DNA from: Gelidibacter japonicus
GTDB taxonomy: Bacteria; Bacteroidota; Bacteroidia; Flavobacteriales; Flavobacteriaceae
Direction: 5' to 3'
NCBI RefSeq assembly: GCF_010725055.1
Contig: NZ_BJKB01000020.1
Location: 1-64,000, forward strand
Length of the DNA stretch: 64,000 nt
The notes beneath the pieces are model-generated. The model had not been told where the DNA came from. It saw nothing but the letters and a program-made list of their open reading frames with translations, and made no database searches. A program made the position numbers and the translations under genes. This document shows, piece by piece, positions 1 to 64,000 of the stretch (position 1 is its first letter; every line of letters begins with the position of its first letter).

Positions 1-1439
1 GTTAATACTGCAGTAAGAATAGCACTTGAAACTTCGGCACTTCCCTCGTAGACCACTGTGTTAATCGATTTTTTAATCCCCGTCAGGCTATAGCGTTCTT
101 TTTCTTCATCGAGATGTCGGATGATATTTTCGGTAAGGATGATCCCAATATCCACCATGGTCCCAATGGCAATGGCAATCCCGGATAGGGCCACAATATT
201 GGCATCCACATTAAAGAACTTCATCGTGATAAAGACCATCAAAACCGCAACGGGCAAGAGTCCAGAAATAAGTACGGAAGCTCTTAGATTGAAAACCATC
301 ACGATAATCACAAAGATGGTAATGAGGATTTCAAGGCTTAAAGCTTCGTCAAGTGTATCTAAAGTTTCCTGAATAAGTATCGAACGGTCGTAAAAAGGAA
401 CTACAGTAAGTTGCGATATGGTGCCATCTGAGAGTTCCTTGGAAGGCAGACCAGCTTTAAGTTCTTCCAACTTTTCTTTGACATTATTGATTACCTCCAT
501 TGGGTTGGCACCATAGCGTGCCGTAACAACGCCGCCCACAACCTCAGCACCTTCCTTGTCCAGAATCCCTCTTCGAGGAGCCGGACCCAAACTGACGTTG
601 GCAATATCCTTAATCCGTATGGACGTATAATTTTCGGAGGTCACCACGGCATCTTCAATATCTGCAACAGACTTGACATATCCGAGACCTCGCACCAGGT
701 ATTCTACTTGATTGATTTCCATGGTCTGGGCACCGATATCCTTATTGCTTTCTTTGACTGCTTTAACAATTTCAGACAGACCGATATTGTATTGGCGCAT
801 CAACTCTGGTTTCACATCAATTTGATATTCCTGTACATAGCCTCCAATGGACGCTACTTCAGAAACACCACTTGCTGATGATAGCGCATATTTTACATAG
901 TAGTCCTGAATGCTTCGCAATTCGTGCAGATCCCAACCTCCCGTGACGTTGCCATCTTTATCGCGACCTTCCAAAGTGTACCAGTACACCTGTCCTAATC
1001 CGGTGGCATCCGGACCCAATGATGGGTTGACACCATCCGGAAGCAAACCGGCAGGCAAGGAATTAAGCTTTTCCAATATCCGGCTACGGCTCCAATAGAA
1101 CTCAACTTCTTCTTCAAAAATGATATAGATGCTCGAGAAGCCGAACATGGAAGAACTACGGATGGTCTTCACTCCAGGAATCCCAAGCAACGTAGTGGTA
1201 AGCGGATAGCTAATTTGATCCTCAATATCCTGTGGGGAACGTCCTTCCCATTGGGTATAGACAATTTGTTGGTTTTCGCCAATATCAGGAATGGCATCAA
1301 CGGCGACAGGATTGGTAGGCAAAAAACCGGTATCCCAGTTAAAAGGTGCGTTCACCACCCCCATACCTATGAAGAGTGCGAGCATTAAGACCGCCACTAA
1401 CTTATTATCAATGAGGAATTTTATGCTTTTATTTAGCAT
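1..1439 (-). CDS. CusA/CzcA-type heavy-metal RND efflux pump, partial (C-terminus outside window)
   Basis: The start codon and the first 479 codons lie in the window; the rest runs off the left edge. The translated N-terminus begins MLNKSIKFLIDNKLVAVLML, a first transmembrane helix, followed by a periplasmic porter domain with IPDIGENQQIV and SYPLTTTLLGIPGVKTIRS, which are typical of heavy-metal RND pumps. Near the cut end the TM4 motif VDMGIILTEN carries the Asp expected for proton relay. The family exports monovalent (Cu/Ag) or divalent (Zn/Co/Cd) cations across both membranes with a periplasmic adaptor and an outer-membrane channel. It lies downstream of the HYC_CC_PP gene on the same strand. 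Which metal it exports cannot be decided from the part seen. Confidence 0.93.
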   Translation of the reverse strand, partial: MLNKSIKFLIDNKLVAVLMLALFIGMGVVNAPFNWDTGFLPTNPVAVDAIPDIGENQQIVYTQWEGRSPQDIEDQISYPLTTTLLGIPGVKTIRSSSMFGFSSIYIIFEEEVEFYWSRSRILEKLNSLPAGLLPDGVNPSLGPDATGLGQVYWYTLEGRDKDGNVTGGWDLHELRSIQDYYVKYALSSASGVSEVASIGGYVQEYQIDVKPELMRQYNIGLSEIVKAVKESNKDIGAQTMEINQVEYLVRGLGYVKSVADIEDAVVTSENYTSIRIKDIANVSLGPAPRRGILDKEGAEVVGGVVTARYGANPMEVINNVKEKLEELKAGLPSKELSDGTISQLTVVPFYDRSILIQETLDTLDEALSLEILITIFVIIVMVFNLRASVLISGLLPVAVLMVFITMKFFNVDANIVALSGIAIAIGTMVDIGIILTENIIRHLDEEKERYSLTGIKKSINTVVYEGSAEVSSAILTAVL

Positions 1440-1512
1440 TTGTATTGATTGTTAAACAGTTAAACATTGAATAAAAACCTGATTACATCAGAAAATTAAA
1501 ATCAACAAAATG

Positions 1513-1573
1513 AGCCCAAAATGGTAAGAACCAAAGGGCTAATTTTCCGTTCCGATAATTATCGGATCGGAAC
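1513..1573. repeat. Two intercistronic hairpins, including a CCGATAATTATCGG palindrome
   Basis: Two inverted repeats lie between the HYC_CC_PP gene and the RND pump gene. The first (1513-1540) pairs AGCCC with GGGCT around an inner TGGT-AAGA-ACCA stem. The second (1549-1573) offers alternative stems: the 14-bp palindrome CCGATAATTATCGG, or outer arms GTTCCGAT/ATCGGAAC. A near copy, CCGATAAATATCGG, lies at 62211-62224, so the second looks like a small dispersed REP-like element. A role in differential expression of the two genes is only inferred. Confidence 0.55.
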
Positions 1574-1582
1574 TGTTTAAAA

Positions 1583-1999
1583 TCAAATTAAATAAGTCTC
1601 GTGTAGCTTTTGTATATCCCGTATGAGAAAGGGAGGATTATAGTGTTTAAAAGGAATGATGTTTTCGTCGAGTCCTTCAAAAAGATTGATATACGAATAG
1701 AAAAAGGCGGCAACAAAAACTTGTTGCTCTAAGTTTAGTGTGTCATATGAAAACTTAAGATCATCTTGTCCTTCCATAACGATCTGCAATTCTGAACAAC
1801 ATGATTTCTCTGTTAGTTCATTACCGCAATCTTTAGTAGGTATTTGTTTCTCCATCCCGCACGTCTTAACCTTGTCGAATAAAGAGAAATCAACCAAATG
1901 ATCTCCACAATAATGCATATCTATCGTAAACGACATAGTTGTAAACAACACTAATGTCGCTAAGGTAGCAGATAGCATCTTATGGAAAAATAATTTCAT
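1583..1999 (-). CDS. HYC_CC_PP family protein
   Basis: This 138-residue protein starts with a signal peptide or anchor (about residues 7-25) and has the features that name the flavobacterial HYC_CC_PP family: H29-Y30-C31, the C67-C68 pair, and a PP pair near the C-terminus in YNPPFLIRD. C47 and C58 add further thiols. The thiol and histidine content fits a periplasmic metal-binding role, but the family has no established function that I know of. It sits about 140 bp upstream of the CusA-like pump on the same strand, which supports a link to metal efflux by context. Confidence 0.85.
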   Translation of the reverse strand: MKLFFHKMLSATLATLVLFTTMSFTIDMHYCGDHLVDFSLFDKVKTCGMEKQIPTKDCGNELTEKSCCSELQIVMEGQDDLKFSYDTLNLEQQVFVAAFFYSYINLFEGLDENIIPFKHYNPPFLIRDIQKLHETYLI

Positions 2000-2096
2000 A
2001 GTTCAGCAAATATAAAATAAATTACCGTATGTGTTTAAACTTTAGATACAAAAATTGGTTTATTAACTTATTTTTAAGTATAAATGGTCTTAAAGA

Positions 2097-2648
2097 TTAT
2101 GGATTTAGGAATGCCAAAATCTCTTCGCTTTCAGGTTTAACTTTGCTCTCAAAAGAGGCCGTAAGTTGACCGTTCTCATCCAATAGGAATTTTGTAAAGT
2201 TCCATTTAATAGTCACATCCATAGATCCGTTTTCAGTTTTCGAAGTCAACCAATCAAATATCGGAGCGATATCCTGTCCTTTTACTGAGACTTTGGCCGC
2301 CATCGGAAAACTTACGCCATAATTCTGCTCACAAAAAGCCGAAATCTCGTCATTGCTCCCCGGTTCCTGAGCTCCAAAATTATTGGCAGGAAATCCGACA
2401 ACGACCAAGTTATCCTTGTGTTCATTGTACAAAGCTTCCAGACCTTCGTATTGTGGGGTATATCCACATTTTGAAGCGGTATTGACAATCAGGATTTTCT
2501 TCCCTTTAAAATCGGAAAAATCGATCTCACCACCAGAAAGCGCTTCGACCTTAAATTGATGAATAGAATTGTTTTGCATGGCCACAGGAGTTTGAGAAAT
2601 TAAATTAATTGAGAATAAAAGAGTAAAAACGACTAGAATATTTTTCAT
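2097..2648 (-). CDS. Glutathione peroxidase family protein (thioredoxin-dependent type likely)
   Basis: This 183-residue protein starts with an exported-type leader (about residues 1-19, ending near SQT). The thioredoxin-fold core follows. NTASKCGYTPQY holds the peroxidatic Cys61, FGAQEPG holds the catalytic Gln94, and the WNFTKF block carries the conserved Trp and Asn. FCEQ (Cys106) is at the place of the resolving cysteine found in thioredoxin-dependent members. It would reduce hydrogen peroxide or lipid hydroperoxides, probably in the cell envelope. It reads as a single gene; nearby metal-efflux genes suggest a shared stress setting but no operon is evident. Confidence 0.93.
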   Translation of the reverse strand: MKNILVVFTLLFSINLISQTPVAMQNNSIHQFKVEALSGGEIDFSDFKGKKILIVNTASKCGYTPQYEGLEALYNEHKDNLVVVGFPANNFGAQEPGSNDEISAFCEQNYGVSFPMAAKVSVKGQDIAPIFDWLTSKTENGSMDVTIKWNFTKFLLDENGQLTASFESKVKPESEEILAFLNP

Positions 2649-3184
2649 TTGTTTTTATGGCTAAGTTAAGAAAATCAAAGCTGCTTTCTTTTAATGTCAT
2701 GTTAAAGATGAATAAGCTTATCCATAAACCACAATCCCTAATCGGCTGTTGTTTTATAAATACACCACTACCGATTGGAAATCCATAATTATATATGGAC
2801 CGACTGAAAGTGTGCTTATTGACCTAGCTGGAAAAGAATATGAGAAAACACATAAGTATTCGTGTATCAGCCCCCTGGTTGGCTGGGCAAGTTCATGTCT
2901 AAAACATTTATAGAAACTAAAGTTGCAACACTGAATCCCAATAGTCATCGGGAACAGGGTTTTAACCTCTAACTAAATAAAATTGTAACTTTTATTGGTG
3001 GGTTAATTGAAACAATTGTATTTTTAGAAATGACATTCACCAAATTCTCTGTAATCAAGAACCTCGGGGCCGTCCGACCGTTACGAGCGGGCAAGCCCAC
3101 GAGGTATGAATAAGGTATTGTCTTTTCGATCGAGGCAAGCCTCGGGGTATTAAAACCCACTGGTGGGAATAAATTAAAACCAAC
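2649..3184. other. Intergenic region with no convincing gene; right part is a structured repeat
   Basis: This interval of about 0.5 kb separates the peroxidase and SMR genes. Open frames here are short, have no recognisable domains and give low-complexity products, so none is called. The segment 3053-3173 is a structured element with a relative near 38 kb (described separately). A sequence TATTTTTA at about 3019 resembles a -7 element with one mismatch and could drive the SMR gene through the repeat. Confidence 0.6.
3053..3173 (+). repeat. Structured leader repeat, copy A (upstream of SMR gene)
   Basis: The 121-bp element begins AATCAAGAACCT and ends ACTGGTGGGAATAAA, 11 nt before the ATG of the SMR gene. 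It can fold: CCTCGGGGC (3062) pairs with GCCCACGAGG (3095-3104), CGAGG-CAAG-CCTCG forms a perfect hairpin (3131-3144), and CCCA-CTGG-TGGG a small one (3156-3167). Copy B at 37950-38049 shares both ends and the GTCTTTTC, GATCGA and CAAG segments. It may be a dispersed repeat or a cis-acting RNA leader; the sequence alone does not decide. Confidence 0.65.
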
Positions 3185-3532
3185 ATGAACATCAACTGGA
3201 TCATATTGATCATTGGCGGCATATTCGAGACCGGATTTGCCGTAAGCTTAGGAAAGGCACAACACACTTCTGGTAAGGAGATGTGGCTGTGGTTGCTTTC
3301 TTTTATCGTGTGCGTAGGCATAAGCATGTATCTGTTATTCAAGGCCATGGGCGGTGAGAATCCCATCCCTGTTGGCACGGCCTATGCCGTATGGGGCGCT
3401 ATTGGAGCTGTAGGTACGGTCATTGCCGGTATTTTGCTTTTCAAGGAACCTGTGACGTTTTGGCGTCTGTTCTTTATTAGCACCTTGGTCATTTCCGTAA
3501 TTGGGTTACAGACGGTAAGCACTGACACATAA
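3185..3532 (+). CDS. Small multidrug resistance (SMR) family transporter, SugE/Gdx-like
   Basis: This 115-residue protein has four hydrophobic helices, the usual size for the SMR family. The first helix carries the essential glutamate (E15 in GGIFETGFAVSLGKA) that couples drug or guanidinium export to proton entry. GTAYAVWGAIGAVGTVIAGILLF is the signature of helix 3; the GAVGT-IAGILLF form is closer to SugE/Gdx (guanidinium exporters) than to EmrE. These proteins work as dual-topology dimers in the inner membrane. The start is 11 nt after the structured repeat, which may act as its leader. Substrate is inferred, not shown. Confidence 0.92.
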   Translation: MNINWIILIIGGIFETGFAVSLGKAQHTSGKEMWLWLLSFIVCVGISMYLLFKAMGGENPIPVGTAYAVWGAIGAVGTVIAGILLFKEPVTFWRLFFISTLVISVIGLQTVSTDT

Positions 3533-3892
3533 AAGGAACCTCGCCGCTCCATCAGTTTTTGTACAGAGGTTGAAATTCTTGTGGTTTGTAGTTCTGAATG
3601 TTCGGGTATTATTTTAGGAAATTGAAAATCATGGAATAAACGGATATTTATTCTCTTCGATTTTTAATTTTCCTGACACTTGATATCACAAAATTGATTC
3701 TATAAGACGACTTCAAGATGTTGCAAGATAAAGAAGGTATAAACGAAATTTGTTCAAACCAAATCGCCTAATGAGGTGATTTAAACTTTTCGATTTTTTT
3801 AGTCCCAAGGCAGTAATTTAAAGGATAGCAACAAGCACATGGAAAAGTTCACTTTGTAGCCATGTTTACTCAACCATCTGAAATCGGTATTC
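3533..3892. other. Intergenic region without recognisable features
   Basis: About 360 bp between the convergent SMR and fbpC genes. I see no coding potential and no strong terminator. An AACCTC/GAGGTT pair with a long loop follows the SMR stop codon, but it has no clear T-tract. Confidence 0.5.
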
Positions 3893-4996
3893 CTATTCAG
3901 AATCCGTTTCTTTAACTTTAAAATTTTTGAGTTTAAACCTTACAATGTCTCCTGGCTTCCACGTTTGCACTGAGGTTTTCAGTAAAATACTCTGTGTTTC
4001 CTCCATAAGTTCGCCTTTACAGTCGTTGGCACATTTATTACATCGGTTACAGCATACTTTTAATTGCATATGATCACCGAGGTACATACACTGCTCTACC
4101 ATTCCACAAAGATGTGGCTCTTCTGCATTACAAAAATCAGTTTCTTCAGCCCTAAAAAATAAATTTACCTTACCTCGATTTGCAGAAAACGGACAATCCT
4201 TCCGTCCAGAGACAAATCCGAAAGGTGTTTTGAATCCACCTGGTGCTACGGTAGCCACGACATTATTTGATTTTCCGAAAAGCTCAGCAACATAAGATGA
4301 GCTCGGATTATTGTATAAATTATCAGGGGTATCCAACTGCAATAACTTCCCTTTAAGCATAACCGCAATCTTATCGGCCGTAGAAAAGGCATCCTTGGTA
4401 TCATGGGTTACTAATATGGCAGTGATCCCCATGGCTTTGATGATCTGTCGCACCTCCTCCCGTACCTGGTCACGTAGAATGGTATCTAAATTACTGAAGG
4501 GTTCGTCCATCAACAACAATTCTGGTCGTGGTGCTAATGCCCGAGCCAATGCAACCCGCTGCTGTTGTCCGCCAGAAAGTTGATGCGGATATTTCTTCAC
4601 ATCTTCTTTTAAACCGGTCAGTTTAATAGTTTCGTGAACCCGTTTCTCGGTTTCCCTTTTATTAAGTCCTTTTAGTCCAAAGGCAACGTTCTCAAAAATG
4701 GTCAAATGTGGAAACAAGGCATAATCTTGAAAAACCATGCCAGTTTTTCGTTTGTTGGTAGGTAATGATTTTCGTCCACTCACAATAATTTCACCATCCA
4801 ACTCAATAGTTCCAGAATTGGGATGCTCCAATCCCGCGATCAAGCGCAACAAGGTTGTTTTTCCCGAGCCGCTTTCGCCAACAAGCGCCAAGATCTCACC
4901 TTTTTCCAATGAAAAAGACACCCCGTCTACCGCATAGGTATCGGCGTTCCGATATTGTTTACTAATATTATTTAATTCAATAATCGCCATTGTCAT
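3893..4996 (-). CDS. fbpC: Iron(III) ABC transporter ATP-binding protein with cysteine-rich C-terminus
   Basis: This is a complete ABC ATPase of 367 residues: Walker A ESGSGKTT (41-48), Q-loop Q90, signature LSGGQQQR (140-147), Walker B LLLMDEP (160-166) and switch His198. Residues after about 240 form the regulatory OB/TOBE-type domain of the Fbp/Pot group. Unusually, this domain holds nine cysteines (C268, C289, C297, C303, C315, C316, C319, C322, C326), including a CC-x2-C-x2-C-x3-C run. It ends the fbpA-fbpB-fbpC set, 89 bp after fbpB, and should energise ferric iron import. The start could be the ATG at 4996 or the one two codons later; the A-rich stretch before 4996 favours the first. 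Confidence 0.93.
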   Translation of the reverse strand: MTMAIIELNNISKQYRNADTYAVDGVSFSLEKGEILALVGESGSGKTTLLRLIAGLEHPNSGTIELDGEIIVSGRKSLPTNKRKTGMVFQDYALFPHLTIFENVAFGLKGLNKRETEKRVHETIKLTGLKEDVKKYPHQLSGGQQQRVALARALAPRPELLLMDEPFSNLDTILRDQVREEVRQIIKAMGITAILVTHDTKDAFSTADKIAVMLKGKLLQLDTPDNLYNNPSSSYVAELFGKSNNVVATVAPGGFKTPFGFVSGRKDCPFSANRGKVNLFFRAEETDFCNAEEPHLCGMVEQCMYLGDHMQLKVCCNRCNKCANDCKGELMEETQSILLKTSVQTWKPGDIVRFKLKNFKVKETDSE

Positions 4997-5085
4997 TTGT
5001 TTTTTCTGCTTTTGTGCTCCGAAAAGATAGAAATCTGTTTTTTCTGTTCCGACTTAAAAAGCTTTTGATCGTCTTACTCCTTGCT

Positions 5086-6711
5086 TCATTTCTTTCTGCT
5101 GATCATATTATTCAATACTATAATTGGTATCACCCCTGTTAAAACCACTACCAGGGAAGCGTTCGCCGATTCCGCTATCATCTCATTGGTTGCCATGTCA
5201 AAGGCTTTCGTTGCCAAGGTATGGAAGTTGAAAGGCCGCAAAATCAAGGTGAGCGGAAGCTCCTTCAAGATGTCTACAAAGGCCAATAATACGGCTCCCG
5301 CTATGCTGTTCTTTATCAAAGGTAAGTCTATTTTCCACAAGGTTCTTAAAGGGGAAGCGCCCAATGATCTTGCCACCTCATTCACCGTGGCTCCAGTCTT
5401 TTGAAATCCTGCGTCAATAGCATTATATCCTACAGCCATAAACCGAACAATATACGCCACCACTAAGATAAACAATGTTCCTGACAATATCATTCCCATA
5501 TTATCGGAAACCGCCCAATTGATGGTCCGGTCAAGCCCCATCATCGGAATCATTACTCCTACTGCAATAACCGCACCAGGTATAGCATAACCTAAAGAAG
5601 CGGTCCTGGCAATATGTTTGGTCCATTTTAAGGGGCTTAAGCGAATGGCATACAGTAAGAATATGGAGATTACCGCAATGGCCACCGCCGATCCGATCGC
5701 CAAGGAAAAACTCCTGAAAATCAAGATTCCAAATTCAGAATCTACGACGTTTTGCCAAGTAAGCGACACCCAATAAAAAAGTTGCATCAATGGGAAAATA
5801 AAGCTGATCAGTAAAACCGTTAGACAAAGAGCTGTATATAAGCGTCTCGTACTTTTGTATTTGGGCCTAATTCGGAGTGCAGGCCTGGAACCGCCGCTGC
5901 CTGCATTCCAGTTACGACTTCCTCTTTGAAAATTCTCCAACCAGATCAGCGCCAAAACGATCACGGTCAAAATTGCGGAGAGGTAAATAGCCGTATTGAT
6001 ATCACCAAAAGAAAACCACGCTCTAAAAATCCCCGAAGTAAACGTGTCCACCCCAAAGTATTTTACCGTGCCATAATCATTCAACACCTCCATACCTACC
6101 AAGGCAATTCCTCCAGCTACAGCAGGCCTTGCCATAGGCAGTGCAATTTTGGTGAACATTCGCATCCGATTACTTCCCAAGAGAAAAGCAGCTTCTTGCA
6201 TGGCACTCGATTGTCGTGTAAAAGATGCCCTGCAGATGACATAAACATAAGGGAATAGACTTATGGAAAGTATAAAAATAGCGCCTGGCATATTCATAAT
6301 ATCGACAATGGCACCTTTGAAATGAATATCAAAATTATTTCGAAAGAACGCTTGAACGGGTCCAGTATATTCTAAAATTCCCACATAACTATAGGCCATC
6401 ATATAGGATGGAAACGCCAGTGGCAGAATTAAAAGCCACTCAAAATACTTCCGCCCCGGAAAATCGTAAACCGAAACCAACCACGCCATACTCACCCCGA
6501 TAAGAAATGTAAAGAAGCCAACCCCTAACAATAAAAGAAAAGAATTGGCAAAATACGACGGCAACAAATTGGAGGCAATATGCCTCCAATGCTCGCCGGG
6601 CTTATCAAAGAGCTTGACCAGGATAGTGAAAACCGGCGTCAATACCAAAAGTAGTATTACAATCGCCCCGCCAGTCCACTTATTCCACCAATAGGTGGTT
6701 TTTTTTGCCAT
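5086..6711 (-). CDS. fbpB: Iron(III) ABC transporter permease, fused double-domain type
   Basis: This 541-residue membrane protein has about twelve hydrophobic helices in two homologous halves, as in FbpB/HitB-type iron permeases where one chain supplies both permease domains. EAA-like coupling loops are seen in each half: EAAFLLGSNRMRMFTKIALP and NEVARSLGASPLRTLWKIDLP. It forms the inner-membrane channel fed by the binding protein 57 bp upstream and driven by the ATPase downstream. Length and the two-domain form are normal for the family. Ferric iron is the most likely substrate from the company of an FbpA-type binding protein. Confidence 0.93.
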   Translation of the reverse strand: MAKKTTYWWNKWTGGAIVILLLVLTPVFTILVKLFDKPGEHWRHIASNLLPSYFANSFLLLLGVGFFTFLIGVSMAWLVSVYDFPGRKYFEWLLILPLAFPSYMMAYSYVGILEYTGPVQAFFRNNFDIHFKGAIVDIMNMPGAIFILSISLFPYVYVICRASFTRQSSAMQEAAFLLGSNRMRMFTKIALPMARPAVAGGIALVGMEVLNDYGTVKYFGVDTFTSGIFRAWFSFGDINTAIYLSAILTVIVLALIWLENFQRGSRNWNAGSGGSRPALRIRPKYKSTRRLYTALCLTVLLISFIFPLMQLFYWVSLTWQNVVDSEFGILIFRSFSLAIGSAVAIAVISIFLLYAIRLSPLKWTKHIARTASLGYAIPGAVIAVGVMIPMMGLDRTINWAVSDNMGMILSGTLFILVVAYIVRFMAVGYNAIDAGFQKTGATVNEVARSLGASPLRTLWKIDLPLIKNSIAGAVLLAFVDILKELPLTLILRPFNFHTLATKAFDMATNEMIAESANASLVVVLTGVIPIIVLNNMISRKK

Positions 6712-6767
6712 TTAATTATGTTAATCATTGAATTAGCCTCCCATATGAAGGCCTAATTCATTAAACT

Positions 6768-7799
6768 TTATTTCCAACCAGCCTCATCAAAAATCATAAC
6801 GGCCTTGCTATTATATTCCCCAAGCTTATAAAGCTCCACTGGATCTGCCTTAAAATCTCCCCAAGTCTTCAAAATCGACGCCTTAGTAGCTTTAGGATTG
6901 ATAGGGTATTCATAATTTAAGTTAGCCAAGACCTGCTGCGCCTCCTCCCCTGAAAGAAACTCCATTAATTTAATGGCGTTATCTTTATTTGGAGCATATT
7001 TGGTTACGCCTATGCCACTGACATTCACATGTGTTCCTCTTCCATCTTGGTTTGGGAAAATGATGCCCACACTCTCACCTGCTTTTCGCTCTTCCACATT
7101 TTCGTCATTGAGCATCAGTCCAATATAGTAAGTGTTGACTACTGCGATATCCGCTTCACCAGAAGCTACTGCTTTGACCTGGTCACGATCGCTACCTTTC
7201 GGGTTTCTGGCCATATTGGCAACAACGCCTTCTGCCCACTCCTTGGCTTTTTCTTCGCCATCGGCCAAGATAATAGAAGCCAACAACGATTGGTTATAGA
7301 CATTTTCCGAAGATCGGATCACAATTTTACCTTTCCACTTCGGGTCTGCCAAATCTTCATAGGTCTTAATATCCTCCGGATTTACTCTGTCCTTAGCATA
7401 GGCGATAATCCGTGCCCGGTAAGTCAATCCGTACCAGTGTCCTTCTTTCTCGCGAAACTCAGGTGCAATATTAGCTTCCAATACTTCAGAACTAACAGGT
7501 TGTAATAAGTCTTTGGATTGTGCGCGATAAAGTCGTCCTGCATCCACAGTAATTAAGATATCTGCATTGGAATTTTGACCTTCCGTTTCCAGACGTTGGA
7601 TCAGTTCATCAGCACTGGCATTAACGATATTGACCTTAATTCCGGTTTCTTCAGTAAATTTGGAGAAAAGCTCATCATCGGCCTTATAGTGTCTATGCGT
7701 ATAGACATTGACCTCTTGTTTTGTTGTCTTAGAATCACCACAGGCCACGATTAAACTCATCAGGCACATGATAAATCCGAGTTTTAAGATATTACTCAT
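6768..7799 (-). CDS. fbpA: Iron(III) ABC transporter substrate-binding lipoprotein
   Basis: The 343-residue product has a lipoprotein signal, SLIVA before Cys20, so it is probably anchored in the envelope rather than free in the periplasm as in Proteobacteria. The mature part begins VNVYTHRHYKADDELFSKF, like the FbpA/FutA group, in which Y/H residues near the N-terminus and a tyrosine pair (here Y224-Y225 in VNTYYIGL) bind ferric iron. A further tyrosine is at 127. It is the first gene of the fbpA-fbpB-fbpC operon and has a textbook promoter at 7825-7855. Iron regulation is likely, but I identify no certain Fur or DtxR box. Confidence 0.93.
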   Translation of the reverse strand: MSNILKLGFIMCLMSLIVACGDSKTTKQEVNVYTHRHYKADDELFSKFTEETGIKVNIVNASADELIQRLETEGQNSNADILITVDAGRLYRAQSKDLLQPVSSEVLEANIAPEFREKEGHWYGLTYRARIIAYAKDRVNPEDIKTYEDLADPKWKGKIVIRSSENVYNQSLLASIILADGEEKAKEWAEGVVANMARNPKGSDRDQVKAVASGEADIAVVNTYYIGLMLNDENVEERKAGESVGIIFPNQDGRGTHVNVSGIGVTKYAPNKDNAIKLMEFLSGEEAQQVLANLNYEYPINPKATKASILKTWGDFKADPVELYKLGEYNSKAVMIFDEAGWK

Positions 7800-7824
7800 A
7801 TGTATAGTGTTTTGATTTGATTTG

Positions 7825-7855
7825 CAAAGGTAATCTTATTTAGACTTATTACAAA
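7825..7855 (-). promoter_or_regulatory. Bacteroidetes-type promoter of the fbp operon
   Basis: On the minus strand TTTG (7852-7855) is followed after exactly 19 nt by TACCTTTG (7825-7832), an exact match to the -33/-7 pattern of Bacteroidetes primary sigma factor promoters, 25 nt before the fbpA start codon. The spacer contains two related 9-mers, AATAAGTCT and AATAAGATT, side by side; they might be a regulator site. Confidence 0.8.
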
Positions 7856-7931
7856 CAAGAAATAAAGCGTTCAATTTTACAAAGGTATTTACGACGTGTT
7901 TTTTCGTGTATAATACCTGGAAATCAGAACT

Positions 7932-8825
7932 CTATAGACTCACATTTTTTCGAAAATTGATCATTACTACTGCAAATAAAATAATGACAATTCCCAACCA
8001 TTGTAAGTTGCTTATCTCCTCGTTTAAAACCCAATACGCACTGAGAACCGAAATGGGGATTTCTAAAGCGGCAATAATACTCCCCAAACCCGTGCCAATT
8101 ACTGGGAAACCTTTATTGAACAAAACCGGTGGAAGAATAGTGCCAAAACAGCCCAGAAAGACGCCCCAGGTTATAAAAATAGTCCAATTAAATTCTTGCA
8201 GAATTTGAACGTTCCAAAATAGCACAATGACAATGAGCCCTCCATACACCAAATATTGGCTCCGTACAAGATTAGGCAATTTAAGTCCGACCCGACTCGT
8301 GCCGTACATCATTCCTGTAAATGACATGGCTGCCAAAAGACCAAAGCCGATGCCTTTTAGATTAAGTTCAATGTCAGTTTCAAAAATTTTCGCGGCCAAC
8401 ATGGTTCCAACAATAGCCACAAACGCACCAAGTACTTTTCCCCTATTGACCAAGGCACGTGCCGTAAAAAACTCCAAAACCACGCCCATCCAAATCGTCT
8501 GCATCAATAGTATAATTCCGATAGATACCGGCACATATTGAATGGATAGGTAATAAAAGCTACTGGTCAGCCCAGAGAAACCTCCAAACAGCATCAATTT
8601 AATTTTGGGATGCAGTGACTTGCTTTCAGCTTGAGGTGTTACCGATTTTTTGGAAAACAAAAACACCAAAGCACTCAATATAAAAGCCCCAAATAAGTAT
8701 TGTGAAAAAGCAAGACCAGCCGTACCAATGCCCTGGTTATTGGCATATTTGACAAAGGTTGCCAAAACCCCGTAACTGGTTGCGCCAATAGCAACATATA
8801 AAACACTTTTTAACTGAGTATTCAT
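7932..8825 (-). CDS. DMT-superfamily (EamA) transporter
   Basis: The protein from the chosen ATG is 297 residues with ten hydrophobic helices and two EamA-like halves, the normal size for the drug/metabolite transporter superfamily. The upstream half has the typical SYGVLATFVKYANNQG and GLTSSFYYLSIQYVPVSI patterns, and the C-terminal half has GTGLGSIIAALEIPISVLSAY, matching the conserved end of EamA domains. I start at 8825 (MNTQLKSVL), because the 12 extra residues from an ATG at 8861 (MGINRKSISFF) precede the first helix without conservation. It probably exports a metabolite or amino acid; substrate unknown. It is a separate unit from the iron operon. Confidence 0.88.
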   Translation of the reverse strand: MNTQLKSVLYVAIGATSYGVLATFVKYANNQGIGTAGLAFSQYLFGAFILSALVFLFSKKSVTPQAESKSLHPKIKLMLFGGFSGLTSSFYYLSIQYVPVSIGIILLMQTIWMGVVLEFFTARALVNRGKVLGAFVAIVGTMLAAKIFETDIELNLKGIGFGLLAAMSFTGMMYGTSRVGLKLPNLVRSQYLVYGGLIVIVLFWNVQILQEFNWTIFITWGVFLGCFGTILPPVLFNKGFPVIGTGLGSIIAALEIPISVLSAYWVLNEEISNLQWLGIVIILFAVVMINFRKNVSL

Positions 8826-9265
8826 AATAAAAAAACTAATGGATTTACGGTTTATTCCCAATAGTGGGGTTTAATGCCTCGAAGCTATTATGACACCCCA
8901 TGCGAAACTTGCGCTGGCAAATCTAAACATTTCCACACGAATCTGAAGACGTCAAAAACCACTCCTTTCTGACAAGACATTCTTGAGACCATTTTATTAC
9001 CTGAAACCAACCAAATTTCCTGCGATTTTAATATAATATGATAACCTAATTAAGTTGAAAAATGCTTAGTTTAGTGTTTAATAATTATCATTCTATCAAC
9101 CACCGCTATCCATTGAAAATTTTCACTAATACCTCACACTCAATTTCCTTTAACAAAAGAAAGGTTTGTCGCTTCCCAAAACCGACCATTGTTCCCGCTT
9201 TCGGTAATACTTTGGAACATGCAGCTAATAATTTCATAACCTTAGACGCTATTACACCATAATTC
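8826..9265. other. Divergent intergenic region, no gene seen
   Basis: About 440 bp lie between the DMT transporter and the FAD dehydrogenase, which are transcribed away from each other. A 66-codon open frame at 9062-9262 has no domain, no start context and a composition unlike its neighbours, so I do not call it. Promoters for both genes must lie here, but I cannot place them with confidence. Confidence 0.5.
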
Positions 9266-10885
9266 ATGAAGGCCCTGAACTACGAAAATATCATTGTTGG
9301 AGGAGGCTTGGCAGGAATATCAACAGCCATTGAGCTCTTAGACCATAATAAAAAAGTGCTCATTATTGAAAGAGATGTGGAGGAGCATTTTGGCGGATTG
9401 GCAAAAAAATCCTTTGGCGGTATTTTGTTTTCTGGAACACCTCAGCAAAAAAAATCTGGGATCAAAGATTCACCGCAATTACTTTACGAGGACTGGATGC
9501 GTTATGGCGATTTCACCGAAACCGATAGTTTAGGCGCACAATGGGCCAAATTTTACTCAGACAATTCCATATCCGTCATTTACAATTGGCTTATTGCAAA
9601 AAAAGTCGACTTCCTTCCTGTGGTCAATTGGCCTGAACGCGGCATGGATGTCAAAGGGAATTCGGTTCCGAGATGGCATATTACCTGGGGAACGGGTTAT
9701 GATTTAACCAATAAAGTGACCAACTATTTATTGAATCATCCAAAAAAAGAACATCTTGAAATAAAGTTTCAACACAAGGTAGAATCAATAATCATCGATA
9801 ATAAAAAGACCGTAGGTGTGGAGGTCATCGACGAATTGACAAAAGAAAGATTCAACATCACTTCTGAAAACATCATTATTGCATCCGGTGGAATTATGGG
9901 CGGCGATTTAAAACTGGTCAAAAGTCATTGGCCAACGCGGTTCCAGACCCCACCAGATAATTTATTAAATGGCTCTCACAAATATGCTGATGGCACCATA
10001 CATTTGGATTTAGACAAAAAAGGAATCCCTTCAACCCATCTAAACAAACAATGGCATTATGCTGCCGGAATTCCCACACCCAATCCAGAGAGAGGAAAAT
10101 TCAGGGATGGTTTAAGTTTAGTTCCGCCACGATCGGCCATTTGGGTGGATGCTACAGGAAAAAGGTTTAGGCCTCCGCTTGTTGCTTATACAGATACTTC
10201 GTATTTTGTTGAACATATCCTCAAAACCAAGGATCAGTACTCATGGAGTATTATGAATTGGAAAATTGCCATAAAGGAATTGGCTGTTTCAGGTTCTGAT
10301 TATATGACGGCTTTTAGAAATCGGGATAAATTGAGATTGATAAAAGACGTTCTCTTTGGAAATAAAGATTTGGTCAATAGATTGATTGAAGAATCGGACC
10401 ACTTTATTGTGGCAGATACGCTTCCCAACTTGGTGAAAAAGATGAATGAGCAAGACGAAAATAACGTTGTGGATTTAGAAACTCTTGAAAAGGATTTGAA
10501 AGCTTATGACGACGAGATCGATAGAGGTAAAAAGTATTTTAATGACGAACAATTACGGCGTTTGGTGAACTTCAGATTGTACAAAGGGGATAAAATCAGA
10601 ACTTCAAAATTTCAAAAGATTTTAGACCCAAAAGCTGGACCATTGATTGCTGTAAAACAATATATATTAAGCAGAAAAAGCTTGGGAGGCCTTCCTACCA
10701 ACCTCAACTCGCAAGTGATTGATAAGAATGGTGATACAGTATCAGGATTATACGCTGTAGGTGAATCTGCCGGATTTGGAGGTGGAGGCATTCATGGATC
10801 ACGATCATTGGAAGGCACTTTTTTAGGATCGTGTATCTTAACAGGCAGAGTTGCCGGTGCACATATAGCAGGAATAAAACTTTAA
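9266..10885 (+). CDS. FAD-binding dehydrogenase, fumarate reductase/3-ketosteroid dehydrogenase-like
   Basis: The 539-residue protein opens with a dinucleotide-binding motif, IIVGGGLAGIS (G12-x-G14-x-x-G17), ending the first beta-alpha-beta at IIERD. The C-terminal flavin site is clear: LYAVGESAGFGGGGIHGSRS then a glycine-rich SILTGR-type end. This matches the soluble FAD_binding_2 group (predicted oxidoreductases related to fumarate reductase and ketosteroid dehydrogenase). It has no signal peptide, so it acts in the cytosol. The next gene, a ThDP enzyme, begins 10 nt after its stop, so the two form an operon and probably act on the same compound. Substrate not known. Confidence 0.88.
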   Translation: MKALNYENIIVGGGLAGISTAIELLDHNKKVLIIERDVEEHFGGLAKKSFGGILFSGTPQQKKSGIKDSPQLLYEDWMRYGDFTETDSLGAQWAKFYSDNSISVIYNWLIAKKVDFLPVVNWPERGMDVKGNSVPRWHITWGTGYDLTNKVTNYLLNHPKKEHLEIKFQHKVESIIIDNKKTVGVEVIDELTKERFNITSENIIIASGGIMGGDLKLVKSHWPTRFQTPPDNLLNGSHKYADGTIHLDLDKKGIPSTHLNKQWHYAAGIPTPNPERGKFRDGLSLVPPRSAIWVDATGKRFRPPLVAYTDTSYFVEHILKTKDQYSWSIMNWKIAIKELAVSGSDYMTAFRNRDKLRLIKDVLFGNKDLVNRLIEESDHFIVADTLPNLVKKMNEQDENNVVDLETLEKDLKAYDDEIDRGKKYFNDEQLRRLVNFRLYKGDKIRTSKFQKILDPKAGPLIAVKQYILSRKSLGGLPTNLNSQVIDKNGDTVSGLYAVGESAGFGGGGIHGSRSLEGTFLGSCILTGRVAGAHIAGIKL

Positions 10886-10895
10886 ATCGAATATT

Positions 10896-12623
10896 ATGAA
10901 GAAAACTGGCGCATGGTTACTGGTCAAGGCATTAGAGCAACTACCGATATCGCACACCTTTGGTATTCCAGGAGTGCACAATACCGAAATTTATGATGAG
11001 CTGAACAAGTCTTCAAAAATCAAACCTATATTGGTCACCCATGAAGGTGGCGGTGCCTTTATGGCCGATGCGGTCAGTCGTACCTCAGAGACAATAGGCA
11101 CCATGGTCATTGTACCAGCCGCTGGAATTACGCATGCTTTAAGCGGAATAGGCGAAGCTTTTTTGGACGGGATTCCTATGCTTATTATCTCGGGTGGCAT
11201 TCGGACTGATGTCAATAAAAGCTATCAGCTTCACGAGTGGGATATGCATTCAGTATTGAGCGGCATCACCAAAAAAACCTATCATATAAAAAAGCATGAA
11301 GAGATTATGGCGAGTGTTTTTGAGGCTTATACCATCGCAGTTTCTGGAAATCCTGGTCCTGTTTTTATAGAAATACCCACGAATATTCAAATGTTTAAAG
11401 GCGAAGTTTCGGAGATTCTATCGTTTAAAAAACCAGAAATTAAACCAACAGTTACCGCCGCGCAATTGGACGAAGCAATCAAGATCATTTCAGAATCTAA
11501 AAAAGTAGGACTGTTTTTAGGATGGGGCGCTAAAGAGGCAACAGCAACGAGCATTCAGATTGCCGAGCGACTAAATGCTCCGGTATCCACAACACTGCAA
11601 GGATTTAGTGTATTTCCTGGTGATCATGAATTATTTACGGGAATGGGCTTTGGCCCCGCATCTGTTCCCGCTTCGGAAAACGCGTTTAAAGATGTGGATT
11701 GTTTAATTGCGGTAGGCACACGATTTGCCGAAATTCCAACGGGCAGTTTCGGCGCCAGAGTACCTGAAAATTTGATCCATATCGATATTGACGAAAATGT
11801 ATTCGATAAGAATTATAAGAGCAAATTGGCCATTCAAGGCGATGCGAAACTGGTTTTAGACAGTTTGTTGGCAGAACTCATCAACAAGAATATCGAAAAA
11901 TCCAATCCTAATTTAATTAGTTCCATAGCAAAAGACAGACAGGCCTATTATAAGGAATGGTCTGATTTTAAATTCGATCGGGTCAATCCTTATCACTTTT
12001 TCACGAGTTTAAGAGCTCATCTCGACGACGATGCCATTACTGTTTTAGATGATGGCAACCACACTTTTTTGACGGTTGAGTTATTTCAAAATCTAAAAAG
12101 CAAGCATTTAATTAGCCCCACCGATTTCAATTGTATGGGCTATTGTGTGCCGGCGGCCATTGGTGCTAAATTTGCCAATCCCAACAAACAAGTGGTCGGC
12201 ATTGTTGGCGATGGTGCATTTTTGATGACCGGACTCGAATTGTTGACCGCAAAACGAAATGAACTTGGAATTGCAATTTTCGTTTTTCACGATGGCGAAC
12301 TTTCCCAAATATCCCAAGGTCAAGAAATCCCTTACAATAGAAAAACAGCTACTGTATTGGGCGATTTCAATATCGATGGCATTGCACATGCGGTTGGCGC
12401 CGACTATTTGGTTATAAAAAATGACGATCAAATTGACGACGTTATCAGTAAGGCTCTCAAAGCGGCGCAGTCAAATAAAACGGTCTTAGTTGATGTACAT
12501 ATCGATTATAAAAAACGCACGCGATTTACGCAAGGTGTTGTGAAATCCGTTTTAGGAAATTTTCCATTGAGCGATAAAGTTCGATTTATTGGCAGAGCGG
12601 TGAAGAGAAAGATTTTGGGATAA
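10896..12623 (+). CDS. Thiamine diphosphate-dependent enzyme, acetolactate synthase-like
   Basis: The 575-residue chain has the three domains of the pyruvate oxidase/acetolactate synthase family: N-terminal PYR domain with catalytic Glu50 (THEGGGAF), central domain (about 190-330) and C-terminal PP domain with the metal motif starting GDGAFLMTG (438-). The usual closing NN of that motif is His465-Asp466 here; Asp can still ligate magnesium, but the first Asn is replaced. There is no obvious regulatory small subunit nearby, so it is unlikely to be the biosynthetic IlvB. It is co-transcribed with the FAD dehydrogenase. A 2-oxoacid decarboxylase or carboligase is plausible; the true reaction is unknown. 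Confidence 0.88.
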   Translation: MKKTGAWLLVKALEQLPISHTFGIPGVHNTEIYDELNKSSKIKPILVTHEGGGAFMADAVSRTSETIGTMVIVPAAGITHALSGIGEAFLDGIPMLIISGGIRTDVNKSYQLHEWDMHSVLSGITKKTYHIKKHEEIMASVFEAYTIAVSGNPGPVFIEIPTNIQMFKGEVSEILSFKKPEIKPTVTAAQLDEAIKIISESKKVGLFLGWGAKEATATSIQIAERLNAPVSTTLQGFSVFPGDHELFTGMGFGPASVPASENAFKDVDCLIAVGTRFAEIPTGSFGARVPENLIHIDIDENVFDKNYKSKLAIQGDAKLVLDSLLAELINKNIEKSNPNLISSIAKDRQAYYKEWSDFKFDRVNPYHFFTSLRAHLDDDAITVLDDGNHTFLTVELFQNLKSKHLISPTDFNCMGYCVPAAIGAKFANPNKQVVGIVGDGAFLMTGLELLTAKRNELGIAIFVFHDGELSQISQGQEIPYNRKTATVLGDFNIDGIAHAVGADYLVIKNDDQIDDVISKALKAAQSNKTVLVDVHIDYKKRTRFTQGVVKSVLGNFPLSDKVRFIGRAVKRKILG

Positions 12624-12724
12624 GAAATTATTTAACAAGGTTTCATGGCTTTTTGAAAATAAGAGTCGTTTTATTTTGAAGTTGTAGTTTATATAACGCA
12701 ACCTTTCAACACAAATCCCATCTT

Positions 12725-13117
12725 ATGAAAAACACCATTATGAAACCAAAAATCTTAATTCTAATCGGGCTTTTAATGATCATCTCTTCTTGTAAAAATG
12801 ATGATGACAGTTTCCATTCTGAAATAAATGGAGATTATATCGGAATTTTTGAGCGTAATGAAAATTCTTCCAAGGTTGAATTGCGTTTTGATAATGGGTC
12901 ATTCAATGGACAGAGTGAAATCGAAAAATTCCCAGCAATTTGCAATGGAACTTATTCAATTTCCGGAAACACAATAAGCTTTTTTAATGAGTGCCCTTGG
13001 ACCGCCGAGTTTGATTGGTCGTTGATTTTAAACGGTGAATGGACGTTTCGTTTAGGTGAAAACTCACTAACAATGACCAATCCGATTGGTGATAAGTACA
13101 CTTTGACCAAACAGTAA
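12725..13117 (+). CDS. Small lipoprotein of unknown function
   Basis: The 130-residue product has a lipoprotein signal with IISS before Cys23, followed by an acidic KNDDD stretch often found in surface-exposed flavobacterial lipoproteins. The remainder is rich in alternating hydrophobic and polar residues (GTYSISGNTISFF, TFRLGENSLTM), suggesting a small beta-barrel or lipocalin-like fold similar in layout to META or lipocalin-like lipoproteins. I do not recognise the family. It stands alone, about 100 bp after the ThDP gene. A second ATG five codons downstream is an alternative start. Confidence 0.75.
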   Translation: MKNTIMKPKILILIGLLMIISSCKNDDDSFHSEINGDYIGIFERNENSSKVELRFDNGSFNGQSEIEKFPAICNGTYSISGNTISFFNECPWTAEFDWSLILNGEWTFRLGENSLTMTNPIGDKYTLTKQ

Positions 13118-13295
13118 AAATGTACTGCTATATTGTTATGATTTATTACATTGGCTATGGTAACTTGTTAAAAAGTGTCCTATGTCAGATTCAAATTTTT
13201 TTGATAATTTTTAACTGCCGGCTCTTAAATTTTCAGAGGTTTATATCAATGAACTTTATGGTCTTTAAATACAGATAAAAAATTGACAATTCAGT

Positions 13296-13526
13296 TCAAA
13301 TCCAATCAAGAAAATCTTTTTTAGATAATCCTAATTGTTTTAAGGCATTTTTTATAATAAATTCAGGAACGGGATCAACATGCGATTGAACAGTGATTGG
13401 TCTTAAAAGATCACTTCTTGTCCAATGTTCATGACCACCAGTGGTCCTATTGCATGAACATCCTTGATCTTTCAGAAAATCTCGATATAATTTAAGTGGA
13501 ATATTTCTTAAATGCTTCGTCGACAT
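13296..13526 (-). CDS. hicA: HicA-family toxin (mRNA interferase)
   Basis: The 76-residue basic protein has the dsRBD-like HicA layout: an N-terminal helix, then TTGGHEHWTR with the catalytic-type histidine in the G-x-H position, a strand RPITVQSH and the C-terminal helix IIKNALKQLGLSK, which matches the conserved end of HicA. HicA toxins cleave mRNA without ribosome dependence when not bound by HicB. It lies 5 nt downstream of the antitoxin gene. The order antitoxin then toxin is the reverse of the classical hicAB. Low GC in this block and lack of ties to neighbours suggest a mobile module. Confidence 0.82.
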   Translation of the reverse strand: MSTKHLRNIPLKLYRDFLKDQGCSCNRTTGGHEHWTRSDLLRPITVQSHVDPVPEFIIKNALKQLGLSKKDFLDWI

Positions 13527-13531
13527 AAAGG

Positions 13532-13915
13532 CTAATAGGCAAATTCAACATCTTCTCTTGAAACCTTATAACTCTTGTTATTAACAATGTCATTGTATAA
13601 TGGATTTAAAGAAACCAAATCAGAATCCTTTGGTGGATCGAATTTTGGTTTTTTCTTTGAACCTCTAATCGCCCAACCTAATTCTTTTAAAACCTTCTCT
13701 AAGGTTTTTTTATTATTAGTATAACGAAAGAATTCATGGAGTGCTTCAGAAAAAGACTGCTTTGCTTCTGCCTGAGTGTATCCATAACCGCTTAAATCCA
13801 AAGCAGGGGAATAAATAATGATAACGTTATCTTCCTCAAATTCTACCAACGAAAGACCAACATGATACTTCCCATTTCCAAACCCCAAATCAGCAGTCAA
13901 CTGTAAATTAGACAT
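13532..13915 (-). CDS. hicB: HicB-family antitoxin
   Basis: This 127-residue protein has the RNase H-like HicB N-terminal fold: strands YHVGLSLVEFE and NVIIIYSPALDLSGYGYTQ, followed by the helix AEAKQSFSEALHEFF that is diagnostic for HicB. The C-terminal part (KKTLEKVLKELGW and after) is longer and basic and might bind DNA or the toxin, in place of the ribbon-helix-helix or HTH of other HicB proteins. It precedes hicA by 5 nt, a translationally linked pair. A TATATTTG promoter element lies 22 nt upstream of the start, so autoregulation is likely but no palindrome was noted. Confidence 0.82.
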   Translation of the reverse strand: MSNLQLTADLGFGNGKYHVGLSLVEFEEDNVIIIYSPALDLSGYGYTQAEAKQSFSEALHEFFRYTNNKKTLEKVLKELGWAIRGSKKKPKFDPPKDSDLVSLNPLYNDIVNNKSYKVSREDVEFAY

Positions 13916-13936
13916 AAGATTATTTTATTATTTATT

Positions 13937-13944
13937 CAAATATA
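13937..13944 (-). promoter_or_regulatory. -7 promoter element of hicB-hicA
   Basis: TATATTTG on the minus strand matches TAnnTTTG exactly and lies 21 nt before the hicB start codon. A TTGACA-like sequence is present about 20 nt further upstream; the usual TTTG at the -33 position is not seen. Confidence 0.55.
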
Positions 13945-14074
13945 TGCAATTATTAAAAACCAGTGTCAATAACCTATATAACAAAAAAATAATTAATTAT
14001 TGATCGATTGAAATATAACGCATATATAAATTATGATATTTTAGTCGCAAAAGAATGATCTCAATTACATACTT

Positions 14075-15238
14075 CTAATCTCTTCTTGTAAAGCTACTCA
14101 AGCCTACCCAAGCCGCATTCTGTTTGTCACTTTCAATGGCGGCATGAATAAACTGTACGCCTCTAATGCCGTCGTACACGGTAGGATAATCGGGTGTTTC
14201 AATTTTCGTATCCGTTAGAGATGCATTTACATGTGTGGCAAAGTTCTTATAGACATTGGCAAAAGCTTCCAAATAGCCTTCCGGATGACCAGCCGGAATG
14301 CGAGATGCCGCTATAGCATTTGGATAAAGCTCATGGCCATTAGGTGTGTAAACCACTTTTGGCTTATCTATCCACCTCGTTGTTAATTCATTTGGAGTTT
14401 CCTGATGCCATTCCAAACTACCCTTTTCACCATAAACTCTAATCGAGAAATTATTTTCTTCTCCCACGGCAATTTGAGAAAAAGACATCGTCCCTTTTGC
14501 TCCATTTTCTAAGCGCAGTAAAATATTGCCATCATCGTCCAAAAGGCGACCCTTACCAAATTTTCCTAAATCTGCCGCAAGCTCCTTAACTTTTAATCCA
14601 GTGACATACTCTAACATATTATGGGCATGGGTTCCGATATCTCCCAAGGCACCACCGACACCAGACTTTGAAGGATCCACGCGCCAAACGGCTTGTTTAT
14701 TGCCCGAATCTTCAACGGCAGTTGCCATCCATCCTTGTAAATAATGGACTTGTACTTTTCTGATTTTTCCAAGATCACCATTTTTAACCATGGCTTTTGC
14801 CTGTTTCACCATTGGACTTCCAGGATAATTATGAGTCAATGCAAAATGTAATCCAGTGGATTTTACCAGCTTTTCTAAAACTTTCGCTTCATCTACAGTT
14901 AAGGTCAGCGGTTTATCGCATACGACATGGAATCCATTTTCCAAGGCTAATCTTGCAGGTCCAAAATGCATGTGGTTGGGTGTCACAATGCTTACAAAAT
15001 CCATACGAATATCTTCCGGCAATTCTTTTTCTTTAAGAATCATTTCTTCAAAACTACCATAACAGCGATCTTCAGGAAGCAACAATGCCTTACCTGATGC
15101 TTTTGACTTTTCCGCAGTGCTGCTGAAAGCACCACAGACCAATTCAATCATTCCATCAAGACCTGATGCTTTTCTGTGTACATCTCCAATAAAAGAGCCA
15201 ATGCCTCCACCGATCATTCCCATTCTTAATTTTCTCAT
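14075..15238 (-). CDS. Gfo/Idh/MocA-family oxidoreductase, cytosolic type
   Basis: The 387-residue enzyme has an N-terminal NAD(P)-binding Rossmann domain (MGMIGGGIGSFIGDVH, residues 7-22) and the C-terminal GFO_IDH_MocA dimerisation/substrate domain. The conserved CDKPLTLTVDEA provides the family lysine, and GDIGTHAHNMLEYVTG is the typical catalytic-histidine segment. No signal peptide is present, unlike its relative three genes upstream, so it probably works in the cytosol. It closes a four-gene operon with DUF1080, a Tat-exported Gfo protein and a sugar-isomerase-like lipoprotein. Expected role: NAD(H)-linked oxidation or reduction of a keto-sugar, for example interconverting 3-keto and normal sugars. 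Confidence 0.9.
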   Translation of the reverse strand: MRKLRMGMIGGGIGSFIGDVHRKASGLDGMIELVCGAFSSTAEKSKASGKALLLPEDRCYGSFEEMILKEKELPEDIRMDFVSIVTPNHMHFGPARLALENGFHVVCDKPLTLTVDEAKVLEKLVKSTGLHFALTHNYPGSPMVKQAKAMVKNGDLGKIRKVQVHYLQGWMATAVEDSGNKQAVWRVDPSKSGVGGALGDIGTHAHNMLEYVTGLKVKELAADLGKFGKGRLLDDDGNILLRLENGAKGTMSFSQIAVGEENNFSIRVYGEKGSLEWHQETPNELTTRWIDKPKVVYTPNGHELYPNAIAASRIPAGHPEGYLEAFANVYKNFATHVNASLTDTKIETPDYPTVYDGIRGVQFIHAAIESDKQNAAWVGLSSFTRRD

Positions 15239-15409
15239 GTTTGTATTATCTGTTTTGATATTTTACTTTGAATTTAAAATCATTTAAATAGAAATTCCTT
15301 GTGCGTTAGAATGATGAATCTGATGGAATAACATGTGTTGCCTATCAAAATCATTCAGGGGCACGAGGAATTTCAATACGTTGAGCTTAGGTTTTCGACA
15401 AACCTCTGC

Positions 15410-16174
15410 TTATAATTCCTTAATCTTAATATTTCTAAACCAAACGTCGTCGCCATGATCTTGTAAACCGATATAGCCTTCGTTGGCTACATCTGCCCAA
15501 TTTTCATTTAGGCTCGGGAATTTACTTCCAGCAACCAATTCGTTCCATTCCGGCGTCCACAAATGGTATTCCACAACATTGACACCATTTTGCTTATGGA
15601 CAACAGTTCCATTATAGACGGTAATCTCCACTTGATTCCATTGGCCTACAGGTTTGGCATTTTGCGGTTTTGCCGGAATCAAATCGTAGAGTGATCCTGC
15701 TTGTCTGTTGCCGTCTTTACCTAATTTAGCATCCGGGTGCTTGTCATTATCCAATACTTGCATCTCAGGTGCCGTTTTCCAGATATAATCCAAGTCTTCC
15801 TGGCCAAGATAAAAAATACCGGAATTTCCGCCTTCAGAGATTTTCCATTCCAAACTCAAAGTGAAATTTTTAAACTTTTTATCATAGATAATGTCGCCAC
15901 CATCTTTATGCCCAGCTTCACCTCGACCTGATCCTATACAATGAATGGTTCCGTCAACAATTTTCCAAGCCTCAGGAAAGTGATCCTTTTTATAACCTCG
16001 CCAACCTTCTGAAGACGTGCCATCAAAAAGAACGATCCAATCATTTTCATTATCTTCATTTACATCCATAGTTTCTGTTTCTGTTTCGGTAGTTTCCTTG
16101 GTTTTTTCTTTACAACTCGATAAGAAAGGCATGAGCACTAAGCTAAAAATGACAATCACACTTAATTTTTTCAT
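15410..16174 (-). CDS. DUF1080 lipoprotein (3-keto-disaccharide hydrolase/lyase family), paralogue 1
   Basis: The 254-residue product has a lipoprotein signal (MPFLSS before Cys21), an acidic linker of Thr/Glu/Asp, and one DUF1080 domain of concanavalin-like fold beginning DWIVLFDGTSSEGWRGY. Conserved blocks include GGDIIYDKKFKNFTL, EGGNSGIFYLGQE, PEMQVLDNDKHPDAK and the end GYIGLQDHGDDVWFRNIKI. Members of this family cleave 3-keto-glycosides by elimination or hydrolysis. The enzyme should sit in the envelope facing the periplasm or outside. Its neighbours are two Gfo/Idh/MocA proteins and a sugar-isomerase-like lipoprotein; a second DUF1080 gene lies in the divergent operon. Confidence 0.9.
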   Translation of the reverse strand: MKKLSVIVIFSLVLMPFLSSCKEKTKETTETETETMDVNEDNENDWIVLFDGTSSEGWRGYKKDHFPEAWKIVDGTIHCIGSGRGEAGHKDGGDIIYDKKFKNFTLSLEWKISEGGNSGIFYLGQEDLDYIWKTAPEMQVLDNDKHPDAKLGKDGNRQAGSLYDLIPAKPQNAKPVGQWNQVEITVYNGTVVHKQNGVNVVEYHLWTPEWNELVAGSKFPSLNENWADVANEGYIGLQDHGDDVWFRNIKIKEL

Positions 16175-16221
16175 TGGTTTACTATTTTAGATTTATATGT
16201 TATTTATTAAAATTCTATATA

Positions 16222-17733
16222 TTACGAAGGCATGTCCGGTAAAGTCCAACCCTCCCTATAGGTGTGTTTTATAAGCTCTTGAGAGTATGCAATGGCATTC
16301 ATAGGCTCTGTCCAATCTTTGTTAAAAGTTGGATGACCATCATGGATTTTAAAGCCGTCCTTGATCACGGTTCTAATTTCTTCGTTGGCGCCAATGTTCG
16401 TAAACTTCATATTTGCACCATCCCATTCCAAAACCTTATTTAAGGCCTGAAGTCTTACGGCAAGGACGCCCATAACGACCATTTCATTAAAAGGGCCTGC
16501 CACCGCAAAATCAGAAATTGTAGGTTTTCTACTTTCTGGATTTTCTTTACAGGCACGCACCCAATCCATTTCATGTGCACCGCTTTTCCACGATAAACCG
16601 AGTTCTTCTTCAACCCTTCTCTCTGTTTTAGGCGCAGCTATTGATTTGCCTGACATCAATTCAGGTTCAATACCGTAACACCCCACATGAAGAATGTCCT
16701 TAGTACCGTAGAAGAAAGTCCCGCCACCCGATTTGTTCGGATTTTTTCCTGCAGGCCAGTTATCTGGTAACATCGGTTGGATACCACCGTCATACCAATG
16801 TACATCTACTTCGTCTAATTTGATTTTACCTTTTCTTCCTCTTGAAGGAAAGCTTAGTTTTACTGCCTGAGAAACCGGAGCGGAGTCGTTTAATAATAAC
16901 GACGAACTTGCTTGTACTTTATTGGGATATCCTAATTGAAGACCTTCAAATACAGGATGCAAAACATGGCAAGCCATATCGCCCAAGGCACCAGTTCCAT
17001 AATCCCACCACCCACGCCAATTCCATGGATGATACACTTCACTGAAGGGTCTCATCTTAGCCGGGCCCGTAAACAAATCCCAGTCTAATGTGTCCGGAAC
17101 CCAATCGCCTCTTTCAGGTGTATTTAATCCCTGTGGCCAGATTGGACGATCCGTAAAAGATTCCACTCTTTTCACATCGCCAATGGCACCGCTCCAGAGA
17201 ATTTCGCAAGTTTTGGCAACACCTTCCCCAGAAGCACCTTGGTTCCCCATTTGTGTGGCCACTTTATGTTTTTCTGCCAGTTTTGTCAATAACCGCGACT
17301 CATAAACTGAGTGGGTTAAAGGTTTTTGAAGAAAGACGTGCTTGCCCATAGTCATGGCATGTGCAGCAATAATGGCATGGGTATGATCAGCCGTTGCAAT
17401 AACAACTGCATCTATATCTTTGCCCATTTCGTCAAACATTTTACGCCAATCCCAATATTTTTTTGCATTTGGGAATGTGGTCGCCGCACCTGCAGCGTAT
17501 TTCCAATCCACATCACAAAGTGCGACGATATTCTGCGACGATAGATTTTTTAGGTTAGCAAGACCCATCCCACCAACGCCAATTCCGGCAATATTCAATT
17601 TGTCACTCGGTGCAACATGGCCCAAACCACTTACTGCATAAGAAGGTATGATGGAAAAAGCCGCCGTAGCTGCCATGGACATGCCTACAAACTTTCGTCT
17701 GGAAATTGTATGGTCTTTATTAGATTTGCTCAT
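16222..17733 (-). CDS. Tat-exported Gfo/Idh/MocA-family oxidoreductase
   Basis: The 503-residue protein starts with a twin-arginine signal, ISRRKFVGMSMAATAAF, so it should be folded with its cofactor before export to the periplasm. The Rossmann segment is NIAGIGVGGMGLANLKNL; HVFLQKPLTHSVYESRLL carries the family lysine. The C-terminal half has the larger insertions found in the exported members (WHPWNWRGWWDYGTGALGD-like region with the conserved histidines and DYGTGAL). Such proteins often keep a tightly bound NAD(P) and act without free cofactor. It lies between the sugar-isomerase-like gene and DUF1080 in the same operon, fitting a self-regenerating redox step on a glycoside at C3. Confidence 0.9.
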   Translation of the reverse strand: MSKSNKDHTISRRKFVGMSMAATAAFSIIPSYAVSGLGHVAPSDKLNIAGIGVGGMGLANLKNLSSQNIVALCDVDWKYAAGAATTFPNAKKYWDWRKMFDEMGKDIDAVVIATADHTHAIIAAHAMTMGKHVFLQKPLTHSVYESRLLTKLAEKHKVATQMGNQGASGEGVAKTCEILWSGAIGDVKRVESFTDRPIWPQGLNTPERGDWVPDTLDWDLFTGPAKMRPFSEVYHPWNWRGWWDYGTGALGDMACHVLHPVFEGLQLGYPNKVQASSSLLLNDSAPVSQAVKLSFPSRGRKGKIKLDEVDVHWYDGGIQPMLPDNWPAGKNPNKSGGGTFFYGTKDILHVGCYGIEPELMSGKSIAAPKTERRVEEELGLSWKSGAHEMDWVRACKENPESRKPTISDFAVAGPFNEMVVMGVLAVRLQALNKVLEWDGANMKFTNIGANEEIRTVIKDGFKIHDGHPTFNKDWTEPMNAIAYSQELIKHTYREGWTLPDMPS

Positions 17734-17766
17734 AATTTATACGAATTTAGATAAGTTAAAATATGT

Positions 17767-18738
17767 TTATTCGGAGAGTTCCTTTCCTATTTTTATCAAG
17801 AGGTCTCTTGTCAATTCGATTCCTTCTTCTTCACTGACATTGCTTCCTTCAAATTCTACCCCCACATAACCGGTATACCCAGCGTCCTTAACAATCTTCA
17901 AAAAGCGAGGATAATCAAGTGTCGTTTCATTCCCTTCCTTGTCAAAATCATAAGACTTGGCACTAACCCCTTTGGCATAAGGCATCATCTCTTCGGTACC
18001 TTTATATTTATCGTACTCTTCAATACATTTTCCTCTCCAATTTTCACCACTATCACGTTTCACGCAAAAATTGCCGAAGTCAGGCAAGGTCCCACAATTT
18101 TCCATGTCTATATTCTTTATGACACGCGTTAAAAGTTCGGCATTGGAAGAAAATCCGCCATGGTTTTCGACAATCACATTGATTCCTTTAGATTGGCCAT
18201 ACTCTGCCAATTGTCTTAAACCTATTGTGGCATTTGAAATCCAGTCGTCCTCATTTTTAGAGCCGAAAAGATTGACCCGAATAGAATGACAGCCCAAGAA
18301 ATCGGCAGCATCCACCCATTTTTTATGATTTTCAACCGCTTGATTTCTTTCTTGTTCATCAGATGCAGCCAAATCACCTTCACCGTCAATCATAATCAAA
18401 ACATTTTCAATATCATATTCTACACTTTTCGCTTTTAAAGTATCAAGAAGCGCTTCCATCCCCATGGATTCTATCTTTTTAGTATAAAGCCCTGACACAT
18501 ATTCTATTCCTTCAAATCCCATTTCTTTGGCCTTTTCAGCAAAGTCCACAGGATCCAATTGATCACTTCCAATGGCTCTATGCAGGGACCACTGCGCTAA
18601 CGACAATTTAAAAAACGGCTCCTTGACTTCAGTTGACACCTGCTCTTTTTCAGACTTTGACGCACTCTCTTTGCATCCTAAGAACATAGTCGTTAAAGTA
18701 AAAAGTAGAAATAAAGGAATAATGGTATTTTTGGTCAT
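17767..18738 (-). CDS. Sugar phosphate isomerase/epimerase-like TIM-barrel lipoprotein
   Basis: From the ATG at 18738 the product is 323 residues, beginning with a lipoprotein signal (MFLG before Cys22). The remainder is an AP_endonuc_2/xylose isomerase-like TIM barrel: LAQWSLHRAIG, AKEMGFEGIEYVSGLY, GINVIVENHGGFSSN, GTLPDFGNF and GYVGVEFEG, with the usual Glu/His/Asp metal ligands on barrel strand ends. Exported members are reported to act on 3-keto-glycosides (elimination or hydration) rather than on sugar phosphates. It is the first gene of the minus-strand operon. An upstream ATG at 18777 would add 13 residues before the signal peptide and is less likely. Confidence 0.88.
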   Translation of the reverse strand: MTKNTIIPLFLLFTLTTMFLGCKESASKSEKEQVSTEVKEPFFKLSLAQWSLHRAIGSDQLDPVDFAEKAKEMGFEGIEYVSGLYTKKIESMGMEALLDTLKAKSVEYDIENVLIMIDGEGDLAASDEQERNQAVENHKKWVDAADFLGCHSIRVNLFGSKNEDDWISNATIGLRQLAEYGQSKGINVIVENHGGFSSNAELLTRVIKNIDMENCGTLPDFGNFCVKRDSGENWRGKCIEEYDKYKGTEEMMPYAKGVSAKSYDFDKEGNETTLDYPRFLKIVKDAGYTGYVGVEFEGSNVSEEEGIELTRDLLIKIGKELSE

Positions 18739-18774
18739 AATAATATTGGTTTGATCGTTTAGTATTAATTCTTT

Positions 18775-18782
18775 CAAAAATA
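18775..18782 (-). promoter_or_regulatory. -7 promoter element of the minus-strand sugar operon
   Basis: TATTTTTG on the minus strand matches TAnnTTTG and lies 36 nt before the chosen start of the TIM-barrel gene. The -33 region reads CTTTAG rather than TTTG, so the promoter may need an activator. Confidence 0.45.
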
Positions 18783-18927
18783 AAGAAAGATGAATTTACT
18801 AAAGTTTCATTAGAATTTAACTAATTTGACCAAGTTTAGCCTTTATTAATATTCAACCCCGAATAAATTGTGGTTATTTTTCATATTTTAGTAGGCTATT
18901 AAGAGTTATGAAAATTAAAAATAGAAG

Positions 18928-20619
18928 ATGATAAAAGATCATTATGACGCTATTGTCATTGGGACAGGAATAAGCGGTGGTTGGGCAGCCAAGGAATTAT
19001 GTGAAAATGGCTTAAAAACTTTAGTCCTTGAGAGAGGGCGAATGGTGAAACACGGCGATTATCCCACCATGCATGATGATCCTTGGGATTTGGAACTACG
19101 TGGAGCCACCACCGCTGAGGAGAAAAAAAGACAGGAAAAACAAGCCAGAACCGGCTATACTACCGCTGCAGAAAGTAAACATTGGTTTGTTGATGATATC
19201 AAACATCCTTATAACGAAATCAAGCGTTTTGATTGGATGCGTGGTTATCATGTTGGCGGTCGTTCACTGACATGGGGACGTCAGAGTTACCGTTTAAGCG
19301 ATCTGGACTTTACGGCCAATATAAAAGATGGTCACGGTGTGGATTGGCCCATACGCTATAAAGATATTGCACCGTGGTATGACTATGTAGAAAGACATGT
19401 TGGCATTAGTGGTGAAGCTTTAGGATTGCCGCATTTGCCGGATAGTATTTTTTCACCACCTATGGAATTAACTTGTGTTGAAGAAGAATTTAAATCGAAA
19501 ATTGCCAGTAATTACGAGGACCGATTGTTAACGATCGGCAGAGTTGCTCATCTCACAGGTAATCACAATCATAAAGGCAGGAGCAATTGCCAATATAGAA
19601 ATAGATGCATCAGAGGCTGTCCTTATGGTGCTTATTTCAGCAGTAACGCATCCACATTGCCTGCTGCCGAAGAAACCGGGAATATGACTTTAAGACCAAA
19701 TTCCATTGTCCATGAAATTATTTATGACGACCAACTAAAGAAAGCAACTGGTGTTAAGGTTATCGATGCCGAAACCAAAGAAACTTATGTCTTTAACGCC
19801 GATATCATCTTCTGCTGTGCGTCGGCAATAGCTTCAGCGTCCATATTGATGCAATCCAAATCAGAGCGGTTTCCAAATGGATTGGGCAACGATTCGGGAG
19901 AGTTAGGTCATAATATCATGGATCATCATTTAGGGGCTGGTGCCAACGCCAGAGTAGAGGGCTTTGAAGACCAATATTTTAAAGGACGACGACCAAACGG
20001 CGTCTATATTCCGAGATTTAGAAACTTAGGTGATGAAGCCACAGAACGAAAAGACTTTCTGAGAGGTTATGGATATCAAGGTGGTGGTGGACGAAACGGC
20101 ATGTCAGAGCACGTTGCGGAAATAGGCTATGGTGAAAAATTCAAAGAAGCCATTTTAAAACCTGGAGAGTGGACCATGGGCATTATGGGCTTTGGTGAGT
20201 GTTTACCGTATCATGACAATAAAATGACTTTGGATTATGACAAGTTGGACGATTGGGGCTTACCAACAGTCACCTTTGATGCCGAGTGGAAAGAAAATGA
20301 ATTGGCCATGCGTGAGGATATTAAACAACAAGCTGCTGAAATGTTGGAAAAAGCAGGTTTTAAGGATGTCAAGACTTTTGATATGAGACATGCACCGGGC
20401 ATTGGCATCCATGAAATGGGAACTGCACGTATGGGAAGAGATCCAAAAACTTCTGTGCTTAATGCCAATAATCAAGTACACGGCGTTCCTAATGTATATG
20501 TTACGGATGGGGCCTGTATGACCTCATCGGGATGTCAAAATCCATCCTTGACCTATATGGCACTAACGGCAAGAGCTGCACATCATGCCGTGGAACAGTT
20601 CAAATCAAATAAAGCGTAA
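18928..20619 (+). CDS. GMC-family FAD oxidoreductase, glucoside 3-dehydrogenase large subunit-like
   Basis: The 563-residue flavoprotein has the GMC N-terminal FAD motif AIVIGTGISGGWAAKEL, the GGRSLTWGRQSYR segment, a cysteine-bearing CIRGCPYGAYFSS typical of membrane-type gluconate/sorbitol/glucoside dehydrogenases, and the C-terminal HEMGTARMGRDP plus TDGACMTSSGCQNPSLT with the catalytic His/Asn area. It has no export signal. The next gene, 2 nt downstream, is a Tat-targeted small subunit, so the pair probably crosses the membrane together and passes electrons to the respiratory chain. In this context C3 oxidation of glucosides is the likeliest reaction. Confidence 0.9.
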   Translation: MIKDHYDAIVIGTGISGGWAAKELCENGLKTLVLERGRMVKHGDYPTMHDDPWDLELRGATTAEEKKRQEKQARTGYTTAAESKHWFVDDIKHPYNEIKRFDWMRGYHVGGRSLTWGRQSYRLSDLDFTANIKDGHGVDWPIRYKDIAPWYDYVERHVGISGEALGLPHLPDSIFSPPMELTCVEEEFKSKIASNYEDRLLTIGRVAHLTGNHNHKGRSNCQYRNRCIRGCPYGAYFSSNASTLPAAEETGNMTLRPNSIVHEIIYDDQLKKATGVKVIDAETKETYVFNADIIFCCASAIASASILMQSKSERFPNGLGNDSGELGHNIMDHHLGAGANARVEGFEDQYFKGRRPNGVYIPRFRNLGDEATERKDFLRGYGYQGGGGRNGMSEHVAEIGYGEKFKEAILKPGEWTMGIMGFGECLPYHDNKMTLDYDKLDDWGLPTVTFDAEWKENELAMREDIKQQAAEMLEKAGFKDVKTFDMRHAPGIGIHEMGTARMGRDPKTSVLNANNQVHGVPNVYVTDGACMTSSGCQNPSLTYMALTARAAHHAVEQFKSNKA

Positions 20620-20621
20620 TT

Positions 20622-21224
20622 ATGAATAGAAGAGACGCACTTAAAGGAATGGGCTTGTCATTGGGCTATATTATTGCAACGCCTACCATCCTGAGCATGC
20701 TTCAAAGTTGTAGTACGAAAGCGGAAAAGTGGGTACCTCTATTCCACTCCGATATACAGGCTTTAGTTTTAGAGGGGCTAGTCGATTTGATTTTACCAAA
20801 AACAAAAGACACTCCTGGCGCATTGGATGTCAATGTTCCTAAATTTATTGATCTTTATGTGGCTGAAGCATTAACCGACGAAGACAAAGAAACCTATAAG
20901 TTGGGTTTTGAGGCTGTTATGGACGAGTTGGGCATACCAAATGTAGAACCAGACCCCGAACAACCTATCAAGTTAAAAACGGAAGACCTTGACGCCATCC
21001 TTTCAAAATACTTACGGATTTCAAAAGCGCAAAGATTAGCGTATATCACAGAAGAACATTTAGTTTTCATGACTCTCTTGACCATACGCGATCAAACGGT
21101 TTGGGCCTATAAAACAAGTAAGGAGATTGGCAAGAATGTATTGGCCTATGATCCCGTACCCGGTGAGCAAAAAGGATGTATTTCTGTAGAAGAAGCAACT
21201 GGAGGCAAAGCTTGGTCACTATAA
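20622..21224 (+). CDS. Gluconate 2-dehydrogenase subunit 3 family protein, Tat-exported small subunit
   Basis: The 200-residue protein begins MNRRDALKGMGLSLGYII, a twin-arginine signal, followed by a possible lipobox-like Cys30. The body is the gluconate_2-dh3 domain: IQALVLEGLVDLILPKTKDT near the start and LRISKAQRLAYITEEHLVF later. Such small subunits are needed for folding and export of GMC dehydrogenases. It lies 2 nt after the GMC gene, so the two are co-translated. No cytochrome c subunit follows, which in other species accepts the electrons; another acceptor must serve here. Confidence 0.9.
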   Translation: MNRRDALKGMGLSLGYIIATPTILSMLQSCSTKAEKWVPLFHSDIQALVLEGLVDLILPKTKDTPGALDVNVPKFIDLYVAEALTDEDKETYKLGFEAVMDELGIPNVEPDPEQPIKLKTEDLDAILSKYLRISKAQRLAYITEEHLVFMTLLTIRDQTVWAYKTSKEIGKNVLAYDPVPGEQKGCISVEEATGGKAWSL

Positions 21225-21297
21225 ATATTGACCCTGTTTTATCGAAAAAACTTCCATAAAGATAAAATTCAATAAAAAACACTTTAAACATATCAGG

Positions 21298-22122
21298 ATG
21301 CACAAAATAATCAACCCAATGTCAATAGCTCTAATTGCTTTACTCATCGTAGGCTGCAAATCAAAACCAGAATCTGAAAGCAAGGAGGTAGAGGTTGAAG
21401 AAGAAATGACTGAAAATTGGATCTCTTTATTTAACGGAAAAGATTTAGACGGATGGTCTCCAAAAATCAAAGGTTACGACTTTGGCGACAATGTACACAA
21501 CACTTTTCGTGTAGAGGATGGTGTGATTAAAGTGTCCTATGATGGTTATGACGGTAAGTTCAATGATGCTTTTGGGCATCTTTTTTATAAAACGCCATTT
21601 TCCAATTATATATTGAGAATGCAATACCGATTTACCGGAGAACAAATTGAAGATGGCGCGGGTTGGGCGACCAGAAACAGTGGGGTAATGATTCATTGTG
21701 AAGATCCTAAACACATGGCCAAAGACCAAAATTTCCCATTGAGCATGGAAGTACAGATGTTAGGTGGTATTACCGAAGGTGTAAGCCGACCAACAGGAAA
21801 TCTTTGCACCCCTGGTACCAATGTGGTCATGGATGGCGAGCTGATTACCGAACATTGTACCAATTCAAATTCTGACACTTATTATGGAGACCCATGGGTG
21901 AGTTTAGAAGTTGAAGTTCACAGCGATTCTTTAATCATCCATAAGGTAAATGGCAAAGAAGTGCTGAGATATTCGAAACCACAATACGGCGGTGCCGATA
22001 TGGATGAATACAGTGCAGCGTACAAAGACAAAATAGGTGAAACCATAAAGGGAGGTTATATTTCTTTGCAAAGCGAAAGTCATCCAACCGAATTTAGAAA
22101 TATTGAATTGTTGGAGTTGTAG
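21298..22122 (+). CDS. DUF1080 lipoprotein (3-keto-glycoside hydrolase/lyase family), paralogue 2
   Basis: The 274-residue product has a lipoprotein signal (LLIVG before Cys20), an acidic linker, and one DUF1080 domain from NWISLFNGKDLDGWSPKI. Later blocks are GHLFYKTPFSNYILRMQYR, GWATRNSGVMIHCEDP and the ending GGYISLQSESHPTEFRNIEL, in which QSESHPTEF replaces the QDHGDDVWF of paralogue 1. These differences in the substrate-face loops suggest another substrate. The gene is third in the GMC operon, 73 nt after the small subunit, and should act on the oxidised glycoside made by that dehydrogenase. Confidence 0.9.
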   Translation: MHKIINPMSIALIALLIVGCKSKPESESKEVEVEEEMTENWISLFNGKDLDGWSPKIKGYDFGDNVHNTFRVEDGVIKVSYDGYDGKFNDAFGHLFYKTPFSNYILRMQYRFTGEQIEDGAGWATRNSGVMIHCEDPKHMAKDQNFPLSMEVQMLGGITEGVSRPTGNLCTPGTNVVMDGELITEHCTNSNSDTYYGDPWVSLEVEVHSDSLIIHKVNGKEVLRYSKPQYGGADMDEYSAAYKDKIGETIKGGYISLQSESHPTEFRNIELLEL

Positions 22123-22319
22123 AAAATTATAAACAAGAAATTGATAATTATTAGGGTTATATTGACGCTATATATTTAGAAACGTTCAAATGGTTATTCC
22201 AAATTTCATCTTTTTGAATCCTAAAGTCCCTTCATTTACAAGAAACACTTAAGAAAAGTAAATAAGACGAGTGGCAATAACCTTTTTTTATGCTGAGTTG
22301 GGCTTCCAATCCATTTTTT

Positions 22320-24083
22320 TTAAAGTCCTGCGATATATCCATCCAAGAAGTTAGCCCTACTACTAACCCAAGTTTTTAGTTCCACAACATCTTTCCCGAA
22401 GTCCAGACTTCCAACATTCCACTTTTCGAGATCTCTGGCTTGCGATTTTTTTATTAGTTCAGCATACTCATCAATATAGACTATGAGTTCATTAAGATGC
22501 ATTGATTTAAAGTCAGTCCACTTTTCCATCAACAACTGTTTTGTAGACGGGTCGGTTAATAATCTTAGGAAAAAGATGGTTCCTATACTATCACTGTTGT
22601 TCCAGAACAATGGGGTATTTGGAGAAATAAAATGTTTTCTATCGCCATCAAAAGAAAAAGCCCAATCAAAATCCCAAATCGGACCCATGGTATATTTACC
22701 TCCTTTTTCTTTAAATAAAAAGGTGCTTTTTGGATGATTAATTTCAATGTTCGCAGTAAGCAAATAAACAATCAAGTAATCAACCAGTGCCTCTTGATCA
22801 AATAGATCAAGATAGCCAGAGTTGGGAAAACTATCGGAAAACACTCTATTTTCGAATTCTTCAAACTCAAACTTAATTTGATTAAACTCCTCCTCTGCAT
22901 CTGCTGTATCATACTTTTTTAATTTTGGATATTTTATTTGTACGGGTAAATTGTAAGCAGCAGACTTAAATTTCCAATCCTCATCGAAATAAGTATCCAT
23001 TTCCAATAACTGTCCATCCGTTTTAACATTTACTCTATTTTCATCCACTTCAATCTGTTCAGTAAGCATATAATTGCCCAGATACTCGCCATTAAGCGTT
23101 AATTCCACAGGAATCATATGATTTGCATATTTGACCTCAAGTAGTCTTCCAATTTTCATGGCCACTGCATTAAGCATTAATGTTTCATCGTAATGATTAG
23201 CCAAAAGCACCCAATTTTTAGCTTCCTTCAATCCAAGGATAGAAGCCTTTTTATTTAATTTTATACGATAAGGTTTTTTAGGTCGATGCCAAGTACTATT
23301 CCCTCTTCCCCTAATTTCGGTAGTGGCCTCAAAATCTTCATAAACCTCAACACCATCAATGGTCAGCCTAGCCGGTATATAAATGTCTTTGGATATTATC
23401 GGCCTTCCTCCTTCCGTATCAATATAAAACTGTGGAATATCCCTTTGCCACTCCACGACAATTACATAGTCCTGTGTAAAGCCGTTTTCATAAATCAAAG
23501 AGTAAGTTACTGGCTGAGAAAAATCATTCTTAGTAATCGAACTTATTTGTGTTGTGTTATTGACTTGAACGTCTGTGGCGTTGGTCTTAAATGAAGCGAC
23601 AAGATTTTTATTGGTCCCCTTCATTTTAATATGAAGTGTATCTTCTGAAAACGACAGCTCATAATCTTTAAACAATCCTTCGTTCTCTTCCTTTTTAAAA
23701 GAAAAGGAGGTGAATTGCAGGTATTCTATAACAAGTCGATAAGCTACCACGCTTCCATTTTCAGCTACTATCTCATAATAGTGCTCTTGGCTAAAATCAT
23801 TTTCAGTTAGTCCTGATAATTGTTCAACTCCATTAAGATAAACGCCCTCACCCAGAAAATCAAAGCTTGCCACAAGTCTGGTCAAATCTATATTTTGAGG
23901 AAGAAATACACGAATGACAGATCCATCAACCTCTCCCACAATATCTTCTTGTAAATAATCTGAATTGTTCGCACTCTCAAAAATGAAACTCAACAACTCT
24001 TTTTCGTGATTTTTAATATCATCCTTAACACAAGAAGTGAAAACAGAAAAAACTAAAAACAGACTAAAAATACTCTTACGCAT
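22320..24083 (-). CDS. CotH kinase family lipoprotein
   Basis: The 587-residue protein has a lipoprotein signal (SVFTS before Cys18), two repeated beta-sandwich domains (about 28-120 and 120-215, each ending YEIVAENGSVVAYRLVIE or YSLIYENGFTQDYVIVVE), and then a CotH kinase domain. The latter shows EIRGRGNSTWHRPKKPYRIK, GEYLGNYMLTEQIE and the metal-binding GPIWDFDWAFSF. CotH proteins of spore formers phosphorylate coat protein; in Bacteroidetes the secreted forms have no assigned target. It stands alone between the sugar locus and fhs. The two N-terminal domains may bind surface partners. Confidence 0.88.
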   Translation of the reverse strand: MRKSIFSLFLVFSVFTSCVKDDIKNHEKELLSFIFESANNSDYLQEDIVGEVDGSVIRVFLPQNIDLTRLVASFDFLGEGVYLNGVEQLSGLTENDFSQEHYYEIVAENGSVVAYRLVIEYLQFTSFSFKKEENEGLFKDYELSFSEDTLHIKMKGTNKNLVASFKTNATDVQVNNTTQISSITKNDFSQPVTYSLIYENGFTQDYVIVVEWQRDIPQFYIDTEGGRPIISKDIYIPARLTIDGVEVYEDFEATTEIRGRGNSTWHRPKKPYRIKLNKKASILGLKEAKNWVLLANHYDETLMLNAVAMKIGRLLEVKYANHMIPVELTLNGEYLGNYMLTEQIEVDENRVNVKTDGQLLEMDTYFDEDWKFKSAAYNLPVQIKYPKLKKYDTADAEEEFNQIKFEFEEFENRVFSDSFPNSGYLDLFDQEALVDYLIVYLLTANIEINHPKSTFLFKEKGGKYTMGPIWDFDWAFSFDGDRKHFISPNTPLFWNNSDSIGTIFFLRLLTDPSTKQLLMEKWTDFKSMHLNELIVYIDEYAELIKKSQARDLEKWNVGSLDFGKDVVELKTWVSSRANFLDGYIAGL

Positions 24084-24546
24084 CTCTTAAAATTAAAGTT
24101 AAAAAAATTTGACAAACCGCGAATCTAATACAAACTTTAGTAATTAAGAAACCTATTTTTCAGGATATCCAACTATAGGTCAAAAAGCGCAAGTAATCTT
24201 AGTTATTAGAGAATTTCTGAAAATAATTCCCTTCGAAAATAAAAGAATAGAATCATCCACAAACAGGTGCTCCCTTTACAACTTGAAAATGAATATGTCA
24301 AAAAAACACTCAGTAGAAAGGGAAAAACGGAAAAGAGAAAACATTAGATACAACCATGTTTAAGCCAGGTTCGGCTTATATTAGGTAAAAGGCCCTGATC
24401 TTACAATGCCTATTAGAATGAATCTCCCAAAGCTTCTTTTATGGAGACAGTAGTACCAAGTCAGTACCTATCAATAGTTATATTCTAGGCTTCAAATCCA
24501 TTATTGAAATTGTAACAAGATCCACACTATCAGCTAATTGCAAAGT
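24084..24546. other. Intergenic region without recognisable features
   Basis: About 460 bp between the CotH gene and the end of fhs, both on the minus strand. I find no convincing ORF, repeat or hairpin with a T-tract. It probably holds the CotH promoter and leader, which I cannot place. Confidence 0.45.
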
Positions 24547-26214
24547 TTAGAAAAGACCTTCAATAGTTCCATTCTTATCAATGGTAATCTTCTCAGCCGC
24601 AGGCCTTGTTGGTAATCCGGGCATACGCAACATATTTCCCGCAATTGGAATAACAAATCCGGCTCCTGTGGCAATTTCAAACTCCCTTACATGAATATCA
24701 AAGTGCATAGGACGTCCTAATCGCTTCTGATCATCACTAAAGCTTTTTTCCGTTTTAGCCATACAGACAGGTAAATTTCCAAATCCCATGGCCTCAAATC
24801 TACGTAATTGCGATTTTGCCATATCACTTAAAACAACCTTCTTGCCACCGTAAACAGTTTGACAAATCTTTTCCATTTTGGCGTGTATACTGTCATCAAG
24901 ATTGTAGGTAGGTTGAAATTGATCAGTACAAGAATTCGCGGCTTTAATTACCTTTTCTGCCAAATCTAAACATCCTTTACCACCTTTCTCCCAACCATAA
25001 CTCAAGGCCACCGGAACTCCCAATTTTTCACAATGTTCCTTTACTATTTGCATCTCCGCTTCTGTATCCGATTTAAAAGCGTTTATGGAAACAACGATAG
25101 GAATCCCAAAACCTTTCAGACTGGCGATATGCCCATCCAAATTGGGAAGCCCTTTCACGAGCGCTTCTACATCTTCTTGTGTAATTTCTTTTAAGGACTT
25201 TCCACCGTGGTATTTTAAGGCCCTAATGGTAGCCACCAAAACAATGGTTTTGGGAGAAATACCAGCGGCGCGACACTTAATATTCATAAATTTTTCCGCG
25301 CCTAAATCAGATCCAAATCCCGCTTCGGTGATGGTATAATCACTTAAGGACATCCCCATCTTTGTCGCGACAATCGAATTGGTGCCTTGAGCAATATTGG
25401 CAAACGGTCCGCCGTGAATAATTGCCGGAGACCCTTCTAATGTTTGGACCAAATTAGGTTTTATGGCATCTTTTAACAGCACCGCCATAGCACCTTCTGC
25501 ATTCAAGTCTTTAGCGAAAACAGGCTTGCCCTCCCAAGTGTCTCCCACATAAATATTTCCACATCTTTCTTTAAGATCTTCCAAGTCTGTTGCTAAACAG
25601 AGAATGGCCATAATCTCAGATGCTGCAGTAATATTAAAGCCTGTTTCTCTTGGAACACCGCCTGCTTTTCCGCCAAGTGCCACCACAATAGTTCTCAACC
25701 CGCGGTCATTCATATCCATACACCGCTTCCAGGTTACAGTTCTATGATCAATTCCCAAGCTTCTCGATTTGCTTTGAATGTTATTTTCTATTAGAGCAGA
25801 AAGAAGATTGTTTGCCTTTTCAATAGCGTGAAAATCTCCCGTAAAATGCAGGTTGATATCTACCATAGGAATAACCTGGCTCCAACCCCCACCAGCAGCA
25901 CCTCCTTTGATACCAAATACAGGACCCAAACTCGGCTCTCGAATCACCGCAACAGCTTTCTTTTTTAAAATATTGAGCGCATCAACCAATCCTATGGAAG
26001 TGGTGGTTTTACCTTCACCAGGAGGTGTAGGCGTAATTGCAGTTACTAAAATAAGATGGTTGGATTTCACCTTGTCTTCATCAATTAAATCCAAAGGAAT
26101 TTTGGCTTTGTCGTTTCCGTAGTATTCCAATTTCTCTTCAGCAATATCCATTTTTGCTGCTATTTCTCTGATATGTTTAGGGGTAACGCTTTGTGCAATC
26201 TGTATTTCTGTCAT
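24547..26214 (-). CDS. fhs: Formate-tetrahydrofolate ligase
   Basis: From the ATG at 26214 the enzyme is 555 residues, the normal size for Fhs. It has the P-loop TPPGEGKTTTSIGL, the family segments EPSLGPVFGIKGGAAGGG and HFTGDFHAIEKANNLLSAL, and the folate-binding end VIPIAGNMLRMPGLPTRPAA. It makes 10-formyl-THF from formate, THF and ATP in the cytosol, feeding purine and formyl-Met synthesis. An in-frame ATG at 26286 would add 24 hydrophobic residues not found in the family and is rejected as the start. Nearby gcvP, purE and purK belong to the same one-carbon/purine network but not to this transcript. Confidence 0.96.
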   Translation of the reverse strand: MTEIQIAQSVTPKHIREIAAKMDIAEEKLEYYGNDKAKIPLDLIDEDKVKSNHLILVTAITPTPPGEGKTTTSIGLVDALNILKKKAVAVIREPSLGPVFGIKGGAAGGGWSQVIPMVDINLHFTGDFHAIEKANNLLSALIENNIQSKSRSLGIDHRTVTWKRCMDMNDRGLRTIVVALGGKAGGVPRETGFNITAASEIMAILCLATDLEDLKERCGNIYVGDTWEGKPVFAKDLNAEGAMAVLLKDAIKPNLVQTLEGSPAIIHGGPFANIAQGTNSIVATKMGMSLSDYTITEAGFGSDLGAEKFMNIKCRAAGISPKTIVLVATIRALKYHGGKSLKEITQEDVEALVKGLPNLDGHIASLKGFGIPIVVSINAFKSDTEAEMQIVKEHCEKLGVPVALSYGWEKGGKGCLDLAEKVIKAANSCTDQFQPTYNLDDSIHAKMEKICQTVYGGKKVVLSDMAKSQLRRFEAMGFGNLPVCMAKTEKSFSDDQKRLGRPMHFDIHVREFEIATGAGFVIPIAGNMLRMPGLPTRPAAEKITIDKNGTIEGLF

Positions 26215-26518
26215 AAGAATAATGTTAATTTTAGAAGTGGGATAAAGGTAAAGTTTCACTAAAGAAAATAATATGACTATTGTCATCTCAACTCTAAGAC
26301 TGAAGTTTACACTTGTTTAATTAGGAGAAAATCGAGTCAGTTTATTGTGTTTGGAAATAAGATGGTACCGTTGTCAGCTTAAGCTCAGTATTACAATTGG
26401 TGTTTCTACATAAAAAACCAAATGAGGCACTTGTGTATCAAAATGACCTCTAGAGAATTAGAAAAGAATGGCACAAATCAGCATATAAACAGCCTCCAAA
26501 AGCTCAACATTCCTGAAG
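26215..26518. other. Intergenic region without recognisable features
   Basis: About 300 bp between fhs and the methyltransferase gene, which is transcribed towards it. A TACCTTTA sequence on the minus strand (about 26250) differs by one base from a -7 element and may serve fhs. Nothing else is seen. Confidence 0.45.
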
Positions 26519-27169
26519 TCAAAAAATAGTATAAAGCGTAGTCACAATAATCCCTTTACCCTCATTTAGAGGAACAGACACTAATTGTTTTTCATCTTTA
26601 ATCTTAAAATTAAACGGTGGAGCCAATAGATCTAAGCCACTAGCCTTTTTCAGTCTAATTCCCTGTCCTGAAATAATATCTTTATTGGGGACAAAGTCTG
26701 CTTCCGGTAAATGCTCGGTTAAAATGACATATTTAAAATCGGCCAATTTTTCGACTATTCGTTGTATTTCTACATTAGATAAATGCTGGAGTACTTGTCT
26801 TAATATAGCGCAATCTCCAGAAGGCAAATCATCCACTGCAATATTCAAACAATGGAATTCTAAATTTTCTTCTTTAAATTTTTCTTTGTTATACGCAATA
26901 ATATCTGCTACGATATCTATCGCCACATACTTTTTAGTGAACTTCACCAATTCCTTGCCCACATTAAAGTCGCCACAGCCCAAATCACATACGACAAGAG
27001 GATTTTCAAAAGACGTCAGAAATGACACCAAAACATCTATATACGGTATTATTATTTCTGGATGATGCGACCCAATTCCTGAATAGAATTCAGAATTGCC
27101 ACTGCCCCATAGCTTCATGGCATAAATTTGTTCCATCGCTTCTTTAGTAGGCCAGGGTTTCTTTGACAT
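26519..27169 (-). CDS. Class I SAM-dependent methyltransferase
   Basis: From the ATG at 27169 (MSKKPWPTKEAMEQIY) the protein has 216 residues. Motif I is VVCDLGCGDFNVG, which binds the methionine end of SAM, motif II-like YVAIDIVAD supplies the acidic ribose ligand, and CAILRQVLQHLSNVEIQRI follows the layout of small-molecule methyltransferases. The substrate is not evident. An earlier ATG at 27223 would add a Lys-rich 18-residue tail and is less likely. It has no clear operon partner; the initiator tRNA lies about 220 bp upstream. Confidence 0.85.
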   Translation of the reverse strand: MSKKPWPTKEAMEQIYAMKLWGSGNSEFYSGIGSHHPEIIIPYIDVLVSFLTSFENPLVVCDLGCGDFNVGKELVKFTKKYVAIDIVADIIAYNKEKFKEENLEFHCLNIAVDDLPSGDCAILRQVLQHLSNVEIQRIVEKLADFKYVILTEHLPEADFVPNKDIISGQGIRLKKASGLDLLAPPFNFKIKDEKQLVSVPLNEGKGIIVTTLYTIF

Positions 27170-27346
27170 TTTTGTTCCGTTTTCTTTCTTCTTAATGAGT
27201 ACTTTTTTTAAGCATAATTCCACAATTCAAAGATGCAAAGAACGAAGGGTTCTTCCTAAATCGATTATCTACACTTTATGCTTAATCTCAAAATCTCACG
27301 ACTTTTTGACTTGATCCTTGTTCCGTTATTCTGTACCCATGGCCAT

Positions 27347-27377
27347 AAAAAAAGCCTCTCAATTTCTTGAAAGGCTT
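27347..27377 (-). terminator. Rho-independent terminator after the initiator tRNA
   Basis: On the minus strand AAGCCTTTCAA-GAAA-TTGAGAGGCTT forms an 11-bp stem (one wobble) followed by a T-tract, starting a few nt after the tRNA 3' end. Confidence 0.88.
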
Positions 27378-27388
27378 GTCTTTGTTAG

Positions 27389-27461
<73 letters not shown>

Positions 27462-27532
27462 ATATAAATTAAAATGATTCTCTTAGCTTTTAACTCTCGG
27501 TTCATAATACCGACTGCCTCATTTTAGGACTG

Positions 27533-27540
27533 CAAATATA
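27533..27540 (-). promoter_or_regulatory. -7 promoter element of tRNA-fMet
   Basis: TATATTTG on the minus strand matches TAnnTTTG exactly, about 70 nt before the tRNA 5' end. No clear TTTG is seen at the -33 position. Confidence 0.55.
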
Positions 27541-27575
27541 ATAGCTTTTTTCTGATTATAAAAACTTTATTTCAT

Positions 27576-27606
27576 AAAAAACTCCCAACAAATAAATGTT
27601 GGGAGT
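27576..27606 (-). terminator. Rho-independent terminator of the LRR gene
   Basis: ACTCCCAACA-TTTATT-TGTTGGGAGT on the minus strand is a perfect 10-bp stem followed by TTTTTAT, starting 23 nt after the LRR stop codon. Confidence 0.92.
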
Positions 27607-27628
27607 CTGTCATATTGTGATGCTAATG

Positions 27629-28534
27629 CTAATCCTCTGTGTCTAAAGTAGCAAGGACCCCACCAGGCTTTGTATTTTGATAATCAAACGCAATTAAATT
27701 AGGAAACTGTTTTTCCAATTGCGCCAATTCTCCTTTAAAACTATTGTTTCCTATAAGAAGAACCTTAAGCTTGCTCAATTTTACCATTTGTGAAGGTAAA
27801 TCGCCATAAAAAGCGTTGTTCGACAACACCAATTCTTCAAGATTGGATAACTCACCAATCGATTCTGGAATAGTACCCAATAGTTGGTTGTCAAAAACAC
27901 TTAATGATTTCAAATTTTTGAGCTGGGACAAATTGGAAGGCAGTTTTCCTGTCAAGGTATTACTGCTGATTACAAGTGTTTGTAAGTTTGTAAGATTTTC
28001 CACAGATTGCGGAATGGATCCACTTAAGTTATTATTGTATAATTCTAAGGTCTTCAATTTTGATAAGTTTCCGATCTTGTTTGGAATCTGCCCTGACAAT
28101 TCGTTCATGAACAGTTGCAGAGATTCCAACGATGACAGCGTTGTCACCTCTTCTGGGATAGTACCATGAAGTTTATTAAAAGCTAAGTTGATTTCCTTCA
28201 GAGCTGTTAATTTCCCGATACTTGCCGGGATAGGACCCGAAATTGAATTTCTGAATAGGCTTAAGTGCTCAAGGTGAATTAAATCACCAATTTCCATCGG
28301 CAATACACCCACTAAATTATTGAAATCCAAATTAAGTGAAACTACCTTATTGTCGACAATGTTCACCCCGTGCCATGTATCCACAGGAGAATCAATATCC
28401 CAAGGGTTGAGCCAAGCCTCACCATTGGTAGAGTTGCAAAGTTCTATAAGGGCATTTTTTTCTTGAGTAGAAATTTGACCAAAAGAGAAAATGGTCATTA
28501 AGAATAACGATATTGTAAGTTTGAAAGCTTTCAT
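27629..28534 (-). CDS. Secreted leucine-rich repeat protein, plant-type LRR
   Basis: From the ATG at 28534 (MKAFKLTISLFLMTIFSFG) the product is 301 residues with a signal peptide. An N-terminal capping segment (ALIELCNSTNGEAWLNPWD) is followed by nine LRRs of 24 residues of the L-x-x-L-x-L-x-x-N-x-L-x-G-x-I/L-P type, for example ALKEINLAFNKLHGTIPEEV and KLKTLELYNNNLSGSIPQSV. This is the plant/bacterial S-type LRR found in surface and secreted flavobacterial proteins. It probably binds protein or glycan outside the cell. No T9SS sorting domain is visible. A start at 28639 would place 35 residues before the signal and is rejected. Confidence 0.9.
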   Translation of the reverse strand: MKAFKLTISLFLMTIFSFGQISTQEKNALIELCNSTNGEAWLNPWDIDSPVDTWHGVNIVDNKVVSLNLDFNNLVGVLPMEIGDLIHLEHLSLFRNSISGPIPASIGKLTALKEINLAFNKLHGTIPEEVTTLSSLESLQLFMNELSGQIPNKIGNLSKLKTLELYNNNLSGSIPQSVENLTNLQTLVISSNTLTGKLPSNLSQLKNLKSLSVFDNQLLGTIPESIGELSNLEELVLSNNAFYGDLPSQMVKLSKLKVLLIGNNSFKGELAQLEKQFPNLIAFDYQNTKPGGVLATLDTED

Positions 28535-28741
28535 AAAAATAAATTTGGTTGGGACATGTACATAACGAATGTATAATAATATCGATGAATAACCAATTAT
28601 TTTCGATGAACTGCATAACTTCAAATTACAGAAAATCACAATCTATTGATAATGAGTCAATTTAATTTATAGGGAATTTCTAAAAATTGAGCATAAAAAG
28701 AAGAGAATAGAAACAACTATATATAGAGAATTGCTTATCAA

Positions 28742-29275
28742 TTATTTCTTTTTAGGCGCAGGTGGATATCCTGACAACACCTTTTCAACAATGGCTCTAA
28801 ATTGAGATTCCTTCACTTCTGGTCTAGCATTTGGCTGATAAGAACTTTCACTAATGGCCTGCCAAAACAGTCCTGATCTATCTTCATCTACAAATTCAAA
28901 TACAATCTCCCTAGTTATCTTTGCTTGCCCAACGGGAATACCTATGGAAATTCCGCCGCCAACGTTGCCGCCACTACCACCAACGCCAACGCCCATATTA
29001 CTGCGTTGCGCTTCTTGATAGCTGCTGCTATTTATATTAATTAGAAAATCGGGAGAATCTGATAAACTCAAGCCTTTCGCCTGCAAGCCCGCATCTAAGG
29101 CATCCAAAAGCCTTTTCGAATCCAATTCGCTCATCCCCATATTCATATCGCCATAATAGTTATAGGATTTATAGAGATTGAAATCTGTGGCTCTTTCATA
29201 ATCATAATTAACGCGCACAGCAGCACAAGACACAACAATAAGGGAAAGCCCAAGTAGGATGAGTGATTTTTTCAT
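28742..29275 (-). CDS. DUF4136 domain lipoprotein
   Basis: This 177-residue protein has a lipoprotein signal (SLIVVS before Cys17) and the DUF4136 pattern: VNYDYERATDFNLYKSYNYY near the start, a glycine-rich loop (GVGVGGSGGNVGGGISIGIP) in the middle and the end FRAIVEKVLSGYPP. Members are common periplasm-facing lipoproteins of Bacteroidetes with no known biochemical role. It lies downstream of the SDR gene but is separated from it by a strong hairpin, so it probably has its own promoter (TACCTTTA is present near 29290). Confidence 0.88.
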   Translation of the reverse strand: MKKSLILLGLSLIVVSCAAVRVNYDYERATDFNLYKSYNYYGDMNMGMSELDSKRLLDALDAGLQAKGLSLSDSPDFLININSSSYQEAQRSNMGVGVGGSGGNVGGGISIGIPVGQAKITREIVFEFVDEDRSGLFWQAISESSYQPNARPEVKESQFRAIVEKVLSGYPPAPKKK

Positions 29276-29304
29276 GGTTTTTTTATTTTAAAGGTAATAA
29301 AAAT

Positions 29305-29358
29305 AATGCCTCTTTAACATTTCTCAATGTCAAAAGACAGGAAATTGCAAGAGGCATT
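29305..29358 (-). terminator. Nested three-tier hairpin between SDR and DUF4136 genes
   Basis: A 54-nt inverted repeat has outer arms AATGCCTCTT/AAGAGGCATT, a middle pair ATTTC/GAAAT and an inner TGTC-AAAA-GACA hairpin. On the minus strand it is followed by ATTTTTATT. It starts about 27 nt after the SDR stop codon and probably ends that transcript, though the nested architecture is more elaborate than a usual terminator. Confidence 0.65.
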
Positions 29359-29384
29359 CTAGCTAAACATTTAACAATCTATCT

Positions 29385-30110
29385 TCATTTACTTGGGGGC
29401 ATGGTTGGTCTTACCTCAATTTTACTAGGCAACGTGCGCTCATTCATTTTTAACAAACCAACAACCAATTCACCAATATCTTCACTTTGGATTTTCCAGG
29501 CGTCGCTTGGATCCGGCTGGTTGCCATTAAAATATGTTGACACCGAACCTGGCATGATCGTACTCACTTTGACATTATGCTGTCTCAAATCCAACATCAC
29601 GGATTGTGTAAACCCGGTAACCCCAAATTTGCTGGCATTATAAGCTGAACCACCCGCAAAAAAATTGGTACCTGCCAAACTTGAGATACTAATAAAATAG
29701 CCATTTGATTTCTTGAGCGCATCCACACTCGACTTAATTGTGTAAAACACCCCTGTAAGATTAGTATCTATCGTTTCTTGCCATTGCTCCGGAGTTAACT
29801 CTTCAATGGGCGCAAAATGCCCTAATCCTGCGTTCGCCACTACAATGTCCAATTGTCCAAATTCTGACAGCACTTGTTTTACCGCATTTTGTTGGCTTTC
29901 ATATTTCCTAACATCGGCTTCAATACCTATCGCTTTCGCTGTTGTTTTACAGTTCCTTGAAAGTTCCGCCGCCGCTTCTTTGGCGCTGGCTTCATCTCTA
30001 CTGGTTATGGCTACACTTACGCCCTCATTTAACAAACTCATGGCTACGCCGTAGCCAATTCCTTTACTGCCGCCTGTAATTAAGGCAACTTTATGGTTTA
30101 GATTTTTCAT
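29385..30110 (-). CDS. SDR family NAD(P)-dependent oxidoreductase (FabG-like)
   Basis: The 241-residue classical short-chain dehydrogenase has the cofactor motif TGGSKGIGYG (residues 12-21), NAG at VVANAGLG, catalytic Ser in ISISSLAGTN and the YxxxK pair in AYNASKFG. Length and motif spacing are normal. Such enzymes reduce or oxidise an alcohol or ketone; the sequence of the substrate loop does not let me assign one, although the group is often annotated as 3-ketoacyl-ACP reductase. It has its own promoter element just upstream (TAACTTTG at 30127-30134) and a hairpin downstream, so it is probably monocistronic. Confidence 0.9.
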   Translation of the reverse strand: MKNLNHKVALITGGSKGIGYGVAMSLLNEGVSVAITSRDEASAKEAAAELSRNCKTTAKAIGIEADVRKYESQQNAVKQVLSEFGQLDIVVANAGLGHFAPIEELTPEQWQETIDTNLTGVFYTIKSSVDALKKSNGYFISISSLAGTNFFAGGSAYNASKFGVTGFTQSVMLDLRQHNVKVSTIMPGSVSTYFNGNQPDPSDAWKIQSEDIGELVVGLLKMNERTLPSKIEVRPTMPPSK

Positions 30111-30126
30111 TTTATATCGTTTTACC

Positions 30127-30134
30127 CAAAGTTA
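30127..30134 (-). promoter_or_regulatory. -7 promoter element of the SDR gene
   Basis: TAACTTTG on the minus strand matches TAnnTTTG, 16 nt before the start codon; the -33 element is not obvious. Confidence 0.45.
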
Positions 30135-30372
30135 CGAAAGGAAAAATCCAAGACTTCATAAGAATTACTAAAATTGTATTAAATGTTTTATTTAAGAAGT
30201 GTTTAGACTCGTATGCTGAAAATGAAAGCAAAAAGGTAGAAAAGAATCATAAAATCATGAAGCCCCACTTTATCAACTGGAAATTAATGGTCAAAAAATA
30301 ACGAAATCACACAACTGAGGTCGAGCGCCACAATTTCGAAGAAACAGAACGAGGAAACGATTAATTCTAAAA

Positions 30373-31371
30373 TTAGGTATGCAGCATTTTCCAAAGTCTA
30401 TCCTTCAATTCAGTGATGCCCTTTTGAGCTACAGCGGAGATGAATATATAATCTTTTGGTAAAGTTTTATCGAGTTCAATTTTGAGTTCCGCTTCAAGCT
30501 CAGCATCAAGGAGATCGCTTTTTGAAATGGCAATCAAGCGTTCTTTATCCAACATTTCCGGATTGTAGCGACGCAACTCATCCAATAAAATTTCATATTG
30601 TTCAAGAATATCTTTAGCATCTGCAGGAATCAAAAACAGGAGGATTGAATTACGTTCAATATGTCTTAAAAAGTAATGTCCGAGGCCTCTACCTTCCGCG
30701 GCACCTTCGATAATTCCAGGAATATCCGCCATGACAAAAGTCTGAAAATCACGATACTCCACAATACCTAAATTGGGTTTAAGTGTAGTAAATTCATAAT
30801 CGGCTATCTTTGGTTTAGCCGAGGTAATCACCGACAGTAAAGTTGATTTTCCGGCATTTGGAAAGCCTACAAGACCAACATCGGCCAGAATTTTAAGCTC
30901 CAAAAGGATGTCGCGTTCCTGCAACGGAATTCCAGGCTGGGCATAGCGTGGCGTCTGATTGGTAGAGGTGCGAAAATGCCAGTTTCCCAATCCGCCCTTT
31001 CCGCCTTCGACTATAATTTTCTCTTCGCCGTGTTCGGTAATTTCAAAAATGACGTCATTGGTCTCAGCGTCTTTGACCACCGTTCCCAATGGCACATCAA
31101 CATAAACATCTGCACCGTCAGCACCAGTACTTCTTGAGGCACTCCCGTGTCCTCCATGCTCGGCTCTAATATGCTTTTTAAACTTTAAATGGAATAAGGT
31201 CCATAGATTTTCGTTGCCCCTTATAATGACATGACCACCACGACCACCATCACCACCATCAGGCCCCCCTTTGGTGATGTATTTTTCACGGTGCAAGTGC
31301 ATAGAACCTTTGCCTCCGTTTCCGGATTGGACGTTCATTTTTATATAATCAACAAAATTTCCTTCGGTCAT
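30373..31371 (-). CDS. obgE: GTPase ObgE
   Basis: The protein of 332 residues begins with the glycine-rich Obg fold (about 1-158: [32 protein letters not shown]) and has a G domain with P-loop GFPNAGKST, switch region [24 protein letters not shown] and SKSD as the NKxD equivalent. Obg proteins bind the large ribosomal subunit and ppGpp and are essential in ribosome maturation. The C-terminal OCT domain of some relatives is absent, as usual in Bacteroidetes. A GTG two codons upstream is in frame, but the ATG at 31371 ([11 protein letters not shown]) matches the family start. Confidence 0.96.
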
Positions 31372-31503
31372 GTCCACTTCCCACGAAAATGGGAGTCTTT
31401 TTAATTAAAATCCAATTTATAAAGGTGTTCAAAAAAGATAAAGCCCGATTTCATTAAAAATCGAACACCCAATGCATAAGATCACTCTATTTCAATAATC
31501 CAG

Positions 31504-32619
31504 TTATAGCGCATCAATCACTTTATTCAAACGCTCTGTAATTTCTGAGATGCTTCCAACACCATCTACGCCACAGTATTTATCCTGAGCCATATAATAA
31601 TCCTTCAAAATGGCTGTTTTCTTATAGTATTCATTGATACGGTTTCTGATGATTTGCTCATCGGCATCGTCCGGTCTTCCACTGGTTTTTCCACGACCTA
31701 GCAAACGTTCCACTAAAACCTCATCATCAACCTCAAGGGCAATCATGGCGTCAATCTGTGAATCTTTACTTTCCATCAGTTCATCCAAGGCTTTGGCTTG
31801 GGCTGTGGTTCTTGGGAAACCATCGAAAATAAAACCATTGGCACCTGCATTCTTTTCCACTTCGGAATTCAGCATGTCGATTGTGACCTGATCTGGAACC
31901 AATTCGCCCTTATCCATGAACGATTTGGCCAACATCCCTAATGCCGTTTCATTTTTGATATTGTACCTAAACACATCACCTGTAGAAATATGCACTAGAT
32001 TATAGGTCTCCTTTAAAAAATCAGCCTGTGTTCCTTTCCCTGCACCTGGAGGACCAAATAGCACAAAATTAGTCATATGTTGAGTCGTTTTTAATTGATA
32101 TACTTCTGGCAAATCTCTCCCCAATCCGTCATAATCCAAGCCGTAACCGACAATGAACTTTTTAGGAACATTAATACCAATATAATGTAGTTTAAAATCT
32201 TTTTTGTACGCTTCAGGTTTATGAAAGAGCGTGGCAATTTTCAGCTCCTTAACGTTTTCATTCTTGAAAATACGATGGATTTCCTCCAAAGTATTGCCCG
32301 TATCAATAATATCTTCAAGAATTACAACGGTTCTACCTGACAAATCCTGCGTCAATCCAATAAGACGTTCAATATCTTCCGTTGATTTTACCCCTTCATA
32401 AGACGCTAATTTAATAAACGTCACTTCGCACGGTTTTGGATACTTTTTCACAAAATCACTCACAAACATGAATGAGCCGTTCAAAACGCCAACGAATACA
32501 GGAATTTCGTCATTTATATCGTTCGCCACCTCGTCCACCAATCTTTGGACAGCAGTATCAATTTCCTTTTCCGATATAAAGGGTTTAAAATATAAATCGT
32601 GAAGCTTAATCAATGTCAT
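31504..32619 (-). CDS. Fused hypoxanthine phosphoribosyltransferase-adenylate kinase
   Basis: A single 371-residue frame contains two complete purine enzymes. Residues 1-180 are HPRT: VGVLNGSFMF, the PRPP loop VVILEDIIDTGNTLEE (about 98-113) and GYGLDYDGLGRDLPEVY. Residues 182-371 are short-type adenylate kinase: P-loop GPPGAGKGTQ (189-198), STGDVFR, FDGFPRTTAQA and RGKTSGRPDD with no LID insertion. The protein would both salvage hypoxanthine/guanine and interconvert AMP, ADP and ATP. The kinase starts at an in-frame Met182 (ATG at 32074-32076), so a separate kinase could also be made by internal initiation. The gene lies next to obgE on one strand and opposite purK. Fusions of this kind are, as far as I recall, known in some Flavobacteriaceae. 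Confidence 0.95.
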   Translation of the reverse strand: MTLIKLHDLYFKPFISEKEIDTAVQRLVDEVANDINDEIPVFVGVLNGSFMFVSDFVKKYPKPCEVTFIKLASYEGVKSTEDIERLIGLTQDLSGRTVVILEDIIDTGNTLEEIHRIFKNENVKELKIATLFHKPEAYKKDFKLHYIGINVPKKFIVGYGLDYDGLGRDLPEVYQLKTTQHMTNFVLFGPPGAGKGTQADFLKETYNLVHISTGDVFRYNIKNETALGMLAKSFMDKGELVPDQVTIDMLNSEVEKNAGANGFIFDGFPRTTAQAKALDELMESKDSQIDAMIALEVDDEVLVERLLGRGKTSGRPDDADEQIIRNRINEYYKKTAILKDYYMAQDKYCGVDGVGSISEITERLNKVIDAL

Positions 32620-32635
32620 TGGTTTTTAAAAGATG

Positions 32636-32643
32636 CAAATATA
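32636..32643 (-). promoter_or_regulatory. -7 promoter element of hpt-adk
   Basis: TATATTTG on the minus strand, 16 nt before the start codon, exactly matches TAnnTTTG. The upstream half is AT-rich without a clear TTTG. Confidence 0.55.
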
Positions 32644-32709
32644 CGCTTTTGATTTAAAAATTACTCCCGAAATTTCAGGATTTCATTTACAACTTTCAGA
32701 GTTTAAGCG

Positions 32710-32717
32710 TATTTTTG
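32710..32717 (+). promoter_or_regulatory. -7 promoter element of purK-purE
   Basis: TATTTTTG on the plus strand lies 51 nt before the purK start and matches TAnnTTTG. It is back-to-back with the hpt-adk promoter, so salvage and de novo purine genes share one short control region. Confidence 0.5.
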
Positions 32718-32768
32718 CCGTATTAACGACATAAATTTAAATGATTTCCCCCTGTAAGAACCTTAAAC

Positions 32769-33923
32769 ATGAATTATTTTTCCTCAAACTTTAAACTCGG
32801 TATTCTAGGTGGAGGCCAATTGGGCAAAATGCTGCTTACAGAAACTCGAAAATTTGACATTTACACCTGTGTCCTTGACCCCAGTGATGAAGCACCCTGT
32901 AAAATTGCCTGTAATGAATTTACCCAAGGCGATTTAATGGATTATGAAACGGTCGTCAATTTTGGAAAGCATGTAGATGTACTCACCATTGAAATTGAAA
33001 ATATCAACGCTAATGCTCTTGAAACCTTAGAAAAACAAGGCGTCAAAGTGTTTCCGTCGTCCAAAACTTTAAAAATCATTCAAAATAAGGCCACTCAAAA
33101 GTTGTTCTATGTGGACAATAATATTCCAACGGCCAATTTTACGCGTTTTGCCTACCTTTCTCAAATTGAAGACGCTATTGACAATGGCGGACTCCATTTG
33201 CCATTTGTTTGGAAAGCCGCTCAGTTTGGATATGATGGCAACGGAGTTAAAGTGGTGCGTAGCAAAGCAGACTTAAAAGATCTTCAAGATGGCGAATGTA
33301 TTGCAGAAACCATGATTCCTTTTAAAAACGAACTTGCGGTTATCGTCAGTAGAAATGTGAAAGGAGAAGTCAAGACCTATCCCGTAGTAGAAATGGAATT
33401 TCATCCAGAAGCCAATCAAGTGGAATATGTGATTTGTCCAGCGAGAATTGGTACTAAAATCGCCCATAAAGCTCAAGACATTGCTTTACAAGTATCGAAA
33501 GCCTTCAATCATGTTGGCCTATTGGCGGTAGAGATGTTTCAAACTCAAGATGACCAAATTCTTGTGAATGAAGTTGCGCCCCGACCACACAATTCGGGAC
33601 ATCATACTATTGAATCCAGTTACACCTCGCAGTTTGAGCAACACTTAAGAGCTATTTTGGATTTACCTTTAGGGAATACAAATAATAAAGTTGCAGCGGT
33701 AATGGTCAATTTGGTGGGTGCCGAAGGCCATTCTGGAGATGTCATTTATGAAAATATAGAAGATATTATGGCAATGGACGGCGTTACGCCGCATATTTAC
33801 GGCAAGAAGCAAACCAGGCCATTTCGAAAAATGGGACATGTAACGATTGTCAATGAAGATTTAAATGAAGCGCGACAAATTGCCGAGGATGTAAAGAATT
33901 TAATTAAAGTCATTAGTCAGTAA
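32769..33923 (+). CDS. purK: 5-(carboxyamino)imidazole ribonucleotide synthase
   Basis: The 384-residue ATP-grasp enzyme starts LGILGGGQLGKMLLTETRKF, the N-terminal signature of PurK, and has the central ATP-grasp blocks VWKAAQFGYDGNGVKVV and AETMIPFKNELAVIVSRN, and the metal-ligand segment LVNEVAPRPHNSGHHTIESS. It carboxylates AIR with bicarbonate and ATP in purine synthesis, and the product goes to PurE encoded 72 nt downstream. Length is standard. It is divergent from hpt-adk. Confidence 0.97.
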   Translation: MNYFSSNFKLGILGGGQLGKMLLTETRKFDIYTCVLDPSDEAPCKIACNEFTQGDLMDYETVVNFGKHVDVLTIEIENINANALETLEKQGVKVFPSSKTLKIIQNKATQKLFYVDNNIPTANFTRFAYLSQIEDAIDNGGLHLPFVWKAAQFGYDGNGVKVVRSKADLKDLQDGECIAETMIPFKNELAVIVSRNVKGEVKTYPVVEMEFHPEANQVEYVICPARIGTKIAHKAQDIALQVSKAFNHVGLLAVEMFQTQDDQILVNEVAPRPHNSGHHTIESSYTSQFEQHLRAILDLPLGNTNNKVAAVMVNLVGAEGHSGDVIYENIEDIMAMDGVTPHIYGKKQTRPFRKMGHVTIVNEDLNEARQIAEDVKNLIKVISQ

Positions 33924-33995
33924 ATACATAGCAGATCAATAATCTGCCTTCCTCTTGGCTAACAGGGAATTTAAATATTTGAAGTTTAAAAAATT

Positions 33996-34478
33996 ATGAG
34001 CAAAATAGGAATCATCATGGGAAGCAAAAGTGACCTTCCAGTAATGCAAGACGCCATCGATATATTAAAAGAGTTTAATATTGAGGTTGAAGTTGATATT
34101 GTTTCAGCCCACAGAACACCAGAGAAATTATTTGATTATGGCAAAAACGCGCATACCCGCGGATTTTCAGTAATCATTGCAGGTGCAGGAGGAGCCGCAC
34201 ATTTACCCGGAATGATTGCTTCGTTATCGCCACTGCCTGTGATTGGAGTTCCTGTTAAAAGTACCAATTCCATTGATGGCTGGGACTCCATCCTTTCCAT
34301 CCTTCAAATGCCTGGCGGTGTCCCGGTTGCCACAGTCGCTTTAAATGGCGCAAAAAACGCGGGTATTCTTGCCGCCCAAATTATTGGAAGTTCGGACGCT
34401 CAGGTCCAAGAAAAAATCATTGCGTATAAGGAAGACTTAAAAGCAAAGGTTATTGCTTCCGCTCAAGATTTAAAATAG
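33996..34478 (+). CDS. purE: N5-carboxyaminoimidazole ribonucleotide mutase
   Basis: The 160-residue protein matches class I PurE along its length: IIMGSKSDLPVMQDA at the start with the conserved Ser-Asp, VSAHRTPEKLFDY with the catalytic His, and IIAGAGGAAHLPGMIASLS. It moves the carboxyl group of N5-CAIR to C4, making CAIR, the step after PurK. It is co-transcribed with purK. A short imperfect hairpin (CCCGACA/TGTCAGGG) follows the stop codon and may end transcription. Confidence 0.97.
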   Translation: MSKIGIIMGSKSDLPVMQDAIDILKEFNIEVEVDIVSAHRTPEKLFDYGKNAHTRGFSVIIAGAGGAAHLPGMIASLSPLPVIGVPVKSTNSIDGWDSILSILQMPGGVPVATVALNGAKNAGILAAQIIGSSDAQVQEKIIAYKEDLKAKVIASAQDLK

Positions 34479-34678
34479 AAAACCCCGACAAATGTCAGGG
34501 ATTTCATGCTATTAATCAATTCTAAAAAGGGTCTTTATCGAAACTTCTTAACAATTGCTAGGCAAATGTATAAATATAATCAATACATAGTTGTGAAAAA
34601 TAAGTTAATTATCAGATTTACAACTCTTTAGCAAGAAAAATCTCACATAACAGTTTAATTATCAGAACATTTCATTTT

Positions 34679-36715
34679 ATGAATATCTTAAATACATCTT
34701 TTAATACGACCTATAACACGGCACCTTTTTCTCAAATAAAGGACACGGATTTTTTACCGGCTTTCAAAGTCGCCATTGACAGTGCCAAACAAGAGATTGA
34801 GGCCATAACCAATACTCTGGAAGCGCCGTCATTTGAAAATACTATCGAAGCCTTAGAATTCACCGGCCAGCAATTGGATCGGATTTCGAGTATTTTTTTC
34901 AATCTCAACTCAGCTGAAACGAGCGATATCATTCAAAAGATCGCACAGGAAGTATCCCCTTTAATCACTGAATTCAGCAATGACATCACTTTAAACGAAG
35001 CTCTATTCAAAAGGGTGAAAGCAATTTACGATCAAAAAGACACTTTAGAGTTGACCACTGAGCAGCACACGCTTTTGGATAAAAAATATAAGAGTTTTGC
35101 GCGAAATGGCGCCAATCTTTCAGAAGAAAAAAAGAATAAGCTTAGAGCTATTGATAAACAGTTGAGCCAACTCCAATTGACCTTTGGTGAGAATGTTTTG
35201 GCAGAAACCAACAATTTCGAAATGTTGGTCACCAATGTGGAAGAACTCTCAGGCTTGCCGGAAGGCGTATTGGAAGCTGCCAAACAATTGGCAGAAAGCA
35301 AAGACAAGGAAGGCTGGCTATTTACTTTGGATTACCCAAGCTATATCCCCTTCTTAACCTACGCCGACAATAGAGCACTCAGAAAAAAATTAGCCATTGC
35401 CGCTGGAAAAAAGGCTTTTAAAGGCGACGCTTTAGACAATCAAAAGAATGTCTTGCAGATTGCCAAATTGCGGTTTGAACGCGCACAACTTTTAGGCTAT
35501 AAAACACATGCTCACTTTGTTCTTGAAGAACGCATGGCCAAAACCCCGCAAAAAGTAGAAGACTTCTTGGAAGAATTGTTGGTCAAGGCTAAACCTGCAG
35601 CCCTCCGCGAGTTTAAAGAACTTCAAGAGTTTGCCAATTCTTTAGATGGTATTAGCCAATTGGAAAAATGGGATTCAGCATATTACGCTGAAAAACTGAA
35701 ACAGAGTCGGTTTGATTTGGATGATGAAAAGCTAAAACCTTATTTCAAACTTGAGAATGTTATTGATGGCGCTTTTAAAGTGGCTCAAAAATTATTTGGA
35801 TTGGTGTTTGAAGAAATTACGACCATCGATAAATACCACGAAGAGGTTTTAACTTATAAAGTTACTGACGCCAACGATGAATTGGTTGCCATTTTTTACG
35901 CCGATTTTTTCCCGAGACCAGGAAAGCGCAACGGCGCATGGATGACCAGTTACAAACCCCAATTTATAAAAGGAGATAAAAATGAACGTCCGCACATTTC
36001 CATCGTCTGCAATTTTACAAAGCCTACCAAAACCAAACCTTCATTATTGACTTTTAATGAAGTCACCACCTTGTTTCACGAATTTGGACACGCACTTCAC
36101 GGCATGTTGGCAAACACAACCTATCCTAGTTTATCGGGAACCAGCGTGTTTTGGGATTTTGTGGAATTACCAAGTCAGGTATTTGAAAACTGGTGTTATG
36201 AAAAAGAAGCCTTGGAATTGTTCGCTACCCATTATCAAACAGGCGAATTGATCCCTATGGATTTGGTTCAAAAAATAAAAGACTCTGCTGCCTTCCATGA
36301 AGGGATGCAAACCTTGCGCCAGTTGAGTTTTGGACTTTTGGACATGAGCTGGCATGGCATCGATCCAACTTCAATTACCGATGTTAAAGCGCATGAGTTA
36401 AAGGCCTTTGAAGGCACTCAATTATTTCCGGATGTGAAAGAAAATTGCATGAGCACCTCCTTTTCCCACATTTTTCAAGGCGGTTATTCCTCTGGTTATT
36501 ACAGCTATAAGTGGGCTGAAGTTTTAGATGCCGATGCCTTTGAATTCTTTAAGGAAAGAGGCATTTTTGATAAGGAAGTCGCCACCAAATTTATGGAGAA
36601 TGTGCTTTCACAAGGTGGTATTGAAGACCCAATGGTGCTCTATAAACGCTTTAGAGGAAAAGAACCACAACCTGATGCCCTATTGAAACGTGCGGGATTG
36701 ATGCCGTCGAATTAA
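34679..36715 (+). CDS. M3 family oligopeptidase (Dcp/OpdA-like)
   Basis: The 678-residue metallopeptidase has a long helical N-terminal region and the zinc motif H467-E-F-G-H471 in LFHEFGHALHGM, with the third ligand Glu downstream (LPSQVFENW). The end block GGYSSGYYSYKWAEVLDADAF is characteristic of M3A peptidyl-dipeptidase/oligopeptidase A enzymes. No signal peptide is visible, so it probably degrades peptides in the cytosol, for instance those released by signal peptide turnover or uptake. It is monocistronic, about 200 bp after purE. Confidence 0.95.
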   Translation: MNILNTSFNTTYNTAPFSQIKDTDFLPAFKVAIDSAKQEIEAITNTLEAPSFENTIEALEFTGQQLDRISSIFFNLNSAETSDIIQKIAQEVSPLITEFSNDITLNEALFKRVKAIYDQKDTLELTTEQHTLLDKKYKSFARNGANLSEEKKNKLRAIDKQLSQLQLTFGENVLAETNNFEMLVTNVEELSGLPEGVLEAAKQLAESKDKEGWLFTLDYPSYIPFLTYADNRALRKKLAIAAGKKAFKGDALDNQKNVLQIAKLRFERAQLLGYKTHAHFVLEERMAKTPQKVEDFLEELLVKAKPAALREFKELQEFANSLDGISQLEKWDSAYYAEKLKQSRFDLDDEKLKPYFKLENVIDGAFKVAQKLFGLVFEEITTIDKYHEEVLTYKVTDANDELVAIFYADFFPRPGKRNGAWMTSYKPQFIKGDKNERPHISIVCNFTKPTKTKPSLLTFNEVTTLFHEFGHALHGMLANTTYPSLSGTSVFWDFVELPSQVFENWCYEKEALELFATHYQTGELIPMDLVQKIKDSAAFHEGMQTLRQLSFGLLDMSWHGIDPTSITDVKAHELKAFEGTQLFPDVKENCMSTSFSHIFQGGYSSGYYSYKWAEVLDADAFEFFKERGIFDKEVATKFMENVLSQGGIEDPMVLYKRFRGKEPQPDALLKRAGLMPSN

Positions 36716-36947
36716 AATATCTAAACTAAACTGGTGCGACACCTACAGGATCGTGAACTGCGTGAATATTTGGGGCTACAAACGCGGGATGCCTATGGCG
36801 TCTTTTAGATTTCTTGTTTCAATTTTCTAAGACGTTTGATACCACATTCTATCAAAACAGTATGGATTCCAGAGGAATCCAACGTTTATAGTTGTATTCA
36901 TTGCAAATTCCAATTATCAATAATCATTTCACATCAATCATAAAATA

Positions 36948-36971
36948 AACTTTCAATAATTTTTGAAAGTT
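36948..36971. promoter_or_regulatory. Palindromic operator 1 of the GbsR-type regulator
   Basis: Arms AACTTTCAA and TTGAAAGTT are perfect inverted repeats around a 6-nt centre TAATTT. The right arm contains the TTTTG of the likely -33 element, so bound protein would block the gene's own promoter. A second copy lies at 37514-37535. Confidence 0.75.
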
Positions 36972-36991
36972 CGAAAATTATCATATATTTG
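36961..36991 (+). promoter_or_regulatory. Promoter of the GbsR-type regulator, nearly leaderless
   Basis: TTTTG (36961-36965) and, 18 nt later, TATATTTG (36984-36991) form a good Bacteroidetes promoter. The -7 element ends only 4 nt before the ATG at 36996, so the mRNA would start at or next to the start codon. Confidence 0.68.
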
Positions 36992-36995
36992 TATC

Positions 36996-37499
36996 ATGGA
37001 ATATCAGGAAGCAAAGGAAAAATTCATTAGTACCTGGGGAAGTCTCGGGACACTTTGGGGCATTAATAAGGCGATGGCCCAGATTCAAGCCTTACTTTTT
37101 ATTTCAACAAAGCCTTTGTCCATGGAAGATATTATGGAGCAACTACATATATCTCGCGGCAACACCAGCATGAATCTACGCCAACTGATGGATTGGGGCA
37201 TTGTCACCAAAGAATTAATTCCCGGAGAGCGAAAAGAGTATTTTACCACAGAAAAGGATGTACAGGAATTGGCACGGATTATTGCCAAAGAAAGAAGCAG
37301 ACGGGAAATTCAACCCGTGGTAAAAGTTCTAAAGGAGGTCTCCTCCATCAGAGATGATGGTACCAAAAAAACACAAGAATTGATCAAACAAACCAAAGCC
37401 CTTTACGATTTAACCGAAACTGCTGATGCCATGCTGAATAAAATTGTCAACCAACAACAAAACTGGATTACCAAATCTCTGATTAAACTGATAAAATAA
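36996..37499 (+). CDS. GbsR/MarR-family transcriptional regulator
   Basis: The 167-residue protein has a winged helix-turn-helix: MAQIQALLFISTKPLSMEDI and QLHISRGNTSMNLRQLMDWG (recognition helix), then wing residues VTKELIPGERKEYF. This is the GbsR branch (COG1510-like) of the MarR superfamily. The C-terminal helices should form the dimer. I start at 36996 (MEYQEAKEKF), since the upstream frame overlaps the promoter. Operator-like palindromes precede this gene and the next one, so it probably represses both. The signal it senses is unknown. Confidence 0.88.
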   Translation: MEYQEAKEKFISTWGSLGTLWGINKAMAQIQALLFISTKPLSMEDIMEQLHISRGNTSMNLRQLMDWGIVTKELIPGERKEYFTTEKDVQELARIIAKERSRREIQPVVKVLKEVSSIRDDGTKKTQELIKQTKALYDLTETADAMLNKIVNQQQNWITKSLIKLIK

Positions 37500-37513
37500 A
37501 AAATTTCCAATTT

Positions 37514-37535
37514 ACTTTCAGTAGTTTCTGAAAGT
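37514..37535. promoter_or_regulatory. Palindromic operator 2, before the membrane protein gene
   Basis: ACTTTCAG-TAGTTT-CTGAAAGT has perfect 8-bp arms and the same centre length as operator 1, differing by one base per arm. It lies between the regulator stop codon and the next start, 14 nt before that ATG. Confidence 0.72.
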
Positions 37536-37549
37536 TTAAAATAACCGAT

Positions 37550-37921
37550 ATGAAACTAATACACCGTTTTAACCTTTTTGCGATAGGCTTACCAATTCTT
37601 CTCGGATTAGTGGGAACTATTTTCAATGTTTTCCTATTCTACGCTTTGCTTTCAACTATGCTGACAGGCCTGATACAAGTTGTTTTAGGAATTTGCCTGT
37701 TGCTTAATCATCCAAAAGATAATAATCTCAAAATATATCTTGGCAGTGTCATCGCATACTTTTTATCCTGGATCCCGATTGAAAACAGTCATTTCGAATT
37801 AGGGAATTTCGCTTATGTTTTTGTCTCAGTTCCCGTAGTATTGGCCATATACCTTACAGTAATCATCTTTAAAAAAATGAATTCCCATGTTCAGCAGAGT
37901 AAATCGGAACAGCTTTACTAA
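37550..37921 (+). CDS. Small integral membrane protein, unknown function
   Basis: The 123-residue protein has four predicted membrane helices (about 8-30, 36-52, 61-78, 86-108) and short loops; LLNHPKDNNLKIYLG separates helices two and three. I do not recognise the family. It is 50 nt after the GbsR-type regulator with an operator copy in between, so it is probably the main target of that regulator. It may be a membrane-stress or permeability factor, but that is only inferred from the regulatory link. Confidence 0.7.
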   Translation: MKLIHRFNLFAIGLPILLGLVGTIFNVFLFYALLSTMLTGLIQVVLGICLLLNHPKDNNLKIYLGSVIAYFLSWIPIENSHFELGNFAYVFVSVPVVLAIYLTVIIFKKMNSHVQQSKSEQLY

Positions 37922-37949
37922 ACACAACGCTTTAAAAAAAGTGTCAAAA

Positions 37950-38049
37950 AATCAAGAACCTTGGGACGTGAGTTCAAACTACGGATACTAAACCGTCTTT
38001 TCCCGATCGAAACAAGACTCGAAGTATCAAAACCACTGGTAGGAATAAA
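37950..38049 (+). repeat. Structured leader repeat, copy B (upstream of TIGR01777 gene)
   Basis: The 100-bp element begins AATCAAGAACCT and ends ACTGGTAGGAATAAA, 11 nt before the next ATG, like copy A at 3053-3173. It shares GTCTTTTC, GATCGA, CAAG, CTCG, GTAT and AAAACC segments with copy A but lacks about 20 nt in the middle. The TCGA...CAAG...TCGA hairpin is kept although the inner pairs differ. Confidence 0.65.
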
Positions 38050-38060
38050 ACACCGATATA

Positions 38061-38963
38061 ATGAAAAACATCATAATTGCAGGCGGCACCGGATTCTTAG
38101 GACAAGTGTTGGAAAACTATTTCATAGAAAACAAATATCACGTCTCCATCTTAACAAGACATCCTAAACTAAAAAACGACATCTATTGGAATGCAAAAGA
38201 CTTAGGTGAATGGACAAAAGCATTAGAAAATGCTGATGTGCTCATTAATCTAACCGGAAAATCAGTGGATTGCAGATACACTGAAGCCAATAAAAAACTC
38301 ATCTACGATTCGCGCATCGACGCCACGCATATTCTGGGACTTGCCATTAATCTATGTGAACATCCACCAAAGCTGTGGATGAATGCTTCAACCGCTACCA
38401 TTTATGAACACTCTTTATGTCATGAAAACGATGAAGAAACCGGCATCATTGGCGATGATTTCTCAATGAATATTGCCAAATCTTGGGAAGATGCCTTCTA
38501 CTCCATCACTAATCCCAAGACTCGAAAAATAGCCCTTCGCACGTCTATCGTATTAGGCAAACACGGTGGCGCACTCCTCCCTCTAAAAAAACTGATCAGC
38601 TTTGGAATAGGTGGCACTCAAGGATCTGGTAAACAAAAAGTAAGTTGGATCCACGAAGCGGATTTTATAAGAACTGTTGAGTTTTTAATCGACCATCCTC
38701 AACTTTCAGGTAGTTTCAACCTATGTGTACCAAAACCAACGGACAATAAAACCCTGATGCAGACCTTAAGAAAAACAATGGGGATTCCTATTGGCGTTTC
38801 TCATCCGGAATGGCTGTTAACTTTCGGCGCAAAACTGATAGGGACTGAAACCGAACTTATTCTCAAAAGCAGAAACGTGATTCCCAAACGCCTATTGGAA
38901 AATGGCTTCAACTTCAAATATGGGAACATCCAAGACGCTTTAGTTAATTTGATCAAATATTAA
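38061..38963 (+). CDS. TIGR01777 family epimerase/oxidoreductase
   Basis: The 300-residue protein is an atypical short-chain dehydrogenase: IIAGGTGFLGQVLENYF is the NADP-binding glycine motif, ADVLINLTGKSVDCRY and TEANKKLIYDSRIDAT are hallmarks of the TIGR01777 family (YfcH/SulA-type nucleotide sugar epimerase-like), and the C-terminal DUF1731 region is present (PIGVSHPEWLLTFGAKLIGTE). The function is undetermined in most bacteria. Its start lies 11 nt after the structured repeat, which may act as a cis element. Confidence 0.92.
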   Translation: MKNIIIAGGTGFLGQVLENYFIENKYHVSILTRHPKLKNDIYWNAKDLGEWTKALENADVLINLTGKSVDCRYTEANKKLIYDSRIDATHILGLAINLCEHPPKLWMNASTATIYEHSLCHENDEETGIIGDDFSMNIAKSWEDAFYSITNPKTRKIALRTSIVLGKHGGALLPLKKLISFGIGGTQGSGKQKVSWIHEADFIRTVEFLIDHPQLSGSFNLCVPKPTDNKTLMQTLRKTMGIPIGVSHPEWLLTFGAKLIGTETELILKSRNVIPKRLLENGFNFKYGNIQDALVNLIKY

Positions 38964-39004
38964 ATTTTATTTACTTAATTTTGAAACACATTGCTATAAA
39001 ACAG

Positions 39005-39562
39005 ATGCCAAACCATCAAATCAACCCTAATAGGTGGATTGAACTTTATTCGGATTATCTCTTTAATTACACAATCAGCAGGGTCAATGACCGCGAAATT
39101 GCTAAAGACATCATCCAAGACACCTTTTTTGCCGGTTTAAAGTCGATGAAGAATTTCAAAGGCGAAGCCAGTGAACGCACTTGGCTTATTTCTATCTTAA
39201 AGAGAAAAATCATCGATTATTATAGAAAAATAAACTCCAAGAAAGGTCAAGCTGAAGTCAGAATGACTTACAGTACAGATGAAAACGAAGGGGATTGGCT
39301 TGAAGAGCGCGTAGAAGATGATGCCTATTTAAATGCTCAGGACACGCTAGAAAACATTGAACTTGGCAATGCCATTTACGATTGTATGAGTAAACTGCCC
39401 GAAAGACAGGCCACCGTGTTCAAAATGAAAACCATTTTAAACTATGAAACAGAAACAATTTGTAATGAACTCAACATCACTGCGTCTAATTTATGGGTCA
39501 TAATTCATCGTGCACGGTTAACATTGGCAGAATGCATGGAAAAACACTGGTTTAAATCATAA
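39005..39562 (+). CDS. ECF-like sigma-70 family RNA polymerase sigma factor
   Basis: From the ATG at 39005 (MPNHQINPNRWIELY) the protein is 185 residues. Region 2 is present (DREIAKDIIQDTFFAGLKSM and ASERTWLISILKRKIIDYY), and region 4 has LPERQATVFKMKTILNYETE and the helix ITASNLWVIIHRARLTLAEC. It is a group 4-type sigma factor. A TTG eight codons upstream could also serve as a start. Its stop codon is followed after 2 nt by a small cysteine-bearing protein that may be its partner. Confidence 0.9.
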   Translation: MPNHQINPNRWIELYSDYLFNYTISRVNDREIAKDIIQDTFFAGLKSMKNFKGEASERTWLISILKRKIIDYYRKINSKKGQAEVRMTYSTDENEGDWLEERVEDDAYLNAQDTLENIELGNAIYDCMSKLPERQATVFKMKTILNYETETICNELNITASNLWVIIHRARLTLAECMEKHWFKS

Positions 39563-39564
39563 CA

Positions 39565-39819
39565 ATGTTTAGATTATTTATCATTTCAAAAGAAGAAGCA
39601 TTTCATATTTGTGACAAATCACAATATCGTGAATCTACCTTGTGGGAAAAGGTAAAGCTGAGTTTCAGATATCTTTGGTGCCGTACCACAAGATTATATG
39701 TCAACCGGAACACCAAGTTGACCAAGGCTCTAAAATCTTCCAACTTGGAATGTTTGGAGTACAGCGAACGTAAACTTATGGAAGACCGTTTAAACCAACA
39801 GTTAAAAAATCAGATGTAA
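39565..39819 (+). CDS. Small protein paired with sigma factor (degenerate zinc-site anti-sigma-like)
   Basis: The 84-residue basic protein carries HICDKSQYRESTLWEKVKL, a start resembling small flavobacterial zinc-finger proteins encoded next to ECF sigma genes, where a later His and a C-x-x-C follow. Here that part reads RYLWCRTTRLY, so one histidine and one cysteine position seem replaced, and metal binding may be lost. It overlaps the 3' end of the opposite-strand UbiA-like gene by 18 bp. A role as anti-sigma or co-regulator is inferred only from its position 2 nt after the sigma gene. Confidence 0.68.
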   Translation: MFRLFIISKEEAFHICDKSQYRESTLWEKVKLSFRYLWCRTTRLYVNRNTKLTKALKSSNLECLEYSERKLMEDRLNQQLKNQM

Positions 39820-40632
39820 TACCAGCCAGAATATTGGCACGCTTTCAACCCAAAAAGAACTGTAATAGTTACTTCTTTTCTTATTGGCAAATACTATAAA
39901 GAGCAAGGTTATCAATGTGACTGCTAAAGTTAGTAAAATCAATTTTAGGCTCAATTGGTCCTTGAAAAACTCCAACATTAGAAAAACCATACTCACCAAA
40001 ACCCCCATTATCTTTGTGTTCTTGATTCCAATTTTCTGGGGAATCGTAGCCAGCTTCAAACTGTCGTATTGCAAATCTCTAATTTCAAACGGCAACATCA
40101 AAAGCATGACCAACAAAAAGCGCTGAATGGCAGTGAGCCATACATCCAAAGTAAATAGCCCGTTTTTATCCAATACAGGTAGTAAAACAGTGACCCCAGC
40201 CCAAACCAAGGCAATCACATACACCTTCAGACCACCAATGTTTCTTAAGTTTTTTTGTCGATCCACAAAATACCGTTTCGGTAAAAATGGAATGGCATAT
40301 AAAAATGTAACCACACCAAAAACAGCAACATAGACAATCGTTTGAGGTTGTAACTGCCACAAAAACCAGAGCATCAAAAAAAAACATACCAATGAAAACA
40401 CCTGAATAATTTTCAACCATCTTGCCAACCTTCTATGGTGAAACTTCGCCATTCCAAAGTACTTTACGAAATTATACCCCGTAATCGTGGAGAAAAAGAC
40501 AAATAAAAACAGAGGCCAATCTGTCGGCAAACCGAGTTCCAATACCGTCACATAAGTCATTGAAAACACAGCAACTGCCACGTGAATGCTGCTATTAATA
40601 TAAAAATCAATCAAAGGCTTTAACCTGTTCAT
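39802..40632 (-). CDS. UbiA-family prenyltransferase-like membrane protein
   Basis: The 276-residue protein has about eight membrane helices. The first polar segment NFVKYFGMAKFHHRRLA stands at the place of the UbiA NDxxDxxxD motif but lacks most Asp residues, and the second polar motif PFEIRDLQYDSLKLATIP retains DxxxD. This points to a divergent UbiA relative, and catalytic activity as an aromatic prenyltransferase is uncertain. Its 3' end overlaps that of the small sigma-partner gene (convergent). Divergent UbiA-like proteins of this kind occur widely in Flavobacteriaceae without known function. Confidence 0.75.
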   Translation of the reverse strand: MNRLKPLIDFYINSSIHVAVAVFSMTYVTVLELGLPTDWPLFLFVFFSTITGYNFVKYFGMAKFHHRRLARWLKIIQVFSLVCFFLMLWFLWQLQPQTIVYVAVFGVVTFLYAIPFLPKRYFVDRQKNLRNIGGLKVYVIALVWAGVTVLLPVLDKNGLFTLDVWLTAIQRFLLVMLLMLPFEIRDLQYDSLKLATIPQKIGIKNTKIMGVLVSMVFLMLEFFKDQLSLKLILLTLAVTLITLLFIVFANKKRSNYYSSFWVESVPIFWLVLHLIF

Positions 40633-40819
40633 CTTACAAAAATAAACATTGTGTTGATAAGACTTTATATTGGTTAAAAACTTTAGGTTTCGTTAACTAA
40701 AAATGGTCAATATTTCCGTAAATTCGCGGTTGTAAAAAGGCGCCTCAATTCCATAGAATCTCAGCGTCTAATAAATTGACTTTCACGCGTAAGCGGGAAT
40801 CTAACACAACACTATCTTA

Positions 40820-43669
40820 ATGAATACAAACAGTTTTGCTCTACGCCACATTGGTCCAGACGAAAATGACCAAAATTTAATGCTCAAAGCCATTGGGGTT
40901 GATAGCATTGATCAATTGATCTATGAAACAGTTCCTGATAATATCCGATTGAAAAACGGATTGAAGCTCGATCCACCAATGTCTGAATATGAATATAACA
41001 ACCATATTCATGAACTTTCAAAAAAGAATAAAATTTTCAAATCATATATTGGTTTAGGCTACCATCCTACCATTGTTCCTGCTGTCATCCAGCGTAACGT
41101 TTTGGAAAACCCAGGTTGGTACACGGCCTACACGCCTTATCAAGCGGAAATTGCCCAAGGAAGATTGGAAGCTCTTTTAAACTTCCAAACCATGGTAACC
41201 GACCTGACAGGAATGGAGATTGCCAATGCCTCTTTACTTGACGAAAGCACCGCTGCCGCAGAAGCCATGAGCTTGTTGTTTGCTGTTCGTGAGCGTGACC
41301 AAAAGAAGAATGAGGTCAATAAATTTTTTGTTTCTGATGCCATTTTACCACAAACCTTGTCTTTGCTACAAACCAGGTCCGCTCCTATTGGCATTGAATT
41401 GGTCGTTGGAAATGAAGATGAATTTAGTTTTTCATCAGAATTTTTTGGGGCCATATTACAATACCCTGGAAAAGATGGACTGGTAAGCGATATCAAATCA
41501 TTCATCGAAAAAGCAAATGCAAATCAGATAAAAGTAGCAGTTGCGGCCGATATTTTAAGCTTGGTAAAATTGGAAGCTCCAGGCAAATTTGGCGCTGATG
41601 TTGTTGTGGGAACGACGCAACGGTTTGGAATCCCTATGGGATACGGGGGGCCACACGCCGCATATTTTGCAACTAAGGAAGACTATAAACGTGATTTACC
41701 AGGACGAATTATTGGGGTTACCAAAGATATGAATGGCAACAGGGCCTTACGCATGGCCTTGCAAACCCGTGAGCAACATATTAAACGTGATAAAGCAACG
41801 TCCAATATTTGTACAGCACAAGTTCTATTGGCAGTTATGGCAGCAATGTACGCCGTTTACCACGGTCCGAAAGGCTTACAGCATATTGCTTCCAAAGTTC
41901 ACAACACAGCTTCGAGCGTCGCAAAAGCATTGAGCCAATTGGGCTACAAGCAAAAAAATGCATCGTTTTTTGACACGATCAACATTGAGGCAAATGCTGA
42001 CGCGATAAAAAGAATAGCCGAGCGTCATGAAGTGAATTTCAACTATCCAAATGCCGATACCATAACCATTTCCATCAATGAAACAACCTCTTTAAAGGAT
42101 GCCAACGAAATCATAGCAATTTTCGCTGAAAACCGTCAAAAAGATACGGTTGTCCTAACAGAAATTGAGGATGCCAACAACATCGACAAGAACTTAGAGC
42201 GTCAGACGGAGTTTTTGACGGCAGAGGTATTCAACAAGCACCATTCTGAAACAGAATTGATGCGATATATCAAAATGTTGGAGCGTAAGGATTTGTCTTT
42301 AAATCATTCCATGATCCCTTTAGGCTCATGCACAATGAAACTTAATGCCGCTGCAGAAATGTTGCCATTGAGTTGGCCAAATTGGGGAACCATCCATCCG
42401 TTTTGTCCAGTTGAGCAAGCAGAAGGATACCACATTGTCTTAAAAGCTTTAGAAGACCAATTGACGGAAATCACAGGTTTTGCCGGTACCTCCCTGCAAC
42501 CTAATTCTGGTGCACAAGGTGAGTTTGCAGGTTTAATGGTGATCAAAGCCTATCACGAATCCCGCAACGAAGGACATCGCAATATTTGTTTGATCCCATC
42601 GTCTGCCCATGGCACCAATCCAGCAAGTGCGGTGATGGCAGGAATGAAAGTGGTCGTGACCAAATCGACAGATGAAGGAAATATTGACGTTGACGATTTA
42701 CGTGAAAAAGCCCTTAAGCATAAAGATCATTTATCGTGTTTGATGGTGACTTATCCATCTACCCACGGTGTTTATGAATCTGCTATTAAAGAAATCACTC
42801 AAATTATTCATGATAACGGTGGCCAGGTTTATATGGATGGCGCCAATATGAATGCACAGGTTGGATTGACCAATCCAGGAAACATCGGAGCAGATGTTTG
42901 CCATCTCAACTTGCACAAAACTTTTGCCATTCCGCATGGCGGTGGTGGTCCAGGAGTTGGACCTATCTGCGTAGCCGAACAATTAGTGCCGTTTTTACCA
43001 GGAAATCCAATCATCAAAACTGGTGGAGACCAAGCAATTTCCGCTATTTCCGGAGCTCCATTTGGATCGTCATTGGTATGCTTGATTTCCTATGGTTACA
43101 TCAAAATGTTGGGAGCTGAAGGATTGACACGTGCTACACAAACAGCCATATTAAACGCCAATTATATCAAGCAACGTTTGCAAGGCCAATTTGACACGTT
43201 ATATTCTGGGGAACGCGGACGCGCAGCCCATGAAATGATTGTGGACTGCAGACCATTTAAAGAAAATGGCATTGAAGTTAGCGATATTGCAAAGCGCTTG
43301 ATGGATTATGGATTTCACGCCCCAACGGTATCTTTCCCTGTGGCAGGAACATTGATGATTGAACCTACTGAAAGTGAAAGCAAAGACGAAATGGATCGTT
43401 TCTGCGATGCCATGATCTCCATTAGAAAAGAAATTGACAACGCGTCGAAAGATGATCCAAATAACGTTCTTAAAAACGCACCACATACTTTGGCGATGCT
43501 AACTTCGGATGAGTGGGATTTCCCATATTCAAGAGAGGTGGCAGCATATCCGTTAGATTATATTCGAGATAACAAGTTCTGGCCGTCCGTAAGACGTGTG
43601 GACGATGCTTATGGCGACAGGAACCTGATTTGTACTTGTGCACCTATAGAAGAATATATGGAGGCTTAG
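40820..43669 (+). CDS. gcvP: Glycine dehydrogenase (decarboxylating), P protein
   Basis: The 949-residue single-chain P protein has both homologous halves: an N-terminal GcvP1-type part (AYTPYQAEIAQGRLEALLNF) and a C-terminal PLP half with the cofactor Lys700 in HLNLHKTFAIPHGGGG, GSCTMKLNAAAEMLPLSW and SSAHGTNPASAVMAG. Length is normal. It decarboxylates glycine and loads the aminomethyl group on lipoyl GcvH, feeding methylene-THF. The T, H and L proteins are encoded elsewhere, as is common in Bacteroidetes. A strong terminator follows. The 5' region (about 40770-40800) has CACGCGTAAGCGGGAATC, a fragment resembling dispersed flavobacterial hairpins. Confidence 0.97.
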   Translation: MNTNSFALRHIGPDENDQNLMLKAIGVDSIDQLIYETVPDNIRLKNGLKLDPPMSEYEYNNHIHELSKKNKIFKSYIGLGYHPTIVPAVIQRNVLENPGWYTAYTPYQAEIAQGRLEALLNFQTMVTDLTGMEIANASLLDESTAAAEAMSLLFAVRERDQKKNEVNKFFVSDAILPQTLSLLQTRSAPIGIELVVGNEDEFSFSSEFFGAILQYPGKDGLVSDIKSFIEKANANQIKVAVAADILSLVKLEAPGKFGADVVVGTTQRFGIPMGYGGPHAAYFATKEDYKRDLPGRIIGVTKDMNGNRALRMALQTREQHIKRDKATSNICTAQVLLAVMAAMYAVYHGPKGLQHIASKVHNTASSVAKALSQLGYKQKNASFFDTINIEANADAIKRIAERHEVNFNYPNADTITISINETTSLKDANEIIAIFAENRQKDTVVLTEIEDANNIDKNLERQTEFLTAEVFNKHHSETELMRYIKMLERKDLSLNHSMIPLGSCTMKLNAAAEMLPLSWPNWGTIHPFCPVEQAEGYHIVLKALEDQLTEITGFAGTSLQPNSGAQGEFAGLMVIKAYHESRNEGHRNICLIPSSAHGTNPASAVMAGMKVVVTKSTDEGNIDVDDLREKALKHKDHLSCLMVTYPSTHGVYESAIKEITQIIHDNGGQVYMDGANMNAQVGLTNPGNIGADVCHLNLHKTFAIPHGGGGPGVGPICVAEQLVPFLPGNPIIKTGGDQAISAISGAPFGSSLVCLISYGYIKMLGAEGLTRATQTAILNANYIKQRLQGQFDTLYSGERGRAAHEMIVDCRPFKENGIEVSDIAKRLMDYGFHAPTVSFPVAGTLMIEPTESESKDEMDRFCDAMISIRKEIDNASKDDPNNVLKNAPHTLAMLTSDEWDFPYSREVAAYPLDYIRDNKFWPSVRRVDDAYGDRNLICTCAPIEEYMEA

Positions 43670-43693
43670 TTTCAAATTAGTCATTAAGTGACC

Positions 43694-43730
43694 AAAAGCG
43701 CTCCTTTAATTATTAAATGAGCGCTTTTTT
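43694..43730 (+). terminator. Rho-independent terminator of gcvP
   Basis: AAAAGCGCTC and GAGCGCTTTTTT form a 10-bp stem with an AT-rich loop followed by T residues, beginning 24 nt after the gcvP stop. Confidence 0.9.
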
Positions 43731-43856
43731 AGTTATTTTTATTTGTAGAGGCCATATTTTTGATAATTTGGCAAAAATTACCAATAAAGGCCACAATTGG
43801 CGACAAACAAAACGAATATTAAGTACATTAGTAAATTGAATAAAACTTCAAATCAA

Positions 43857-44915
43857 ATGGCGATAAAGATTACAGGTACTGGCAGCTATATACCAAGCAG
43901 CATCGAAAAAAATGAAAACTTCGGACAACATCGTTTTCTAAATACCGATGGTACTCGTTTGGCCCAACCCAATTCGGTAATCATTGAAAAATTCAAAGCG
44001 ATTACTGGTATTGACGAGCGCCGTTATGCTTTTGATCATTTAACCTCTTCAGATCTTGGTTTTTTTGCAGCTGAAAAAGCTATCGCTGATGCCAACATTG
44101 ACCCAGAAGAACTGGATTATATCATTATGGCCCACAACTTTGGTGACGTCAAGCACAATACCATCCAGACCGATGTATTACCTTGTTTGGCTGCACGTGT
44201 TAAACATAGTTTACGCATTAAAAGTTCAAAATGTGTAGCCTATGACATCCTTTTTGGCTGTCCTGGTTGGATTGAAGGGGTCATTCAGGCCTATGCCTTT
44301 ATAAAGGCAGGCATCGCTAAGAAGTGTTTGGTTATTGGTTCGGAAACACTTTCCAGAGTGGTTGATAAACACGATCGTGACTCTATGATTTATAGTGATG
44401 GCGCTGGGGCAACGGTGGTTGAAGCTACAGATGAGGAAGGCGGAATTATAGCTCATGAAACTGGAAGCTTCACCTATGATGAAGCGTATTATTTATTCTT
44501 TGGAAATTCCAATAACAAAGATCTGTGTGCCGATACGCGTTATATCAAAATGGACGGCAGAAAAATCTATGAATTTGCACTTAACAATGTGCCATTGGCA
44601 ATGAAAACCTGTTTGGATAAAAGCGGCAGGGACATTAAGGATCTGAAAAAAATCTTTATCCATCAGGCCAACGAAAAAATGGATGAAGCTATCTTAAAAC
44701 GCTTTTACAAGCTATATAATACTGAAATTCCAGAAGGCATTATGCCAATGAGCATTCAAGAATTAGGAAATAGCTCAGTTGCCACCATTCCCACCTTATT
44801 TGATTTGGTCAGAAACAACAAATTAGAAAACCATTTACTCACAAAAGGTGACCTCATCATGTTTGCCAGTGTAGGTAGCGGTATGCACATCAATGCGATA
44901 GTTTATCAATATTAA
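43857..44915 (+). CDS. 3-oxoacyl-ACP synthase III-like (KASIII/FabH family) enzyme
   Basis: From the ATG at 43857 (MAIKITGTGSYIPSS) the product is 352 residues. It has the KASIII fold and triad: Cys in DILFGCPGWIEG, His in IFIHQANEKMDEA and Asn in QELGNSSVATIPT. An insertion (around 20-45, FGQHRFLNTDGTRLAQPN) differs from housekeeping FabH, so it is probably a specialised condensing or acyl-transfer enzyme rather than the main initiator of fatty acid synthesis. A methyltransferase and a GT2 glycosyltransferase follow on the same strand. An upstream TTG frame (from 43797) is rejected as start. Confidence 0.88.
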   Translation: MAIKITGTGSYIPSSIEKNENFGQHRFLNTDGTRLAQPNSVIIEKFKAITGIDERRYAFDHLTSSDLGFFAAEKAIADANIDPEELDYIIMAHNFGDVKHNTIQTDVLPCLAARVKHSLRIKSSKCVAYDILFGCPGWIEGVIQAYAFIKAGIAKKCLVIGSETLSRVVDKHDRDSMIYSDGAGATVVEATDEEGGIIAHETGSFTYDEAYYLFFGNSNNKDLCADTRYIKMDGRKIYEFALNNVPLAMKTCLDKSGRDIKDLKKIFIHQANEKMDEAILKRFYKLYNTEIPEGIMPMSIQELGNSSVATIPTLFDLVRNNKLENHLLTKGDLIMFASVGSGMHINAIVYQY

Positions 44916-44979
44916 ACAGTCATCTTTTTAATAAGAAATTTGATTTATACAGAAAAAATCCCAAGTAAATACATCTAAA

Positions 44980-45501
44980 ATGTACGAAGGAAAATTCCCA
45001 TTTAAAAGATATCGATTGACATTGGAATTTTTAAAACATCATATTGATCCAACCGAAAAAATTTTAGATTTAGGTATTGAAAATCCTTTTTCAAAAATCA
45101 TGAGAGATCATGGGTATACTATTAAAAATACAGGTGGCGAAGATTTAGATATCGACACTTCAACGCTCGAAAATGCAGAGGTTGATGTAGTGACCGCTTT
45201 TGAGATATTTGAACATTTACTATCCCCTTTTACGGTTTTACAAAAAATCAATTCAAATAAATTAGTTGCCAGCGTCCCTTTAAGATTATGGTTTGCATCT
45301 GCTTACCGAAGCAAGACAGATATGCGCGACAGGCATTACCATGAATTTGAAGATTGGCAGTTCGATTGGCTGCTCGAAAAAGCAGGCTGGACCATTAAAT
45401 CCCGACAAAAATGGACCAATCCCACAACGAAAATTGGTATCAGACCTTTATTTCGGTGGTTCACTCCAAGATATTATATCGTATACGCTGAAAGAGTTTA
45501 A
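44980..45501 (+). CDS. Class I SAM-dependent methyltransferase-like protein
   Basis: The 173-residue protein has a compact methyltransferase fold: EKILDLGIENPFSKIM in place of motif I (DxGxGxG is reduced to DLGIENP), DIDTST as the acidic ribose-binding turn and VDVVTAFEIFEHLLSPF as motif IV-like. The weakened glycine motif could mean poor SAM binding or a divergent member. Its position between a KASIII-like gene (64 nt) and a GT2 gene (24 nt) suggests a shared pathway, perhaps making or decorating a lipid; the target is not known. Confidence 0.78.
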   Translation: MYEGKFPFKRYRLTLEFLKHHIDPTEKILDLGIENPFSKIMRDHGYTIKNTGGEDLDIDTSTLENAEVDVVTAFEIFEHLLSPFTVLQKINSNKLVASVPLRLWFASAYRSKTDMRDRHYHEFEDWQFDWLLEKAGWTIKSRQKWTNPTTKIGIRPLFRWFTPRYYIVYAERV

Positions 45502-45525
45502 CTTTAGTCTTCAAATCATCAGCTT

Positions 45526-46374
45526 TTGAATTTCTACATCATTATACCCGCCCACAACGAAGAGGATTCCATAGGATTAACATTGGAGTCGTTGGTCAAT
45601 CAAACCTTGACACCCATAAAAATAGTGGTCGTTGATGATCATTCGTCTGACGAAACCTCAGCGATTGTAAAGCGATTTGTCAGTAAACATTCCTGGATTT
45701 CCTTAATAAGCAATGAGTCATCAGACCAACATTTGCCCGGTTCAAAAATTATAAATGCTTTTTACAAAGGCTATGAACACTTAGATGACAACTACGATGT
45801 GATTTGCAAGTATGATGCTGATTTAATTTTTCCTCCGGATTATTTAGAAGGTTTAGCGCATCATTTCAAAACCAATCCCAAGATAGGCATGGCCTCAGGG
45901 TTTTGCTATATCGAACAGAACGGACAATGGGTTTTAGAAAACCTGACGAGAAAAGATCATATTCGAGGTGCCCTAAAAGCGTATCGAAAAAATTGCTTCA
46001 TTGAAATTGGAAAACTGAAACCTTCCATGGGTTGGGACACCGTTGATGAACTCCTGGCAAAATTTTATGGATGGGAGATTTTAACTGATTCAAATCTCCA
46101 GGTCAAACATTTAAAACCAACTGGAACCAGCTATAACACAGCTTCAAAATATTTACAAGGTGAAGCCATGTATAAAATGCGATATGGTTTTCTAATCACC
46201 CTGATATCCGCTTCAAAATTAGCGTTTAAAAAGAAAAGTCTTAATTTGTTCAGAGATTATATGTCTGGCTTCTATAAGGCTAAAAAAGAGGGACAGGATT
46301 ATCTAGTGACCAAGGAACAAGGTCAATTTATCCGTGCAACCCGCTGGAAGGGCATGCTTCAAAAATTTAGTTGA
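45526..46374 (+). CDS. Family 2 glycosyltransferase
   Basis: The 282-residue GT-A glycosyltransferase begins FYIIIPAHNEEDSIGLTLES and has IKIVVVDDHSSDET for nucleotide binding and CKYDADLIFPP as the DxD metal site; MGWDTVDELLAKFYGW follows as the acceptor-side region. A stop lies a few codons upstream with no ATG between, so the start is the TTG at 45526 (MNFYIII). It lacks membrane helices except perhaps a short C-terminal amphipathic region. Its end overlaps that of the opposite-strand nuclease gene by 8 bp. Donor and acceptor are unknown. Confidence 0.88.
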   Translation: MNFYIIIPAHNEEDSIGLTLESLVNQTLTPIKIVVVDDHSSDETSAIVKRFVSKHSWISLISNESSDQHLPGSKIINAFYKGYEHLDDNYDVICKYDADLIFPPDYLEGLAHHFKTNPKIGMASGFCYIEQNGQWVLENLTRKDHIRGALKAYRKNCFIEIGKLKPSMGWDTVDELLAKFYGWEILTDSNLQVKHLKPTGTSYNTASKYLQGEAMYKMRYGFLITLISASKLAFKKKSLNLFRDYMSGFYKAKKEGQDYLVTKEQGQFIRATRWKGMLQKFS

Positions 46375-47170
46375 AACTCCATTCTTTAAAATCAGATTGG
46401 GCCTCCAATCGATCTTCTATATGATCGTCCAACGCAGGGAAAAAATCAATTCCAGTGAGTACCTCCACTGAATCCACGGATACCACAAAATTATATAAGG
46501 GTTCATTTGAATTTTTATTCGGCATCAAAAAAGCAATCATCTTTTGGTGGTCAGGATCATAGATGATTTTATAAAACAGTTCAGGAACGGCCACCTTTTC
46601 GTTGCCTATGGTTTTTAGATCGTCTTTCAACACACCACCGGTCACCACAAAAACGCCGTCGTATTTCCTCGCCCAATACCGCACCTTTTGCTCCAATGTG
46701 TTCCAGATGCCTGCATTAAATTCACGATCTTGCGGACTGATGTTACTGGTCAAAAAAGTTTCATCATAGGCTCGTTTATTGTAGGCTCTATCCGCTGCCG
46801 GAACCAAATGGCCACGATCATATCCGGAATTTTTATAATTTCGCCAACTTGCGGCACCGGTTTTAACCGCCTTATCGATTTCAAAGTAAGGACGTTCAAA
46901 GTTGGATCTTGAAAGCTGTGAGCTTTTCAGTTCATAGGCCACCCATTCTGCCTGCTCATGCGGTTCGCTATAAGAAAGCGAATAGCCCTCATGATGTACC
47001 ACCTGACCGGTCGTACTCGTAGGTAAAAAAAAGGCGGTCGCATCAGATTTGATACGTTCGCCTTCTTTTATATACTCTGAAGATTCTTCTTCCTTTAAGA
47101 AATGTTCATAGCCATATACTCCCAAAACAAGGAGGATGGCAAGAAGACTGTAAAGATTTCTTTTACTCAC
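46367..47170 (-). CDS. DNA/RNA non-specific endonuclease (NucA family)
   Basis: The 267-residue protein has an N-terminal membrane anchor or signal (LYSLLAILLVLGVYGYEHF) and the beta-beta-alpha-metal nuclease motif YDRGHLVPAADR (DRGH 118-121), with the Asn ligand in TSNISPQDREFNAGIW. Such enzymes degrade DNA and RNA in the envelope or outside, for nutrition or defence. The start is a GTG at 47170, 4 nt after the stop of the PafA-like gene, so the two are probably translated from one mRNA. No earlier ATG is available in frame. Confidence 0.88.
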   Translation of the reverse strand: MSKRNLYSLLAILLVLGVYGYEHFLKEEESSEYIKEGERIKSDATAFFLPTSTTGQVVHHEGYSLSYSEPHEQAEWVAYELKSSQLSRSNFERPYFEIDKAVKTGAASWRNYKNSGYDRGHLVPAADRAYNKRAYDETFLTSNISPQDREFNAGIWNTLEQKVRYWARKYDGVFVVTGGVLKDDLKTIGNEKVAVPELFYKIIYDPDHQKMIAFLMPNKNSNEPLYNFVVSVDSVEVLTGIDFFPALDDHIEDRLEAQSDFKEWSFN

Positions 47171-47174
47171 ACAA

Positions 47175-48842
47175 TTACTCTAAAACAAATTCTAATGGTT
47201 GACCGGTTGCGGCATTCGGGAAACTAATACCCAATATTGCAGATATGGTAGGAGCGATATCCGTAATATGTGTTTTTTTCAAACTCTGTCCGTGTTTTAT
47301 CCCATTTCCGAAAAGCAAAAGTGGCACATGTGTGTCGTAGTTAAAAGAAGACCCATGGGAGGACCCTGTCAAACTATAGGAAAGAACGGCAGGATCATAA
47401 ACATAAATCACATCCCCTGATCGCTTTTGGTTGAACCCATTTTGGATCAATTCTTCAATACCTGTAGTAAACGACGTTTGAGTCATTGACATTCCTGAAT
47501 AGGCCTTATCAATATGCTCATAGGTTATAATTTCATTGATGATGGTTTGTTGAACATCTTCAAGCTTTAAGCCCATCTCATATAATTTAGATCTATTTAA
47601 GAAGATCTGGTTGTTGCTAATGTTTTCTATAAGTTCATCAGCTTTAAAAGTTGTCTTCATAAAGGCGTAAACTTTTTCCCTAAATGCTCTGCTGTCAAAA
47701 TAACCTGCAGGAATTTTTAAGCTTTTCAAATATGAAGGTACTTCAACCGCGGCATGATCTGCCGTTAAAAAAACCGTGTAATTTCCTTTTCCAACCTTAG
47801 CATCCAAACCTTTAAATAAGCGCTCTAAGTCTTTATCAAGACGCAAATAAGTATCCTGGACTTCTTTTGAACTTACTCCGAAATTGTGGCCTACATAATC
47901 TGGGCTCGAATAGCTGATTGTCAAAACATCTGTAAATTCATCTTGTCCCAAGGCTTCACCTTCAATGGCTGCCAGTGCAAAGTCAGTGGTTATATTATTA
48001 CCAAACGGGGTCGCTTTAAGAATTTCATACCCACCATTCTGATCTTTCAAAGCGCCTAAATCATAAGGGAAAGTTGCGGTTTCCTTACCTTTAAATCCTC
48101 CTTCGAAGGTGTTGTGATCAGGAGCACTTTCGGTATAGGTTGAAATATCGTATAAGGTATTCCATTCTTTAAAATAGGATTTTACTTGGTTGGAGTTATT
48201 GAAGTTTTGAACCCATTTCGGCAATTCAGCCATATAGAATGTACTTGAAATCCATCGGCCTTCATCTGCGCCATGGAACCAATACGCCGCATTTGCGGTA
48301 TGGCCGGCAGGAAGTATTGCACCTCTGTCCTTAAGTGCAATTCCAATCGTTTTTCCGCGCATTTGGGTAAATAGTCTGTTCTCATCAGCAAAGGTTGTGG
48401 TCTTCATCCGGTGCGGCGACATTTGCCCTGCCTTATGTTCAGTACCAACAGATTCCACACTATCATCACCCGCACAATACACCGATGATTTGATTTCTTT
48501 GTCGTACCAATTATTCCCTATAATACCATGGTATTTTGGTGTTGTTCCTGTATACACCGAGGTGTGGCCAGGTGCCGTATAGGTTGGCACATAATTAAAA
48601 TGGTTGTTTTTGCAATTAAAGCCTTCGTTCATCATACGCTTAAAACCGCCATCCCCATATTTGTCATAAAACCGGGTCAAATAATCATAGCGCATTTGGT
48701 CTACAACAATGCCCACAATTAATTTTGGTGGCGCTTGAATAGTATTATCTTTGTTAGTCCTGTTTTTGGAATTCTGTTGTTGTGCTTGAAATGAAGAGAC
48801 AAAAAACAACGAGATAAGAATGCCGTAAATAATTTTTTTCAT
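47175..48842 (-). CDS. PafA-like alkaline phosphatase/phosphodiesterase
   Basis: From the ATG at 48842 (MKKIIYGILISLFF) the protein is 555 residues with a signal peptide ending near QAQ. It is of the alkaline phosphatase superfamily: first metal Asp in VGIVVDQMRYDYL, nucleophile Thr89 within PTYTAPGHTSVYTG, then HGIIGNNWYD, FLTADHAAVEVP with metal ligands and the GSSHGSSFNYDTHVPLLLFG His site. This resembles the calcium-activated, zinc-dependent PafA of flavobacteria, a periplasmic enzyme releasing phosphate from monoesters. The nuclease gene 4 nt downstream suggests combined phosphate scavenging from nucleic acid. Confidence 0.93.
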   Translation of the reverse strand: MKKIIYGILISLFFVSSFQAQQQNSKNRTNKDNTIQAPPKLIVGIVVDQMRYDYLTRFYDKYGDGGFKRMMNEGFNCKNNHFNYVPTYTAPGHTSVYTGTTPKYHGIIGNNWYDKEIKSSVYCAGDDSVESVGTEHKAGQMSPHRMKTTTFADENRLFTQMRGKTIGIALKDRGAILPAGHTANAAYWFHGADEGRWISSTFYMAELPKWVQNFNNSNQVKSYFKEWNTLYDISTYTESAPDHNTFEGGFKGKETATFPYDLGALKDQNGGYEILKATPFGNNITTDFALAAIEGEALGQDEFTDVLTISYSSPDYVGHNFGVSSKEVQDTYLRLDKDLERLFKGLDAKVGKGNYTVFLTADHAAVEVPSYLKSLKIPAGYFDSRAFREKVYAFMKTTFKADELIENISNNQIFLNRSKLYEMGLKLEDVQQTIINEIITYEHIDKAYSGMSMTQTSFTTGIEELIQNGFNQKRSGDVIYVYDPAVLSYSLTGSSHGSSFNYDTHVPLLLFGNGIKHGQSLKKTHITDIAPTISAILGISFPNAATGQPLEFVLE

Positions 48843-48953
48843 TGTTATTAAATTGAATTCAATTTCAAACATACGGCTTTTTCAAATATCTAAATTCAAA
48901 TAAAGGGTAAAAACGTCACGGTTTTTTTTACATTAGCAGTAACAAAATATCAT

Positions 48954-49691
48954 ATGAGCTACCTACATAATATTGGTCAATATTTTTTAATGATAAAAGA
49001 AATGTTCCGCAAACCCACCAAATGGTCAGTTATGCGGCATTTAATTTTTAAGGATATTGATGATTTAATCATTAATTCCATAGGAATTGTAGCTTTTATC
49101 GCCTTTTTTGTTGGAGGCGTTGTGACCATCCAAACTGCCCTGAACATCAGCAATCCGCTCATTCCAAAATCGCTGGTAGGTTTTGCAACAAGACAATCGG
49201 TCATTTTAGAATTTGCTCCAACATTTATCTCCGTTATTATGGCAGGAAAGGTTGGATCCTTTATCACCTCAAGTATTGGTACCATGCGGGTAACTGAGCA
49301 GATTGACGCTTTGGAGGTCATGGGAATCAATGCCATAAACTACTTGGTATTTCCTAAATTCATTGCCCTTATGTTGTATCCGTTTTTGATTTCCATTGCT
49401 ATGTTTTTGGGAATCTTGGGCGGGATGGCGGCTTGTGTTTTTGGAGGCTTTGCTTCTTTGGATGATTATATAGCCGGAGTACAAATGGATTTCATCCCAT
49501 TCCATATCGTCTATGCCTTTATCAAGACCTTCGTTTTTGCTTTCTTACTGGCTACCATCCCGTCTTACTACGGATATTATATGAAAGGTGGCGCCTTAGA
49601 AGTAGGCAAAGCGAGTACCACCTCGTTCGTCTGGACCAGTGTGGCGATTATTCTTTTAAACTATATATTAACCCAAATGTTGCTAAGCTAA
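48954..49691 (+). CDS. mlaE: MlaE-type ABC permease (phospholipid trafficking)
   Basis: The 245-residue membrane protein is a typical MlaE: VGGVVTIQTALNIS near the start, RQSVILEFAPTFISVIMAGKVGSFITSSIGTMR (split here as ALEVMGINAINYLVFPKFIA follows) and the C-terminal GYYMKGGALEVGKASTTS. MlaE with the ATPase MlaF moves phospholipids between inner and outer membrane. It overlaps the next gene by one base (TAATG). The MCE protein MlaD is not within reach on either side, so it must be encoded elsewhere. Confidence 0.94.
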   Translation: MSYLHNIGQYFLMIKEMFRKPTKWSVMRHLIFKDIDDLIINSIGIVAFIAFFVGGVVTIQTALNISNPLIPKSLVGFATRQSVILEFAPTFISVIMAGKVGSFITSSIGTMRVTEQIDALEVMGINAINYLVFPKFIALMLYPFLISIAMFLGILGGMAACVFGGFASLDDYIAGVQMDFIPFHIVYAFIKTFVFAFLLATIPSYYGYYMKGGALEVGKASTTSFVWTSVAIILLNYILTQMLLS

Positions 49692-50458
49692 TGATTGAAG
49701 TCAATGATATCCATAAATCTTTTGGTGATGCCAAAATCCTAAAAGGCATTAGCACAACATTCGAAAAAGGAAAAACCAATCTTGTCATTGGACAAAGTGG
49801 TTCGGGAAAAACTGTTTTTTTGAAGACTTTGTTGGGCTTATACACTCCTGATCAAGGCTCCATTATTTATGATGGCACAGACTATTCGGATTTAAGTACT
49901 GATGAAAAAAGCAATCTAAGATCAAAGATGGGCATGGTATTTCAAGGAAGTGCACTTTTTGACTCTATGTCCATTGCCGAAAACGTAAAATTTCCGCTGC
50001 GGATGTTTACCAAACAGAGTAAAAGCGAAATGAATGATCGGGTGGACCTTGTTCTAAAAAGAGTCAATCTTGGGGATGCGCACAATAAGTTGCCGAGTGA
50101 AGCCTCTGGTGGGATGCAAAAACGTGTTGCCATTGCAAGGGCTATCGTCAACCAACCTAAATATTTATTTTGTGACGAACCCAACTCAGGATTGGATCCG
50201 AAGACAGCAACCGTTATTGACAATCTGATTCAAGAAATTACACACGAGTACGATATTACTACAATTATCAACACCCACGACATGAACTCAGTCATGGAGA
50301 TTGGCCAAAAAATCATTTTCTTAAAGGATGGATTTAAAGAATGGGAAGGCTCTAACAAAAATATTTTCAAAACGGATAATGAGGCGGTCACTGATTTTGT
50401 GTATTCTTCCGATCTGTTTAAACGGGTACAAAAGATGTACTTGGAAGAAGATCAGTAG
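49691..50458 (+). CDS. mlaF: MlaF-type ABC ATPase
   Basis: The 255-residue ATPase has Walker A GQSGSGKTVFLK, signature EASGGMQKRVAIARA and Walker B YLFCDEPNSGLDP, with the MlaF-type NSGLDP ending instead of the FSALDP of importers, and the H-loop in INTHDMNSVMEIG. It powers the MlaE permease that starts upstream and whose stop overlaps its ATG. The role is maintenance of outer membrane asymmetry. A low-complexity repeat follows. Confidence 0.95.
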   Translation: MIEVNDIHKSFGDAKILKGISTTFEKGKTNLVIGQSGSGKTVFLKTLLGLYTPDQGSIIYDGTDYSDLSTDEKSNLRSKMGMVFQGSALFDSMSIAENVKFPLRMFTKQSKSEMNDRVDLVLKRVNLGDAHNKLPSEASGGMQKRVAIARAIVNQPKYLFCDEPNSGLDPKTATVIDNLIQEITHEYDITTIINTHDMNSVMEIGQKIIFLKDGFKEWEGSNKNIFKTDNEAVTDFVYSSDLFKRVQKMYLEEDQ

Positions 50459-50460
50459 TT

Positions 50461-50570
50461 TTCAGTGGGCAGTATTCAGTAGCAGTTGGCAAGTCATCGG
50501 TCTTCAGTTTACAGTCTTCAATCAAAAATCAACAATCAACAATCAACAATCAACAATCACCAATCTTCAT
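50461..50570. repeat. Low-complexity intergenic repeat with AATCAAC heptamers
   Basis: A CAGT-rich stretch (GGGCAGTATTCAGTAGCAGT, CAGTTTACAGTC) leads into four exact tandem copies of AATCAAC (50527-50554) plus a degenerate fifth. CAGTTTACAGTC occurs again, inverted, at 53236-53247, so it is part of a dispersed family. It lies between the converging mlaF and DUF389 genes. Confidence 0.85.
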
Positions 50571-50576
50571 ACACTC

Positions 50577-52061
50577 CTATTGACGTCTCACCACCAAAGT
50601 ATCTAACTTATACTTCTGTTTGAGCCAACGTTGCAACTTTTCCTGTTCTTTAGCAATGACATCTTCTTTTATTTTATCCTTCCATTTCACGGTAAATTCT
50701 GCAATGGTATCCAACTTTTCAAAATTGGATGAAATTACGCTCGAGTAGGACAATCTCTCAATATCCTCATAGTTAATCTTAACCTCTTTGGTCAATTCTA
50801 CGAAAGGAATTTGCAGTGCTTCATATTTTCCCAACTTCCTGACCATATCTTCAAGGAAGACGATCCTCTCGGCTTGGGAAAGTAAGTCTAATGAGTCACG
50901 CAAACGCAATTGCGACATATATCGCATGTTGTCCAAATTTCTTGAACGATTTTGATTGAATATCAACTTCGTATTTGCAAGAGCTGGATAGTCCTTCATA
51001 CGTGCTCTGATAACTGAAATTGTATTGTCCGGAATTTGATCCAGGCCAAAACTATTTAACTCTATAGTGGATGACTCTCCCTTTCTATTTGAATATGAAG
51101 AGATTGCGTTTGATTTGATAAAATCAGCGTGTGGCAACTCTTCAAGTTCCTTATTTATAAATGCCCGAGCTTCATTTTCAAATTTGCTTTGGCCCCATAC
51201 ATCAATAAAAGTAATTATTGCCGGAATCATAACAATCACTGCAACAGCTGTTGCTATCCTTGAAATGCGTTTTCTCTTTGCCGAATTGGCATATTTAAGC
51301 ATAGGAAAACCTAATATCTTCACCACGATAAATGTTGCCAAGGCGATGAAAATAGTATTGATAGTGAACAAGTACATGGCTCCAGTAAAATACTCCAGAT
51401 TACCCTTTGCCAATCCATACCCGGCTGTACATAAAGGCGGCATCAATGCGGTGGCAATAGCTACGCCAAAGATGACCGAGGCAATAGTTCCTTTTTTAGT
51501 TCTGGCAATAATTAATGCCAAACCACCAAAAAAAGCAATCAATACGTCGCGAATATCAGGTTTTACTCGTCCTAACAACTCGGATGTATCCTCACTCAGC
51601 GGAAAAAACTTAAAGAACAGAAAAGCCGTTGCCAAACTCAAAACAATCATAATGACCAAATTGATCAAGGAGCGCCTCAAGGTATCGATATCATTAATAG
51701 CAATAGAAAGTCCAACACCTAAAATAGGTCCCATGAGGGGGGAAATCAACATGGCACCAATAACTACAGCCGCAGAATTGGCATTCAACCCAACAGATGC
51801 CACAAAAATAGAACAGATAAGAATCCATGCCGTTGCGCCCTTAAATGGAATATCGCCTTTAATGGCCGCCACGGTGGCATCTCTATCCGTATCTTCCCGG
51901 AAATCCAACAAATCACTAAAGAATGTCTTGATGCTTTCCCAGAGTCCTTTTGCCTCTTTCTTTACGGCTTCTTTTGAGGCTTCTACAGCCTTATCTTGCC
52001 GGCTCGTGGTTTTGTCTTCTTCCTCAGAAAAATTGAACTTGTTTTCTTGATTGTTATCCAT
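50577..52061 (-). CDS. DUF389 family membrane protein
   Basis: The 494-residue protein has a soluble acidic/basic N-terminal segment (about 1-75), then several helices with the DUF389 patterns GLNANSAAVVIGAMLISPLMGPILG and VAIATALMPPLCTAGYGLA, and a C-terminal soluble part rich in charged residues with coiled-coil tendency (EKLQRWLKQKY). DUF389 membrane proteins have no settled function; some are linked to stress or ion transport. The ATG overlaps the manC stop by 8 bp (ATGGATAA), so the two are translated together. Confidence 0.9.
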   Translation of the reverse strand: MDNNQENKFNFSEEEDKTTSRQDKAVEASKEAVKKEAKGLWESIKTFFSDLLDFREDTDRDATVAAIKGDIPFKGATAWILICSIFVASVGLNANSAAVVIGAMLISPLMGPILGVGLSIAINDIDTLRRSLINLVIMIVLSLATAFLFFKFFPLSEDTSELLGRVKPDIRDVLIAFFGGLALIIARTKKGTIASVIFGVAIATALMPPLCTAGYGLAKGNLEYFTGAMYLFTINTIFIALATFIVVKILGFPMLKYANSAKRKRISRIATAVAVIVMIPAIITFIDVWGQSKFENEARAFINKELEELPHADFIKSNAISSYSNRKGESSTIELNSFGLDQIPDNTISVIRARMKDYPALANTKLIFNQNRSRNLDNMRYMSQLRLRDSLDLLSQAERIVFLEDMVRKLGKYEALQIPFVELTKEVKINYEDIERLSYSSVISSNFEKLDTIAEFTVKWKDKIKEDVIAKEQEKLQRWLKQKYKLDTLVVRRQ

Positions 52062-53133
52062 AGTTTTTTCCGAACTTATCTTTTACCCTCTGTAAAGTTT
52101 GCTTAATATCTTGTTCTTTTGATTTAGGAAATATAAGCAAAACTTCGTCTTTGTCAACAATAATATAATCTTTCAATCCATCAATCACCACAATTTTATC
52201 GGCTTTGGTTCTAATCATGTTTCCCGTAGCGTCTTCGGTTAAGGTTCGTGCATTGACTACCGCATTTTGGTGCTGGTCTTTTTCGAGCTTATCATATAAG
52301 CTACCCCAGGTTCCCAAATCGTTCCAATCAAATTCGGCCGGCAGGACATAAACATTTTCTGAAACCTCCATGATTGCATAATCCACCGAAATGTTTTCTG
52401 ATTTTCCGTAGTTTTCCGCTATAAAGAGATCTTCACTATCGGTATTATAAAGATTGATTCCCTTTATAAACAGTTCAAATAATTGTGGCTGATGAAACTG
52501 AAAGGCCTTGACTACACTTTTGGCACTCCACATAAAAATGCCAGCATTCCATAAAAAATTTCCCTGGGCGATAAAGGATTTCGCAGTTTCGTAATCTGGT
52601 TTTTCCCTAAATTGATGTACAGGCTTTATGGCTTTATTTGACGATTGCTCATATTCTATATATCCAAAGCCTGTGTTCGGAAAGGTGGGCTGGATACCAA
52701 GGGTCATCAGGGCGTCATTGGTTTCGCAAAAATCAAATGCCTGTTGAACGTTTTGGGTGAATTTGGCTTCGTCTTCAATCCAATGGTCACTGGGCGCGAC
52801 AATCATCACTGCATCCGGATTTTCTTTTTGAATTTTTAATGCTGCATATAAAATACAAGGTGCGGTATTCCGCATGGCAGGCTCCAACAACACTTGCCGA
52901 TCCGTTAAACCTGGCAATTGACGGAACACCAAATCTTTATAAACGGCATTAGTGAGAATAAAAATATTTTCTTGTGGAATCAATTTGGAAAGCCTCTGAA
53001 AGGTTTTTTGGATGAGCGTCTCCCCTGTTCCCAACATATCGTGGAATTGCTTCGGAAAATCCTGCGTGCTCACTGGCCAAAATCGTGATCCTACTCCTCC
53101 TGCCATTAATATGGCGTAATAATTATTGTTCAT
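52054..53133 (-). CDS. manC: Mannose-1-phosphate guanylyltransferase
   Basis: The 359-residue enzyme starts with the nucleotidyltransferase signature LMAGGVGSRFWPVSTQDFPKQF, which places the GTP and metal site, followed by IVAPSDHWIEDE, FREKPDYETAKSFI and YAIMEVSENVYVLPAEFDWNDLGTWGSL. It makes GDP-mannose for glycan and exopolysaccharide synthesis in the cytosol. It lacks the C-terminal isomerase domain of bifunctional ManC/AlgA. It precedes DUF389 with a short overlap, a translational coupling that has no clear functional reason. Confidence 0.95.
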   Translation of the reverse strand: MNNNYYAILMAGGVGSRFWPVSTQDFPKQFHDMLGTGETLIQKTFQRLSKLIPQENIFILTNAVYKDLVFRQLPGLTDRQVLLEPAMRNTAPCILYAALKIQKENPDAVMIVAPSDHWIEDEAKFTQNVQQAFDFCETNDALMTLGIQPTFPNTGFGYIEYEQSSNKAIKPVHQFREKPDYETAKSFIAQGNFLWNAGIFMWSAKSVVKAFQFHQPQLFELFIKGINLYNTDSEDLFIAENYGKSENISVDYAIMEVSENVYVLPAEFDWNDLGTWGSLYDKLEKDQHQNAVVNARTLTEDATGNMIRTKADKIVVIDGLKDYIIVDKDEVLLIFPKSKEQDIKQTLQRVKDKFGKNYG

Positions 53134-53228
53134 TAGTTGTATTTTTATTCTATGTGAAAATGAATCTTGTCTTTCTTTTTGTTACGAACGATACCATGGC
53201 TTATAACATCATTGTCAACAACAACTGC

Positions 53229-53840
53229 TTACTGCGACTGTAAACTGTTGACTAATTCCACCTCGGCATTCGGGTTGAAAAGATACAACTTTCCCGATGT
53301 AACTTCTACACCCTCATAACGCGTTCGTCTTTTCACTCCTCTTCTAAATATGCGTCCGTTATAAAGTCTAAACTCACTTCCCATTGGCACTTCAAAAATA
53401 TAGGTTTTATCGTTTGGTGGATCAAATTGTTTTAGGGCCAAGGCCAATTTAACATCGGTGTCGCTGCTAGCCTTCGGGTTTCTAAAGTGTTTCGCCAAAA
53501 GTGGCAATAATTCATTAGGAAATATTGTAGGATTGAGAAAAGGCAGCATCAATTGCTGAAAGGTATACTTCCATTCTTTGCCGTGTGGCTTAATAAATCT
53601 TCCATAATTTTTATAGGCCTCAAAATGAGCGATCTCATGAATTAAGGTCATCAAAAACCGATAATGGTTCAAATTTGAATTTATGGTGATTTGGTGCCTG
53701 TTATTTGGTAATTTCCGATAATCACCATGTCGGGTTTTGCGCTCATTCTTGATTTTGACAACCAAATTATCATGATCTAAAAGTTCGATCACATCGGGAA
53801 TTGCCTGATAGGGAATGTATTCTTGAAGCGTGTTGTGCAT
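53229..53840 (-). CDS. SprT-like zinc metalloprotease-domain protein
   Basis: The 203-residue protein carries HEIAH (68-72) in TLIHEIAHFEAYKNYG and HGKEWKYTFQQLM with the third His, the pattern of SprT/SprT-like (SPRTN-related) proteins. Flavobacterial homologues are often called transcription elongation protein SprT. The C-terminus NSLQSQ is encoded within low-complexity DNA related to the intergenic repeat at 50.5 kb, so the last few residues may be acquired from repeat DNA. Confidence 0.88.
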   Translation of the reverse strand: MHNTLQEYIPYQAIPDVIELLDHDNLVVKIKNERKTRHGDYRKLPNNRHQITINSNLNHYRFLMTLIHEIAHFEAYKNYGRFIKPHGKEWKYTFQQLMLPFLNPTIFPNELLPLLAKHFRNPKASSDTDVKLALALKQFDPPNDKTYIFEVPMGSEFRLYNGRIFRRGVKRRTRYEGVEVTSGKLYLFNPNAEVELVNSLQSQ

Positions 53841-54038
53841 AGACGCAAAAATAAGAGATTTGGTGAGATTGTATAAAGATTTTTGTAAATTTCGGAAACA
53901 AAGCTTAGGAATTAGCCGAGGCTACAAGAGCCGGGTTTTTGATTACCATCCATGAGCTAAACAGAAATTTAACACAGAAAATAATTGTCCATATCAAACA
54001 TTGCAAAACTCAAATCTTTTAAAAAGAAGGTATAACAC

Positions 54039-54947
54039 ATGGCATTTATCGATTATTACAAAGTATTGGGCGTAAGTAAATCTGCCACCACTGCAGAAAT
54101 CAAGAAAGCATACCGTAAACTGGCAAGAAAATACCATCCCGATGTCAATCCAAATGATAAGACTGCGGAACAAAAATTCAAAGAAATCAATGAAGCCAAT
54201 GAAGTATTGGGCGATCCTGAAAAGCGAAAAAAATACGACAAGTACGGCAAGGATTGGCAGCACGGCGAAGCTTACGAACAAGCACAACGCCAGCAACAAT
54301 CGCAGCGCCAGTACCAACACCATGCATCAGGTGGCTTTGAAGGTGCCAGTTTTTCCGAAGGAGACTTTTCCGATTTTTTTGAATCCATGTTTGGAGGAGG
54401 AGGCGCTACACGAGGTCGTGGCAGGTCGGCTGGCTTCAGAGGTCAGGATTTTAATGCAGAATTGCAATTGGATCTGAGAGATGTTTATGAAACCCACAAA
54501 AGAATTCTCAATGTCAATGGAAAAAACATACGTTTAACCATTCCTGCAGGGGTAGAAAATGGTCAAGTCATCAAGATTGCAGGCAAAGGGGGCCCAGGCG
54601 TCAATGGCGGTCCAAACGGCGATTTGTTGATCCAATTCAATATTGGCAACAACACAAAATTTAAACGCGATGGATCTGACTTATATTCCACTGAAACCAT
54701 TGATCTTTATACTGCAATTTTAGGAGGTGAAATTACCGTAGATACGTTTGACGGTAAAGTCAAGTTGAAAATAAAACCAGAAACCCAAAATGGTACTAAA
54801 GTCAAGCTAAAAGGAAAAGGCTTCCCTGTTTATAAGAAGGAAGGGCATTTTGGTGACCTGTATATTACCTACAACATTGAGATGCCAACCAAACTTTCTG
54901 CTAAAGAGAAAGCACTGTTCAATGAACTTAAAAATTTAAAATCATGA
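54039..54947 (+). CDS. cbpA: Curved DNA-binding protein-like DnaJ co-chaperone (CbpA type)
   Basis: The 302-residue protein has an N-terminal J domain ([23 protein letters not shown] at YHPDVNP), a Gln/Gly/Phe-rich linker, and the C-terminal DnaJ peptide-binding domain ([20 protein letters not shown]) without the cysteine-rich zinc region, which marks it as CbpA rather than DnaJ. It stimulates DnaK. The gene for the modulator CbpM overlaps its stop by 4 bp (ATGA). An AGAAGG sequence 8 nt before the start is one of the few Shine-Dalgarno-like sites here. Confidence 0.94.
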
Positions 54948-55237
54948 GTACTGAAACCTATATTCCAATAGAAACCCTATGCACCTTTTATAAAGTGGAG
55001 ACTTCGTTTTTTCATGGCTTGAACGATTATGGATTGATCGAAATAACAACTATTGAAACATCGCCATGCATCCATCAAAAACAGATCAAAAATCTGGAAT
55101 CCATAGTACGATTGCATCAGGACTTACATATAAATTTTGAAGGCATTGACACGATATTAAATCTTTTGGATAAAATTCACGATCTGCAAAATGAATTGGC
55201 CGCAACCAAAAACAGATTGCGAATTTTTGAGGATTAG
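54944..55237 (+). CDS. cbpM: Chaperone modulator CbpM
   Basis: The 97-residue protein is MerR-like (MerR_2 family), with [21 protein letters not shown] as helix-turn-helix-type start and a C-terminal coiled-coil ([17 protein letters not shown]). CbpM binds CbpA and controls its J-domain activity. Start codon overlaps the cbpA stop, as in other bacteria. A clear terminator lies about 100 nt downstream. Confidence 0.92.
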
Positions 55238-55341
55238 TATTTTTTTAAAGTTTTTTTTATCAAATATTTCGCCAAAATCCCTGGTGGATATCTTTTTTTT
55301 CTATTTGAAACAAAAAACAATCTATTCCCATAAAGTCAAGT

Positions 55342-55367
55342 AAACCAGGTTGCTCTGGTTTTTTTTA
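55342..55367 (+). terminator. Rho-independent terminator of cbpA-cbpM
   Basis: AAACCAG-GTTGCT-CTGGTTT forms a 7-bp stem followed by seven T, 104 nt after the cbpM stop. Confidence 0.85.
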
Positions 55368-55430
55368 TTTAATTCTATTTAGGAATCCGAATTTCAAAAT
55401 CGAAAACAACACTCTTCACAAATTTCCATC

Positions 55431-55444
55431 ATGATATTTATCAT
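55431..55444. promoter_or_regulatory. 14-bp palindrome ATGATATTTATCAT upstream of yceI
   Basis: ATGATA and TATCAT are perfect arms around TT, 56 nt before the first YceI start. The TGAT-N4-ATCA core resembles FNR/CRP-superfamily sites, though no regulator is present in the window. Confidence 0.4.
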
Positions 55445-55499
55445 AATTTAAAGTTAATTTATTACTGAACTTTGCACCATAATATTAAAACATACTATT

Positions 55500-56087
55500 A
55501 TGGTTACTTTTAAAAACATTAGCAAATCCGTGTTGAGTTTACTATTTATGCTCTTCTTATCAACACCACAAGTTTACTCACAAACTTATAATCTGAGTAA
55601 TCAAGCCTCAAAACTCACTGTTTCCGGCACCTCTAGCTTACATGATTGGGATATTGATGCCGAGCAGCAAAAGGGTCAAATTATCCTAAATACGGCAAAT
55701 GACTTGAAGATAGAAAAACTGACTCTTGAGGTTACTGCAGAAAGCCTTAAAAGTGGCAAAGGAGGAATGGACAAAAACACCTATAAAGCATTAAATACGG
55801 GAAAACATAAAACCATCAACTTTCAGCTTACTGAGGTCAAAGAAATAAAATCTGTAGGAAATGACAACTATAAAACTGAAATCGTAGGAAATTTAACTAT
55901 AGCTGGAGTCACCAAAAAGCTCAATATCAATTTGGATATGTCTGTGACGTCGAGCAAGGTGACCTTAAATGGTAAAAAATCATTTAAAATGACCGATTTT
56001 GGTATAGATCCTCCTAAAGCTCTTTTGGGTACAATTACCACAGGAGACGAAGTTACAATCAACTTCAACACTGTTCTTAATAAATAA
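55500..56087 (+). CDS. YceI family protein (exported)
   Basis: The 195-residue protein has a signal peptide (SLLFMLFLSTPQVYSQ) and a YceI lipocalin-like barrel: KLTVSGTSSLHDWDIDAEQQ, LKIEKLTLEVTAESLKSG, KTINFQLTEVKEI and FKMTDFGIDPPKALLGTIT near the end. YceI proteins bind polyprenoid or amphiphilic ligands in the periplasm. It is the first gene of a YceI-porin-YceI set (20 nt before the porin). The promoter region contains a 14-bp palindrome and GAACTTTG, close to TAnnTTTG. Confidence 0.92.
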   Translation: MVTFKNISKSVLSLLFMLFLSTPQVYSQTYNLSNQASKLTVSGTSSLHDWDIDAEQQKGQIILNTANDLKIEKLTLEVTAESLKSGKGGMDKNTYKALNTGKHKTINFQLTEVKEIKSVGNDNYKTEIVGNLTIAGVTKKLNINLDMSVTSSKVTLNGKKSFKMTDFGIDPPKALLGTITTGDEVTINFNTVLNK

Positions 56088-56107
56088 ACAAGCTTAAACT
56101 TATAATA

Positions 56108-57376
56108 ATGAAAAAATTAATTAGAAATTCAGTAATCGCATTATTACTCCTAGTAGGGGTCAATATGAATGCGCAAAAAAACAACAGAAGTATTGATAAT
56201 TATAGAGAGCCTGATAAAGGGGGCATAAATGTTTTCGAGGCCCCTAAAGACACTATTTCTACTTTTGAAAATGTTAAAGTAAGAATCGGGGGGTCATCCA
56301 CCTTACAATTCCAAGCCATTGATCATGAGAATTCCGGAGCGGTAGATTTGATTGAAATAGGTTCAAACTTTAACCTTGCAACCGCTAATCTCGATTTGGA
56401 TGTCGTATTATATGACGGTATTAGAATGCACTTACGCACCTATTTATCTTCTCGTCACCATCCAGAGCCTTATGTAAAAGGAGGCTACTTCCAAATAGAT
56501 AAGCTTGAATTTATAAAGCCAGGTTTTATGGAAGACATTATGAAGTACACCACCATTAAAGTTGGACATATGGAAAACAACTATGGAGATGCGCATTTTA
56601 GAAGAACCGATAACGCTCAGGCAATCTATAACCCTTTTGTGGGCAACTTGATCATGGATGCATTTACAACAGAAGTGGGAGCTGAACTGTACTATCAAAG
56701 AGATGGATTTATTGGAATGGTAGGTTTTACAAATGGAAAATTGAATCAATCAGTTGACAAGCCTGATACCGGCGGTGCTTCATTCTTAGGAAAATTTGGT
56801 TATGACAAGCAATTTAATGATGATTTCCGTTTCAGATTAACTGGATCTATTTACAACACTGGTAGAGTTGCCAATTCGTACCTCTACAGTGCAGATAGAG
56901 CAGGTTCAAGATATTATTTAGTGCTCGAACCTACAACCGCTACAACTGCAGGTGCTTTTAGATCTGGTCGCTATGACCCAAGATTAAGAAATCAGATTAC
57001 TGCGATCATGTTCAACCCTTTTGTAAAGTATAAAGGTTTGGAGTTTTTCGGAACGTTTGAATCATCAAAAGGTAAAGGTGCGTCAGAACCAGAAAAAAGA
57101 GTTGCCAATCAGTATGCTGGTGAATTGATCTACCGATTTGGAAACACCGAAAACTTTTACATAGGCGGCCGATATAACAAAGTTGATTCTGAGGACATTA
57201 GTGGAAGCGATGTAGATATTTCAAGATTCCAATTGGCCGCAGGTTGGTTTATGACCAGAAACATTCTACTTAAAGCTGAGTATGTCAATCAAAAATATGA
57301 TGGCTTCGATACAGGAAGCATCTTTAATGATGGAAAATTCAATGGACTAATGGCTGAGGCTGTAATTAGTTTCTAA
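56108..57376 (+). CDS. Porin-like outer-membrane beta-barrel protein
   Basis: The 422-residue protein starts with a signal peptide (RNSVIALLLLVGVNMNAQ). The rest alternates hydrophobic and polar residues and ends with a barrel-type C-terminus (GLMAEAVISF, aromatic last residue). Segments such as VRIGGSSTLQFQAIDHE and YIGGRYNKVDSEDISGSDVD resemble DcaP or phosphate/short-chain-porin-like families, but I do not assign one. It is flanked by two YceI genes, so it may handle the same hydrophobic ligand. A strong terminator follows. Confidence 0.85.
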   Translation: MKKLIRNSVIALLLLVGVNMNAQKNNRSIDNYREPDKGGINVFEAPKDTISTFENVKVRIGGSSTLQFQAIDHENSGAVDLIEIGSNFNLATANLDLDVVLYDGIRMHLRTYLSSRHHPEPYVKGGYFQIDKLEFIKPGFMEDIMKYTTIKVGHMENNYGDAHFRRTDNAQAIYNPFVGNLIMDAFTTEVGAELYYQRDGFIGMVGFTNGKLNQSVDKPDTGGASFLGKFGYDKQFNDDFRFRLTGSIYNTGRVANSYLYSADRAGSRYYLVLEPTTATTAGAFRSGRYDPRLRNQITAIMFNPFVKYKGLEFFGTFESSKGKGASEPEKRVANQYAGELIYRFGNTENFYIGGRYNKVDSEDISGSDVDISRFQLAAGWFMTRNILLKAEYVNQKYDGFDTGSIFNDGKFNGLMAEAVISF

Positions 57377-57399
57377 CAAACTGATTCTTGATAATAGTA

Positions 57400-57452
57400 A
57401 CTAACCTCACTCATTTAGTAGTCCGCTAAATGAATGAGGTTAGTTTTTTTTT
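57400..57452 (+). terminator. Strong terminator after the porin gene
   Basis: ACTAACCTCACTCATTTAG pairs with CTAAATGAATGAGGTTAGT over 19 positions (one mismatch), followed by a run of T. It separates the second YceI gene from the first two. Confidence 0.93.
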
Positions 57453-57484
57453 AAATATATTGTAGCCGTTTAATCAACAGAACA

Positions 57485-58069
57485 ATGAAAAGATTACTTT
57501 TTATTTTACCATGTTTAGTTTTTATTTCCTTTTCCCAATTAGATAGTGCAATTAGCAGTAAAACTGTACGCATTACCCCAAAAAGTGAATTGCAGATCAA
57601 TGGTACTAGTAATGTTAAGGATTTTACCTGCCAATATGAAATACAAAACCTAAACGAGCCTTTTCGAATTCATTATGAGAAAGCAAATGATATTATCAGA
57701 TTCGAAAAGTCAGAAATCATTTTAAAAAACAAAGGATTTGATTGTGGAGGTAAAGGAATCAACAATGATTTTCACAGTTTGCTACAATCAAACCTATACC
57801 CAAATATTACTCTGAAATTAAAAGAAATCAAATTAAATCCACATAAAAAAAACATAGTCGATGCCTTAATTGATATTGAAATAGCTGGTTTAGTCAATGC
57901 TTACCATATGAGAACAGAATTCTATTACAATCAAGGTTGGTCGATTTCGGGAAAACTCAAACTGAACATTAAGGATTTTGACCTTGAAGCGCCAAAAAAA
58001 ATGTTTGGGCTCGTCGTCGTTTCAGATGACATTGAAATAAATTTCAAATTGGAAATTGAGGAGTGTTAA
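57485..58069 (+). CDS. YceI family-like protein, divergent
   Basis: The 194-residue exported protein (signal LLFILPCLVFISFSQ) follows the YceI outline: SELQINGTSNVKDFTCQYEI, a long strand-rich middle and LKLNIKDFDLEAPKKMFGLV, which aligns with FKMTDFGIDPPKALLGTIT of the first YceI. The HDW motif of the first is replaced by VKDF, so ligand contacts differ. It starts 33 nt after a terminator, so it is expressed on its own or by read-through. Confidence 0.82.
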   Translation: MKRLLFILPCLVFISFSQLDSAISSKTVRITPKSELQINGTSNVKDFTCQYEIQNLNEPFRIHYEKANDIIRFEKSEIILKNKGFDCGGKGINNDFHSLLQSNLYPNITLKLKEIKLNPHKKNIVDALIDIEIAGLVNAYHMRTEFYYNQGWSISGKLKLNIKDFDLEAPKKMFGLVVVSDDIEINFKLEIEEC

Positions 58070-58154
58070 ATTCTCTTTTAATTTATAATAGCTGTGATGT
58101 GGACGTAGATATCTGGGTTATCAAACCATTTCTTCCCAATCTACATTTACATAT

Positions 58155-58188
58155 TAAAAACTCCAATCCGTAAAAACCAGATTGGAGT
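58155..58188 (-). terminator. Terminator of the DoxX-like gene
   Basis: On the minus strand ACTCCAATC and GATTGGAGT form a 9-bp stem followed by TTTTTAAT, 30 nt after the DoxX-like stop codon. Confidence 0.85.
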
Positions 58189-58217
58189 CCTTCTAATAGA
58201 ACTATTAAGCTTTGATA

Positions 58218-58592
58218 TTAAGCCTTAGGCTCAATATCAGACAATTTCGCCAATGAAAAGGCAGCAATAGCCATGACGATATCTCTTACGGCAACATCCA
58301 AATAGGTACCGCTAAATAGTAATGTCAAGTCAATAAGTACCAACCAAACTGAAACAAGATAAGCTCCAAATTTAGTCTTTGTAAATACCAAGATCCCCGC
58401 TACGATTTCAATAACACCAATAATCATCATAAAAACTGAAGGTTCAAAAGGAAGCATATCTGCAAGACCATCTGAAAGGTACTGTGTCCAATCGGTCAAA
58501 ATATTTGTAAACTTATCCAGTCCTGCCACGATTGGCACCAAGCCAAAAGTGTATTTTAAAATGTTTTTTACTAACTGTACATTTGATTCCAT
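58218..58592 (-). CDS. DoxX-like small membrane protein
   Basis: The 124-residue protein has four helices (about 13-28, 48-69, 76-92, 97-113), with FGLVPIVAGLDKFTNIL and FMMIIGVIEIVAGILVF recalling DoxX/DUF4267-type proteins. Members may associate with quinone or thiol metabolism; the function here is unknown. It is convergent with the second YceI gene and divergent from the sigma factor gene. Confidence 0.75.
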   Translation of the reverse strand: MESNVQLVKNILKYTFGLVPIVAGLDKFTNILTDWTQYLSDGLADMLPFEPSVFMMIIGVIEIVAGILVFTKTKFGAYLVSVWLVLIDLTLLFSGTYLDVAVRDIVMAIAAFSLAKLSDIEPKA

Positions 58593-58702
58593 GATTTAAT
58601 GTCTTTTTAATTTGTTATACTATTTTGATAGGGAATCATGAAAAAGGATACAAAATTTTGTAACTTATTATCGTTTTCTCTATCTAAAACAAAAATCATA
58701 GA

Positions 58703-59377
58703 ATGATGGAAGCAATAAACATTAACCATTTTAATCGCCATAAAATAACTGAAGCGGATATTATAAGACGTATCCTTTCAGGTGAAAAAGAGCTATATGA
58801 GATTTTAGTAAGACGGAACAACCAGAAACTCTATCGCGTTATTAGAAGCTATCTCAATGATGAAGCTGAAATTGAGGACATCATGCAGAACAGTTATATC
58901 AAGGGGTTCACCAAGCTTTTTCAATTTAAATTGGAAGCATCATTCTCTACCTGGCTCATTCGGATAGCTATTAATGAAGCCCTGGCGAGATTAAAGGAGA
59001 AAGGAAAGCTATATCATATTAGTGAGCGTCCAGAAGAACTGAACAAAAACACCATTTTAGAAATACCAGATAAGAAGCAACTCAATCCTCAAGATAAAAT
59101 GATACATCACGAAGCAAAACAATTATTAGAAAAGGCCATTGATCAATTGGAACCAAAGTATAAAATAGTTTATATGATGAAGGAAATTGAAGGGATGAGT
59201 CTAAAAGAAACGGCCTTGGCATTAGATCTGACACTGTCCAATGTAAAAGTGCGCCTGCACCGTTCAAAGGAAATGCTCAAAGACAGCCTTTTTGAAATCT
59301 CACACGATACTCATATTTTTGAATTTGGTTTTAGCAGATGTGATAGGATTACGGAACGGGTCATGGAAAATATATAG
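58703..59377 (+). CDS. ECF sigma-70 family RNA polymerase sigma factor
   Basis: The 224-residue protein has region 2 (EILVRRNNQKLYRVIRSYL, DIMQNSYIKGFTKLFQF, STWLIRIAINEALARLKE) and region 4 (LEPKYKIVYMMKEIEGMSLKE and LDLTLSNVKVRLHRSKEML), as in ECF-type sigma factors. A 20-residue C-terminal tail (HIFEFGFSRCDRITERVM) with a Cys goes beyond region 4. No anti-sigma gene follows. It is divergent from the DoxX-like gene, which could be a target. Confidence 0.9.
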   Translation: MMEAININHFNRHKITEADIIRRILSGEKELYEILVRRNNQKLYRVIRSYLNDEAEIEDIMQNSYIKGFTKLFQFKLEASFSTWLIRIAINEALARLKEKGKLYHISERPEELNKNTILEIPDKKQLNPQDKMIHHEAKQLLEKAIDQLEPKYKIVYMMKEIEGMSLKETALALDLTLSNVKVRLHRSKEMLKDSLFEISHDTHIFEFGFSRCDRITERVMENI

Positions 59378-59477
59378 AAAATAAAGTCTTTGAAAGACCG
59401 AGTTTACTGAAATGTTGACTATCAATCCCATCGTACGTACCCAAAACAATTATAAGAATCATTTATGAGCAACGATT

Positions 59478-59687
59478 ATGACAAAATTTAAAGTTGGAGA
59501 CCATGTCCAATGGAATTCGGAAGCAGGACATGTTTCTGGAAAAATCATAAAAATCCACCATGCCGATTTTGATTATAAGGGCTACACACATCATGCGAGC
59601 AAAGATGAACCGCAATACGAAATCAAAAGTGACAAAACCGATCATATTGCCGCACACAAAGGTTCTGCACTGACAAAAATCAAATGA
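59478..59687 (+). CDS. HVA1/DUF2945-family TUDOR-like protein
   Basis: The 69-residue protein has the pattern FKVGDHVQWNSEAGHVSGKI-IKIHH and QYEIKSDKTDHIAAHKGSAL, characteristic of the hypervirulence-associated TUDOR domain (DUF2945). Its small beta-barrel is thought to bind nucleic acid or protein; the family is common and of unknown function. It stands alone between the sigma gene and the HAD gene. Confidence 0.9.
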   Translation: MTKFKVGDHVQWNSEAGHVSGKIIKIHHADFDYKGYTHHASKDEPQYEIKSDKTDHIAAHKGSALTKIK

Positions 59688-59757
59688 GCATTAAGGAGTT
59701 CTTCTGTTGCGCAAAAATACAGACGAACACATAATTTGTTTCCTTCATAAGGAATTC

Positions 59758-60396
59758 CTAGCCTATCAACTTCAAGAGTTGCGACATGTCATTAAAGGTT
59801 AATGTGGCATTTCCTTCAAGTTCGTTATGGTAATCATGAGCGGTATACCCATAGACGTCAAAACCGCCGTTTAAAGCAGCATTTACACCACTCATGCTAT
59901 CTTCAATGACCAAACATTCTTTTGGATCGAATCCCATAGTATCGGCTGCCCAAAGAAAAACGGCCGGATCTGGCTTCCATTTTCTAATTGTAAAACAACT
60001 GAAAATATTTTCTTCAAAATGGGGCAAAAGCCCTGTCAGTTCCAAATTGAGCCGGATCTTATTTTCAGGACCACTGGACGCCACGCAAAATGGAATTTCC
60101 AGGCTCTTTACAACCTCAGTAACACCTTCTACAGGCTGAATGTTTTTTTTGAATGATGCAAAACTTCGTTCCCTGAAATTCGGCATGAAGTCATCGGGCA
60201 ATCTTTGAGTTGCCAACTCAGCAACCTGCGCATAGCACTCCTGCATGGATGTACCTTTAAAATTTTTTAAAGCATATTCCAAATCGATATTGGCGCCATA
60301 TTCATTGGCCATATCCACTAAAACTTGGCCAGCGATAGGTTCACTATCAACAAGAACCCCATCACAATCAAAAATAATGCACTTATATTTAGACAT
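59758..60396 (-). CDS. HAD-family phosphatase (beta-phosphoglucomutase-like)
   Basis: From the ATG at 60396 (MSKYKCIIFDCDGVLVD) the protein is 212 residues. Motif I is FDCDGVLVDSEP, motif II CVASSGPENK, and motif III/IV WKPDPAVFLWAA and VIEDSMSGVNAAL. The cap domain follows Asp motif I as in type IA HAD hydrolases. It should dephosphorylate a sugar phosphate or related small molecule. It starts 2 nt after the stop of the SDR gene upstream, so it is the third gene of an M28-SDR-HAD operon. A TTG two codons earlier is in frame. Confidence 0.92.
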   Translation of the reverse strand: MSKYKCIIFDCDGVLVDSEPIAGQVLVDMANEYGANIDLEYALKNFKGTSMQECYAQVAELATQRLPDDFMPNFRERSFASFKKNIQPVEGVTEVVKSLEIPFCVASSGPENKIRLNLELTGLLPHFEENIFSCFTIRKWKPDPAVFLWAADTMGFDPKECLVIEDSMSGVNAALNGGFDVYGYTAHDYHNELEGNATLTFNDMSQLLKLIG

Positions 60397-60398
60397 AA

Positions 60399-61082
60399 TC
60401 AAGGTGTTGAATTTGAAACTTGAAGCAATTTCCCGTTATAAAACTTTTGTCCTTTTAACGAAAAATCAACAATATAGTCGGCTATTTCTTCTGGTGTAAC
60501 GGGTGCTTTATAACCAGGGAAAGCTTCCTCCAACATTTCAGTTTGGACAGCTCCCAATGCCAATACGTTAAATGAAATACCTGAGTCCTTATACTCTTCT
60601 GCAAGCAATTCTGTTAAGGTAATTACCGCAGCTTTACTAGAACTATATGCTGCCAGTCCTGGAAATTTCATACTTCCTTGAACGCCCCCCATGGAGCTCA
60701 TGGTAATCACATGGCTGTTTTTGGCCATAAACGGAATTAAGGTTCTCGTCAATTCTGCCATTCCAAAAACATTGGTCCGATAGACTTCTTCAAAATCGCT
60801 CACCGTGGTTTTTGCAAAAGGCTTGTTAAGCACTTGTCCTGCGTTGTTGATCAATACATCCACATGTCCCCAATTTTCTGAAATAAAATCTTGCACTTTT
60901 TTATAGGCTTCAGGGTCGCCCAAATCAAAACAAAATGCTTTTACATTTTTCAATTTCAGGGCTTTTATGGGACCATCGTTTCTGGACAATGCCAAAACCT
61001 GATGTCCTTGCTTGGCGAACAATTTCACCAACTCATAGCCAATTCCTCTACTGGTACCTGTTATAACGATATTCTTACTCAT
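60399..61082 (-). CDS. SDR family NAD(P)-dependent oxidoreductase
   Basis: The 227-residue short-chain dehydrogenase has the cofactor motif TGTSRGIGYE, NNAGQV, SSMGGVQGS and the catalytic YSSSK (AAYSSSKAAVITL). The substrate is not evident. Its ATG overlaps the stop of the M28 peptidase gene by 8 bp (ATGAGTAA) and the next gene follows its stop by 2 nt, so these three are tightly coupled. Confidence 0.92.
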   Translation of the reverse strand: MSKNIVITGTSRGIGYELVKLFAKQGHQVLALSRNDGPIKALKLKNVKAFCFDLGDPEAYKKVQDFISENWGHVDVLINNAGQVLNKPFAKTTVSDFEEVYRTNVFGMAELTRTLIPFMAKNSHVITMSSMGGVQGSMKFPGLAAYSSSKAAVITLTELLAEEYKDSGISFNVLALGAVQTEMLEEAFPGYKAPVTPEEIADYIVDFSLKGQKFYNGKLLQVSNSTP

Positions 61083-62073
61083 TCATTTCTATTTCTTGTG
61101 TTGTTGTATTGCTCATGGTTTCATAGGCGGGAATTAATTTATTCACCAAATCAGCCATAAATTCATAATCCATTAATTCGGCTTCATCCCCAACTTTATG
61201 ATAATGGTCAAAATTAGTAAAATCAAATGTGGAAATGGCATGGCTAGGCCTGTTGAAAACTTTAAAAAATGGATAATTATCCGATCGGTAGAATAGTTGA
61301 AATTCTTTAGCCTTAGGCAATTGATCCAAAAGCTTGAAGTCCACATAGTCGTTCATTTTAGTTGCCATATTAGACAGATCAAATCCCGTAAAATAGGCCT
61401 TATAATCTTTATCGACCATGGGCACGCCCATCATTTCAAAATTGGTCATGGTGTAGAGATTCATGTTCTGCTCCTTTAAACGTTCTGCTAAATGTTTTGA
61501 CCCCAACAAGCCCATTTCCTCACCAGAGTAAAGGGTGAATAAAATACTGCGCTTATTATTCTTCTTAGCAGCAAAATAACGTGCCATGGCCAAAACAGCG
61601 GCGACTCCTGAGGCGTCATCATTGGCCCCATTCGCAATAGAATCGCCGTCTACGGCTTTTATCACACCAATATGATCATAGTGGGCCCCCAAAATGATAA
61701 ACTCCTGCTTCAATTCCGGATCATGGCCCTCTAAATAACCTACAACATTGGAGGCATCTACGCCCTTTGCCTTATAATGATCCCGATAAGTTTCAAAATA
61801 CGGCGGTACATTATAAGATTTGAATTTTTCTTCAATATAAACCGCAGCTTTTTCAATACCCTCTGAACCTGTAGCACGACCTTTAAGCTCATCTGAAGCC
61901 AAATAAAATACCGTTTCTTTAAGCTCAGCACTTGTTACGAAATTTAACGTTTCCTCTACCAACTTTATTTCGGCTGCTGCAAGGTCTTTGTTACTATTTT
62001 GGGTAGATTCCTGCGATTGATTCTTACAGGAAACGATAACTAAGAGGATACCAATTAAAAAAATGTTTTTCAT
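61075..62073 (-). CDS. M28 family zinc peptidase lipoprotein
   Basis: The 332-residue protein has a lipoprotein signal (VIVS before Cys16) and an M28 aminopeptidase-type catalytic domain: GAHYDHIG (metal His/Asp), NGANDDASGVAAV, YSGEEMGLLGSKHL (Glu ligands), and HYHKVGDEAE with the last His. It should remove N-terminal residues from peptides at the cell envelope. It is first of three overlapping genes with SDR and HAD, an unlikely functional trio that may reflect a shared promoter only. Confidence 0.93.
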   Translation of the reverse strand: MKNIFLIGILLVIVSCKNQSQESTQNSNKDLAAAEIKLVEETLNFVTSAELKETVFYLASDELKGRATGSEGIEKAAVYIEEKFKSYNVPPYFETYRDHYKAKGVDASNVVGYLEGHDPELKQEFIILGAHYDHIGVIKAVDGDSIANGANDDASGVAAVLAMARYFAAKKNNKRSILFTLYSGEEMGLLGSKHLAERLKEQNMNLYTMTNFEMMGVPMVDKDYKAYFTGFDLSNMATKMNDYVDFKLLDQLPKAKEFQLFYRSDNYPFFKVFNRPSHAISTFDFTNFDHYHKVGDEAELMDYEFMADLVNKLIPAYETMSNTTTQEIEMNE

Positions 62074-62260
62074 GCCTAATGCTGATTGATTTTAAATATT
62101 CTACTAAAATAGCAAGATAATTCAATACTTTCATATCACCTCATATGACGCCAGTCAAATTGGTGAATTTCAATTTTGGAATTTTACTATTGTATAAAAA
62201 TGTGATTATTCCGATAAATATCGGGAAGGATTATCCCAATGGCTATCGAGACAACCAATT

Positions 62261-62443
62261 TATTCCAATGTGCCTTCGGGTTTTGAAATATGGGTTTAGA
62301 TCCCGCACGAAAGCAGGATGAGTTCAATCAACATATTCCAATGCGCCTTCGGCTATTGAAATATGGGTTTAGATCCCGCACGAAAGCGGGATGAGTTCAA
62401 CCAACATATTCCAATGCGCCTTCGGCTATTGAAATATGGGTTT
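62261..62443. repeat. 73-bp tandem repeat, 2.5 copies
   Basis: The unit starts TATTCCAATG and returns at 62334 and 62407, period 73 bp. Each full unit has a hairpin GCGCC-TTC-GGC-type (C-TTCG-G loop flanked by ATTCCAAT/ATTGAAAT) and a second hairpin ATCCCGC-ACGAAA-GCGGGAT. Copy 1 has a base change breaking the second stem (GCAGG instead of GCGGG). Copies 2 and 3 are almost identical, so the last duplication is recent. Confidence 0.93.
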
Positions 62444-62447
62444 CACT

Positions 62448-62484
62448 AAAAAAAACTGCTTCTTTTAACGGAAGCAGGTTTTTT
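62448..62484. terminator. Bidirectional terminator between M28 peptidase and pdhC
   Basis: CTGCTTC-TTTTAACG-GAAGCAG has a 7-bp stem flanked by A-runs on one side and T-runs on the other, so it can stop transcription in either direction. On the minus strand it lies about 90 nt after the pdhC stop codon. Confidence 0.85.
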
Positions 62485-62575
62485 ATATATGTAATGATTC
62501 TTGGATATGCTTATCAACTGAACTTGTCTTTAGCTTAATAAAATGCTCAACTCAACATGTCCATTTAATTCACAA

Positions 62576-64000
62576 TTAAACCAACATCGAAATTGGATTT
62601 TCAACAAATCCTTTTAGTGTTTGAAGAAATTCGGCTCCGGTAGCCCCATCAACCGTTCTATGATCACATGCCAAAGAAAGTTTCATGGTATGGCCTACAA
62701 CAATCTTTCCATCTTTAACCACTGGTTTTTCAACAATGGCGCCCACCGATAAGATCGCTGAATTAGGTTGATTGATGATTGAAGTAAAACTTTCAATACC
62801 AAACATCCCTAAATTGGAAATGGTAAAGGTACTACCTTCCATTTCTTGGGGAGTCAATTTTTTGGTTCTGGAACGTCCTGCATAGTCTTTGACCTTCGCA
62901 CCAATTTCTGACAAACTTAGCCCATCAGCAAATCGGACTACAGGCACGACCAATCCATCTTCAACGGCGACTGCTACGCCAATATGCACGTGATTATTTA
63001 ATCGGATCTTATCGTCAAACCATTGTGAATTGACTTGTGGGAATTCTTTTAATGCCAAAGCACAGGCCTTAACTATCATATCATTGAATGAAATTCTTGT
63101 ATCTGGAATGGCATTGACCTGCTCTCTAAACGCAATGGCTTTTTCCATGTCAAACTCCACGTTAAGATAATAATGAGGCGCTGTAAACTTAGATTCTGCC
63201 AAACGTTTCGCAATCACTTTACGCATTTGCGAGTTTGGTTTTTCGTCAAAATCTTCCACTCCTGATGCCGCGACTTGTCCAACTGTCGCTGGCGCAGCAC
63301 TTACCTCAGGTGTATAGTTTTCTATATCGCGTTTGATAATACGTCCGTTTTCTCCAGAGCCTTTTACTTGAGACAAGTTGATGCCTTTTTCTTCAGCCAT
63401 TTTTCTGGCCAAAGGCGATACGAATACACGACTACCATCTGAAGTTGCAGAACTTGAAGAACTTGAAACTTCTTTTTTTTCTTCCTTTACAGCTGGTTTA
63501 GAGCTTTCTTTTTTATCGGAGTCAGCGCTTTTCTTTTTAGGTGCAGCCTCTTTTTTCTCTGAGCCAGATTGAAAGTTTTTGGCTATGGCAGCAGCATCCG
63601 TCCCTTCAGGGCCAATAATGGCCAATAAAGAATCGACTTTTGCAGTATCGCCTTCTTCCAAACCAATATAGAGCAAGGTCCCCGATTGGAAAGATTCAAA
63701 CTCCATTGTCGCCTTGTCGGTCTCGATTTCCGCAAGTATATCTCCTTCTTCAACCTTGTCTCCTATTTTTTTAAGCCATGTTGCCACTGTACCTTCCTCC
63801 ATAGTATCGCTCAGTCGTGGCATTGTAACAACGGTCACGCCGTCTGGAAGCTCATCAGAAGTACTTTTTTCGTCAGAAGCTTCTTCTTTTTTATCATCGT
63901 CAGAAGATGTATCCTCTGGAGTCTCTTTTTTCTTATCGGAAGCACCACCGTCAATTAAATCTGAAATATCTTCACCTTCTTCTCCAATAATGGCCAACAG
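62576..64000 (-). CDS. pdhC: Pyruvate dehydrogenase E2, dihydrolipoamide acetyltransferase, partial
   Basis: The visible 475 codons run off the right edge. The first residues (LLAIIGEEGEDISDLIDGG) are the tail of one lipoyl domain, because the same LLAIIGPEG ends a complete lipoyl domain (PRLSDTMEEGTVATWLKK, lysine in ETDKATMEF) further on; the enzyme therefore has at least two lipoyl domains. A Lys/Glu/Ser-rich linker, an E3-binding domain (VSPLARKMAEEKGINLSQV) and the acetyltransferase domain with DHRTVDGATGAEFLQTL follow. It transfers acetyl groups to CoA in the pyruvate dehydrogenase complex. The frame starting at a TTG near 63997 is a cut artefact, not the real start. Confidence 0.95.
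   Translation of the reverse strand: MLAIIGEEGEDISDLIDGGASDKKKETPEDTSSDDDKKEEASDEKSTSDELPDGVTVVTMPRLSDTMEEGTVATWLKKIGDKVEEGDILAEIETDKATMEFESFQSGTLLYIGLEEGDTAKVDSLLAIIGPEGTDAAAIAKNFQSGSEKKEAAPKKKSADSDKKESSKPAVKEEKKEVSSSSSSATSDGSRVFVSPLARKMAEEKGINLSQVKGSGENGRIIKRDIENYTPEVSAAPATVGQVAASGVEDFDEKPNSQMRKVIAKRLAESKFTAPHYYLNVEFDMEKAIAFREQVNAIPDTRISFNDMIVKACALALKEFPQVNSQWFDDKIRLNNHVHIGVAVAVEDGLVVPVVRFADGLSLSEIGAKVKDYAGRSRTKKLTPQEMEGSTFTISNLGMFGIESFTSIINQPNSAILSVGAIVEKPVVKDGKIVVGHTMKLSLACDHRTVDGATGAEFLQTLKGFVENPISMLV

Follow-up and report, generated by a model that had tools for sequence, protein, structure and literature searches.

A putative, recurrent hybrid of LacABC-like and BT2157/BT2158-type genes for oxidative glycoside cleavage in Gelidibacter japonicus

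The systems most closely related to the locus considered here are of three kinds. In B. theta, BT2156 is an isomerase/epimerase, BT2157 a DUF1080 protein and BT2158 a Gfo protein (PMC10434189), and growth on trehalose, leucrose and palatinose depends on BT2158 (PMC11300592). LacABC lactose 3-dehydrogenase clusters with DUF1080 genes are described in Caulobacter, Pedobacter, Indibacter and others, including in Bacteroidetes, in work that applied a LacA similarity criterion of 40% or more (PMC9007349). In A. tumefaciens, a GlycDH/AtOGE/AtHYD/Gfo operon accounts for oxidation, elimination, hydration and reduction, its two 'sugar phosphate isomerases' being assigned as an eliminase and, in a preliminary manner, a hydratase, with Gfo reducing 3-keto-glucose (PMC10628242).

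The window, i.e. the whole stretch analysed, comprises 64,000 nucleotides of Gelidibacter japonicus (contig NZ_BJKB01000020.1, positions 1 to 64,000). The initial annotation placed seven ORFs of an exported 3-keto-glycoside pathway in it, as two divergent groups; all their positions and strands matched on re-analysis, and Pfam agrees for each family:

14075..15238, minus strand: GfoB, a Gfo/Idh/MocA protein (PF01408/PF22725/PF02894)
15410..16174, minus strand: DUFa, a DUF1080 lipoprotein (PF06439, 187.6 bits)
16222..17733, minus strand: GfoA, a Tat-exported Gfo/Idh/MocA protein of the BT2158 family (NF058561, 853.6 bits)
17767..18738, minus strand: TIM, a TIM-barrel lipoprotein (PF01261, 90.4 bits)
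18739..18927, no strand: divergent intergenic region separating the two gene groups
18928..20619, plus strand: GMC, an FAD dehydrogenase large subunit (PF05199/PF00732, N and C domains)
20622..21224, plus strand: Small, a Gluconate_2-dh3 small subunit (PF13618, 72.5 bits against a cut-off of 23.4)
21298..22122, plus strand: DUFb, a divergent DUF1080 lipoprotein (PF06439)

Neighbouring genes are separated, in order, by 171, 47, 33, 150 (divergent), 2 and 73 bases; the listed TIM start, TTG 18777, is probably too early, with ATG 18738 yielding a normal lipoprotein start. Export signals, called by simple motif, comprise a lipobox in TIM (FLGC), DUFa and DUFb and a twin-arginine motif in GfoA (SRRKFV) and Small (NRRDAL), none being present in GMC or GfoB. 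In line with the initial annotation, Pfam scans of 40 window ORFs, a set without the small ORFs and without several others at 24.5-29.3 kb, gave 0 SusC/SusD proteins and 0 glycoside hydrolases; two ORFs at 9266-12623 were assigned by NCBIfam alone, as FAD dehydrogenase and acetolactate-synthase-like. The comparison with relatives that the annotation called for shows the gene order to be shared by five named Gelidibacter loci fetched, with two exceptions (L012, without GfoB, and L010, with an extra gene between Small and DUFb), and because the order recurs the arrangement is not a matter of chance. Contig C18 of the same assembly equals window positions 1518-38303 at 100% identity over the 36,786 bases fetched, to the contig end, and because of this identity it was rejected as a second genomic copy in favour of a probable assembly overlap, although a true recent duplication is possible; its matches were left out of copy counts. 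Evidence for shared regulation was not apparent, in that promoter-like sites in 13300-22400 numbered 25 against 24.1 expected from shuffles, an alignment of the divergent region in seven loci gave no clear operator, and the proposal of a shared signal there was dropped. No AraC-type regulator gene is present in the window; one occurs in 22/66 of the loci of permease type described below and in 1/9 of the hybrid type (HTH_18 in the one scanned).

The assignment of GfoA as an exported BT2158-family glycoside 3-dehydrogenase, with activity predicted, is clear from its match to NF058561 (the BT_2158 equivalog, named glycoside 3-dehydrogenase, where its 853.6 bits exceed the cut-off of 750) and from alignment of its residues 37-502 with the solved structure 8tdf (713.8 bits). 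DUFa, the solved relatives of which are 8v31, 8rr2, 8tda and 3osd (E about 3e-79), matches the BT2157 structure 3osd, and its His240 aligns with BT2157 His275 if the entry number is the chain position + 25, provided the final residues of the alignment stay in register. The sequence LQDH followed by G or N is present in 26/26 aligned DUFa proteins, and DUFa is thus a candidate BT2157-like eliminase/hydratase. TIM, with the solved relative 4ovx (280.2 bits), passes PF01261 and may, at the level of family, correspond to the BT2156 isomerase/epimerase; it is a candidate lyase or hydratase. The minus-strand set was initially likened to that of B. theta, and this holds for the BT2158-type Gfo, the BT2157-like DUF1080 protein and the TIM lipoprotein, but not for the cytosolic Gfo. 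GfoB was rejected as a member of the BT2159 family, and a BT2159-family disaccharide 3-dehydrogenase was not found in the cluster (GfoB 16.8 bits, GfoA 31.4 bits, cut-off 650). If loci of this kind were annotated solely after B. theta, the cytosolic Gfo would be misnamed; GfoB is presumed to be a cytosolic 3-keto-sugar reductase that, as relatives show, belongs to the GMC-type operon.

Since family names are no proof of glycoside oxidation at C3, it should be considered that the substrate is a cyclitol or free sugar rather than a glycoside: the Gfo, TIM and GMC families all include such members, and the solved relatives of GfoB (best, 3v5n, 389.5 bits) include inositol dehydrogenases by name. 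The presence of two DUF1080 proteins, and the margin of 103 bits by which GfoA exceeds the cut-off of the glycoside 3-dehydrogenase equivalog, argue against this proposal, which we regard as very improbable.

On the plus strand, GMC, which is of the same type as LacA, carries a C-X5-C-X3-C motif that is present in 95/95 GMC relatives of >60% identity and that aligns with the Cys motif of its best solved relative, the fructose dehydrogenase large subunit. It is a candidate respiratory glycoside 3-dehydrogenase, and the locus thus supplies GMC-type candidates for glycoside C3 oxidation. Small, presumed to carry GMC through export via its own Tat signal, is the sole PF13618 match in the genome of this marine bacterium, the C18 duplicate aside. 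DUFb has LQSESHP where DUFa has LQDHG, and because it lacks a His equivalent to BT2157 His275 the two DUF1080 proteins are, as judged from their sequences, not equivalent; they are of different subfamilies. DUFb is predicted to act as an eliminase, and its subfamily to yield 2-hydroxy-3-keto-glucal, a compound that serves enzymatic C-glycosylation (PMC13273386).

The first description, with its two neighbouring branches of oxidation, is correct as anatomy, and comparison with relatives adds that modules have been exchanged recurrently. Among 80 loci of relatives collected by GMC, 66 have the GMC/Small pair with TIM, a permease, a Gfo reductase and a second TIM protein (TIM2), and no GfoA; nine, Gelidibacter included, have the GfoA/DUFa-type pair with permease and TIM2 both absent; one has a permease only; and four have neither permease, TIM2 nor GfoA. 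Thus, 0/80 combine GfoA with a permease or TIM2. A strict rule that an exported Gfo excludes the permease was rejected because GfoA2, a Tat-exported BT2158 relative on the GMC strand (504.8 and 510.0 bits for the two scanned, against the cut-off of 750), occurs in at least 10/80 loci, all of permease type; an exported Gfo is therefore not a simple replacement of import. GfoB or GfoB2 is present in 66/66 permease-type loci, and its retention in 6/9 hybrid loci suggests continued entry of some keto sugar into the cell.

Whole genomes were also searched. At the thresholds used, and with positive controls passed, the Gelidibacter japonicus genome yielded no match to TIM2 or to either permease type. 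TIM2 was detected in 26 of 118 genomes searched (0/9 of the window's genus among them), in 0/8 further hybrid genomes and in 3/3 controls; the MFS_1-type permease was found in 4/4 controls and in 0/15 others (nine of the window's genus, G054, G032 and four hybrids of the second type described below). Elsewhere in the L053 genome there is a relative, at 39%, of the Nuc_H_symport permease, and in G039 and G044 GfoA and TIM2 occur together in one genome but at different places. Across GMC genomes, GfoA (threshold at least 53% identity; G086, with GMC at 32%, left out) and TIM2 are inversely associated, with a Fisher p of 8.6e-4, a value that overstates independence because six of the eight GfoA-positive, TIM2-negative GMC genomes are of one genus and GfoA of G032 lies ~100 kb from the nearest GMC.

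The replacement pattern is recurrent. The GMC tree (82 rows; five loci with neither label are included in it, uncounted) requires five changes, four forced by starred branches, and a single hybrid clade is rejected (p-AU 1.1e-58); the TIM tree also requires five changes, with four forced. All seven GfoB proteins from hybrids fall into a single clade, so that this recurrence may in part reflect the spread of a single cassette by transfer and not independent origins. A second hybrid type, with a GMC only 32-33% identical, was found in 4/20 fetched phylum loci, all from one genus of another Bacteroidota family (23 phylum genomes were over the cut-off and 20 were fetched, aside from G162, unfetched, G000, the window itself, and G039, fetched separately); permease/TIM2 were present in 0/4 within five genes and in 0/4 genome-wide. 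We thus view the locus, from gene content, as one instance of a hybrid that has arisen recurrently from a LacABC-like operon combined with a BT2157/BT2158 module.

The two gene groups may alternatively be independent systems that differ in substrate range and have no more in common than their neighbourhood and the TIM lipoprotein, each with its own keto-sugar fate, GMC and DUFb acting e.g. on galactosides, and GfoA and DUFa e.g. on alpha-glucosides such as trehalose. Such independence would fit the retention of two DUF1080 subfamilies, the loci L126 and L124, where GfoA and DUFa are present without an adjoining GMC, the other 16/20 fetched phylum loci, which have GfoA without an adjoining GMC, and three smaller genomes of the genus, in which another GMC pair lies beside genes resembling galK/galT by eye. 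It leaves unexplained, however, both the missing permease and TIM2 wherever GfoA is present and the occurrence of the same combination with a distant GMC, and we consider it possible but somewhat unlikely.

The route of electrons from GMC bears on a further alternative, as well as on how complete the pathway is. Among the window ORFs of at least 60 aa, none has a heme-c motif (CXXCH). Among the 80 loci, a heme-c-motif ORF lies 23-54 bp before GMC in 11, as a lipoprotein gene in 11/16 Aquimarina loci (the one scanned being PF00034), and six other loci have one 0.6-4.8 kb off on the other strand; the Aquimarina arrangement fits respiratory electron flow. It may be that the dehydrogenase at work is GfoA, with GMC in an auxiliary role, either oxidising free sugars or, by making keto sugar, resetting GfoA stuck with NADH; the net flux would be redox-neutral hydrolysis. 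Consistent with this, B. theta needs BT2158 on trehalose, leucrose and palatinose (PMC11300592) and the window offers no linked gene for a cytochrome c; on the other hand, Small is present in all 80 GMC-found loci and TIM in 77, while GfoA comes and goes, and we regard this alternative as unlikely. That the pathway is 'complete', as initially annotated, is doubtful, because the window is without a heme-c motif and the permeases and TIM2 of the usual operon are missing genome-wide at the thresholds used.

Returning to the hybrid reading, the chemistry proposed for each step is transferred from characterised relatives (PMC9007349, PMC10628242, PMC11300592). The backbone would be the Flavobacteriaceae form of a LacABC-like system, in which C3 of the glycoside is oxidised by the GMC large subunit, exported with the Tat-type Small, and the electrons go on to the respiratory chain, a c-type cytochrome encoded elsewhere being the probable carrier. 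In most relatives, the linked permease would presumably import the 3-keto sugar, which cytosolic TIM2 would handle and a cytosolic Gfo reduce. Gelidibacter and a few other lineages have GfoA and DUFa in place of permease and TIM2, and GfoA, retaining its NAD(H), may serve both for glycoside oxidation and for periplasmic reduction of the 3-keto product, such that free sugar, not keto sugar, would be taken up, with GMC providing a second, respiratory entry. Periplasmic reduction by GfoA, and its interplay with GMC, are pure conjecture on our part. We consider the chances about even that the operon pair functions in oxidative, non-hydrolytic glycoside cleavage outside the cytoplasm, with keto-sugar reduction moved to the periplasm.

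A more specific form of this proposal, which is tentative and rather unlikely to hold in full, is that in several Bacteroidota lineages the import half of a respiratory 3-keto-glycoside operon, permease and cytosolic TIM2, has more than once given way to a BT2158/BT2157-type module, so that a pathway with its end in the cytosol would instead close in the periplasm; GfoA would shuttle hydride from glycoside to 3-keto sugar and back, GMC would be a respiratory entry able to reset GfoA, and DUFb an eliminase without the hydratase His, with hydration left to DUFa or TIM. Such loci provide a natural comparison of two endings of one glycan-breaking chemistry, i.e. import then reduction versus reduction outside. 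Among the open PMC matches listed, titles and the starts of abstracts gave no pointer to the hybrid, which may appear in 10.1038/s41586-024-07574-y or 10.1002/anie.202410681.

Compared with BT2156-BT2158, the Gelidibacter locus shares the DUF1080 and Gfo families (DUFa and GfoA) and, as far as family assignment goes, a TIM-type protein, but its order is TIM, GfoA, DUFa, GfoB, a BT2159-family gene is absent from the cluster, and the GMC pair and a second DUF1080 gene are added. With the LacABC clusters it has in common, by gene families, a GMC-type dehydrogenase with a small subunit, a DUF1080 protein, and epimerase-type and reductase-type genes; it differs in being without a linked cytochrome c or transporter, in having one TIM instead of two epimerases, and in the addition of a BT2158-type dehydrogenase. 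The A. tumefaciens operon covers the same steps of oxidation, elimination, hydration and reduction as are predicted for Gelidibacter; by contrast, it has one oxidation branch and no DUF1080 protein is named in section 7 of PMC10628242, whereas several of the Gelidibacter parts are exported.

The seven open reading frames (ORFs) in the ORF listing of the window, as follows, lie where the initial annotation had placed them, and Pfam bore out the family named for each.

14075-15238, minus strand: GfoB, Gfo/Idh/MocA oxidoreductase
15410-16174, minus strand: DUFa, DUF1080 protein
16222-17733, minus strand: GfoA, Gfo/Idh/MocA protein
17767-18738, minus strand: TIM, TIM barrel protein (ORF listed from TTG at 18777)
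18928-20619, plus strand: GMC, dehydrogenase large subunit
20622-21224, plus strand: Small, small subunit
21298-22122, plus strand: DUFb, DUF1080 protein

The start of TIM was taken at the ATG, rather than at TTG 18777, because it yields a normal lipoprotein start. In simple motif scans, which are not signal-peptide predictors, TIM, DUFa and DUFb each have a lipobox, GfoA and Small have a twin-arginine motif, and GMC and GfoB have neither. The reported lack of SusC, SusD and glycoside hydrolases holds for the 40 window ORFs given to Pfam, two ORFs (9266-12623) being scanned with NCBIfam only and several small ORFs lying outside the Pfam scan. Beyond DUFb, on the other strand, lies a CotH kinase domain gene (22320-24083). 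Window positions 1518-38303 recur at 100% identity on contig C18 of this assembly (36,786 bases fetched, up to the C18 end), probably through an assembly overlap, which doubles these genes in the genome count. A further set in this genome (L091, G000:C1:445.3-448.2 kb) consists of a gene for a Tat-type Gfo and, after it, two DUF1080 genes.

GfoA scores 853.6 bits on the NCBIfam equivalog model for BT_2158-type glycoside 3-dehydrogenases (cut-off 750), and the solved dehydrogenase 8tdf aligns with its residues 37-502; by comparison with solved structures, DUFa is near the BT2157 group. Assignment of GfoB to the BT2159 family was rejected by NCBIfam. The solved structures nearest to GMC are fructose dehydrogenase large subunits, with an aligned C-X5-C-X3-C motif, kept in all 95 GMC relatives of >60% identity; in the fructose dehydrogenase large-subunit family this motif binds a 3Fe-4S cluster. 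GMC shares 94% identity with its G. pelagius counterpart, which places the organism in or near Gelidibacter; on this basis nine same-genus genomes (G000-G008) are called Gelidibacter.

Relatives' loci were found by GMC similarity (best 80 of 580) and neighbouring genes mapped by blastp (E 1e-6, half of query covered; 10 kb flanks). The common layout among the 80 loci comprises GMC, Small, TIM, a permease, a Gfo reductase and TIM2, a further TIM protein in which no export signal was apparent by eye; a DUF1080 gene is usually present as well. This layout resembles the Caulobacter lactose cluster, which has a transporter, two epimerases and a reductase beside lacABC and DUF1080 (PMC9007349). Two permease types occur, MFS_1 and Nuc_H_symport, as assigned from one scanned example of each.

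Among these 80 loci, 66 have permease and TIM2 without GfoA (30 of them with DUFb), nine have GfoA without permease or TIM2, i.e. hybrids (five Gelidibacter, L021, L037, L053 and L074), and in no locus does GfoA accompany either of these. Only the permease is present in L086, and all three are missing from L038, L044, L057 and L080; contig ends cut L037, L038, L044, L057 and L086 near the cluster. Small and DUFb are separated in G. maritimus by an unrelated gene on the minus strand (L010:12608-13723), and simple co-transcription therefore does not apply to DUFb in that locus. An FGE-sulfatase (sulfatase-modifying-factor-like) gene follows DUFb in L018 (13121-14089), and by eye an ORF of this kind is present in L016 too. 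Three smaller Gelidibacter genomes (L122 in G005, L129 in G007, L130 in G001) contain a different GMC with a small subunit (66% identity), accompanied by neither GfoA nor TIM and adjoining galT-, galK- and sugar-symporter-like genes (by eye).

Whole-genome counts agree with this pattern. TIM2 was found in 26 of 118 genomes searched, and so was the Nuc_H_symport permease (18 at >=65% identity, all TIM2-positive); neither was found in the nine Gelidibacter genomes. The MFS_1 permease was found in all four chosen control genomes and in none of 15 non-control genomes searched. TIM2 is absent from four further hybrid genomes (those of L021, L037, L053 and L074), all MAGs, and the Nuc_H_symport permease from three of these, that of L053 having a 39% relative on another contig. 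The 38 GMC-positive genomes comprise 23 with TIM2 without GfoA, eight with GfoA without TIM2 (six from one genus), two with both, at separate sites, and five with neither (Fisher p 8.6e-4 for GfoA versus TIM2, a test that ignores kinship). In another of these eight GfoA-positive genomes (G032) GfoA does not adjoin a GMC.

Placing the 11 hybrids (nine loci, the window and L127) on the GMC tree, which has 82 proteins, takes five changes, four of them forced by well-supported branches; the TIM tree likewise needs five, four forced. A single hybrid clade of GMC was rejected (p-AU 1.1e-58, quick tree). Unlike in the GMC and TIM trees, the seven hybrid GfoB proteins group in a single clade (support 87), suggesting at least one joint transfer of GfoA, DUFa and GfoB. 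L126 and L124 have GfoA and DUFa without GMC. The BT_2158 cut-off is passed in 23 of 395 Bacteroidota genomes; in four of 20 fetched neighbourhoods, all from a single genus, TIM, GfoA and DUFa occur together with a distant GMC and a small subunit (Gluconate_2-dh3 in L146, the only one scanned), and GfoB is nearby. As their GMC is only 32-33% identical to that of the window, the hybrid combination arose with two different GMC proteins.

C3 oxidation may be catalysed by GMC, with electrons passing to the respiratory chain, or alternatively by GfoA, with electrons passing to bound NAD; elimination may involve DUFa, DUFb or TIM, and hydration DUFa or TIM. The GMC arm looks respiratory, since a heme-c-motif lipoprotein-like ORF, a cytochrome c in the one scanned with Pfam, lies 23-54 bases before GMC in 11 of 16 Aquimarina loci; no window ORF of 60 aa or more encodes a heme-c-motif protein. 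The 3-keto sugar may be reduced by GfoB following uptake. For the hybrid we propose that GfoA reduces it in the periplasm, which would explain how permease and TIM2 could be lost. An exported Gfo nevertheless does not preclude import, because at least 10 of the 66 permease-type loci have a Tat-type Gfo on the GMC strand within the 10-kb flanks (two scanned: 504.8 and 510.0 bits, BT_2158 cut-off 750). GfoB is retained in six of nine hybrid loci, L037 being cut by a contig end at that place; in the G. algens locus (L012) it is missing, a DDE transposase gene (PF01609, 4789-5991) lying in its place, with no GfoB remnant found in that locus.

The observation of this locus in the initial annotation was thus real and well placed; its interpretation, as an apparently complete exported 3-keto-glycoside pathway, is supported in part only. 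BT2158 is periplasmic, and growth on trehalose, leucrose or palatinose is lost in its mutant (PMC11300592); for raffinose-family sugars BT2157 and BT2158 were dispensable (PMC11501099). The window differs from the BT2156-BT2158 system in that its cluster is without a BT2159-family gene, and from LacABC-type systems in that neither a cytochrome c nor a transporter is linked. The locus is a new combination of these two known kinds; as it fails one feature of each taken alone, we file it as a hybrid, working like both and a member of neither.
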